From Candidatus Melainabacteria bacterium (GTDB lineage: Bacteria > Cyanobacteriota > Vampirovibrionia > 2-02-FULL-35-15): DNA of 34,382 nt. Shown here piece after piece: positions 1 through 34,382 of this stretch; positions within the stretch are counted from its first letter, which is position 1, and each line of letters begins with the position of its first letter. The notes below the pieces were generated by a model. It was not told where the DNA came from, made no database searches, and worked only from the letters and a program-made list of their open reading frames with translations. The position numbers and the translations under genes were made by a program. The stretch covers positions 1 to 34,382 of the forward strand of contig JACQBQ010000033.1 in assembly GCA_016201905.1 (NCBI GenBank), read 5' to 3'.

Positions 1-16
1 AAGCTTCTATCTTGTG

Positions 17-39
17 AAAGACCCTTAAAAGGTCTTTTT
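17..39 (+). terminator. Intrinsic terminator 1
   Basis: Perfect 7-bp stem AAAGACC (17-23) / GGTCTTT (31-37) with a 7-nt loop and a T run at 35-39. It probably ends transcription of a plus-strand gene lying left of the window. Confidence 0.6.
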
Positions 40-57
40 CGTTAATTAAAATCATAT

Positions 58-98
58 GCCTGTCTAGCTCACTTTCAAAGCTTTTGACAGGCTTTTTT
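58..98 (+). terminator. Intrinsic terminator 2, tandem with the first
   Basis: Stem GCCTGTC (58-64) / GACAGGC (86-92). An inner AGCT/AGCT pairing shortens the loop. A run of six T follows at 93-98. It lies about 20 nt after the first terminator and ends only 8 nt before the first possible start codon of the next gene, so that gene's promoter, if any, overlaps or follows it. Confidence 0.65.
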
Positions 99-106
99 AT
101 TGAAAA

Positions 107-931
107 GTGGCCTTTTGTGAATTATTCACATCTCGTTCTAGTATGACTAGAGAGATGTATAGGAATGCTGGGTTAGAATTTAATTTCCCAGAGGCACTAA
201 AAAAAGCAATAGCATCACCGGGTTCACCAGATCTTGAGTTAATTAGAATTCTAGAGCTTACAAATCAAAAGATTACTGGTGCTCTATTTGGTGGAGTAAC
301 TTTAATGCAAAATGGAAAAGTACCATATCTTGTTGATTTTATAAAAGAGTGGAGAGCAGATAAACCAGTAAGTTGTCAATATCTTTTATCTGATCGCAAA
401 AATTTTATTTCAATCCATAAAAATAATTCAGGAGAAGTATTTGCTAAATTACAGAACTTATTACTACTTCCTAAGGAGACTATAGAGACTATTGAAAAAC
501 TGGGGATTATAGTAAGAAGACCTACTGATCTTACAGAAAGTGATATAGCTAATTTAACTAAGCCGCAAAAAGAAAAGATTGGTTCAGAAGACATTACCGA
601 GTCATTAGTACTTATACTTGCTGATGTTGATGAGCTTTTAACAGCTAATAGGCTAGCTGCTTATGATTCCTCTAGTCATTTTCAGCACCTAACAGAAACA
701 ATTGGTTCCTTTCTTGAAAAAACAAAAGATATAAATCCTCTCTGTGGTCTCTCTTTTGATCTAAGTGATATAGATTCAAGATTACAAGTTCGAGTTGATC
801 CGCCTATAGCTGGAAATAGAGACTATTACACTCTTAAATTTGAACTAAAATCTTCTAATTCCCAAATCAGAGAAAACTTTGAAAGACTTAAGAAGGATTT
901 ATTAGCAGATAAAGTTGTTAAGAAAAGCTAA
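107..931 (+). CDS. Hypothetical protein, about 270 aa
   Basis: I do not recognise this family. The frame opens with GTG at 107, only 8 nt after a terminator T-run. ATG at 143 and ATG at 155 (MYRNAGLEFNF) are in frame and at least as plausible; none has a clear Shine-Dalgarno. The product looks soluble: no signal peptide, no membrane segment, mixed charged helices and short strands, with a Lys-rich helical C-terminus. It ends 9 bp before the convergent nusB stop, so it is transcriptionally separate from its neighbour. No catalytic motif could be picked out. I am confident it is a real coding frame from its length and amino-acid composition; the function is unknown. Confidence 0.7.
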   Translation: MAFCELFTSRSSMTREMYRNAGLEFNFPEALKKAIASPGSPDLELIRILELTNQKITGALFGGVTLMQNGKVPYLVDFIKEWRADKPVSCQYLLSDRKNFISIHKNNSGEVFAKLQNLLLLPKETIETIEKLGIIVRRPTDLTESDIANLTKPQKEKIGSEDITESLVLILADVDELLTANRLAAYDSSSHFQHLTETIGSFLEKTKDINPLCGLSFDLSDIDSRLQVRVDPPIAGNRDYYTLKFELKSSNSQIRENFERLKKDLLADKVVKKS

Positions 932-940
932 GATAAAAAA

Positions 941-1609
941 CTATTTTCTCGTTAATTTAACTATATCCCTTAAAACACCATTTACAAACTTTTTACTTTC
1001 ATTGCCGCCATATTTATCTGCAATTTTTACTGCTTCATCACAAATAACCTCTGTCGGAGTATCTTTTAAGAATAATAATTCTGTTGCAGCTACTCGAAGA
1101 ATGTCACGATCCAGCCTTACCATGCGGTTTGGCTTCCATTTTTTATCACTGTTTCTACTTAAAGCTGCCTGCTCAATAGCCTTGTTTATTTCTTCTTTGT
1201 TATTCACATAGTTTTTCAAAACTACAAGGACATATTCTGTTGCTTGCTTTTGGGTGGTATGAATAATCATCTCTGGAATCTCAAGAGCATTGTAAAGCTC
1301 TGTAGCTGCAGCCTTTAAAGCTGATACTTGATCTTGCAGAATATCTGTTTTAGGTATTAATACTGGCTTAATTTGACTTGTACGTTCATCATTATCGGGG
1401 TGTTCTATTTCAGTATTTAATAAAAACTTTTCAATTTTTTGTAGGTCTGACGAGACAGAAGTAATGTTCTTTTTAGCATAGTCACTTAGTGAGCGGCCCA
1501 GCGCAAGTATAATCTCACTAAAATCTATATCCGTAACCTTGGATTCATCCTTTGGCAATTGTGGCATGGCCAAGATAACAATTTCACGTGCTGCCGAGCG
1601 ATGGTTCAT
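941..1609 (-). CDS. nusB: Transcription antitermination factor NusB
   Basis: NusB is a small all-helical RNA-binding protein that, with NusE/S10, binds boxA RNA and helps RNA polymerase read through rRNA operons. The NusB signature fills the last 60 residues (from about 163): RDILRVAATELLF, then DEAVKIADKYG and SKKFVNGVL. At 222 aa it is much longer than E. coli NusB (139 aa). The N-terminal 'AREIVILAMPQLPK' plus a long helical insertion resembles the cyanobacterial version of the protein. ATG start at 1609. It stands alone, convergent with the unknown gene on its left and divergent from the secreted protein on its right. Confidence 0.95.
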   Translation of the reverse strand: MNHRSAAREIVILAMPQLPKDESKVTDIDFSEIILALGRSLSDYAKKNITSVSSDLQKIEKFLLNTEIEHPDNDERTSQIKPVLIPKTDILQDQVSALKAAATELYNALEIPEMIIHTTQKQATEYVLVVLKNYVNNKEEINKAIEQAALSRNSDKKWKPNRMVRLDRDILRVAATELLFLKDTPTEVICDEAVKIADKYGGNESKKFVNGVLRDIVKLTRK

Positions 1610-1723
1610 AAAGAAATCTTTAGAAATATAAAAAAATGTCAGGAATCACAGTATTAATTGAAACAGATGCTACAAAGTAAGTAAACTCATTTAAGGAAAA
1701 TCATTCTGTCAAGCTTAAAATGA

Positions 1724-1729
1724 GATAAT
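1724..1729 (+). promoter_or_regulatory. Candidate -10 box for the secreted Ig-like protein
   Basis: GATAAT, 10 nt before the ATG at 1740. No good -35 box is seen. If used, transcription would begin within a few bases of the ATG, giving an almost leaderless mRNA, which fits the lack of a Shine-Dalgarno. Confidence 0.3.
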
Positions 1730-1739
1730 AGAAAATAAA

Positions 1740-3137
1740 ATGAATCTCGTAAGAATAAGTTTAATTTTGGTCTTATGTTTTGTATTTCAATTTTTATTTT
1801 CTTTTAATTCAAATGCGAATTTGGTAAAGTTTACTCAAAACCAAACAAATACTTCTACAAATGATCATGTACCACCGGTAATTACTCTTACATTTCCAGA
1901 AGATCTCGATATCTTTTCTGACTCAAATACTGATGTCATCTTTACAGTAACAGACAACGTTTCTGTAAAACAAGTGCTTTTAAATGGAAACCCTGTTTCT
2001 CCTGCTACTGAAGCTCTGTATTCAGAAAATATATCATTAAAACTTGGAGAAAATTCAATTTCAATAATTGCAACGGACTCTTCTAATAACTCGTCCAATA
2101 CAAGTATTAAAGTTACATATGATCCATCTCATACAGATGAAGGTGATAATACTACAGATACAGAAGGCCAAACAGAAACTATCACTCTCCCGCCTGCAGT
2201 TGATAACTTAAATGCAACACTAATAGAACAATTCACAGCACTGAGTAATAAATTAATTGATATAGCATCTATAGGTTCAATAGAAATTGCAAATCCACCA
2301 CCAATCCCAGAAGGTGAGCCAGCCATGGTTCAAGTACCTGAGGTAGAAGGTTTGGAAAGAAATACAAATCCTGATGCTCCGCCAGAAATACCAAAAGGTT
2401 TTTCATTTGCAAGTACTATTGATTTTAATGAGAATAGTACAGTTACAATTTCAAACGAAGAAAAAGATGCCCAAAATACCGTGGTGTTAGTTGATGGTAC
2501 AGGAAAAACATTTCTTGTAGGGCTTGCATTTTTTAATGAGATCAATCAGGGAAACAATAATTCTTTAAGAAAAAATTATAGATTCCAAACTACAGGTGGA
2601 AATCCACTTGAATTAACAACTACACTCACAATTCCAGCAGATGCAAGTGAGGGTGATGCCACTGTTTCAATCTTAAATAAGAACACATCTCTAGCAAGTA
2701 TATCTTTAAAAGTTGCACCACAAAAAGAAATAAAAGTTGGAAAAAGAATTGTGGGAAGACCTCAAATTAAAGAGCCTATAATTGTTACTGTAAACAAAAA
2801 TGTTACAAAGCTAACATTAAAGACTAATGGTAAAAATTTCATTGGACGCTCTGCAATCATAGATGGAAAATTAGAAAGATTAGTTGCAAGAGCAAAGTTT
2901 TTTACAAATATAACTTTTGTTCCAAGTGATGGAATTAAAATTAAAAAGTTTTCACTGTTAAAAAATAAAATTACTTTAAAGGCAAATTTAGACAGTACTG
3001 TTAAACCTGGAATAAAATTATTCAATATAATTACTCCAAAAGGTGCAGACATTGGTGCAATTATTTTTCCCGATCCTATAACAGGTGGCAATTTAGAGGC
3101 TACCTCTAAACCAGAGGGCCTTATTTTAAATCATTAG
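1740..3137 (+). CDS. Secreted protein with a bacterial Ig-like domain
   Basis: 465 aa. Residues 1-27 form a signal peptide (basic start, long hydrophobic core, cleavage near FNSNA), so the product is exported. Residues of about 46-127 look like a cadherin/Ig-like beta-sandwich of the kind found in surface proteins: PPVITLTFPED at its start, TDNVSVKQVLLNG in the middle, LGENSISIIATD near the end. A Pro/Glu-rich linker follows, then a beta-rich C-terminal half rich in Lys, Asn, Thr and Ile. No catalytic motif, LPxTG motif or SLH domain is visible. No Shine-Dalgarno precedes the ATG. Its stop overlaps the convergent neighbour by 4 bp. An extracellular adhesive or structural role is likely; the partner is unknown. 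Confidence 0.8.
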   Translation: MNLVRISLILVLCFVFQFLFSFNSNANLVKFTQNQTNTSTNDHVPPVITLTFPEDLDIFSDSNTDVIFTVTDNVSVKQVLLNGNPVSPATEALYSENISLKLGENSISIIATDSSNNSSNTSIKVTYDPSHTDEGDNTTDTEGQTETITLPPAVDNLNATLIEQFTALSNKLIDIASIGSIEIANPPPIPEGEPAMVQVPEVEGLERNTNPDAPPEIPKGFSFASTIDFNENSTVTISNEEKDAQNTVVLVDGTGKTFLVGLAFFNEINQGNNNSLRKNYRFQTTGGNPLELTTTLTIPADASEGDATVSILNKNTSLASISLKVAPQKEIKVGKRIVGRPQIKEPIIVTVNKNVTKLTLKTNGKNFIGRSAIIDGKLERLVARAKFFTNITFVPSDGIKIKKFSLLKNKITLKANLDSTVKPGIKLFNIITPKGADIGAIIFPDPITGGNLEATSKPEGLILNH

Positions 3138-3541
3138 TCTTGAATCGTAATCAGTCCTCTTTGTGATTCTCTAAGTAACCTTCTGGCTAAAATCAAATCT
3201 TCAACGGCTTTTTCATTGTTTTTTTTGTTTGAGTCAAGCTGGCTAAGCTCTTCAGTTAAGTCAACAACAAGTTCTAGCATAGTTCGCTTTAAAAATGAGA
3301 TCTTTTCTGCAAAATCTTCTCTACCCAGACTACCAGGATTATTCATTAACTCCTTAGCCAATATTCTGGCTTTTCTAGAGAGTGATTCCAGCTTTTGAAC
3401 TGCTTCAATTTTATAATCAGTGCTTAATACCTCAGTAGCAATTAAAAGATTATTGCTAATTATGCTAAATAAGCTTGATAGCTGGCGTTCCTTATGTGTT
3501 TCTTCAACAGGGGTTTTATATCTTTTTGCTTGGGTTGGCAT
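3134..3541 (-). CDS. Small helical hypothetical protein
   Basis: 135 aa, no signal peptide or membrane segment. Almost entirely charged and leucine-rich, with heptad-like spacing (QKLESLSRKARILAKELM, then KRTMLELVVDLTEELSQL), so a coiled coil or helical bundle is likely. ATG at 3541. The stop overlaps tail-to-tail with the secreted protein on the other strand. The family is not recognised. Confidence 0.65.
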   Translation of the reverse strand: MPTQAKRYKTPVEETHKERQLSSLFSIISNNLLIATEVLSTDYKIEAVQKLESLSRKARILAKELMNNPGSLGREDFAEKISFLKRTMLELVVDLTEELSQLDSNKKNNEKAVEDLILARRLLRESQRGLITIQD

Positions 3542-3790
3542 TTCGTTTGCTTTAATTACAGTGATTTAATTTAACTTATCTTACATTAACATATCATAAG
3601 TCCTTACTATGTATAAAGTATTAATTCTAAAAAAATTGTTGAGATTTAAATCCTAAATAACATTAACTCTCTTAACGTTCCATAGAACACTTGTACCAAG
3701 CAATTTTAAAGGTTAACAATAATCACATTCTAACGAAAAAATTATAATAGGTTTAACAATTCTAAATTATGGGTAGTGACTAAAGCTTTG

Positions 3791-5380
3791 TCATAAAGCA
3801 ACTGATATTTTTTCACAGAACACAAGATCCATTGAATTAAATTCAAAATTCTTCACCCATGGTTTATTTAACAATATTTGTGTATTAAAAAAAAGTGGTG
3901 CTATAGCAATCTCTTCTTCAAGAAGGATTTTTTGTGCATGCCTGTATAAAGACTGTCGCTCTCCTAAATCCAAGGTAGCAGCAGCTTTATCTACAATTTG
4001 ATCATAAGTTTCACTCTTCCATCTGCCGTGATTGTTGCCAGAGGTGCTTGTAAAGAGTGTCATAAATGTATCAGGATCAGGATAGTCAGCCCCCCAACTC
4101 ATTCTAAATAAGTGTGGAGGATTTTGCTGTAACGTAGCCAGGTAAACTTTCCATTCCTGATTAGCAATTTCAATTTTTACATTCAAAACTTTCTGCCAGG
4201 ATGCCTGAGCTGCCTCAGCTATTAATTTTGCATCTTCTCTTGTAGGAAAAAGCATTGTAACTCTGGGGAAATTTGTACCGTTTGGATAGCCTGCTTCTGC
4301 CAGAAGTTCTTTTGCAAGGACTGGATTATAATTACAGCCAATGTCAGGAGAATAAAACTTCTCTAGTCCTGGCGGAATCCAGGTCGATGCAGGTATTTCA
4401 TTTCTGTTTAAAACTTTAGGGAAGATTTTCCTGTCCAGCGCATAGCTAAATGCAGCCCGGACAAGCTTATTATCAAACGGTGCTTTATTTACATTGAACC
4501 CTACATAAGTACCTCTAAGCAAAGGGTACGTTTCAGTTTCTTTCATCTTTTTTACAGTTTCAATTTCACTAATAGGAATAGATCTTGAGTCAATGCAGTC
4601 AAGCTCATCATTTAAATAAAGAGAAAAAGCACTTGATTGTTCTGGAACAATATAATATTTAATCTTTTCAAGCTGGGGTTCTGGATTTCTATAGTACTTG
4701 TTTTTTATAAGTGATAGCTTATATTCATGCTGCCATTTCTCTAAGTTAAATGGTCCACAGGAAATTATATTTTTAGGTTCAGTCCAGTCATCTCTGTATT
4801 TTTCTATAATGTCTTTTCTCTGTGGGAAATAAACTGCCCATGAAGTAAGATTTAAAAAGAAAGCAAGCGGAGATTCCAACTCTACCTGAAGGATATTGTC
4901 ATTCACAGCTTTTACACCAAGTTTATTTGGATCTTCTAATTTTCCACTATTAAACAAAAAAGCATTTTTAATCGGGTAAAGAAGATAAGCATATGGTGCT
5001 GCTGTGTGAGGATTTAAAATTCTCTGCCAGCCATATACAAAGTCAGTGCTAGTAAGTGGTCGGCCATCAGACCATTTTGCATCTTTATTTAAATAAAATA
5101 TATATGTTTTGCCACCATTTGATACTGTCCAATTTTTTGCAAGCGAAGGAATTGACTGTAATTTATTATTGTATTTAGTCAGCCCTGCCATGATGTTTGT
5201 AATCACATCAAAAGAATAAGAGTCAGTAGCTTTTGCCCAGTCTAAAGTATCAGGTTCAAATCCAAGATTTAGTCTTAATGTTCCAGGAATAAATTTTTTC
5301 TTTTTAAGATTGCTACAGCTAAGCGATGGCAAAAGCAATGAGCCAAGCAATAATTTATTAAATTGTCTTCTAGTTAACAC
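3791..5380 (-). CDS. Peptide ABC transporter substrate-binding lipoprotein (OppA/SBP_bac_5 family)
   Basis: 529 aa, the usual length for an OppA/DppA-type binding protein, which captures peptides outside the inner membrane and delivers them to an ABC permease. Family features: LNLGFEPDTLDWAKATD near the N-terminus, LAKNWTVSNGGKTYIFYLNKDAKWSDGRPLT-like core, and DFVYGWQRILNP. The N-terminus carries a twin-arginine pattern, T-R-R-Q-F-N-K (residues 3-9), followed by LPSLSC with a lipobox cysteine at residue 22, so it may be exported folded by Tat and lipidated. No permease or ATPase gene is adjacent, so it is an orphan binding protein here. The substrate is unproven; peptides are expected from the family. 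Confidence 0.92.
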   Translation of the reverse strand: MLTRRQFNKLLLGSLLLPSLSCSNLKKKKFIPGTLRLNLGFEPDTLDWAKATDSYSFDVITNIMAGLTKYNNKLQSIPSLAKNWTVSNGGKTYIFYLNKDAKWSDGRPLTSTDFVYGWQRILNPHTAAPYAYLLYPIKNAFLFNSGKLEDPNKLGVKAVNDNILQVELESPLAFFLNLTSWAVYFPQRKDIIEKYRDDWTEPKNIISCGPFNLEKWQHEYKLSLIKNKYYRNPEPQLEKIKYYIVPEQSSAFSLYLNDELDCIDSRSIPISEIETVKKMKETETYPLLRGTYVGFNVNKAPFDNKLVRAAFSYALDRKIFPKVLNRNEIPASTWIPPGLEKFYSPDIGCNYNPVLAKELLAEAGYPNGTNFPRVTMLFPTREDAKLIAEAAQASWQKVLNVKIEIANQEWKVYLATLQQNPPHLFRMSWGADYPDPDTFMTLFTSTSGNNHGRWKSETYDQIVDKAAATLDLGERQSLYRHAQKILLEEEIAIAPLFFNTQILLNKPWVKNFEFNSMDLVFCEKISVAL

Positions 5381-5434
5381 GTACTTTTTAAACAGTATAA
5401 TATCAAGACATTACAGACATGAAATCCAGTTTAG

Positions 5435-5440
5435 TATAAT
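5435..5440 (+). promoter_or_regulatory. Candidate -10 box for the small-gene cluster
   Basis: Perfect TATAAT about 45 nt before the ATG at 5485. The -35 region is weak (TTACAG at 5411-5416). Orientation fits the plus-strand gene that follows. Confidence 0.35.
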
Positions 5441-5484
5441 GTATCTAATGATCTTAATCTAATCAAAGAAGGAGTATAAATTCC

Positions 5485-5694
5485 ATGAAAGTTATGAAAG
5501 TACTTAGAATTGCATATCAAGTGCCTTTATTATTTCTAAAGGATTTTGTCCCGCCAGAAGTTGCTCGTGCTCGTCATCTTGAAACTAATCCAATGAATGG
5601 GTTTAATACTGATGATGCAGAAGAGTGGTTAGCTAGAACAATATTTAAAGAACCTGCTCCTGGCAAAGGTACAGATTCTTTTGGACCACAGTAA
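5485..5694 (+). CDS. Small hypothetical protein, 69 aa
   Basis: Unrecognised. It starts with an ATG preceded by a good Shine-Dalgarno, GAAGGAG at 5468-5474, 10 nt upstream, which is stronger than most genes in the window have. The first 25 residues are moderately hydrophobic and basic (MKVMKVLRIAYQVPLLFLKDF); the rest is polar and acidic, ending in a Gly/Pro-rich tail. No known motif. The stop lies 7 nt before the next ATG, so the two are probably co-transcribed. Confidence 0.6.
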   Translation: MKVMKVLRIAYQVPLLFLKDFVPPEVARARHLETNPMNGFNTDDAEEWLARTIFKEPAPGKGTDSFGPQ

Positions 5695-5701
5695 ACTAAG
5701 C

Positions 5702-6067
5702 ATGAAAATAACTACAGTAATTAATGCACTAAAACTGATTAGAGCAATTCCTAATCGTCCTGAAATTAATACTGAGCTATCTAAGTTAAGAAAACTAGGC
5801 ATGAGTCATAAGCAAGAACAAGTCTGCCGCAGAATATTTGAACCACTAAACACAGCAGAGCAGAAAAAATTTACACTGGCTCTTTCATTATTTCTTAAAC
5901 AAGGGTTAGGAAAAGCTCCTTTTGATTCTTTTAAAAGCATTGCAGATTTCGCATACCAAATAACACGTGGATTAGATTATGCGGACTTGAAAAGAGTAAA
6001 CGATTTAATAGATTCAAGTCCATCCCCGCAAAACCGCTTTGCACAACAATTTGAAAGACATTATTAA
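5702..6067 (+). CDS. Small hypothetical protein, 121 aa
   Basis: Unrecognised helical protein. I start it at ATG 5702 (MKITTVINALKLIR), not at the in-frame TTG 5681 that lies inside the preceding gene. The segment L-x-x-L-R-K-L-G-x-S-x-K-Q-x(4)-C-x(3)-F (about residues 27-48) is echoed in the protein at 6127-6579, so the two may be divergent paralogues. No signal peptide. Follows the 69-aa gene by 7 nt. Confidence 0.6.
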   Translation: MKITTVINALKLIRAIPNRPEINTELSKLRKLGMSHKQEQVCRRIFEPLNTAEQKKFTLALSLFLKQGLGKAPFDSFKSIADFAYQITRGLDYADLKRVNDLIDSSPSPQNRFAQQFERHY

Positions 6068-6079
6068 AGCTCTTTTTTT

Positions 6080-6095
6080 AAGTCAACATTGACTT
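6080..6095. promoter_or_regulatory. 16-nt palindrome overlapping a -35 box
   Basis: Perfect inverted repeat AAGTCAA-CA-TTGACTT. The right arm contains the TTGACT used as a -35 box for the gene at 6127, so a dimeric repressor could bind here. A hairpin role in the RNA of the upstream gene is also possible, but no T run follows it. Confidence 0.4.
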
Positions 6096-6117
6096 CTTTA
6101 ATAGAATAAATTAGACT
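6089..6117 (+). promoter_or_regulatory. Candidate promoter for the 150-aa gene
   Basis: TTGACT (6089-6094), a 17-nt spacer, then TAGACT (6112-6117). The -10 box ends 9 nt before the ATG at 6127, which would give a leaderless or nearly leaderless transcript. Confidence 0.45.
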
Positions 6118-6126
6118 AAGGCCATC

Positions 6127-6579
6127 ATGAATATCAGTTGGTTATCACATCTTACACCGGGTTTAATTAGTAATCGTTTTCAGAATGTTTCTACTGGTGG
6201 AAAAATTACTGTACTGGATTTTCAACAATATCCTCAGTTACAAACATTAAAAAATCTAGGTGCTTCTGATAAACAGCTAGAAAAATGCCAGCTTGGTTTT
6301 GATTTATTCAAACAATTTGAACGCTTTGGTTGGAAAGATTACTCTGAAAAACTTACAGATGGCTGCTTTCAAATCATTGAAACCCGAAAAGCTCTCCCAC
6401 AACATCTATCAGTACTTTTTGGAACTGCTGGATATTTAATAAGATATAACCTTTTAAAAGAAAATGAAATTAGTGATTTAGCAAAATGGCAGGCTTCTTT
6501 AATTAAAAATAATTTAAATCCAAGGCAAGTGCAACGTGCAACCTGGAATGAATACGTCGTTAAACGTACTTCAAGCTAG
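6127..6579 (+). CDS. Hypothetical protein, 150 aa, possible paralogue of the preceding gene
   Basis: Unrecognised. The segment L-x-x-L-K-N-L-G-A-S-D-K-Q-x(3)-K-C-x(3)-F (residues of about 38-60) matches the same spacing in the 121-aa protein just upstream (L, L, L-G, S, K-Q, C and F conserved). The rest is helical with aromatic residues. No signal peptide or membrane helix. It has its own candidate promoter 60 nt after the previous stop and only a weak AAGG upstream. Confidence 0.6.
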   Translation: MNISWLSHLTPGLISNRFQNVSTGGKITVLDFQQYPQLQTLKNLGASDKQLEKCQLGFDLFKQFERFGWKDYSEKLTDGCFQIIETRKALPQHLSVLFGTAGYLIRYNLLKENEISDLAKWQASLIKNNLNPRQVQRATWNEYVVKRTSS

Positions 6580-6609
6580 AAAATTAATCTTGTATTTCAA
6601 AAAAGAGAA

Positions 6610-6639
6610 TTGATTTTAATTGCCAAAATGGTTTAAAAT
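6610..6639 (+). promoter_or_regulatory. Candidate promoter for the 89-aa membrane protein
   Basis: TTGATT (6610-6615), an 18-nt spacer, then TAAAAT (6634-6639). Leader of roughly 15 nt before the ATG at 6661, with no Shine-Dalgarno. Confidence 0.4.
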
Positions 6640-6660
6640 TAAGCTGGTTCAATTTTAATT

Positions 6661-6930
6661 ATGGCTCCAATAGACAAATTAAGTTATTTTTCATCATTAC
6701 CACGATATCCTTCATTTACTTTAAATAGAGATGAAGTTAATGAAGCTCCTACTGACTTAACAGTTGAGGCTAATAATAACGATGCATTATATGAAACATA
6801 TTACACAGACGAAGAAAGTCAAAGTCAACCCGTAAGCAGTGCTGGAAGGATTTTTTTCAATATAATTTTACATCCGGTCTCAATAGCAATTAAAACAATT
6901 GGGGCTTTTATTGTCTCTATTTTTGTTTAA
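6661..6930 (+). CDS. Small hypothetical protein with a C-terminal membrane helix
   Basis: 89 aa. The N-terminal 55 residues are polar, acidic and Asn/Ser-rich. The last 30 form one hydrophobic stretch (FFNIILHPVSIAIK, then TIGAFIVSIFV) that could be a tail anchor. No family recognised. ATG at 6661 has no Shine-Dalgarno but a plausible promoter. It ends 14 nt before the 3' end of the opposite-strand tRNA gene. Confidence 0.5.
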   Translation: MAPIDKLSYFSSLPRYPSFTLNRDEVNEAPTDLTVEANNNDALYETYYTDEESQSQPVSSAGRIFFNIILHPVSIAIKTIGAFIVSIFV

Positions 6931-6943
6931 GTATTTTTTTATA

Positions 6944-7016
6944 AGCCGCCAATAGGAATTGAACCTACGACCCAGTGCTTACGAAGCACTTGCTCTACCA
7001 ACTGAGCTATGGCGGC
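6944..7016 (-). tRNA. tRNA-Thr (anticodon CGT)
   Basis: Complete 73-nt cloverleaf on the minus strand. Acceptor stem GCCGCCA / TGGCGGC, D arm GCTC...GAGC with AGTTGGTA loop, anticodon stem AGTGC / GCACT around the loop TTCGTAA (anticodon CGT, reads ACG, Thr), T arm GTAGG-TTCAATT-CCTAT. The CCA end is not encoded; the discriminator base is T. It lies 14 nt upstream of the tmk stop codon region on the same strand order (tmk then tRNA). Confidence 0.95.
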
Positions 7017-7030
7017 AACATGTAAAAATT

Positions 7031-7714
7031 TTAGACCAGGATTTCATTTAATTTACTCTTTATATCTAAAAACACATCCTGAGGTTCTTTAGTAGCATCA
7101 ATTTCCACAAAACCATACTCCCTGGACATATCATCTAATTTTTCTATTAATTTTGTCTGATAATTTACAAAACTTTCATATAGGTCATTTCCAAGTCTTA
7201 AATCCATACCAGATTCCCAGTGATTAAATCCTTTTGCTCCAAGTACCCGTGGAATCAAATCCTTAGTTGAAATCTTTAAGTAAAAAACAACATCAGGTTT
7301 TAATGCTGTTCCATAAATTTCTTTTATCCATGATTGATCTACGCCACGTACTGCTGCCCTTGCAATTAAAGAATAAATATAGCGATCGTTTAAGACAATA
7401 AATCCTGCTTTTAGTGCCGGTAGTATTTGTTTCTCAAATCTGTCAGCAAAATCTGTTGTATAAAATAAACTTAAAGTAATTGCACCTAAGGTATGTCCTT
7501 CTTTTGCTCTTTTAATTCCTTTTCCAGCCAGCTCTGATCTGGCTGCACCAGTATCTACTACTGCATAACCCTGGCTTTCAAGGTATGACCTTAGCATTAC
7601 AGCCTGGGTCGTTCTGCCTACACCATCAGTTCCTTCAATGACTATGAGTTTTCCCGGATAGGTATCACTATCAAGCTTATATGAATGCAATCCGTAAAAA
7701 TCAAGTTTGGTCAT
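7031..7714 (-). CDS. tmk: Thymidylate kinase-like protein, divergent
   Basis: 227 aa, P-loop dTMP kinase family (phosphorylates dTMP to dTDP). Walker A is G-T-D-G-V-G-R-T-T at residues 28-36, with Arg where the usual Lys stands. The DRY motif is present (VLNDRYIYS, about residue 109). The canonical R-E-P-G-G-T segment after the P-loop is missing, replaced by DTGAARSELAGKG. An extra N-terminal 20 residues (FYGLHSYKLD) precede the P-loop. I recall 'GVGRSTQ' variants annotated as thymidylate kinase in other bacteria, so this is probably a known divergent subfamily. No typical tmk copy is seen here, so this may be the cell's enzyme or a related kinase with another substrate. Confidence 0.8.
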   Translation of the reverse strand: MTKLDFYGLHSYKLDSDTYPGKLIVIEGTDGVGRTTQAVMLRSYLESQGYAVVDTGAARSELAGKGIKRAKEGHTLGAITLSLFYTTDFADRFEKQILPALKAGFIVLNDRYIYSLIARAAVRGVDQSWIKEIYGTALKPDVVFYLKISTKDLIPRVLGAKGFNHWESGMDLRLGNDLYESFVNYQTKLIEKLDDMSREYGFVEIDATKEPQDVFLDIKSKLNEILV

Positions 7715-7743
7715 GACTAAAATTGTTTATTTGAACATATAAG

Positions 7744-7752
7744 ATCATAGCA
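7744..7752 (-). promoter_or_regulatory. Candidate extended -10 for tmk
   Basis: Reading the minus strand, TGCTATGAT (an extended -10, TGn plus TATGAT), about 30 nt before the tmk ATG. The -35 region (AGTAAG) is poor, as allowed for extended -10 promoters. Confidence 0.35.
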
Positions 7753-7760
7753 TTTATTCC

Positions 7761-7790
7761 TTGCTTCTTACTTAAGCCCTCTGCTACTCT
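7761..7790 (+). promoter_or_regulatory. Candidate leaderless promoter
   Basis: TTGCTT (7761-7766), an 18-nt spacer, then TACTCT (7785-7790) preceded by TGC (extended -10). The ATG at 7797 is 6 nt beyond the -10 box, where a transcript would start, so the mRNA may be leaderless. Confidence 0.4.
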
Positions 7791-7796
7791 AGAATT

Positions 7797-8519
7797 ATGT
7801 TCGATAATATATTAATCTCAAAAAAGGAAACCAGTAAATTCAGGGTGACACCCAAAAATCCTCTCACTCTTACATGTGAAAAGATAACTCAAACTCCAAG
7901 AGTTTTTAACACTGCACAAATAAAAAATGCTATAGAAAATATTTCACTTATCGATGTTGAGGAAAAAGTTACTCCAGAATTACTTATAAAAATTATTGAA
8001 TATATACTAAAAGATTTTTTCCTATACATGCATCAAACTGGACTCTACAACAGACAGTTTAAACTGTGGAAAACAATGGGAAACATTACACAATGCTCAA
8101 TTTCAAAATTACAAGGTGGTATTTTCAAAAAAAATGACTTAAATACTTATATAATTGATTTTTTTATTGACCCTAAAAGCCCTTGCCTTTGCGCAATAGT
8201 TAATGAAGGCACTAAAGCAGAGTCACTAAGCATGTATGAAAATTTTAAAAGCAGTTTGTCAAAAACACTTTATGGCATTAATCCTGACAGAGTAAAGGGG
8301 GTTTTTTACTTTTTCAATGCTATGCCTGACAAAGAATTTATAACAAAACTTGATTTTATGACAAACGCTTTCGATCCAATTTCAAAATATGAAGCAATGC
8401 TTTCAGACATTAAAGACACTAGGCTAAATATCATAAATTTTAAATGTGAAAATGAAAAATACAGCTTTCAGCATGTTTATCCTGAAATCAGGAAATTAGA
8501 GACTAAAAATAAAGTATGA
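7797..8519 (+). CDS. Hypothetical protein coupled to hisA
   Basis: 240 aa, family not recognised. No signal peptide or membrane helix. A helical region at about residues 40-90 is followed by an alternating strand pattern (YIIDFFIDP, LCAIVNEG, GVFYFFNAMP) suggesting an alpha/beta core. The stop overlaps the hisA ATG by 4 bp (ATGA at 8516-8519), so the two are translated from one message. No Shine-Dalgarno precedes its ATG. The link to histidine synthesis is positional only. Confidence 0.7.
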   Translation: MFDNILISKKETSKFRVTPKNPLTLTCEKITQTPRVFNTAQIKNAIENISLIDVEEKVTPELLIKIIEYILKDFFLYMHQTGLYNRQFKLWKTMGNITQCSISKLQGGIFKKNDLNTYIIDFFIDPKSPCLCAIVNEGTKAESLSMYENFKSSLSKTLYGINPDRVKGVFYFFNAMPDKEFITKLDFMTNAFDPISKYEAMLSDIKDTRLNIINFKCENEKYSFQHVYPEIRKLETKNKV

Positions 8520-9268
8520 AGGAAAATTCTTTCAATATTATTCCAGCAATTGATATCCTGAATGGTAAATGTGTCCGTTTAACACAGGGTAAGTATAATC
8601 AGGTTGAAGAATTTTCAGCTAGCCCACAAGAAATTGCAGAAAAATGGATAGATTCCGGGGCAAAAAGACTTCATGTTGTGGACTTAAACGGTGCAAAGGA
8701 GGGGTACCCTGTCAATTTTAAAATAATATCTACTCTAATAAAAATATCAGGCGTGGAAGTCCAGGTAGGAGGTGGCATTAGAACACATGAAACCATAAAA
8801 GATTACATAAAAGAGGGCGCAAGCTATCTAATACTGGGTACTAAAGCTTTCAAAGATAAAGATTTTCTTAAAGAAGTGGTAAGTCTTTATGGCGAGAAAA
8901 TAATCATTGGTCTTGATTTGAAAAATAGCAGGGTAGCCTTATCAGGCTGGCAAGAAACATCTGACATTGGTATTAATGACCTAACTGAATACATTAGTGG
9001 CATAAAACAAATTATTTACACCGATATAACAAAAGATGGAACCTTAAGTGGTCCAAACCTTAAATCTCTGGAAGAAGTTGCAAAGTCATTTAAAGCACAA
9101 ATTATTGTCTCTGGAGGCATTTCAAAGCTGGAAGATATTCTTGCAATATTAAAAATGAAGAAGCAAAAGCATTCAAATATTTCAGGCATCATTTTAGGCA
9201 AATCGCTTTATAAGGAGACAATTAATCTCACTTCAGCTATTGAGCTTGCAAAAAAAGAGATTGAATAG
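8516..9268 (+). CDS. hisA: HisA, ProFAR isomerase
   Basis: 1-(5-phosphoribosyl)-5-[(5-phosphoribosylamino)methylideneamino]imidazole-4-carboxamide isomerase, a (beta/alpha)8 barrel of histidine biosynthesis in the cytoplasm. 250 aa, normal length. Seen: IPAIDI with catalytic Asp13, GKCVRL, VQVGGGIR phosphate-binding loop (about 83-89), GLDLK with the second catalytic Asp134, YTDITKDGTLSGPN (about 168-181) and the second phosphate loop VSGGIS. HisF and HisA are related, but Asp13 in the AIDI context and DITKDGTL.GPN fit HisA. Other his genes are not nearby. Starts by 4-bp overlap with the preceding unknown gene. Confidence 0.95.
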   Translation: MKENSFNIIPAIDILNGKCVRLTQGKYNQVEEFSASPQEIAEKWIDSGAKRLHVVDLNGAKEGYPVNFKIISTLIKISGVEVQVGGGIRTHETIKDYIKEGASYLILGTKAFKDKDFLKEVVSLYGEKIIIGLDLKNSRVALSGWQETSDIGINDLTEYISGIKQIIYTDITKDGTLSGPNLKSLEEVAKSFKAQIIVSGGISKLEDILAILKMKKQKHSNISGIILGKSLYKETINLTSAIELAKKEIE

Positions 9269-9317
9269 ATCAGAGCTACCTCCTTTAGTCCATTGTGTTA
9301 TTTTTCTAAAACTGCAA

Positions 9318-9346
9318 TTGACTAAATTTTAAAAAGACGTTATTTT
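9318..9346 (+). promoter_or_regulatory. Candidate promoter for the small-peptide genes
   Basis: TTGACT (9318-9323), a 17-nt spacer, TATTTT (9341-9346). It would give a leader of about 90 nt before the 60-aa gene. Confidence 0.4.
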
Positions 9347-9441
9347 GCTAGTAAGGCAGGGTATACATAACTGGGAAATAAATCAGATTGTTAATTGCAA
9401 TTCAAATCAAAAGAAATAAGTAATAGAAAATAAAAAACTAA

Positions 9442-9624
9442 ATGTTAAAAAAAGAACAATTTGAAAATAAAATTGATATAGTTGACAAACGCAGTCACAA
9501 TGCACCATTGGTAATAGTTCCTACTTCTATTCTTACCGGACAAAAATTGGCCAGATTATTATCACAGCGCTCGAAAAAATTTAAATTTTCATGGAAATTA
9601 AGAGAAGTGTATCAGCTCAGATAA
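9442..9624 (+). CDS. Small basic hypothetical protein, 60 aa
   Basis: Unrecognised. Basic overall, with LVIVPTSILTGQKLARLLSQ in the middle and a Lys/Arg-rich C-terminus. The ATG has no Shine-Dalgarno. Its stop is 24 nt before the ATG of the 20-residue basic peptide, so the two may share a message. Coding status is uncertain because of the short length. Confidence 0.4.
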   Translation: MLKKEQFENKIDIVDKRSHNAPLVIVPTSILTGQKLARLLSQRSKKFKFSWKLREVYQLR

Positions 9625-9648
9625 AAAAATTAAGGAAAGGAGAAACTA

Positions 9649-9711
9649 ATGAAAAAGAAATCAAGTAAGAAGAAAACAACAAAAAAAGCAGCAAAAAAAA
9701 GAAGAAGATAA
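9649..9711 (+). CDS. 20-residue Lys/Arg-rich micropeptide
   Basis: Short ORF of 20 codons. Product: blocks KKK-SS-KKK-TT-KK-AA-KK-RRR after the Met, with 13 of 20 residues basic. It has one of the best ribosome-binding sites in the window: AAGGAG at 9637-9642, 6 nt before ATG 9649, with an in-frame TAA at 9631 just upstream. It resembles the basic tails of histone H1-like or nucleoid proteins, but at 20 residues it would act as a free polycation (nucleic-acid or ribosome binding). A long hairpin follows 23 nt after the stop. Alternatives: a leader peptide, or chance in A-rich DNA. Confidence 0.5.
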   Translation: MKKKSSKKKTTKKAAKKRRR

Positions 9712-9733
9712 CAATAATTGCTGCTTCATTTAA

Positions 9734-9780
9734 TTTTCAGCCGTAGAAAGCACTCAATTGAATGCTTCTACGGCTGAAAA
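9734..9780. repeat. Long perfect inverted repeat (hairpin)
   Basis: Arms TTTTCAGCCGTAGA (9734-9747) and TCTACGGCTGAAAA (9767-9780) pair over 14 bp without mismatch. After one bulged A, AGCA (9749-9752) pairs with TGCT (9763-9766). The loop is the palindrome-like CTCAATTGAA. T's are at the outer 5' side and A's at the outer 3' side, opposite to a bidirectional terminator, so no U tail follows. It is still the strongest hairpin in the window and may block transcription or stabilise the 3' end of the message for the micropeptide. Confidence 0.8.
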
Positions 9781-9784
9781 GCTT

Positions 9785-9790
9785 TATAAT
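9785..9790 (+). promoter_or_regulatory. Candidate -10 box for yggT-mraY
   Basis: Perfect TATAAT between the hairpin and yggT. Any -35 box would lie inside the right arm of the hairpin; none of good quality is seen. Confidence 0.35.
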
Positions 9791-9810
9791 CCCTTAACTT
9801 TATTTTAAAA

Positions 9811-10080
9811 ATGAGGGAAAATAGACTTATGTCTTCAATAATAATGATCTTAATTACGCTTGTTCAGGGTTATACATTTCTAATGTTTATTTGGGTTTTG
9901 CTTTCTTGGATACCAGATTTAAGATCTTCAGGTTTTTATAGGTTTCTAGATAAGCTCTTCATGCCTTTTCTAGAACCATTTAGAAGAATTATTCCGCCTA
10001 TTAATGGCATAGATATTTCCCCTATTTTAGCCTTTTTTACCTTGCAGCTTATAACATCGCTTTTGGGGCGATTATTATGA
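9811..10080 (+). CDS. YggT family membrane protein
   Basis: 89 aa, two hydrophobic helices with the YggT pattern: first helix ending FIWVLLSWIPD, then FLDKLFMPFLEPFRRIIPPINGIDISP and a second helix. The family is conserved in bacteria and cyanobacterial plastids, with links to cell envelope and division but no settled biochemical activity. A second in-frame ATG at 9829 (MSSIIMILITLVQGY) fits the family's N-terminus better and has GAGG 12 nt upstream, so translation may begin there. The stop is 4 nt before mraY, suggesting an operon. Confidence 0.85.
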   Translation: MRENRLMSSIIMILITLVQGYTFLMFIWVLLSWIPDLRSSGFYRFLDKLFMPFLEPFRRIIPPINGIDISPILAFFTLQLITSLLGRLL

Positions 10081-10084
10081 AATA

Positions 10085-11035
10085 ATGCATTATCTTCTCT
10101 TGCTTTTAATTTCAGCCTCTACGGCATTGCTTTTAGGAAATCCATTAATCCAAATACTTAAAGCCATAGGTATAAGACAGACCATAAGGGAAGATGGTCC
10201 ACCTGATCACATAAAGAAAAAATCCAAGGTTCCAACCATTGGTGGGTTAATTTTTTTAATTCCGGTATTTTTTCTCACAATTGTACTCTATCTCCTAAAG
10301 AAAGACTTTCAAACCCGGGATATAGCTATTGTTTTAGCAATAACATTTACAATGGCAACTTTAGGTTTTATTGATGATTATTTAAAAATCTTAAAAAAAC
10401 ACAATAAAGGCATTTCTGGGTGGACAAAATTATTTGTACAGTTTCTGGCAAGTCTTATAATTTCACATATATATAATGAACACGCTGGATTACTTTATTT
10501 GCTTTTAAATTTCTTTATCATAGCCGGTGCAACAAACTCATATAACTTAACTGATGGTTTAGATGGACTCCTCAGCAGTATTAGCTTGGCAAGTTTTTTG
10601 GGATTTTTAGTTTTATTTAACTTCCACAATAAAATTGAACTTTCATATTTTGCAGCTATATTCTTAGGTGCGCTTTTAGGGTTTTTATACTTTAATAAGC
10701 ACCCAGCAAAGGTTTTTATGGGAGATACTGGTAGCCTTGCAATTGGCGGAGCAATAGGCGCGCTGGCAATAGTTTCAAAGTCTGAGCTTTATCTAGCTTG
10801 TTTTGCAACTATCCCAATAATTGAAGCTTTATCTGTAATTCTTCAGGTGATAAGTTATCAATTCTCAAAAAGATTTCTGCAAAAAGATAAAAGGATTTTT
10901 AAAATGGCACCAATACATCACCATTTTGAATTATGTGGGTGGAAAGAACCAGTTATTGTAAGAAGATTTTTTATTTCCCAGGTTGTTTGTGTACTTATTG
11001 GGATAGGAATACTATTAGCATCATTGCAGCGATGA
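10085..11035 (+). CDS. mraY: MraY, phospho-MurNAc-pentapeptide transferase
   Basis: Integral membrane enzyme that transfers phospho-MurNAc-pentapeptide from UDP to undecaprenyl phosphate, making lipid I, the first membrane step of peptidoglycan synthesis. 316 aa, slightly short for the family (about 320-360). Conserved residues seen: KVPTIGG (about 48-54), catalytic D97-D98 in FIDDYLK, NLTDGLDGL at 154-162, GDTGSL at 213-218, and the APIHHHFE loop at 275-282. Several hydrophobic helices between them. Starts 4 nt after the yggT stop. It is separated from the usual mur/dcw genes, which are not in the window. Confidence 0.97.
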   Translation: MHYLLLLLISASTALLLGNPLIQILKAIGIRQTIREDGPPDHIKKKSKVPTIGGLIFLIPVFFLTIVLYLLKKDFQTRDIAIVLAITFTMATLGFIDDYLKILKKHNKGISGWTKLFVQFLASLIISHIYNEHAGLLYLLLNFFIIAGATNSYNLTDGLDGLLSSISLASFLGFLVLFNFHNKIELSYFAAIFLGALLGFLYFNKHPAKVFMGDTGSLAIGGAIGALAIVSKSELYLACFATIPIIEALSVILQVISYQFSKRFLQKDKRIFKMAPIHHHFELCGWKEPVIVRRFFISQVVCVLIGIGILLASLQR

Positions 11036-11053
11036 AATAACGACATGCAATAT

Positions 11054-11728
11054 TTAATCTAACTCCGGCATAAAAGCCTGTGTACTATCGTTAAATGGAC
11101 TGCCTTTTTCCGTTGAAACAATATCCAGAAAATTATTAGTAAGTAAAAATGACAGTATTGTTACTAGTTTACGCCTGTTATACCCAAGCTGATTGGCAAT
11201 TTCTCCAAGAGTTTTTGTCCCATCAGCAGCATGTAAAAATTCTTGATCTGCTTGAGCTAAGTGAATCGTTCCTTCTTCTTCCTCAGCAATCATTCGTGAA
11301 AGCTCTTCATCTGATTTTGCTTTTAAAATTGTATTTGAACCGATACCAAGCTTACAGAGTTTCCTCCATCTTTCATCGTAGCGTGCACCAGTAAGTATTA
11401 AATCTTCCGTTGGTCTTTTAATGGTTTTTGGTCTTTGTATTGTAAGAGAATAAAAAGCAAATTTTCCTGTAAGCCATAAAAAGATTTCATATATTGCATC
11501 TTCTCCATCATATGTAAGGACATGAGCATCAATAATCTGACCTTGCTCAAAATACATAACACCGTACAGAGCACCTTTTTTTACCTGCAGGACTCCATTT
11601 GCATTACATTCATTAAGCAACTGTAATATATGAACCAAATTAAATTCTGCTAACTCACCAGTAAGGACTGGCGCTGTTAGTATTTGTTGAGCTGTTGTTT
11701 CCATTTTATTTTTTATACTACGTTCCAT
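11054..11728 (-). CDS. DUF4388 domain protein
   Basis: 224 aa. Residues of about 22-92 match DUF4388 (PatA N-terminal-like): LTGELAEFNLVHILQLL, NGVLQVKKG, GVMYFEQGQIIDAHV, GEDAIYEIFLWLTGKFAF. This domain is common in cyanobacterial and delta-proteobacterial signalling proteins. The last 60 residues (DGTKTLGEIANQLG, KLVTILSFLLTNNFL) look like a winged-helix. No receiver domain is present. A second ATG at 11702 (METTAQQ) could be the true start. Cytoplasmic regulatory or scaffold role is inferred. Convergent with mraY, 18 nt from its stop. Confidence 0.8.
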   Translation of the reverse strand: MERSIKNKMETTAQQILTAPVLTGELAEFNLVHILQLLNECNANGVLQVKKGALYGVMYFEQGQIIDAHVLTYDGEDAIYEIFLWLTGKFAFYSLTIQRPKTIKRPTEDLILTGARYDERWRKLCKLGIGSNTILKAKSDEELSRMIAEEEEGTIHLAQADQEFLHAADGTKTLGEIANQLGYNRRKLVTILSFLLTNNFLDIVSTEKGSPFNDSTQAFMPELD

Positions 11729-11961
11729 GATCCACTAAAGCAAACTATTTATACTTTTCATCTTATTGCTTGGACTCACAAACCTAAACTAGTCATGGCC
11801 CAACCAAATAGTTGATTTTTCACAAGAACTTCTAATCTTTTATTAATAAAAAATAGGGCTCTCTTGATAAATCTGCCACAAAAAGCTTAAAATCAAACAG
11901 TTATTGGTACTTAAAACACAATAATTAAACTTCAAATAATAATAGTAGGGTAGAGCCTGAC

Positions 11962-13035
11962 ATGAAACGAATTTTAATAAGTGGTTATCTGGGTTTTGAA
12001 AACTTTGGTGATGAAGCATTACTGCATGTTTTAATTGAAAACCTTACAGAGGTTGGTTACAAAAGAAAAGATATTACAGTAATCTCCCAGAATCCAAGCC
12101 AAACAGCAATTTTTCATAATGTAAATTCAATAAGCAGGTGGAATCTAATTGACTTTGTTAATTCCTTGTTAAATCATAATACTTTGATTTTCATAGGGGG
12201 ACTATTTCAGGATACAACCAGTCTTAGCAGTCTTGTTTACTATGTTTTACAGCTAATTTTTGCCGGCATCTTTCAAAAAGAAATTGCTTTTTTTGCTGTA
12301 GGTATCGGGCCATTAAAAAGAAAAATTTCTCAGACATTATTTAATTTTGGATTGAAATCTGTTCATCTAGTAACCGTGAGGGATCAAACCTCAGCTTATT
12401 TAACACCAAATAAACAAAACACAGTAGTAACCTGTGATCCTGTCTGGTCAATTAAGCCTGATTTTTCATTTCAAAACAAAATTCCAAAAGTTAACTGGCA
12501 ACTGCCAATTCTTGCTGTCTCAATGAGAAATGATAAGAACATAAAAAATTATCATATAAATAATATTGTTGACAAGTTATCAAAAGCTATAGCAGGTATG
12601 AAAGACTGGCAAGTAGTACTTATACCATGTATGCCAAATGAGGATTTACCTATACTTTATGAGCTGCGAGATCTTTTAATTAGAAAGTCATCTGCACCAA
12701 ACAGAGTCATTATGATTGAAAACTTCAGTAATTTTCCTATTACTCAACAAGCAGGAATATTAGCAAGCTGTGATGTAATGGTCGGAATGAGATATCATTC
12801 ACTTTTAGTACCACTAGCAAATGGCAAGCCTGTATTTGGATTAATTTATGATCAAAAAGTAAAGTCCCTGCTTGAGTTTGCTTCACAGGTAGGTGTCTCA
12901 TTTAGAGATGATTTTGACCAACCATGGAATTACTTTTGGCAAAACCTAGAGCATTCATCAAGCATGGCAAAAGCCGCCGGGCAAAAAGCAAGTCAACTCC
13001 ACAAAATAAACATTGAACTACTTCAAGCTTTGTAA
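11962..13035 (+). CDS. csaB: Polysaccharide pyruvyl transferase CsaB
   Basis: 357 aa, CsaB family. It transfers pyruvate from phosphoenolpyruvate onto a surface polysaccharide, typically making the ketal that SLH-domain proteins bind. Seen: SGYLGFENFGDEALL at residues 6-20, FIGGLFQD, FFAVGIGPLK, VTVRDQTS, and the C-terminal GMRYHSLLVPLANGKPVFGLIYDQKV segment typical of the family. The gene has a candidate GGTAGAG site 9 nt before ATG. It is followed after 21 nt by a TagA-family glycosyltransferase, a pairing seen in other bacteria. No SLH protein is in the window. Confidence 0.92.
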   Translation: MKRILISGYLGFENFGDEALLHVLIENLTEVGYKRKDITVISQNPSQTAIFHNVNSISRWNLIDFVNSLLNHNTLIFIGGLFQDTTSLSSLVYYVLQLIFAGIFQKEIAFFAVGIGPLKRKISQTLFNFGLKSVHLVTVRDQTSAYLTPNKQNTVVTCDPVWSIKPDFSFQNKIPKVNWQLPILAVSMRNDKNIKNYHINNIVDKLSKAIAGMKDWQVVLIPCMPNEDLPILYELRDLLIRKSSAPNRVIMIENFSNFPITQQAGILASCDVMVGMRYHSLLVPLANGKPVFGLIYDQKVKSLLEFASQVGVSFRDDFDQPWNYFWQNLEHSSSMAKAAGQKASQLHKINIELLQAL

Positions 13036-13056
13036 TTGAAATAAACTAATTCTGCT

Positions 13057-13806
13057 ATGCGCAAACGAATACTAAATCAGCCAATTGACATTATAAATTT
13101 AAATGCGGCAGCTTATCTTGCAAAAATGGCTCTCATTCATCCAAAGCAACTTAAAATCATTACTCTGAACCCAGAAATGGTAGTTAATGCAGTTAAAAAC
13201 CCTGAGTTTCAAGCTGCAATAAATAATAGTCATCTTATTGTCCCAGATGGAATTGGAATTATTTTAGCGTCAAAAATTGTGGACTACAAAACTTTTCAAA
13301 ATATTGAAAGAGTGCCTGGCATTGAACTAGCAGAAAAGATACTGGAAGCTGCAAATGAATTAGGTAAAAAGGTAGCGTTGTTTGGCGGAAAAAAAGAAAT
13401 CTTGGAAAAAGTACTGGCTGGGTTTAGTTCAAAATACTCAAGCATTAAAATCATAAAAGCCGTTGACGGGTATCAAGGAGTAGAAAAGCATGCTGAAATT
13501 GCTTCAGATATTGCTAGTGAAAATCCTGATTTAGTTCTTGTTGCTCTTGGCACACCTAAACAAGAAATCTGGATAAATAAATATTCCAGTTTATTTCCCA
13601 GAAGTATTATGATGGGTATTGGCGGGAGTTTTGACGTATGGTCAGGGAGAAAATCCAGAGCACCTAAGTGGATTAGAAACATTTACTTGGAGTGGTTTTA
13701 CAGATTAATAATTGATCCTAAAAGGATCCCAAGAATTTTAAAAACACTTCCACAATTTGCATGGATGGTGTTTAGAGCTTCACTCCAAACAAAACTGGAT
13801 TTCTAA
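13057..13806 (+). CDS. tagA: WecG/TagA/CpsF family glycosyltransferase
   Basis: 249 aa. Family enzymes transfer N-acetylmannosamine (or ManNAcA) from UDP to an undecaprenyl-linked sugar on the cytoplasmic face. Motifs seen: TLNPEMVVNA, VPDGIGII with the candidate catalytic Asp (about residue 66), ERVPGIELAEKI, LVALGTPKQEIW, GGSFDVWSG, RAPKWIRNIYLEWFYRLI (membrane-docking C-terminal tail) and DPKRIPR. Full family length. It lies 21 nt after csaB, so the pair probably makes and pyruvylates one polymer. Its 3' end overlaps the 3' end of secD on the other strand by 35 bp. The exact sugar is not readable from sequence. Confidence 0.9.
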   Translation: MRKRILNQPIDIINLNAAAYLAKMALIHPKQLKIITLNPEMVVNAVKNPEFQAAINNSHLIVPDGIGIILASKIVDYKTFQNIERVPGIELAEKILEAANELGKKVALFGGKKEILEKVLAGFSSKYSSIKIIKAVDGYQGVEKHAEIASDIASENPDLVLVALGTPKQEIWINKYSSLFPRSIMMGIGGSFDVWSGRKSRAPKWIRNIYLEWFYRLIIDPKRIPRILKTLPQFAWMVFRASLQTKLDF

Positions 13807-15274
13807 ATAAAGATATTTTTGTGGTGATCGATAGTAGCGTCTTAGTAACAAATATTGCAGAAAACATACTAACCAGAACACCTATTGCAAGGGTAACTGC
13901 AAATCCCCTGACCAAGCCAGTACCAAAAATTAAAAGCACAAAACATGCAATTAAAGTGTTTATATTGCTGTCAAATATACTGCTGAAGGCTCTTTCAAAA
14001 CCAGCATCAATAGCATTGAAAAAACTTTTTCCTGCTTTTAATTCTTCTTTTGTTCTTTCAAAGATAAGTATATTTGCATCTACTGCCATTCCTATACTTA
14101 AAATAAATCCAGCAACTCCTGCAAGAGTTAAAGTAACAGTATGTTCAAAAATTGCAATGGTTACAAGTGTGTATAAAAGCAGTGCAAAACTAGCAATAAA
14201 ACCTGGCAGCCTGTAAAAAACAATCATAAACAAAATAACAAATAATATTCCATAGATACCTGCTTTAAGGCTTTTATTTATTGAGTCCTGACCAAGCGTA
14301 GCACCTACTGATCTCTCTTGAATAATTTTTACTGGCACAGGTAGAGCACCAGCATTTAGCTGCACTGCAAGGTCCTGAGCTTCTTCTGCAGTAAACCTGC
14401 CTTCAATCTGCCCTTCACCGCCAGTTATTGCAGAGCGGACAGTTGGGCTTGAGATTAATCTTCCATCCAGAAAAATAGCAAGCGGTTGACCAACCAATCT
14501 TTCTGTTAGCTTGCCAAACTTTTCTATGGCAGGACCTTTTAATGAAAATGCTATAAGCCAGTTTCCTGCTCCATCGGTAACTGCCTGAGCTTTTTTAAGA
14601 TCTTTTCCTGTAATCCCACTTGAAAGCCACATGTAGTCATCGGGCTTGCTTGTATCAATTACATTGCCAGGCTTTGGATTAATAACTTTTGCTGGTTCTT
14701 TAAACTCCAAAAATGCAGTCTTTAAAAGTCTCCTTTTTACAATTTCAGGATCAGCACCAGGAATTTCTACAAGAACCCTATCTTTACCAACTTGCTGAAC
14801 AATAGCTTCAGCAGTACCTGAAGCATTAACTCTGTTTTCAAATACTTTAATCAGGCCAGCTATAACCTCATTATTTACTTCTTTTACATCTTCTCCTGTC
14901 AGAGCTTGGAATGTAAGCTGTGCACCACCTACCAGATCAAGTCCTAATTTAAGCTGTGTTAAAGCAGTAATGAATGAATTTTGAAAAAGGATCTGCGCGT
15001 CTTTAATCTTAGTATCAATTTCTTTAATTTCTCTATCTGAAAGATTTTTATCTTTTTTCAATTTGCTAACTGGATCTTCAACATCGCTATTTAACCCGGT
15101 CACTTTTTCGCTTAAGAGTGTTTCTTTTTCAGTTCTTGCCTGATTAAGATCAGCTTCAAGACCTTTTAAACGATTATAGGAAGATGTAAAATAAAACGAA
15201 AAAAACGAAGTAAAAGAAATTAGAAAAGTAAATATGACTATAAAGAGGCGTAAATTTCTTTTAAAAAAGTCCAT
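13772..15274 (-). CDS. secD: Protein translocase subunit SecD
   Basis: 500 aa. SecD, with SecF, uses the proton gradient to help protein export through SecYEG. Layout: N-terminal membrane helix (9-30), a coiled-coil insert (35-95), then LGLDLVGGAQLTF at about 110-122, periplasmic domains (VLVEIPGADP, and LNAGALPVPV) and five C-terminal helices with GMAVDANILIFERTKEE and the ending RGFAVTLAIGVLVSMFSAI. ATG at 15274 on the minus strand. Most bacteria have secF directly downstream, but here the 3' side is the convergent tagA; secF must be elsewhere or absent. Confidence 0.95.
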   Translation of the reverse strand: MDFFKRNLRLFIVIFTFLISFTSFFSFYFTSSYNRLKGLEADLNQARTEKETLLSEKVTGLNSDVEDPVSKLKKDKNLSDREIKEIDTKIKDAQILFQNSFITALTQLKLGLDLVGGAQLTFQALTGEDVKEVNNEVIAGLIKVFENRVNASGTAEAIVQQVGKDRVLVEIPGADPEIVKRRLLKTAFLEFKEPAKVINPKPGNVIDTSKPDDYMWLSSGITGKDLKKAQAVTDGAGNWLIAFSLKGPAIEKFGKLTERLVGQPLAIFLDGRLISSPTVRSAITGGEGQIEGRFTAEEAQDLAVQLNAGALPVPVKIIQERSVGATLGQDSINKSLKAGIYGILFVILFMIVFYRLPGFIASFALLLYTLVTIAIFEHTVTLTLAGVAGFILSIGMAVDANILIFERTKEELKAGKSFFNAIDAGFERAFSSIFDSNINTLIACFVLLIFGTGLVRGFAVTLAIGVLVSMFSAIFVTKTLLSITTKISLFRNPVLFGVKL

Positions 15275-15309
15275 ACGGTTTTAGAATAACATAATTCCAA
15301 TACAAAAGA

Positions 15310-15315
15310 TATAAT
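15310..15315 (+). promoter_or_regulatory. Candidate -10 box for tal-rpe
   Basis: Perfect TATAAT, 30 nt before the ATG at 15345. A recognisable -35 is lacking (TAACAT at 15287-15292). The following ATAGGAGAT gives a normal ribosome site (GGAG, 8 nt before ATG). Confidence 0.4.
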
Positions 15316-15344
15316 GACAGTAATAGTTATATAGGAGATAAAAA

Positions 15345-16016
15345 ATGAAATTCTTTATTGACTCAGCAAATATAGATCATATAAAAGAAATTGCATCATG
15401 GGGAATTTTATCTGGTGTAACAACAAATCCATCTTTAGTTAGTAAAGAAGGAAAAGATTTTAAACAAGTCGTCCAGGAAATTTGTGGAATTGTTGATGGT
15501 TCAATTAGTGCTGAAGTTATAAGCACTGAGATAGACAGCATGGTACAAGAAGGGAAAGAAATCAGCAAATGGCATAAAAATGTAACTATAAAACTCCCAA
15601 CAATACCAAATGGGTTAGCAGTATGCAAAATTTTAAGCAGCCTCAATATAAAAGTTAATATGACTTTGTGCTTTTCTGTAAATCAAGCTCTTTTATGTGC
15701 AAGTGCTGGCGCAAGTTATGTAAGTCCGTTTGTAGGAAGACTCGATGATATAAATCAGGATGGCATGGCACTAATAAAAGATATTGCTCATGTTTTTTCA
15801 GTTCATAAAATTAAGACAGAAATACTTTCAGCAAGCATAAGACATCCAGCTCATGTAATGGACTCAGCAAAAGCTGGCGCCCATATAGCTACAATTCCGT
15901 ATCAGGTTTTTAAACAAATGATTCAACATCCACTTACAGATAAAGGCTTAGAAAAGTTCTTGGCTGACTGGAATGATGCTATGTTAAAAAAGGTACCAGA
16001 CAGTGTAAAAGTGTAA
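15345..16016 (+). CDS. tal: Transaldolase, short (TalC/FSA-like) type
   Basis: 223 aa, the short transaldolase/fructose-6-phosphate aldolase type, which forms a Schiff base on a lysine in a (beta/alpha)8 barrel. Seen: [28 protein letters not shown] (24-36), Schiff-base Lys83 in [32 protein letters not shown], and [12 protein letters not shown]. Transaldolase moves a dihydroxyacetone unit between sugar phosphates in the pentose phosphate pathway. The next gene, rpe, starts 9 nt later, supporting transaldolase rather than FSA activity in vivo; sequence alone cannot fully separate the two. Good GGAG ribosome site. Confidence 0.93.
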
Positions 16017-16025
16017 AATAATCAC

Positions 16026-16694
16026 ATGCCAAACTCAAAAATACTAATTGCACCATCTATACTCTCTGCAGACTTTTCTGACCTTAAAGGTGAAATTAAA
16101 AAAGTTGAAGAAGCAGGCGCTGACTGGATTCATGTAGATGTTATGGATGGACAGTTTGTACCAAATATTACTATTGGTGCACCTGTTGTAAAATGCATTA
16201 GAAAAATTACAAAACTGCCACTTGATGTCCACTTAATGATCGTAGATCCGGACAAACACATAAAAGATTTCGTCAGTGCGGGAGCTAATGTCGTTACTGT
16301 ACATGCAGAAGCATGTACTCACCTTCAAAGAACACTTTCATATATAAAAGAGCTTGGCTGTAAAGCTGGTATATCCTTTAATCCACACACTCCAGTAGAC
16401 AAACTAAAATATGTTTTAGAAATAGTTGATCTGGTTTTAATTATGACTGTAAACCCTGGTTTTGGCGGACAAAGTTTTATAAGTTCAGTTGTTCCAAAAA
16501 TCTCAGAAGTAAAGAAAATGTTTAGTGAAGCTAATTTATCTGATAAATATATTGAAGTTGATGGTGGGATCAATACAAATACTGCTCCAATTGTCCGATC
16601 GGCAGGTGCTAATGTGCTTGTCGCCGGTAATGCTATCTATAGCTTAAAATCACAAACAGAAATTCAAAAAACAATTAGCCAGATGAGAGCATGA
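16026..16694 (+). CDS. rpe: Ribulose-phosphate 3-epimerase
   Basis: Interconverts ribulose 5-phosphate and xylulose 5-phosphate in the pentose phosphate pathway. 222 aa, typical. Seen: IAPSILSADF (8-17), HVDVMDGQFVPN with metal ligands His36 and Asp38, DVHLMI with His69, GISFNPHTP, MTVNPGFGGQ (140-149), EVDGGIN with catalytic Asp179, and GANVLVAGNAIY. Starts 9 nt after tal. Its stop is separated by a single base from the stop of the minus-strand hyf operon's last gene. Confidence 0.97.
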   Translation: MPNSKILIAPSILSADFSDLKGEIKKVEEAGADWIHVDVMDGQFVPNITIGAPVVKCIRKITKLPLDVHLMIVDPDKHIKDFVSAGANVVTVHAEACTHLQRTLSYIKELGCKAGISFNPHTPVDKLKYVLEIVDLVLIMTVNPGFGGQSFISSVVPKISEVKKMFSEANLSDKYIEVDGGINTNTAPIVRSAGANVLVAGNAIYSLKSQTEIQKTISQMRA

Positions 16695-16695
16695 A

Positions 16696-17286
16696 CTAAT
16701 TGTATTTTAACTTAAACGGTGGTTCGCCAAGTGGGATTTTTACTTCCCATTTAAATTTATTTACCAGTGTTCCCATTGCATGATACAAGGCAAGTAAGCC
16801 AATAATGACATGATCAACACCTGCATAGTATTCAAGCGGAAAATTTAATTTAATTAGAACATCTATTGTAAACACTATAGTAATAAATACATGCAGCACC
16901 ATTAGAGTAAGTGACTTATGTCCAGTAAGATAAATCATAATTGCTGAGAATAAAGCATAAATAGCTACAAGCGGAAGAAAAAGAATATTATCCCAGTGAA
17001 ATCCTTCAACAAGCCCAAGAATTTTAACAGTAAAAACTGTAGTCCAATAAAAACCATACATAGTAAGAGCTGTCCCACCAAGCTGGTCGTGATATTTGAC
17101 ATCAATCATTCCAGCAACTATCTGAACAATGCCTCCAAACATAAGACATATAATTGATATTGCAAGGTCATCGTTGTGGGGAATTATACCCATTTGAACA
17201 AGCCCGAGGGTTAGGGCACCAACAGCCAGTCCAAATAATCCTATTGACAATACGTCAACTTTTAGCAAGCCATCTTTCTTATCCAT
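16696..17286 (-). CDS. GPR1/FUN34/YaaH-type acetate transporter, last gene of the hyf-like operon
   Basis: 196 aa, six predicted hydrophobic segments. Family match: SIGLFGLAVGALTLGLVQMG, then FGGIVQIVAGMIDV and the GGTALTMYGFYWTTV segment, as in SatP/YaaH acetate-succinate proton symporters. The N-terminal signature NPAPLGL is not intact (here VDVLSIGLFG), so the substrate is uncertain. A strong AGGAGG (17296-17301) lies 9 nt before the ATG and overlaps the hyfI stop. The gap to hyfI is 13 nt, so it is co-transcribed with the hydrogenase-like genes. Acetate import or export tied to the complex's proton gradient is an inference. Confidence 0.8.
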   Translation of the reverse strand: MDKKDGLLKVDVLSIGLFGLAVGALTLGLVQMGIIPHNDDLAISIICLMFGGIVQIVAGMIDVKYHDQLGGTALTMYGFYWTTVFTVKILGLVEGFHWDNILFLPLVAIYALFSAIMIYLTGHKSLTLMVLHVFITIVFTIDVLIKLNFPLEYYAGVDHVIIGLLALYHAMGTLVNKFKWEVKIPLGEPPFKLKYN

Positions 17287-17299
17287 TTCCTTTGACCTC

Positions 17300-17839
17300 C
17301 TATTTTTTTACCAAAATAATTTTGCACAATAAAAGCCCTTTTATAATTTCTTCAGGTGTAGGTGGATCCCCTGGAATATAAACATCAACCGGAAGAAACT
17401 GATCTACTCTTCCCAGGCAAGCATAAGTATTTTTATAAATAGAACCATTGCATGCACCATCACCAAGTGCAACTACAATTTTTGGATATGGCATTGCAGC
17501 ATATGTTCTTTCCATTGCAACTTTTAAGTGCCTGGTAACGGGTCCACTTACAGTTAAAACATCAGCATGGCGAGGTGAGGCCGTAAAATCAATTCCAAAG
17601 CGGGTTATATCATAAATGGGATTAGAAAGAGCTAGAAGTTCTGCTTCTTCTGCATTGGAAGAACCAAGATCAAGATGACGAACAAGCAGCGATCTGCTCA
17701 AGGCAGACCTTTCTTTAAAGTTCAGATTTTGAATTCTTGAAAGATCAATTTTGTAAGTTTCAAAATCACTTGCATTAATAACAGGTGCCTTCTCAGTTAC
17801 TACACCTTTTTTCACCCACATTTTTAAAATGTTTAACAA
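17300..17839 (-). CDS. hyfI: HyfI/NuoB-like small subunit lacking all cluster cysteines
   Basis: 179 aa, group 4 hydrogenase small-subunit/NuoB fold: DLGSSNAEEAE (57-67), NPIYDITRFGIDFTASPRHADVL (73-95), SGPVT (98-102), ALGDGACNGSIY (124-135) and PVDVYIPGDPPTPEE (150-164). In cluster-bearing relatives the four [4Fe-4S] ligands are in GSCNGCE, GDCA and PGCPP. Here these are Ser61, Glu64, Gly128 and Asp158, so the proximal cluster cannot be bound in the usual way; remaining Cys are only 130, 141 and 172. Start: TTG at 17839 with AGGAGG (17852-17857) 12 nt upstream, or ATG at 17821 without one. Located between hyfG and the YaaH gene. Confidence 0.88.
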   Translation of the reverse strand: MLNILKMWVKKGVVTEKAPVINASDFETYKIDLSRIQNLNFKERSALSRSLLVRHLDLGSSNAEEAELLALSNPIYDITRFGIDFTASPRHADVLTVSGPVTRHLKVAMERTYAAMPYPKIVVALGDGACNGSIYKNTYACLGRVDQFLPVDVYIPGDPPTPEEIIKGLLLCKIILVKK

Positions 17840-17857
17840 ATTCTCTTATGTCCTCCT

Positions 17858-19492
17858 TTATCTATCCACACATGCATAACAAAGATTAAAGCTTTTATTT
17901 ACAAGCGGTCCATCAGGAACAATATTTTTTAAATTATCTTCACCCATTGTTGCCTGAGCCATCCCTCGCCAATTCATATAAGAAGCACTTCTTACATGAA
18001 AACGAAAAATTTTGCTTTCAGTATCAAGCATAATTGAATGCACAAGTTCTCCTTTAGCTGACTCTACTATTCCTAATCTGTGTTCATAGGCTGGAAATTG
18101 TTTTGGTACCACACTTACAATATCTCCACTTGGAAGATCTTCAACTAGTTTTTTAATTAGCTTTAGAGAATTATAAACTTCATCTATACGAACCTGTGTT
18201 CTTGTTAGTGCATCTCCATCTTCGTAAACTGGCACCTTAAATGCATAGTCTTTATAAGCTAGATATGGAAAATCACGTCTCACATCTTTATCAATTCCTG
18301 AACCCCGTGCACTAGGTCCAACTAACCCTAAAGAGTCTGCCATCTTTAAAGAAATAAAGCCTGTAGATTCCAGCCTGTCAAGAAGACTATCTGTATTTAA
18401 AATAAGTTTTTCCCATTCTTGAAATTGGTTCTTAAACTTTTCTAGCTCTGTAAATAAAATTTGAAACAAATCATCTGAAATATTTTTTTTCAGTCCACCA
18501 ATTGTATTTAGCCCACGTAAAAAACGATGCCCTGTAAGATTATGAATTAATCTCATTATCATTTCTCTGAGTCTACTAGCATGAGATGCGCCAAAACCAA
18601 AGCCCCCGCTAGAAGTAATAGCCATAAGATCAGCCATATGACTACTTATACGTTCCAGTTCAAGACATATAGTTCTAATAAAGATAGATCTTTTCGGTAC
18701 CTCAATATTTCCTAAAGTTTCTATTGCCAAACAAAAAGCATTTGAATGTGCATAAGCACACATTCCACATATATGCTCTGCCAAATTAAGCACATCTTCA
18801 ATACTTTTACCTTCAGCCATCTTTTCAATGCCTTTGTGAGTGTAAAACAGCTGAGCATCAAATTTATAAATCTCTTCACCAATTACACAAAAACGAAGAT
18901 GCCCTGGTTCAATAATTCCAGCATGAATAGGTCCCACAGCTATTTGATACATACCATCTCCATGTGGCTGACTAAATTCATGAGAAACTTCTGAAATCGG
19001 GATTTGCTTATCTAGCAAAAAATCCCTGCGCATAGGAAAGTGTTTTCCTCGTGGCCAATCTCTATGCAGTACTAAAGGATCAAGCTCTATACCTTGTGGA
19101 ATAATGCCAAAAAGATCATGGATTTCTCTTTCATACCAGTCTGCAGAAGGAAGCCTTTGACTAAGTGCAGGATAGGTAGGGTTTTCTTTGCCTAGAGCAA
19201 TCTCAAATGTTACAAGAACATTTGTATCGCTTGGGAGAAAAAATGAGAATACGGTGTAAAGCTTAAAGTTTCCATTTAAATGACGTTCATCTGTCACTGT
19301 CATTGTAACTAAAGATGATTTTAATTCTGTATGCCCAGAAATATACTCTAATATAATAGTCAAATAATCTTTTTCAATCACAAGGTGGAGATGATTTGGT
19401 GAGATAATTTTTAACTCTAAGAGATGACCTTTGAAAGCACCCTTTAAGGATTCAAAAAATAACTCTACATCATTTTTAATTAAGGTTTTCAT
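17858..19492 (-). CDS. hyfG: HyfG/HycE-like large subunit (NuoC-NuoD fusion)
   Basis: 544 aa. N-terminal 170 residues are a NuoC/30-kDa domain with the signature WYEREIHDLFGI (119-130). The rest is a [NiFe]-hydrogenase large subunit/NuoD. L1 motif is ICGMCAYAHS: Cys242, Cys245 and His249 are kept, though the usual Arg before ICG is His240. The L2 motif at the extreme C-terminus is NLCYACVDR: Cys538 and Cys541 kept, but the usual Asp-Pro before them is Asn-Leu. So all four Ni/Fe ligands are present. The protein ends right after this motif, leaving no C-terminal peptide for a maturation protease. The start overlaps the hyfF stop by 4 bp. Confidence 0.92.
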   Translation of the reverse strand: MKTLIKNDVELFFESLKGAFKGHLLELKIISPNHLHLVIEKDYLTIILEYISGHTELKSSLVTMTVTDERHLNGNFKLYTVFSFFLPSDTNVLVTFEIALGKENPTYPALSQRLPSADWYEREIHDLFGIIPQGIELDPLVLHRDWPRGKHFPMRRDFLLDKQIPISEVSHEFSQPHGDGMYQIAVGPIHAGIIEPGHLRFCVIGEEIYKFDAQLFYTHKGIEKMAEGKSIEDVLNLAEHICGMCAYAHSNAFCLAIETLGNIEVPKRSIFIRTICLELERISSHMADLMAITSSGGFGFGASHASRLREMIMRLIHNLTGHRFLRGLNTIGGLKKNISDDLFQILFTELEKFKNQFQEWEKLILNTDSLLDRLESTGFISLKMADSLGLVGPSARGSGIDKDVRRDFPYLAYKDYAFKVPVYEDGDALTRTQVRIDEVYNSLKLIKKLVEDLPSGDIVSVVPKQFPAYEHRLGIVESAKGELVHSIMLDTESKIFRFHVRSASYMNWRGMAQATMGEDNLKNIVPDGPLVNKSFNLCYACVDR

Positions 19493-20985
19493 AAAGCATG
19501 ACCTAGATTAACTATTTTTACTGATTCATTAAGAATCTGTAAGAGCGGTGGTGGAATCCAACAACCAAGCAAACAAACCATTGATAGAGGAATTAACATT
19601 GCAATTAAACTTGATCTGTTGATTTCACCTTTTGATATTTCATGCATATTACTACCTGAACTAGGTATTGGTCCTATAGCCATTTGAACCAAATGAAATG
19701 TTAGTCCACCAAAAACAATTGTCAAAAATAAAACAAAAAGTATACTTGCAATCCAATGATTCCCTTGTATTCCACCAGTAAGGATGTAAAACTCACTTGT
19801 AAAAATAGAAAACGGAGGAGAACCAGCAAGGGCAAGTCCACCAATTAAAAGAACAATTCCACTTATAGGCAACACTTGCATTGCTCCTTTAATGTGTTCC
19901 ATATCTTTGCTATGAAATTTCAGTGCAAGATTGCCCGAAGTAAAAAACATGAGTGATTTAACCATTGCATGATTTATCATATGAAATAAAGCACCAAAAA
20001 TTGCAGTTGTAGTTCCAAAACCCAAACCTGTAGCTATAATGCCAATATGTTCTAAGCTATGATATGCAAGCAATCGTTTTACCTGCCTCTGTACCAAGAT
20101 AAAAGGAACTGATATACCAATAGAGAGAAGCCCAAAAATTAAAATCATTTTATTTGTAAATTCTGCACCTACTGAAAGATTAGTTAAAATTGCAAATCTA
20201 ATAATGCTATAAATACCACACTTTATAAGTACCCCTGAAAGTAATGCACTTACTGGTGTTGGTGCCTCGCTATGTGCATCAGGAAGCCATGTATGCATCG
20301 GTGCAAGTCCAGCCTTTGTTCCAAAGCCAATTAAAATAAAAACAAATGCTACTTTCATAAGATGTGGATCTAGCTTATGAGCAATTGTAATTAAATAGTC
20401 CCAGTTTAATCCCTGTTCTCTAATGCCACCTGCATGGGTCACTGCATAATAACTTAAAACAATTCCAATCATTGCAAAGGCTATACCAACAGTGCAAAGA
20501 ATAATATATTTCCATGCTGCTTCAACAGGTGTTTCTTTATTGTAATAGCCTACTAAAAACGCAGAGACCAGAGTTGTTAATTCTATTGAAATCCATAGTA
20601 CACCCAAGCTATTTGCAGTAACGACCATAAGCATCGTTAGAATAAAAATGTTTAATAAAAAATAATATCGTTTAAGTTTCCAAGGATTTTGAATTTTTTC
20701 TTCTACATCATTATTAACCATATAACCAATTGAATAGAGGGAAGCAAGCAAGCTCAAAATGGTAACTAAAAAAATCATAAGTCCAGAAAGTGCATCAAGA
20801 TACACAGTATTTCTAAATGCATGTATTGAACCTTGTTGAATAATATCTTTGACAATTAGCAGACCAAGACCAAACAAAATAACCATTCCAATGGATTGGA
20901 TCCGCCCAATCCATTGTGATGATTTAGGGAGTAAACACAAGAGTCCTGTTATAAATGGAATTAAAAATAATAAGCTTACTTCCAT
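19489..20985 (-). CDS. hyfF: HyfF-like proton-pumping subunit (NuoN/M family)
   Basis: 498 aa, multi-helix antiporter-like subunit of group 4 hydrogenase complexes. Conserved ion-channel residues: Glu135 in WISIELTT, Lys224 in GFGTKAGLAPMHTWLPDAH and Lys255 in SGVLIK, plus KRLLAYHSLEHIGI and FHMINHAMVKSLMFF. GSPPFSIFTSEFYIL near the C-terminus is typical of HyfF/NuoN. These support an intact proton or sodium channel. One base separates it from hyfE and a 4-bp overlap joins it to hyfG. Confidence 0.92.
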   Translation of the reverse strand: MEVSLLFLIPFITGLLCLLPKSSQWIGRIQSIGMVILFGLGLLIVKDIIQQGSIHAFRNTVYLDALSGLMIFLVTILSLLASLYSIGYMVNNDVEEKIQNPWKLKRYYFLLNIFILTMLMVVTANSLGVLWISIELTTLVSAFLVGYYNKETPVEAAWKYIILCTVGIAFAMIGIVLSYYAVTHAGGIREQGLNWDYLITIAHKLDPHLMKVAFVFILIGFGTKAGLAPMHTWLPDAHSEAPTPVSALLSGVLIKCGIYSIIRFAILTNLSVGAEFTNKMILIFGLLSIGISVPFILVQRQVKRLLAYHSLEHIGIIATGLGFGTTTAIFGALFHMINHAMVKSLMFFTSGNLALKFHSKDMEHIKGAMQVLPISGIVLLIGGLALAGSPPFSIFTSEFYILTGGIQGNHWIASILFVLFLTIVFGGLTFHLVQMAIGPIPSSGSNMHEISKGEINRSSLIAMLIPLSMVCLLGCWIPPPLLQILNESVKIVNLGHAL

Positions 20986-20986
20986 T

Positions 20987-21676
20987 CTATCCTTTCAGCT
21001 TGCGCAGCTCTTCTACATTTATAGTGTCAAAAGATTGCTTAATTCGATAAACCCAAATACCCATAACAAGAGCACCTATAAGAAGATCAAGAAAGATTCC
21101 CATCTCAACTACTAAAGGCATTTCAAAAATTGTGTCAACAGTAAGAGCCAGGATGCCATTTTCCATTACATACAATCCCATTATCTGGGCAAATGCTTTT
21201 TTTCTGGTCATCATAATAAAAAGACCAATTAAAATCATTGATATAGAAGTACTTAATAAATTCGTAGATAAAACATGAACTTCTTTCCCAATTCCAATAT
21301 TAGTAGTTACCTCAAATACCAAAGCTATTAAGCTGCAAATAAGAAGCATTGAAGTCGGGAGACTGATATAAGTTTCAACCTCCCTGCGAATTTGAATCTT
21401 CTGTAAAACAAACATCAATATCCATGGGATTAAAAAACATTTTCCAAATAAAGTTATCCCACTTACCAGAAGTGCATTAGAGCTATGATTCATAACACCA
21501 GCAAAAAGCGTGATTAAAACCAGTCCAAAAGACTGAAAAACAAAAAGTTTTACCATTGTCTCAAGACGACGACAACCTGTCATTAAAATGCTTATAACAA
21601 GAACAATCCCAATAATATAACTGGACAGTTGTTGTATAGCCTGCACAGGTAAAAAATGATTTATAAAAGAAATCAA
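20987..21676 (-). CDS. hyfE: HyfE-like membrane subunit
   Basis: 229 aa, helical membrane protein of the HyfE family, an extended NuoK-like subunit of formate-hydrogenlyase-type complexes. Seen: repeated hydrophobic segments, KLFVFQSFGLVLITL, GITLFGKCFLIPWIL, and YVMENGILALTVDTIFEMPLVVEMGIFLDLLIGALVMG with the buried acidic residues characteristic of this family. Overlaps hyfC by 4 bp and is 1 bp from hyfF, so it is tightly coupled. Confidence 0.88.
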   Translation of the reverse strand: MISFINHFLPVQAIQQLSSYIIGIVLVISILMTGCRRLETMVKLFVFQSFGLVLITLFAGVMNHSSNALLVSGITLFGKCFLIPWILMFVLQKIQIRREVETYISLPTSMLLICSLIALVFEVTTNIGIGKEVHVLSTNLLSTSISMILIGLFIMMTRKKAFAQIMGLYVMENGILALTVDTIFEMPLVVEMGIFLDLLIGALVMGIWVYRIKQSFDTINVEELRKLKG

Positions 21677-22647
21677 AGACTAAGCCCTCCTGTACTTTTA
21701 TGAATACTTATAACAAGAGCAATAATAGAAATTACAAATGAAGCAACAAGAATATCTTTCACGCGAAAAAGTCTGACTTTAGCAATCATTGTTTCAATCA
21801 AAACAACAACTATGCAAACAACAAATATCTTAATTAAATAAAATACAAATGCCGGTAATATATTTGACCAATGCAAAGACAACGAATATCCCCAAGGGAA
21901 AAAGAGATTGGCAAGTAAAGAAATCACCAAAAGCTGCTTTATCCAACTTGCCCAAAACATAAGCCCAAGTAATTTCCCCGAATATTCAAGAAGCATACCT
22001 TCATGAATCATCGTCAACTCATAATGCGTTTCAGGATTATCAAATGGGACTCTCCCCATCTCTGCAATTCCTGCTATTAACAAAGAAATTGCAGCAAGAA
22101 CATAACCAGGGGTAAACAAATTAATCCCCTGACTTGAAAGCCAACTTACTATAACAGGCAGGTTTGTACTTCCTGCCATCAAAGTCAGAACAAACAAAGA
22201 AAGAAGCATGACCGGTTCAATAAGCATGGAAAGCATCATCTCGCGGCTGCTTGCCATACCACAAAACCCACTGCCAGGCTCCATAGCTGCGCTACACATA
22301 AAAAATCTTCCTAGTCCAAAAAGATAAATTAAAAGAATAATCCCTCCGAGAAAATACAGCTGAGTAATAGTAACAAAAGTGGGTACAATAAGACTTGCTA
22401 CAAGAACCGATGTGAAAACTATAAACGGTGTTACAAGAAAAACCCATGAGGTTTGATTCGAGACTACTGTTTCTTTGTGAAAATATTTTAGTAGATCGTA
22501 ATAACCCTGCATAAGCGGAGGTCCTTGACGGCTTTGTAAAATCGCTTTTAATTTTTTCATAAGTGTATTAATAAAAGGTGATAATGCCAGAACCACCAGT
22601 AACTGAAGAATGATTAAACAGATAGTTTGCAATGTAATGATTTTCAT
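21673..22647 (-). CDS. hyfC: HyfC/HycD-like subunit (NuoH family)
   Basis: 324 aa, NuoH-like membrane anchor that links the peripheral dimer to the ion-pumping arm. Motifs: QSRQGPPLMQGYYDLLK (38-54), SSREMMLSMLIEPV (133-146), AEMGRVPFDNPETHYELTMIHEG (195-217) with the acidic residues of the coupling loop, and LLEYSGK. Overlaps hyfB and hyfE by 4 bp on each side. Confidence 0.93.
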   Translation of the reverse strand: MKIITLQTICLIILQLLVVLALSPFINTLMKKLKAILQSRQGPPLMQGYYDLLKYFHKETVVSNQTSWVFLVTPFIVFTSVLVASLIVPTFVTITQLYFLGGIILLIYLFGLGRFFMCSAAMEPGSGFCGMASSREMMLSMLIEPVMLLSLFVLTLMAGSTNLPVIVSWLSSQGINLFTPGYVLAAISLLIAGIAEMGRVPFDNPETHYELTMIHEGMLLEYSGKLLGLMFWASWIKQLLVISLLANLFFPWGYSLSLHWSNILPAFVFYLIKIFVVCIVVVLIETMIAKVRLFRVKDILVASFVISIIALVISIHKSTGGLSL

Positions 22648-24602
22648 AGTCTAAGCCACACTAAACATAAAATTAAAGTAATAAAGATATAAAAGAGGTA
22701 AACCTGTAATATGCCTGACTGCATTGGCCTTACCTTATGAGAAAAACCTATGAGTCCATTAACAAGAGGAAGATAAATATATTTGTGATAAAAACTTTCA
22801 GGTGTGTGCATCTCTGAAAAAACTATTTTTAATGGCTGACTATAACCTGACGGTGTGTATTCATACTCTGGCTTTGGTGTAACACCACAACTCCATGTCT
22901 CTTCTTTTCTAAAAGACATACTTGTATTAAATTTAAAGAAGAAATAAACTAAAAGCAAAAGTAAAGTCATAAGTAAAAAGACCAGAGCTGGTGAAAGATA
23001 TGCAAATCCATCAGGGCCAAAGTTTACAAACAGTTTATTGACATTAAACAAATTTGATTTTATTTTTGCAGAAACAATGCTTTCACTTACATTTTCAAGT
23101 AGTGTCAGACCAAAAAAGGGTATAACTCCAAGACAAAGGCATAGAAATGCTAGTATTCTCATACCTAAGCGCATTGAGTATGAAACATTATGAGCATGCA
23201 AAGCAGTATGAGATCTGGGCATTGCCAGAAAAATCCCGGAAAAAGCTTTTACAAAAGTTGCAGCACAAATTGCTCCGGTAAATCCAAGTAATGCTGCACA
23301 GATAGGCGAAAAAATTTTCATTGCTTGTGAATGTATATGAAAAGATGAAAGCAGAGTCTGGAAGATAAGCCACTCGCTTATAAAACCATTGAATGGTGGA
23401 AATGCTGAAATTGCCAAGGCTCCAATTAAAAAGAAAAAAGAAGTCTGTGGCATAAGCTTAATCAGCCCACCCATTTTTTCCATGTTTCTTGTGTGAGTAA
23501 CAGAAATAACTGAACCAGCACACATAAACAAGAGACCCTTAAACAATGAATGATTTATAGTGTGAAGTAAGCCAGCAATAATAGAAATACCTGCAAGCTC
23601 TTTTTGTCCAAGACTAAAAAACACCATGCCAATTCCTATAGGAAGTAAAATTATTCCCATGTTTTCTATACTGCTAAAAGCCAGCATTCGTTTAATATCA
23701 ACTTCACCTGAAGCATAAATCATTCCAAGTATTGCAGTAAGTATTGAAATGCCAGCTAATATAAGTCCCCACCAGTATGGAAATGGAGACAGAAAATCAA
23801 AAACAAATCGTAAAATTCCATAAACCGCTGTTTTAATCATGACCCCTGACATAAGTGCAGAGATATGGCTGGGTGCAGCAGGATGTGCTTCAGGAAGCCA
23901 TATATGAAGCGGAATTAAGCCTGCCTTTGTTCCAAAGCCAATTAAGACAAAAATAAACAATATAAGCTTTAGTGCACCTGGCAACTGGTGGCCTATATTA
24001 TGAAAAGAGGCAAATGAAAAACTTCCAGTATATTTCGCTAGAATTAAAAAAATAAATAAAATAAAAGCAGAGCCAATATGTGTCATTAGAAGATAAATAA
24101 AGCCGGCATTTTTTGATTCTGCTTTGTTTGTATCAAAAATAACAAGAGCAAAAGAAATCAATGTCATACTCTCCCAGAGGAAAAGGAATAAAAAACCATT
24201 TGCTGCACACACTACAAGCAGCATAGAAAGCACAAATAAATGATACAAAGCACAAAGCACCCCGACATTTTTTTCAATGTATTCTGCCTGAAGATATCCC
24301 ACAGAATAAATCAAAACAGGGATACTCAGCATAGAAATCAACATTAAAAAAAATGCAGCTAGAGGATCTATAAGCAGTTCAAGTCTTCCAAATGGAAGCC
24401 CAAATGGAATATTAAAAATAAACTTACTCCTGTGTATTAGTATTAAAGCAGAGCTTAATAAACAAAGAGCAGATGCAATGATTCCAAAAATCGTTGAAGA
24501 AAAAATAGAAAGTTTTTTAGAAAAATTGTTTAATAAAAAAGATGAGATCGTAGCAAGAATAAAAAATAAAAATGAAAATTGAAGTAATTGGGTCTCATTC
24601 AT
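22644..24602 (-). CDS. hyfB: HyfB-like proton-pumping subunit (NuoL/M family)
   Basis: 652 aa, first gene of the operon. Antiporter-like protein with Glu144 in FLWESMTLIS, Lys226 in GFGTKAGLIPLHIWLPEAHPAAPSHISAL and Lys257 in SGVMIK, KRMLAFSSIENMGII, and AFPPFNGFISEWLIF. The long hydrophilic C-terminal part with SCGVTPKPEYEYTPSGYSQPLKIVF and the EMHTP segment matches HyfB/HycC. ATG at 24602 lacks a clear Shine-Dalgarno. Followed by hyfC with a 4-bp overlap. No hyfA, hyfD or hyfH (ferredoxin-like) gene accompanies it. Confidence 0.92.
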   Translation of the reverse strand: MNETQLLQFSFLFFILATISSFLLNNFSKKLSIFSSTIFGIIASALCLLSSALILIHRSKFIFNIPFGLPFGRLELLIDPLAAFFLMLISMLSIPVLIYSVGYLQAEYIEKNVGVLCALYHLFVLSMLLVVCAANGFLFLFLWESMTLISFALVIFDTNKAESKNAGFIYLLMTHIGSAFILFIFLILAKYTGSFSFASFHNIGHQLPGALKLILFIFVLIGFGTKAGLIPLHIWLPEAHPAAPSHISALMSGVMIKTAVYGILRFVFDFLSPFPYWWGLILAGISILTAILGMIYASGEVDIKRMLAFSSIENMGIILLPIGIGMVFFSLGQKELAGISIIAGLLHTINHSLFKGLLFMCAGSVISVTHTRNMEKMGGLIKLMPQTSFFFLIGALAISAFPPFNGFISEWLIFQTLLSSFHIHSQAMKIFSPICAALLGFTGAICAATFVKAFSGIFLAMPRSHTALHAHNVSYSMRLGMRILAFLCLCLGVIPFFGLTLLENVSESIVSAKIKSNLFNVNKLFVNFGPDGFAYLSPALVFLLMTLLLLLVYFFFKFNTSMSFRKEETWSCGVTPKPEYEYTPSGYSQPLKIVFSEMHTPESFYHKYIYLPLVNGLIGFSHKVRPMQSGILQVYLFYIFITLILCLVWLRL

Positions 24603-24633
24603 ATTATTTTTTAAATAAATTTCTTATCCGACA

Positions 24634-24663
24634 AAATTAAGATTAACACTAGTGCACAGTCAA
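24634..24663 (-). promoter_or_regulatory. Candidate promoter of the hyf-like operon
   Basis: Minus strand: TTGACT (24663-24658), an 18-nt spacer, TAATTT (24639-24634). It lies 32 nt before the hyfB ATG. The -10 box is poor. Confidence 0.3.
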
Positions 24664-24778
24664 TAAAGTTTTACCGGTTGATATTTTTTACAAGCTCTTG
24701 CCGCGGACAAAATATTGGCAACATGCATTTAATTTGACGTAATAAAAATCAGATTTATTCCGGATTAATAGCTTTACA

Positions 24779-27700
24779 TTATGCTTCCTGTTTTTTACCT
24801 CTTGACTCGAACCAGCCATATAATGCCGGCAGAACAACAAGTGTAAGTACAACAGCACTAATCATTCCAAATACAATTACAACTGCAAAAGGTTTTTGTG
24901 TCTCAGAACCAGTACCTGTAGATAGAGCTGCAGGAAGCAATCCCATTGAAGCAAGCAATGCTGTCATAATAACTGGTCTGAGTCTTTGTTTTACACCTTG
25001 TACTATTGCAATTTTTAGTTCATGGCCCTCTTGTCTTAGTCTGTTAAATACAGAAACTAAAATTATGCCGTTTTGTACACTTACCCCAGATAAGGCTATA
25101 AATCCTACCGCAGCAGAAACACTTAAATGTATATGAGTAAAAAATAGTCCTAAAATCCCACCAATTGCAGCAAGTGGAATTGTAATTAATATAAGCAGTG
25201 CGTTCCTAAGAGATCCAAAATCTGCAAAAAGTAAAATAAGAATAAATAAAACACTTAGAGGTGCTATCTGGTAAAGTCTTTTCATTGCTCTTTGCTGACT
25301 TTCAAATTGTCCACTCCAGACAATAGAATATCCTTTTGGCATTTTGACTTTTTTATTTACTAATCTCTGTGCTTCTGCTACAAGACCACCCATATCACGT
25401 TTACGGACATTAAAGCGAACTGCTGCTCTTCTCTTATTGTTCTCGCGATAAATAATCGGTGCACCGATGGCTTTTTTAAATGTAGCTAACTGAGCAATTG
25501 GGACATGCTTAGTACCATCTGCAGAGTCAATCTGTAAACTTTTTATAGTTTCAACATCACTTCTGTATTCAGGTAAAAGCCTTACAACAAGATCAAATCT
25601 TTTTTCTTCTTCAATAAACTGCGTGGCTACTTTGCCCGCAAGAGCTGTCTCTATAATGTTTTGTACATCACCTACTCTAATCCCATACCTTGAACAAAGA
25701 TCTCTATCAATTTTTATAAGTAACTCGGGCTGTCCTGTCAATTGATCTACAAATGAATCTGTAACTCCTGTTATTTTTGAAGTTACTTTATAAATCTCTT
25801 TTGCCTTAGCAAGTAAAGCCCTAAGGCTTGGTCCAAATAATTTTATAGCTACTTGACCTTTAACTCCAGAAATAGCTTCATCTACATTGTCTGCAATAGG
25901 CTGGGAAAAATTAAAAGCAATTCCAGGAAAATCCATTTCGAGAACATTATCAAGTTTTTCAATTAACTGTTCTTTTGTACAGCCCCATTTTTGTCTCGGT
26001 ATTAAATCTACAAATATTTCTGTATTATTCTGCAAGTTAGGATCTGTGGCATCTTCCGGTCTGCCGATTTGGTAAACAGTGGTTTTTACTTGAGGAAAAG
26101 ATCTGATCTTCTTTATAATTCTTGGAGCCATTGCATGAGCATCATCAATAGATATATCTATCGGCATAGTAGCTCTTATCCAGATAGCACCCTCATCTAC
26201 TTCAGGCAAAAACTCAGTACCTAAAAAAGGAACAAAGAATATTGCAAAGCATAAACAATACGTTGCTATAAGAAGTACTCTTTTTGGTCTTTGAATTGAC
26301 CAGTACAAAACCGGCATATAAAACTTTTCAATTTGTTTTACTATCCAGATTTCTTTTTCCTGAATACCATCTTTTATAAAAATCGAGCATAAAACAGGCA
26401 CAAGTGTAAGTGTAAAGAACAAGGCTCCAAACACAGCAAAACTCATTGTTAGAGCCAGCGGTTCAAATAATCTTCCCTCTACTCTCTGTAAGGCAAAGAG
26501 TGGTAAAAATGCAATTATAATAATTGTTTTTGCAAACATAATTGGTTTCCCGACTTGTGCACCAGCTTTGGCTATTAATGAAACCCTATCTTTGGAACCG
26601 TGTTGCAATACGAGAGCCACAAAAATTGTCTCTGCCATTACTACCGCGCCATCAATAATAATTCCAAAGTCTATAGCTCCAAGACTAAGTAGATTTGCAG
26701 AAACACCTCCAAATCTCATTAAAATAAATGCAAAGAGAAGAGCTAAAGGAACAATTAATGTAACTATGCCAGCTAAAGTCTTTTGTCCAGTAAAAATCAT
26801 TAATATAACAAATACTAAAATCCCACCAATTAGTAATGTTGATCTGACATTTTCCAGTGTCCTATTAATTAATTCTTCTCTATCATAGACCCTTACGATT
26901 TTTACTCCTTTAGGAAGCATGTCCTGTAGTTCAACTAGTTTTGCTTTGACATCAGCCAGTACCCTTGAAGGATTCTCTGCTCTTCTCATTAAAACAATTC
27001 CTTCAACAACATCATTCTTACGATTTCGTCCAACAATACCTTGCCTAACTGCAGGTCCAATTTGAGCAGTGCCAATATTAAAAATTTTTACTGGCGTTCC
27101 ATTAACTGCCTTAATTACAGTATTATGGATGTCATTGACTGAGGTAAGTAATCCAATGCCCCTGACAATATATCTCTCATTATCAATCTTTAGGTAACCA
27201 CCTCCTGTGTTTTTATTAGAAAATGCTAAAGCGTCGAAGATATCTTGTAATGTTAGTCCAAAACTTTTGAGTTTTAAAGGATCTACTAATACTTGAAATT
27301 GCCTGACCTTGCCTCCAAAATTTACTACATCAGCTACACCAGGAACCCTCTTTAAATTACGCTTCATAAACCATTCCTGTATTGTCCTAAGCTCCATTGA
27401 AGAGTGAGCATTTGACTCAAGGGTATATCTATAAATTTCACCAATTGGGGTTGAAAGGGGTCCTAAATCTACATCAGCCTCATCCGGCAAATTGACATTT
27501 CTTAGTCTTTCCAGCACAAGTTGTCTGGCAAAATATTTTTCTACAGTGTCATCAAATATTACATCAATAACAGACAGACCTGATAAAGATCTAGAACGAA
27601 TTTGAGTAGTATGAGGAAGACCATTTAATTCTGTTTCAATCGGAAGTGTAATTTGTTTCTCAACTTCCTCAGAAGCTTTCCCAGGATACTGAGTTATAAT

Positions 27701-27844
27701 CTGGACCATTGTATCTGTAACATCCGGAAATGCTTCAATAGGAATATTTAAAAATGAAACTATTCCCCAAGCTGCAAGCATCATTGACATAACAATGATT
27801 ACAAACTTTTGTTTTAGCGAAAACTCTATAACTTTGCTTATCAT
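24779..27844 (-). CDS. czcA: Heavy-metal efflux RND pump (CzcA/CusA family)
   Basis: Inner-membrane proton-driven pump, 1021 aa from the ATG at 27844 (MISKVIEFSLKQKF). An in-frame TTG at 27898 would only add residues inside the preceding gene and is not used. HME-RND features: PIEAFPDVTDTMVQIITQYPG, VEKQITLPIETELNGLP, GEIYRYTLE (135-143), and the fourth-helix motif DFGIIIDGAVVMAE with Asp392, Asp398 and Glu405. The DFGxxxDGA pattern is closer to divalent-cation (Czc/Cnr) pumps than to CusA; the metal is not settled. It starts 4 nt after the stop of its adaptor gene. No outer-membrane channel gene (CzcC/TolC) is adjacent. Confidence 0.92.
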   Translation of the reverse strand: MISKVIEFSLKQKFVIIVMSMMLAAWGIVSFLNIPIEAFPDVTDTMVQIITQYPGKASEEVEKQITLPIETELNGLPHTTQIRSRSLSGLSVIDVIFDDTVEKYFARQLVLERLRNVNLPDEADVDLGPLSTPIGEIYRYTLESNAHSSMELRTIQEWFMKRNLKRVPGVADVVNFGGKVRQFQVLVDPLKLKSFGLTLQDIFDALAFSNKNTGGGYLKIDNERYIVRGIGLLTSVNDIHNTVIKAVNGTPVKIFNIGTAQIGPAVRQGIVGRNRKNDVVEGIVLMRRAENPSRVLADVKAKLVELQDMLPKGVKIVRVYDREELINRTLENVRSTLLIGGILVFVILMIFTGQKTLAGIVTLIVPLALLFAFILMRFGGVSANLLSLGAIDFGIIIDGAVVMAETIFVALVLQHGSKDRVSLIAKAGAQVGKPIMFAKTIIIIAFLPLFALQRVEGRLFEPLALTMSFAVFGALFFTLTLVPVLCSIFIKDGIQEKEIWIVKQIEKFYMPVLYWSIQRPKRVLLIATYCLCFAIFFVPFLGTEFLPEVDEGAIWIRATMPIDISIDDAHAMAPRIIKKIRSFPQVKTTVYQIGRPEDATDPNLQNNTEIFVDLIPRQKWGCTKEQLIEKLDNVLEMDFPGIAFNFSQPIADNVDEAISGVKGQVAIKLFGPSLRALLAKAKEIYKVTSKITGVTDSFVDQLTGQPELLIKIDRDLCSRYGIRVGDVQNIIETALAGKVATQFIEEEKRFDLVVRLLPEYRSDVETIKSLQIDSADGTKHVPIAQLATFKKAIGAPIIYRENNKRRAAVRFNVRKRDMGGLVAEAQRLVNKKVKMPKGYSIVWSGQFESQQRAMKRLYQIAPLSVLFILILLFADFGSLRNALLILITIPLAAIGGILGLFFTHIHLSVSAAVGFIALSGVSVQNGIILVSVFNRLRQEGHELKIAIVQGVKQRLRPVIMTALLASMGLLPAALSTGTGSETQKPFAVVIVFGMISAVVLTLVVLPALYGWFESRGKKQEA

Positions 27845-27848
27845 TACT

Positions 27849-29030
27849 TCAATCCGAATGCAGTTCTGATTTAAGCCAAAAACTGCCCTGCGTAACAATT
27901 TCTTGAGAAGGTCTTAAACCACTAAGTACTTCTACAAGTCCATCAGTTTCCTTACCTAATTTGACTTTGACTTCTTTAAATCCATCTTGTGCCTTAACAA
28001 AAACAACATCTTTGTTATCAACTTTTTGAACAGCTTGTTTAGTAATAACTAGAGCTTCTTTGTCAGAAAGACTGATAAACATTTTGCCAAACATTTCGGG
28101 CTTTAGTTTATAATTTGTGTTTTGTATCTTTGCCCTTACTGCAACTGTTCTTGTCTGTGGATCTACTACCTGAGAAATATAGTTTATTACTCCATGAAAA
28201 ATATCCTTTGGGCTGGCTTCTGTCGTAAATGTTACCTTTTCACCAAGAATAACTTTAGGTAAATCCTTTTCATAAATTTGTGATTCTACAAATACTTCTG
28301 AAAGATCGCTTGCTTCAAACAATATTTTATCTTTATCTACTACTTCTCCTGGATTAATTAAGCGCTTTAGAATGATTGCCCTCCCGGGTGAGCTTACCTC
28401 AGCAAAGCCACCAAGCGAGTTAGGATTATTGTGTGAGCCAAGTATTGAAAGGCGTTTTTCTGACAATTCAGTAATCGACTGTTTCTTTTTTTCTAATATT
28501 ATGAGATTATTTTGAGCAACTTTATATTTACTTTCTGCTTCAAGGTAATCTTTTTTTGCTGTTATACCATCTTCATAAAGTTTTGATTCTCTCTCAAAAT
28601 TAGTTTTTGATAGTTCAAGTTCTAATTTTGCTTTTTCAACTTCTCCTTCAAGATCTATCTCTTCTTTTGTAACATCAAACTGAATTTCTGCCACGTCCTG
28701 ACTAGAGATTTCTGCCACTTTTTCCCCACCACTGACTAGCTGATTTGGCTCAACTAACACTTTTACAACTCTTCCATTTACAGGTGACGCAATAAAAAAA
28801 GATTTATTTGGTACCTGCTTCACTATGCCATTAAATTTAAGCTGAAAGCTTACTTTTTCTATTTGAGCTATTTCAGTTTTTAATCCTATACTCTGAGCAG
28901 TCTCTGCAGGTATACTTAATACCTTACAAGCACTTTTATCCTTTCTAAAATCAATTAAATTATTATTTGGCTTAGCACAACCTGTTAGAAATAATGAAAA
29001 TAAAATACCAAAAAATATTCTTTGTTTCAT
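27849..29030 (-). CDS. czcB: Efflux membrane-fusion lipoprotein (CzcB/CusB family)
   Basis: 393 aa periplasmic adaptor linking the RND pump to an outer-membrane channel. Signal peptide with lipobox LTGC, lipidated Cys18. Typical order: barrel-sandwich half (GRVVKVLVEPNQLVSGGEKVAEI), a helical hairpin of about residues 120-200 (ELELSKTNFERESKLYEDGI, KKDYLEAESKYKVAQNNL), the second barrel-sandwich half (GRAIILKRLINPGEVVDKDKILF), beta-barrel and a C-terminal domain (LVEVLSGLRPSQEIVTQG). Stop is 4 nt before the pump's ATG. No His/Met-rich metal-binding extension is seen. Divergent from the DUF2490 gene. Confidence 0.9.
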   Translation of the reverse strand: MKQRIFFGILFSLFLTGCAKPNNNLIDFRKDKSACKVLSIPAETAQSIGLKTEIAQIEKVSFQLKFNGIVKQVPNKSFFIASPVNGRVVKVLVEPNQLVSGGEKVAEISSQDVAEIQFDVTKEEIDLEGEVEKAKLELELSKTNFERESKLYEDGITAKKDYLEAESKYKVAQNNLIILEKKKQSITELSEKRLSILGSHNNPNSLGGFAEVSSPGRAIILKRLINPGEVVDKDKILFEASDLSEVFVESQIYEKDLPKVILGEKVTFTTEASPKDIFHGVINYISQVVDPQTRTVAVRAKIQNTNYKLKPEMFGKMFISLSDKEALVITKQAVQKVDNKDVVFVKAQDGFKEVKVKLGKETDGLVEVLSGLRPSQEIVTQGSFWLKSELHSD

Positions 29031-29153
29031 ATTCTTTATTCTAAACTAACTCTAAGTTTAAATATAGACGTATTTATTATCTTATTTATTGGAATAATTT
29101 CAGATTGATTTCGTCAATTACTTTGTCAACTAAAATGTAATAAATAAAATGAC

Positions 29154-29855
29154 GTGAAGCAACTTATTTATATATTTAGCGTCTTGGTGATTTTATTATT
29201 ATGGTCAGCTTGTAGCTCTGCTTTTGCCGTGGAAAATGACCTTGGACTCTGGACACCAGTTTACATTAAACTTCCAATAAATGACAAAATCAAAACAAGT
29301 CTAGAAATAAACCCCCGTATCCAAAAAAACATTACTCATATAAACCAGCTACTTGTACGTCCTTCCATTGGATATCAATTAACAAAAAATCTCTCAGTCT
29401 GGCAAGGTTATGGCTGGGTTACATTTTACATCCCAAGATTTGTACGGGAAGAAAGACTGTGGCAACAACTATTACATGAGAAACAATTTCCAAAGTTTAC
29501 TTTAATAAATAGGTTCAGGCTAGAAGAAAGATTTATCCAGGATGTAAGCGGGGTTCCACTAAGAATAAGGTATCTGCTTAAAGGATTATACCCACTGGGA
29601 AAATCAAAAAAATGGGCTCTTGTAACTGCTGATGAGCTTTTTGTTAATCCTGATTCCCACTTTAAAGGACCTCAATCTGGCATTGATCAAAATCGTTTTT
29701 TTATAGGCTTGAATCGAAAAATAAGTGAAAACGTAAGTCTTGAGGGTGGTTACCAAATGCAATATATTAACTCAGCCTCCCCACTTCAAGACAAGCTTAA
29801 CCATATAATTCTCGTAAACATGTACTTTAATCTTCCACAGTTAATTAACAATTGA
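29154..29855 (+). CDS. DUF2490 outer-membrane beta-barrel protein
   Basis: 233 aa. Sec signal peptide, cleavage near SSAFA (residue 25). The body shows alternating amphipathic strands typical of a small beta-barrel, with DUF2490-like features: DLGLWTPVYIKLPI, SLEINPRIQ, LVRPSIGYQLTKNLSVWQGYGWV, LINRFRLEERF, RIRYLLKGLYPL, FIGLNRKISENVSLEGGYQMQY. The start codon is GTG at 29154; the ATG five bases upstream is out of frame and stops at once. No Shine-Dalgarno. It lies divergent from czcB with a 123-bp shared upstream region. Function of the family is unknown; outer-membrane location is inferred. Confidence 0.8.
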   Translation: MKQLIYIFSVLVILLLWSACSSAFAVENDLGLWTPVYIKLPINDKIKTSLEINPRIQKNITHINQLLVRPSIGYQLTKNLSVWQGYGWVTFYIPRFVREERLWQQLLHEKQFPKFTLINRFRLEERFIQDVSGVPLRIRYLLKGLYPLGKSKKWALVTADELFVNPDSHFKGPQSGIDQNRFFIGLNRKISENVSLEGGYQMQYINSASPLQDKLNHIILVNMYFNLPQLINN

Positions 29856-29860
29856 TTTTA

Positions 29861-30928
29861 TTACCACCATTTTTTCTTCTTAAAAACGATTAGCATGGAA
29901 ACTGCAATAATAAGCATAATAAGCAAAACCACTGGATATGCCCATTTCCAGTCAAGTTCTGGCATATATTTAAAGTTCATTCCATAAATGCCTACTATAA
30001 AAGTAGGTGGCATGAATATAGTGGCAATAATAGTTAAAACTTTCATTACAGAATTTATTCTATTATTTAAATTACTAAGATAAATTTCAATCATTGAAGA
30101 AATCATCTCACGAAAAGTTTCAATTGAATCCATGACTTGAATCGTGTGATCATAAATGTCACGCAGGTAAATTTTTGTAGTGTCCTCAACTAAACTAGAT
30201 TCTATTTTTTGAAGTCCGCTTATTACTTCACGCAGAGGCCAAACTGTTTTACGTAAAAAAATCATTTCTCTTTTTAAGTCATGAATTTTATGTAAGATTT
30301 CCGGTGTAAGATTTTTAATCAGCTCTTCTTGAAGCAGCTCTATTTTTTCCCCCAATTTTTCAAGTATGACAAAATAGTTGTCTACCACTGCATCAAGTAA
30401 TCTATAGGTCAGGTAATCACTTCCTGCTTTTCTTATACGACCTTTATTAGCCCTAATTCTATCTCTAATAGGATTAAAAACATCTCCTTCAATTCCTTCC
30501 TGGAAAGAAATTACAAAATTAGATCCAAGAATTAAACTTATCTGCTCTGTTATTATCTCTCTGCTTTTTTCATTATAAGAAAGCATTTTTAAAACGATAA
30601 AAATATTATTTTCAAAATCATCTATCTTAGGACGCTGATCAGTGTTTACAATATCTTCCAGCGCAAGCGGGTGTATACCAAAATAATTCCCAAGTTTTTC
30701 TAAAACCTCTACTTCATGAATGCCTTCTACATTTATCCATGTAACAGTTGGTTTATCCTTAAATGAAAGGCATTCTTCAATATTTTTTACTTCTTTTTCG
30801 TCAATATGCAGTTCATCATAATCAAATAATGTGATTTTTGTTTTTTCAGTTTTTTTCTCACCAATATGAATCAAGGTACCTGGAGGCAGTCCTGCTTTCC
30901 TTGATCTTTTTTTTATAAGAGCTGGCAT
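29861..30928 (-). CDS. corA: Magnesium/cobalt transporter CorA
   Basis: 355 aa. Homopentameric divalent-cation channel of the inner membrane. The N-terminal cytoplasmic domain has PPGTLIHIG and TWINVEGIHEVEVLEKLG, HPLALEDIVNTDQRPKIDDF. A long stalk helix follows, then two C-terminal helices with the selectivity motif YGMNF (GMN at 316-318) and a Lys/Trp-rich end. ATG at 30928. Convergent with the DUF2490 gene, stops 5 bp apart. No riboswitch is recognised upstream. Confidence 0.95.
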   Translation of the reverse strand: MPALIKKRSRKAGLPPGTLIHIGEKKTEKTKITLFDYDELHIDEKEVKNIEECLSFKDKPTVTWINVEGIHEVEVLEKLGNYFGIHPLALEDIVNTDQRPKIDDFENNIFIVLKMLSYNEKSREIITEQISLILGSNFVISFQEGIEGDVFNPIRDRIRANKGRIRKAGSDYLTYRLLDAVVDNYFVILEKLGEKIELLQEELIKNLTPEILHKIHDLKREMIFLRKTVWPLREVISGLQKIESSLVEDTTKIYLRDIYDHTIQVMDSIETFREMISSMIEIYLSNLNNRINSVMKVLTIIATIFMPPTFIVGIYGMNFKYMPELDWKWAYPVVLLIMLIIAVSMLIVFKKKKWW

Positions 30929-30992
30929 GATAAAGCATAAACATCATATCATTTTTGCATCTCACCTCTTTCCTTATTTTACTCGCAAAAAT

Positions 30993-31086
30993 CAGGGGAG
31001 CCCCTAATTAAAAATTAATGCTTATGATTTTTATATTTGTGACTTGCGCTTTAGAAATCAGAAGCACAAGCCATCCCTATCCCCTG
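30993..31086 (+). other. Structured leader region before the cysteine-rich protein
   Basis: Three pairings can be drawn. A local hairpin AGGG/CCCT (30994-31005, loop GAGC). A hairpin CTTGCGCTT (31043-31051) / AAGCACAAG (31062-31070) with one C-A mismatch. A long-range pairing CAGGGG (30993-30998) / CCCCTG (31081-31086) that would exclude the first. A short GTGA/TCAC hairpin (31102-31115) follows. No known riboswitch class is recognised. The rest of the 30929-31149 gap holds only AT-rich sequence. Confidence 0.35.
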
Positions 31087-31149
31087 TTAAGTTTCTACAA
31101 AGTGAGGGAAATCACGAAATAGCAGTAAAAGTATTGGCAAGCTTTCATT

Positions 31150-34100
31150 ATGAAAAGACCTTCCACTTCACTTGTATTGATTTTAATTTTATCTTTGTTA
31201 TTGACATTTTCCAATAATGTTTTTGCAGCAAAGAAAAATACTGCTACTACTTTACGGCCGATAAAAGCCATAAACAGTGAAGGGAAAACAAACATATATG
31301 GAAGTGTTTTAGATCCTTCAGTAAACCAAATATTCCTTCTTCTCCCTAGCCCACTTTTAAATTTAATTAGAAAACTAGGTCAACAAGGGTTAACGGTAAA
31401 TTTAAACTCTACAAATAATTCAACCAGTACTTTTTCAGTACCACCAGATGCCATTAGCATACAAAATAAAATGGTAAATAAAAAATCTGGCAAGTATTTA
31501 GTTGTAAATTTATATAACCTGCAAACCGAATCAGGAATATCAGTAACCCCAAATGCTCTGCCAAGTGATAACTATAAGCTAAGAGTTACAAGTACAGGAT
31601 TTGATGCAACTACTGATACTTTCAATTATCAAACTCCAACTCTTATTGTTGGTGTTGTAGATTCAAAAAACCCAGGTTTGGTTTCTATAGAAGACTTAGA
31701 TGGAAATACAATATCAGATAGAACTGTGGCAACAAATGCAGATGGAATATTTCTTACCGAAGTAAGAGCAAATAAAATATCTGAAGAAGTCGTAGCGAAA
31801 GAACAAAAAAAATCAAATACCAAATCAATAATGTTAAAAAACGATACTGCAAGCAATGATAACAATGGCACTGAAAACAGTACTGAAAAAATAAAAACAG
31901 GTTTGATTCACGCTGTTGTTGATAAGGATCTTTTTGCGGTAGTTTCTCTTAATAACAAAGTTGAAAGTAATGCAGATAAAGCAATAAAACCGATAAATGT
32001 AAATGAGGCTTCTACTCTAACAGCTAATTTAGCAAAAGAATATAAACCCTTAGCTATTGAAGTTACTAAAGAACAAGAAAATACAAGCCAAGAAAGTAAT
32101 AATCAACAAGGAGAATTTACAGATTTTGGTTGCGATATTTTTCAATTCTCTAGTCAATGCTCACAAGGCAATGAAGATTCATTTGCTTCAGCAGGTAAAG
32201 ATTTTAAGAGTTTTATTCAAAACACAACCTGCAATTTTCCTGGCTTTGATCTTATAAAATCAATAATAAGCTTGGTCTCAGATATATCAGCTGGTAAAGG
32301 TTATTGCGAATATGTTAATAGAGAAGAAAACAACAACAAAGCCTGCACAGCTTATTCAGAAGTTTTAAATAATTATAAGTCAAACACCACTACAAAGCTC
32401 CCTTGTCCTCCTGATTTTTGTGATGAGTTTAAAAACATTAGACCACCGAAATGCTTTACACCAACAGACTTTTGTAGTGAACAAACTACCAATAATCTGG
32501 CACAGATATGCAATGGACCAAATTGCAAACAGCCACCTGCTCCAATCTGTGTTAAAAAACCTAAAAAAGATCTTTTCTGTGCAAGGATTGGTTCTGACAT
32601 TGATCAATCTGAATGCAGTGACATCAACAGTATTAACAAAGATCTTTCTGGATGGAAAGTTGTTACAAATTCTAAAGGAAACGCATATTGTGTCCCTTCG
32701 ATTATTTCTCCTTCTACATTTAGCGGACAGCTTAAAGATGCTACTCCAGAAAAAATAGCTGAAGACTGTGAAGTAAATGCATGTCATAAAAAATGTGAGA
32801 CTGACTTTAGTTCAAGCTCTTTAAACTACACATCAATTACAAATTCATCTGTATATAAATGTGATGTTTGTGATTGTCATATTTCATGCGACATTGAAGC
32901 TGGAAGAAGATTTGATTGTACAAATCCAGGATCTAAATTCTATTCAATTAAATGTTGCAGTCAAAATATAATCGGTACTGTTTCATTTGGTACAGGCAAA
33001 AAGCCAGCATCAAATGATATAAGATCATGCTTATGTAATAATCCTAACAATTTTGATGATAAAGGATTTGCAAAGCAAGATGCACAGATATCCTGTTCAA
33101 ATAAATGTCCTCAGGGGTTTATACAAGACACCCAAGGAAATTGCGCTTGCCCACAAGGTCAAATTCAAGGTTTATCCGGAAGATGCGAAATATCTATCTG
33201 CCCAGCCTATTGTAAAAATATACCTCTAGTTAGAAAAGTTTTGGAACAACAAACTGGTACAAGTTTTGGTACATACTACCCTCCATACGTTCCGCCTTAC
33301 CCGACATATGGTTCTACTTCACCCTCATTTAATAACACTACAACAGGTGGATCTACTTCATCAACAATTCCACTTGAATGTAGGCCATGCATTGGAAGTG
33401 GGGTAATTAATACCTGCCCAGATGGAAAAGTAAAAGACCCATACACAGGTTTATGTTTACCTCAAGCGAAATGTGGTTCGGATCAATATGCTGACTCAGA
33501 TAGAATATGCAGATGTAACTCTGATGGATCGATTGCTACTAGTCTTGGGCCAGAAGGATGCAAAAAACAATTCAATACCTGTACCGGTAATCTTGTACCA
33601 AATCCAAACAATGGACCCGATCAACCTTCTTGTTTATGCCCAGAAGGGTTACCATATTTTTATGGTGGAAACTGTGTAATTCAATGCCCAGCACTTCCTA
33701 CATTTGCTTCTACCTCTCCAACTTTTGGCAGCACATCATATACTTATGGCTCTACCTCTCCAACTTTTGCTTCTACTTCATACACATATGGTTCTACTCC
33801 AAGTCGTATAATACTTCACTCGCATAGCAGAACTAGTTTTCGATTAAATGTACCAATACCATGTGGTACCTCAAATAACAGAGTCTGTGCTTCCGGTGAA
33901 ATCCCATCTACAAGTAACTGTTCCTGTGCAAGCCCAGGATATGTTTCAGGTCCAAACACTCCATGCCAATGTCCTCCTGCATACAGCATTGCCTATTCAG
34001 CACAGGGTTGTGGTAACACCAGCACAACTTGCCCACCTCCTTATGTTACAAACCCAAATGGCAACCCACCTTGTAAATGTCCAGATGCTACACCAGTTTC

Positions 34101-34382
34101 TTATAACAGCACATGTGTAGCGACCTGTCCATCAGGTTTAACAGCTGGCTATCCACCATCATATGGTAGTAATTACACCCCAATGTTAGCTTGTCTATGC
34201 CCAGATAAATCTTATCCAAATTATACTGGTCAGTGTGGGACTTCATCAAATTATTGTGCTCCAGCAATATCTACAACAACTGGTTGTACGTGTAATCCTG
34301 GTGGTGGTGCATATAATTTAAACGGATATTGTACCTGTCCAAGTGGTTCTAGCACAGCATATACAGCAGCAACTGGCTGTGG
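31150..34382 (+). CDS. Very large secreted cysteine-rich protein (3' end outside window)
   Basis: The frame is open from ATG 31150 to the last base: 1077 complete codons and no stop. Signal peptide: MKRPSTSLVLILILSLLL, cleavage near NNVFA (residue 26). Residues 27-327 contain no cysteine and look beta-rich, with a stretch like a carboxypeptidase-regulatory-type domain (SIEDLDGNTISDRTVATNADGIF). From Cys328 on the protein is densely cysteine-rich (more than 60 Cys by eye), in EGF/TIL-like patterns such as C-x-C-P-x-G, CPQG, CPEG and CPDG, with Tyr/Gly/Ser/Thr-Pro spacers. Five 7-residue repeats lie at about 850-884. No recognised catalytic domain. No Shine-Dalgarno precedes the ATG. Likely a disulfide-bonded surface or extracellular structural protein; role unknown. 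Confidence 0.85.
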   Translation, partial: MKRPSTSLVLILILSLLLTFSNNVFAAKKNTATTLRPIKAINSEGKTNIYGSVLDPSVNQIFLLLPSPLLNLIRKLGQQGLTVNLNSTNNSTSTFSVPPDAISIQNKMVNKKSGKYLVVNLYNLQTESGISVTPNALPSDNYKLRVTSTGFDATTDTFNYQTPTLIVGVVDSKNPGLVSIEDLDGNTISDRTVATNADGIFLTEVRANKISEEVVAKEQKKSNTKSIMLKNDTASNDNNGTENSTEKIKTGLIHAVVDKDLFAVVSLNNKVESNADKAIKPINVNEASTLTANLAKEYKPLAIEVTKEQENTSQESNNQQGEFTDFGCDIFQFSSQCSQGNEDSFASAGKDFKSFIQNTTCNFPGFDLIKSIISLVSDISAGKGYCEYVNREENNNKACTAYSEVLNNYKSNTTTKLPCPPDFCDEFKNIRPPKCFTPTDFCSEQTTNNLAQICNGPNCKQPPAPICVKKPKKDLFCARIGSDIDQSECSDINSINKDLSGWKVVTNSKGNAYCVPSIISPSTFSGQLKDATPEKIAEDCEVNACHKKCETDFSSSSLNYTSITNSSVYKCDVCDCHISCDIEAGRRFDCTNPGSKFYSIKCCSQNIIGTVSFGTGKKPASNDIRSCLCNNPNNFDDKGFAKQDAQISCSNKCPQGFIQDTQGNCACPQGQIQGLSGRCEISICPAYCKNIPLVRKVLEQQTGTSFGTYYPPYVPPYPTYGSTSPSFNNTTTGGSTSSTIPLECRPCIGSGVINTCPDGKVKDPYTGLCLPQAKCGSDQYADSDRICRCNSDGSIATSLGPEGCKKQFNTCTGNLVPNPNNGPDQPSCLCPEGLPYFYGGNCVIQCPALPTFASTSPTFGSTSYTYGSTSPTFASTSYTYGSTPSRIILHSHSRTSFRLNVPIPCGTSNNRVCASGEIPSTSNCSCASPGYVSGPNTPCQCPPAYSIAYSAQGCGNTSTTCPPPYVTNPNGNPPCKCPDATPVSYNSTCVATCPSGLTAGYPPSYGSNYTPMLACLCPDKSYPNYTGQCGTSSNYCAPAISTTTGCTCNPGGGAYNLNGYCTCPSGSSTAYTAATGC
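33697..33801 (+). repeat. Five in-frame 21-bp tandem repeats
   Basis: Units at 33697, 33718, 33739, 33760 and 33781 encode PTFASTS, PTFGSTS, YTYGSTS, PTFASTS and YTYGSTP. A related YGSTSPSF lies at about 33308. Codons differ between units, so the protein repeat is older or selected, rather than fresh DNA duplication. Confidence 0.85.

Follow-up and report, generated by a model that had tools for sequence, protein, structure and literature searches.

A complex I-like operon of Vampirovibrionia with replaced cluster ligands in its small subunit and conserved cysteines in its large subunit

The window analyzed here is a stretch of 34,382 nucleotides from Candidatus Melainabacteria bacterium (contig JACQBQ010000033.1), which carries seven intact open reading frames on the minus strand, running from 24602 to 16696 in the order HyfB, HyfC, HyfE, HyfF, HyfG, HyfI and a SatP homologue (Table 1). 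The successive intergenic gaps are -4, -4, +1, -4, +18 and +13 bp, and therefore the operon reads as a single transcription unit. Pfam and NCBIfam profiles assign the first six genes to the Hyf subunits and the seventh, left unnamed in the initial annotation, to the Gpr1/Fun34/YaaH acetate transporters (SatP/AceTr). There is no ferredoxin-like gene within the operon, as had been stated for HyfA, HyfD and HyfH.

Table 1. Genes and sites of the operon in the window
Feature	Position	Strand	Evidence
HyfB, antiporter-like membrane subunit, 652 aa	22644..24602	-	NF005086 635 bits; PF00361
HyfC, NuoH-like membrane subunit, 324 aa	21673..22647	-	PF00146 2.1e-47
HyfE, membrane subunit, 229 aa, TTG start	20987..21676	-	NF008556 2.9e-24
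HyfF, antiporter-like membrane subunit, 498 aa	19489..20985	-	NF005044 510 bits
HyfG, large subunit, NuoCD-like, 544 aa	17858..19492	-	PF00346, PF00329, PF00374
HyfG first CxxC, Cys242-Gly-Met-Cys245, former NiFe site	18758..18769	-	invariant in 12/12 clade members
HyfG second CxxC, Cys538-Tyr-Ala-Cys541, former NiFe site	17870..17881	-	invariant in 12/12 clade members
HyfI, small subunit, NuoB-like, 179 aa, lacking the [4Fe-4S] ligand set	17300..17839	-	PF01058 6.5e-24
HyfI Ser61-Asn-Ala-Glu64 in place of the CxxC ligands	17648..17659	-	alignments
HyfI Gly128 in place of the third ligand Cys; GDGAC motif invariant	17456..17458	-	alignments
HyfI Asp158 in place of the fourth ligand Cys; GDPP, sometimes GNPP	17366..17368	-	alignments
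SatP/AceTr-family small-carboxylate transporter homologue, last operon gene	16696..17286	-	PF01184 1.1e-13; NF038013 58.4 bits (cut-off 50)

A MAFFT alignment sets Ser61, Glu64, Gly128 and Asp158 of HyfI in the columns where E. coli HyfI, HycG and NuoB have their ligand cysteines. A second, independent alignment, made by HMM to MbhJ (PDB 6cfw), returned the same four columns, which bears out the replacements first read from the window. The AlphaFold model of HyfI, predicted like that of HyfG as a single chain (pLDDT 89.8), keeps the NuoB/MbhJ fold, and its best structural match is MbhJ (6cfw_J). Among the 146 genomes searched, close homologues occur in 12 besides the window's own, all told a group of Melainabacteria/Vampirovibrionia whose proteins are 55-77% identical to those of the window and have open reading frames. 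Positions 64, 128 and 158 hold cysteine in none of the 13 close HyfI proteins, and position 61 is cysteine in 10 (GSCNAEE) and serine or asparagine in the other three. The loss of all four ligands claimed by the initial annotation is thus true of three clade members, the window among them; the other ten have lost three of the four and retain Cys61. What stands at the ligand positions is a conserved Ser/Cys-Glu-Gly-Asp pattern. About 60 HyfI residues are invariant within the Vampirovibrionia clade, Cys130 and Cys141 among them. The only other NuoB-family protein in the window's genome is a true NuoB on a separate contig, and therefore the genome offers no substitute small subunit. The view that electrons have no visible route through the complex is supported.

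The large subunit does keep both of its CxxC motifs, and all four cysteines are invariant in the 12 large subunits of the clade. HyfG ends at CVDR straight after the second motif, with no C-terminal extension, and its AlphaFold model (pLDDT 89.7) keeps the fold of E. coli HycE, which is also its best match (7z0s_E, TM 0.90). The search for maturation genes covered HypC and HypD. HypD is absent from all 13 carrier genomes and present in 42 related genomes elsewhere in the class; HypC is likewise absent from all 13, and its three positive controls were detected. A functional NiFe site, which had been considered possible, is rejected on the missing HypC and HypD, and the HyfG cysteines should therefore serve something else or hold another metal.

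The membrane arm is intact at its channel residues, and the retention of channel Glu and Lys in both pumping subunits was read correctly. The channel residues are E144, K226, H347 and H351 in HyfB and E135, K224, H335 and H339 in HyfF, and the TM12 position is glutamate (HyfB E410, HyfF E398), as in E. coli Hyf. Conserved acids of HyfC are E144, E196, D203, E210, E216 and E285.

The replacements are not confined to this clade. Among named genomes, 56 loci were recovered by search, and the cluster-less small subunit occurs in more than 40 genomes of CPR, Acidobacteria and others. Most loci are from CPR/Patescibacteria (Uhrbacteria, Moranbacteria, Kaiserbacteria and Peregrinibacteria), and the rest include Acidobacteria, one locus labelled Micavibrio and one Micrarchaeaceae. 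Common to these loci, with small variations, are GS-x-NAEE, GDGAC and G[D/N]PP. Outside Vampirovibrionia, the large subunit of the cluster-less loci has also lost its four NiFe-position cysteines. The first CxxC position reads SGD in the large subunits of the CPR relatives and the second SYSG in those of both Ehr and CPR relatives. Nearly all CPR-type HyfI proteins have Cys130 alone of Cys61, Cys130 and Cys141, and 6 of 10 CPR-type genomes checked lack any other NuoB-family protein. The founding paper on Ehr complexes is that of Marreiros et al. from 2013. The opposite pattern, with four cluster cysteines in HyfI and no NiFe cysteines in HyfG, is found in Ehr-type operons elsewhere in this class, in families other than those of the clade, and also on plasmids of Cupriavidus, Azospirillum, Rhizobium and Variovorax. 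This is the classic Ehr state; its missing NiFe motifs are known from the literature and have been described for gut and groundwater Melainabacteria (PMC3787301). A monophyletic group of CPR Ehr proteins without metal-binding cysteines was reported by Jaffe et al. (2020; PMC7304191), and the CPR-type relatives found here are probably the same group, as far as its main text describes it. That main text is on the large subunit, and no description of small-subunit cluster loss or of ATP-synthase and carbonic anhydrase (CA) neighbours was found in it.

Trees were built from HyfG and HyfI, with the ligand columns removed from both, and from concatenated HyfB+C+F, and were rooted on E. coli Hyf/Hyc. 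Given this root, the Vampirovibrionia clade is sister to all sampled Ehr on the HyfG tree (99/93) and on the HyfB+C+F tree (SH-aLRT 95), which supports the earlier suggestion of a distinct branch. The clade also appears on the short HyfI tree, where the deeper branching is weaker and the inner order differs. On the HyfG tree, a single change accounts for the NiFe cysteines, and two account for the loss of the cluster. Joining the Vampirovibrionia clade with the CPR-type clade, as one origin of the cluster loss common to both would require, is rejected on HyfG (p-AU 0.015); the small HyfI tree does not reject it (p-AU 0.061). Since the replacement motifs are near-identical and the two tests differ, convergence and exchange of HyfI are both possible.

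The genes around the complex hint at small weak acids and the proton motive force. SatP was found in 9 of the 146 related genomes, and in all nine it adjoins this complex, for which the chance is about 1e-19 if genes are assumed to be placed uniformly; it is absent from 4 of the 13 carrier genomes. The profiles PF01184 and NF038013 are both above cut-off. The signature of the AceTr/SatP family is NPAPLGL. The homologue reads DVLSIGL at this site in the window, and DVLSIGL or DVLSVGL in eight relatives, and because of this change its substrate is uncertain. The initial annotation had also suggested that the complex could work as a proton/ion channel or transporter module; a transporter-type function is plausible, and the adjoining SatP strengthens the case for it.

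Several other neighbours recur in related loci. A beta-type CA (Pro_CA) flanks Ehr operons in four genomes and adjoins SatP in one member of the Vampirovibrionia clade. A CA-like family, for which profile comparison gives a link to beta-CA at 95% probability, lies within 10 kb of a sister Ehr operon in at least 15 of 45 genomes among the places listed, with 0.2 expected under an assumption of uniform gene placement. In five CPR-type loci, a family with a Pfam match to CsoSCA-type CA is directly upstream of HyfI, and a sixth has a weaker homologue. Another family of CPR neighbours (CxDxDQ ... HxPCG) has beta-CA-like motifs, but homology to beta-CA found no support in profile comparison (3.4% probability), so it is not counted as CA. 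The window's genome contains neither Pro_CA nor the CA-like homologue, and the link to CO2 thus comes from relatives only. An F1Fo-ATP synthase operon is directly upstream of the complex in about 20 CPR-type loci, SulP genes flank it in two genomes, and ArsR-type regulators adjoin many such operons. Neighbouring genes of this kind denote association and not mechanism. Of published work that ties group 4-like complexes to CO2, the literature search gave one remark alone, on hyf beside a beta-CA in Acidithiobacillus caldus (PMC3826726).

Compared with known systems, the operon shares with classic Ehr the six subunits B-C-E-F-G-I, the Ehr-type GPIHAGIIEPGH and NKSFNL motifs of the large subunit, the missing C-terminal extension of this subunit and the lack of a ferredoxin subunit in the operon. 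However, sampled Ehr keep the HyfI cluster cysteines and lack the HyfG NiFe cysteines, while this clade shows the reverse; an Ehr large subunit is expected to have no NiFe cysteines, and here all four are present in an otherwise Ehr-like subunit set. The same cysteines distinguish the window from the CPR Ehr group as given in the main text of Jaffe et al. (PMC7304191). With group 4 [NiFe]-hydrogenases (E. coli Hyf/Hyc; MbhJ/L) it shares the fold and both CxxC motifs, but the four small-subunit cysteines that bind the proximal cluster, HyfA/HyfD/HyfH in the operon and HypC/HypD in the genome are all missing. The E. coli hyf operon likewise ends near the gene of a small-acid channel, focB. Respiratory complex I differs in its NADH module and its NuoI ferredoxin-like subunit, both absent from this operon, and the true NuoB of the genome is encoded separately. 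SatP/AceTr transporters match the seventh gene by profile, whereas here the gene closes a complex I-like operon and has an altered signature.

Judged from sequence, the operon very probably encodes a redox-inactive member of the complex I/group 4 hydrogenase superfamily, sister to Ehr. We propose more tentatively, and with somewhat more doubt than belief, that ion flow is coupled to the handling of weak acids, acetate in this lineage and CO2/bicarbonate in the sisters, as the neighbours and the conservation suggest. Such a complex would catalyse neither H2 nor electron chemistry. Its HyfB/C/E/F arm would conduct or pump H+ (or Na+), with a mechanical link to a non-redox event where HyfG and HyfI meet: there, a small weak acid would be bound, gated or converted. 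This acid may be acetate or a similar carboxylate that passes through SatP here, and CO2/HCO3- in sister lineages. By analogy, the nearest working precedent for the mechanism is DAB2 (DabA/DabB), a vectorial carbonic anhydrase in which the proton motive force (PMF) drives CO2 hydration (PMC13144422). Both tie an antiporter-like (PF00361) subunit to CA-type chemistry without electron transfer; the present operon differs in having no DabA with its beta-CA-like zinc site, and a full HyfB-I set rather than one DabB. Coupling to weak acids is favoured by the near-identical HyfI replacements across Vampirovibrionia, CPR and others, the intact channel residues, the absence of HypC/HypD and the SatP, CA and ATP synthase neighbours. 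Against it stand the lack of CA in the window's genome, the four carriers without SatP, the altered SatP signature and the strictly kept HyfG cysteines, whose retention implies some use that this explanation leaves aside.

The chief alternative is a simpler cation/proton antiporter in which HyfG/HyfI serve as a structural cap. Here HyfB/C/E/F would exchange Na+ or K+ for H+ in the manner of Mrp, or form a regulated proton leak, HyfG/HyfI would be a plug, and SatP and CA would be co-regulated for pH homeostasis with no mechanistic coupling. This is a serious possibility, though one that we would not expect to prevail. The channel residues kept in both antiporter-like subunits agree with it, the ATP synthase and CA neighbours fit homeostasis of pH or PMF, and the adjoining ArsR-type regulators count in its favour. 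However, some 60 invariant HyfI residues together with four invariant HyfG cysteines exceed what a plug needs, and the operon genes match Hyf models best and do not form an MrpA-G set.

An enzyme that is still redox-active is unlikely. HyfI would then hold a different or non-cysteine-ligated cluster or metal, with Cys61 (in relatives), Cys130, Cys141, Asp127 and Asp158 as candidate ligands, and the four HyfG cysteines a metal other than NiFe. The invariance of Cys130, Cys141 and the HyfG cysteines in the clade, and Cys61 in 10 of 13 proteins, speak for such a site, but Cys130 is the only one of these HyfI cysteines in nearly all CPR-type relatives, which also lack HyfG cysteines at the NiFe positions; the operons contain no electron-donor gene, residue 61 of the window's HyfI is Ser, and HypC/D are absent. 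A functional [NiFe]-hydrogenase, as the two intact CxxC motifs would suggest, is highly improbable, since no carrier genome has HypC or HypD, there is no proximal cluster, and the only second small subunit is NuoB. A sequencing error or a decaying pseudo-operon, for which nothing in favour was found and which the initial annotation had linked to close relatives with intact cysteines, is refuted by 13 genomes that share the same replacements at 55-77% identity and with open frames.

Complex I-family machines are usually regarded as redox pumps. A wider reading, which we regard as rather doubtful, is that Vampirovibrionia, CPR and scattered phyla possess a broad class of complex I-fold machines without any electron-transfer cofactors. 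In these, the former cluster pocket would now be an acidic site, conserved and non-redox, through which the chemistry or transport of CO2/bicarbonate or acetate is coupled to the PMF. In some CPR the complex would be the main PMF-linked machine beside ATP synthase, and Vampirovibrionia would represent a half-stripped state with the HyfG cysteines on another metal. For annotation, scanning the large subunit alone for CxxC motifs would label this complex wrongly as a hydrogenase. If the proposed coupling is true, non-redox chemistry can drive the pump module or be driven by it. The organisms concerned, CPR and non-photosynthetic relatives of Cyanobacteria, have a poorly understood bioenergetics, and the finding makes the question of what Ehr complexes do a testable one.

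In most relatives HyfB is preceded by a conserved gene for an ArsR-type regulator; in L048 this gene and the operon are divergently oriented (L numbers denote homologous loci). The regulator gene is absent from the window, where its place is taken by an RND efflux gene. A DUF2490 protein gene is another repeated neighbor, present in the window and in three relatives; it immediately follows SatP in two of them and lies no more than about 5 kb from the operon in the third and in the window.

Next to CPR-type operons lie genes of an unnamed family of 209–262 aa with the motifs CxDxDQ and HxPCG, which had zero matches in Pfam. The family was considered as a beta-CA homologue, and the homology was unsupported. 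A divergent copy of the complex, ordered B-C-F-G-I, was found on an archaeal contig (Micrarchaeaceae) and forms a very long branch in trees.

Positions of neighboring genes and of the archaeal copy
Feature	Locus	Position
ArsR-type regulator	L034	2647-3084
ArsR-type regulator	L036	1103-1528
ArsR-type regulator	L038	7286-7675
ArsR-type regulator	L039	16255-16686
ArsR-type regulator	L048	3157-3498
DUF2490	window	29154-29855
DUF2490	L034	10964-11671
DUF2490	L035	5288-6013
DUF2490	L044	4108-4857
CxDxDQ/HxPCG	L087, L088, L095, L097, L100, L108, L094, L082	immediately 5' of HyfI
CxDxDQ/HxPCG	L089	13137-13793
Archaeal copy	L111	3236-10435

The CA-like domain also occurs inside open frames of about 830–900 aa in related genomes (G026, G031, G048, G061 and other f2 genomes), which are perhaps SulP-CA fusions. 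In one CPR-type subgroup (L072-L079, L083-L086 and L091), the HyfC ORFs reach about 530 aa and a separate HyfE is absent, and this combination suggests a HyfC-HyfE fusion.

Follow-up and report, generated by a model that had tools for sequence, protein, structure and literature searches.

We identified, at the end of the 34,382-nucleotide stretch analysed here (the window), a gene for a giant cysteine-rich protein whose family is restricted to its lineage and whose head and tail have different histories. We put at about even the chance that this protein is exported as a fibre stapled by disulfides, whose far end is Ig-like and whose role is most likely attachment or cell contact.

The giant open reading frame runs from 31150 to 34380 on the plus strand, is open up to the window end and encodes 1077 residues in the window. 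The window is contig C38 of genome G000, which belongs to a Candidatus Melainabacteria bacterium, a relative of cyanobacteria that does not photosynthesise. Its final 141 bases recur without a difference at the end of C51, another contig of G000. Across this overlap the frame stays open until a stop codon on C51, which gives a full length of 1355 residues with 96 Cys. The window edge was ruled out as a frame end or frameshift, as 278 further residues follow in frame on C51. The join of C38 and C51 is supported by the exact overlap and the open frame, as well as by a permease-like gene, which lies beyond the 3′ end of the giant, one gene further on and on the opposite strand, and which directly adjoins the giant homologue in genomes G007, G001 and G008. 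It is further supported by the C-terminal domain, which is encoded on C51 and is homologous to those of the relatives in the same three genomes. Moreover, the reading frames of giant homologues in other genera were intact. A reading made beforehand from the sequence alone (the sequence-only reading) had described an incomplete protein of more than 1000 residues with a signal peptide and had advised extension to the stop codon; the extension bore this description out, and the end or shift of the frame just past the window that it had named as counter-evidence was absent. Within the window, the giant is neighboured by genes of the CorA and DUF2490 types and by an RND pump. The permease-, epimerase-, TrpRS- and transketolase-like neighbour genes were named by eye where they were absent from the Pfam results. 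The features are as follows.

31150..34382, plus strand: giant Cys-rich protein, putatively secreted, first 1077 of its 1355 residues (open reading frame)
Contig C51 (L003 6826-7660), minus strand: remaining 278 residues and stop codon, placed by the exact 141-base overlap with the window
31150..31227, plus strand: probable Sec signal peptide, residues 1-26 (by eye: hydrophobic core followed by VFAA and KK, at a column that relatives conserve)
31228..32130, plus strand: Cys-free head, residues 27-327, of which residues ~35-164 were modelled as an Ig-like beta sandwich
32131..33219, plus strand: conserved Cys-rich middle, residues 328-690, with 34 Cys, many of them invariant among relatives (low-confidence model)
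33250..33378, plus strand: Ser/Thr/Tyr/Pro/Gly-rich linker, residues 701-743, no Cys (from the sequence)
33694..33825, plus strand: Cys-free linker of STSPTF/STSYTYG repeats, residues 849-892 (from the sequence)
33886..34011, plus strand: six-Cys tail module, residues 913-954 (Cys spacing)
34030..34236, plus strand: second tail-module type, residues 961-1029, CPPPY...CKCPDATP...CVATCP...CLCPDKSYP...C, which recurs in relatives
34255..34380, plus strand: six-Cys tail module, residues 1036-1077, within the 141-base overlap of both contigs
Contig C51: four further six-Cys modules, residues 1086-1123, 1131-1170, 1178-1222 and 1225-1264 (Cys spacing)

A hydrophobic N-terminal stretch ending in VFAAKK was seen by eye in the protein itself, and a signal peptide also in a 15-row alignment of its homologues; the giant is thus probably exported by Sec. 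The first Cys is residue 328, and its absence from the first 327 residues has a chance of ~1e-12 at uniform density. All 96 Cys follow, so that the Cys-free head of about 300 residues and the dense Cys behind it, both noticed earlier, were confirmed. The Cys content of middle and tail reaches ~9%. From residue 325 on, 19 CxC spacings were counted against 8.1 expected, with a maximum of 17 in 2000 shuffles, and a gap-11 Cys spacing occurred 15 times in the giant against 3.1 expected. The six-Cys module is 40 residues long and reads C-x11-CxC-x11-CxC-x10-C (modal spacing 11-1-11-1-10). In 22 collected Cys-rich proteins we found 74 instances, overlapping or separate, of which 19 had the modal spacing, and eight columns were invariant among the 22 units aligned. 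The second, longer module type recurs as well, with 11 pattern matches. The C-terminal domain, the last 89 residues of the giant, was confidently matched in 7 of the 22 proteins, in one to four copies each. We infer that the Cys of the giant are paired as disulfides. With hand-chosen, alignment-guided signal-peptide cuts that were selected after seeing the data, 12 of the 15 complete proteins had an even mature Cys count (p 0.018), and with an automatic cutting rule 10 of 15 did (p 0.15); two further proteins with unread residues were left out of both counts. As the outcome hinges on where the signal peptides are cut, Cys parity is weak as proof of pairing.

We then compared the giant with known families. 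Neither Pfam, NCBIfam nor PHROGs gave a match over cut-off, and a PDB sequence search with the giant returned nothing at E <0.1; the well-known bacterial family that would have spoken against the sequence-only reading was therefore not encountered. The titles and abstract openings covered by a literature search held no published work on this giant-protein family. The Cys spacing had been likened to EGF and TIL domains. An EGF-like domain has six Cys, of which the fourth and fifth make up its only CxC, and a TIL domain has ten Cys. The module here, with six Cys and two CxC pairs per 40 residues, departs from both patterns, and at E <=10 or <=1 Pfam gave no EGF family for the protein, its C51 part or the tails of five relatives, and no TIL match. 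The protein has small Cys-rich modules in a tandem array, but their assignment to EGF or TIL as Pfam defines them did not stand. The suggested resemblance to eukaryotic extracellular proteins likewise gave no indication of a eukaryotic origin, as the protein family was found in one Melainabacteria family only; the best PDB sequence for a module profile, the ookinete EGF-type protein Pfs28, was non-significant (E 0.74). A viral origin was also rejected, as the 84 pattern stretches in viral_contigs included no relative. Judged by these sequence comparisons, the cysteine module of the giant is absent from every library searched.

Structural models were obtained for both ends. The AlphaFold2 model of head and middle (eight sequences, residues 27-697) had a mean pLDDT of 60.9; between about residues 37 and 160, most blocks reached ~70-86. 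Superposition of the first head domain on Ig domains gave a best VIA Z of 7.0, a middling score below 8, the level that excludes common arrangements, and the first fold-search list for this model was dominated by antibodies and held generic Ig-like matches only. The C-terminal domain was modelled in the relative L052 at pLDDT ~90, with a best VIA Z of 7.2, again below 8. Foldseek returned 51 chains at E <=0.001 for this model, including Bap, SiiE and GhpA together with many receptors, antibodies and Ig/FN3 proteins; these matches support an Ig-like fold of the C-terminal domain, not a function. In Pfam, CarboxypepD_reg scored 15.5-16.7 bits against the head (curated cut-off 32.3), and the bacterial Ig-like family Big_6 scored 16.7 bits against the C-terminal domain of L052 (curated cut-off 27.6), with no Big_6 match listed for the giant itself. 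The models of the middle and most tail modules were poor. Structure prediction, which had been proposed as a check, thus suggested Ig-like ends, with low confidence for the Cys-rich middle and most of the tail. No anchor or outer-membrane export route was identified for the giant, and NCBIfam, which presumably holds models of LPXTG, PEP-CTERM and T9SS C-terminal sorting signals, gave no such match at E <=1 for the true C-terminus and two relatives.

The protein family of the giant is lineage-restricted. A search with the single protein gave matches in 10 of 60 genomes, all within its own family. A head profile matched 12 of 289 genomes of the class, namely 10 of the 11 in the family, where G004 is the sole genome without a match, and 2 of the 278 others, both weakly (E 6.5e-4 and 8.5e-4) and at model positions 1-67 only (~67 residues). 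The six-Cys module occurred in 8 of the 289 class genomes and, in a sample of 386 genomes from the phylum, in 6; every one of these genomes belongs to the same family, within which G002, G004 and G006 lack it. In a species-representative collection, 24 stretches met a search pattern and five loci encoded relatives, all of them Candidatus Melainabacteria; these loci lie in G007 (MFRM01), G001 (DUDS01), G009 (JAHFBF01) and G005 (MFRN01).

Paralogues, which the sequence-only reading had advised to look for, were found, with up to four head-bearing places per genome: four each in G003 and G005, three in G008, and in G000 one gene on contig C42 in addition to the giant. This own-genome paralogue (L063 7866-10859) combines the same head type with a Gly/Pro-rich tail that ends in poly-proline, and it lies beside trpS-like genes, a locus that is occupied by a head-bearing gene in most relatives too. 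Proteins of the epimerase/permease locus and of the DsbA locus carry a Cys-rich tail, and those of the trpS-like locus carry the same head type with mostly Gly/Pro/Gln-rich or poly-proline tails. At L046 1865-8321 (contig C6 of G003), a head-only reading frame, a separate frame with ten six-Cys modules and a DUF4215-like protein with 86 Cys follow one another, an arrangement for which a split gene, a frameshift and an error in assembly are the candidate causes.

A secreted-looking companion protein with a conserved head and a low-complexity tail is encoded directly upstream of the giant in G007 and G001, and in G003 upstream of the tandem pair. As its profile matched 6 of the 11 family genomes, G000 not among them, the companion is not required as a fixed partner. 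At L035 5704-7392, L036 11676-14102 and L040 12208-14610 we observed a secreted-looking protein family whose head is conserved and whose tails are of low complexity (Asp-rich, PSPSPA repeats, Ala/Gln/Lys coiled-coil type); it had no Pfam match over cut-off. Far upstream in the window, the product of 1740-3137 on the plus strand matched Glucodextran_B (Pfam) and, at 52% over 313 residues, the protein encoded directly upstream of the second giant of G007 (L038 2144-3745).

The histories of head and tail were compared by identity at fourfold-degenerate sites, measured against the codon-usage expectation with permutations, between the giant gene and G007a from another genus. Identity was at expectation in the head (36% versus 36%) and in the permease gene (42% versus 43%; 1168 of 2000 permutations reached the observed value), and it did not exceed expectation in the epimerase gene either (38% versus 33%; 309 of 2000). 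The whole tail, however, showed 58% identity against 38% expected, a value reached in 0 of 2000 permutations. Among 14 windows scanned, residues 1081-1170 (72% versus 50%) and 1171-1260 (78% versus 38%) stood out, each with 0 of 300 permutations, and the two DNAs matched at 84.6% in a stretch of 677 bases and at 90.8% in one of 185. The excess was weaker in the C-terminal domain window (59 versus 46; 13 of 300), where comparison with G001 gave 59 versus 38 (1 of 300). The head and the tail thus have different histories, and the fourfold sites of the head and of the neighbouring genes are saturated in this pair.

Other pairs gave mixed results. The tail of the giant showed no overall excess with G001, G009a or G005b (445, 221 and 326 of 2000 permutations) and a modest one with G007b (30 of 2000). 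Between G007a and G001 the tail was in excess (4 of 2000) and the head was not (400 of 2000), and G005a and G005b showed a tail-only excess (36 of 2000). Both head and tail were in excess between G007b and G005b (0 and 0 of 2000), and mildly so between G005b and G009a (24 and 29 of 2000). G005a and G009b, which belong to one genus, shared 64% residue identity in the head with an excess (0 of 2000), but only 36% in the tail (300 of 2000), while between G003a and G008 the tail had no excess (1687 of 2000) and that of the head was marginal (54 of 2000). Our reading of these patterns is that tail stretches were exchanged and replaced, clearly in one inter-genus pair and suggestively in others; it is possible that the shared tail stretch is a chimeric assembly.

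With respect to oxidative folding, a Thioredoxin_4/DsbA-type gene was present in all 11 genomes of the family. The DsbA-like copies of G000 lie on contig C35, with a CPFC motif, and on contig C59, with one Cys only; the latter (L065 8938-9681) encodes a DsbA-fold protein whose single Cys leaves it without a CxxC pair. Pfam searches for DsbB (PF02600) and VKOR (PF07884) detected neither in any of the 11 genomes, while the same searches were positive in control genomes. The proposed look for Dsb or VKOR genes was thus answered for DsbA only, and VKOR and DsbB were dismissed as folding partners of the giant. In G009 and G005 (2 of the 11 genomes, one genus), the DsbA-like gene, which has a CPFC motif, lies divergently beside a tandem pair of giants, a placement that may be chance. 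On contig C35 of G000, a 470-residue protein (L064 9888-11300), in which a thrombospondin type 3 repeat is combined with a papain-fold domain of toxin type that barely exceeds the cut-off, is encoded between DsbA-like and amino-acid-permease-like genes, where G005 and G009 carry the tandem giants. The window also holds, at 17300-24602 on the minus strand, a Complex-I-like cluster (Pfam Complex1_49kDa, 30kDa, Oxidored_q6 and antiporter subunits), whose large subunit also matches NiFeSe_Hases; the cluster probably represents a group 4 [NiFe] hydrogenase of the membrane-bound kind, or a relative.

Based on this anatomy, we propose that Sec would export the giant as a fibre of modular build, located on the surface or outside the cell. 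Its constant part would be the conserved head, an Ig-like domain followed by the disulfide-rich middle; the six-Cys-module tail would be an extended rod stapled by disulfides, and the C-terminal Ig-like domain or domains would make contact at the far end, much as in giant adhesins or contact fibres. The number of tail cassettes would vary, and recombination between relatives would swap them onto a locus-fixed head, which would diversify whatever the far end touches. Adhesin, sheath and host-contact protein had all been suggested earlier; the domain order and the Ig-like ends make such roles plausible, but the tests do not separate the three.

The main rival of the fibre or adhesin reading is a structural coat, sheath or matrix protein, in which disulfide-cross-linked secreted chains would form a layer without a specific receptor. 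The dense Cys and the Ser/Thr/Gly/Pro-rich low-complexity linkers would suit such a layer, the paralogues encoded at the trpS-like locus have Gly/Pro/Gln-rich or poly-proline tails of the kind seen in matrix proteins, and S-layer chains are among the generic fold matches. However, the exchange of tails between genera fits a variable contact surface better, the several paralogues of a genome have differing tails, and the predominance of even mature Cys counts points, if weakly, to pairing within the chain; we regard a sheath as rather unlikely. Free thiols that bind metal, making the giant a metal- or redox-active Cys store, would agree with its Cys content, with the lack of detected DsbB and VKOR in the 11 genomes and with the anaerobic life suggested by the hydrogenase-like cluster. 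This is nevertheless improbable, given the Ig-like ends, the CPFC-bearing DsbA-like protein of the same genome and Cys that are spaced out in recurring modules, not clustered as in metallothioneins.

A conserved head, a variable tail and recombination would also be expected of a secreted toxin or polymorphic effector with variable C-terminal cargo, and the DsbA locus of G000 has the protein with thrombospondin type 3 and papain-fold toxin-type domains at the position that the giant pair takes in two other genomes. Yet Pfam, NCBIfam and PHROGs give the giant no enzymatic or toxin domain, its C-terminus is Ig-like and is repeated within single proteins of relatives, and no immunity-like gene was noticed downstream, which makes cargo delivery very improbable. 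We give hardly any credence to an array of TIL-type secreted inhibitors against host or predator proteases: its tandem small Cys-rich modules are TIL-like superficially, but they lack both a Pfam TIL match and the ten Cys of that domain.

The fibre reading can be taken one step further, though we hold this step to be doubtful. Heads at fixed loci and disulfide-rich tail cassettes of a new type, swapped between genera, would then form a lineage-specific surface-diversification system in hydrogenase-bearing organisms, which would export ~100 Cys per chain without either known DsbA re-oxidase. If this were true, an unrecognised DsbA oxidase would be implied; what re-oxidises DsbA in genomes where DsbB and VKOR both escape detection is the puzzle raised. 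Metagenomes are the main source of knowledge on the Melainabacteria of this family, and giants with a constant head and exchangeable tails would offer a concrete handle on how they touch surfaces or partners.

Several known systems share features with the giant. The disulfide-cross-linked envelope proteins of Chlamydia differ from it in size and domain order, and Chlamydia has DsbB, of which the 11 genomes here show none. Like the giant, they are Cys-rich, and they depend on Dsb chemistry (PMC6752827). Big_6 and CarboxypepD_reg have a weak likeness to the C-terminal domain of a relative and to the head, respectively, all under the curated cut-offs. Eukaryotic EGF-repeat extracellular proteins, like the giant, have tandem six-Cys modules of ~40 residues, for which the model shows short strands, and Pfs28 and giant-lens gave weak, non-significant sequence matches to the module, which differs in its two CxC pairs and its lack of a Pfam EGF match. 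The giant adhesin SiiE, the biofilm adhesin Bap and the Aureispira grappling-hook protein GhpA are among the Foldseek matches of the C-terminal domain, although these matches are generic (TM 0.15-0.24 on the query) and the giant has no recognised type 1 or type 9 secretion signal. Like the giant in the proposed model, they are very long, exported and modular, with tandem Ig-like domains near the far end, whereas the stalk of the giant would be built of disulfide-rich modules.
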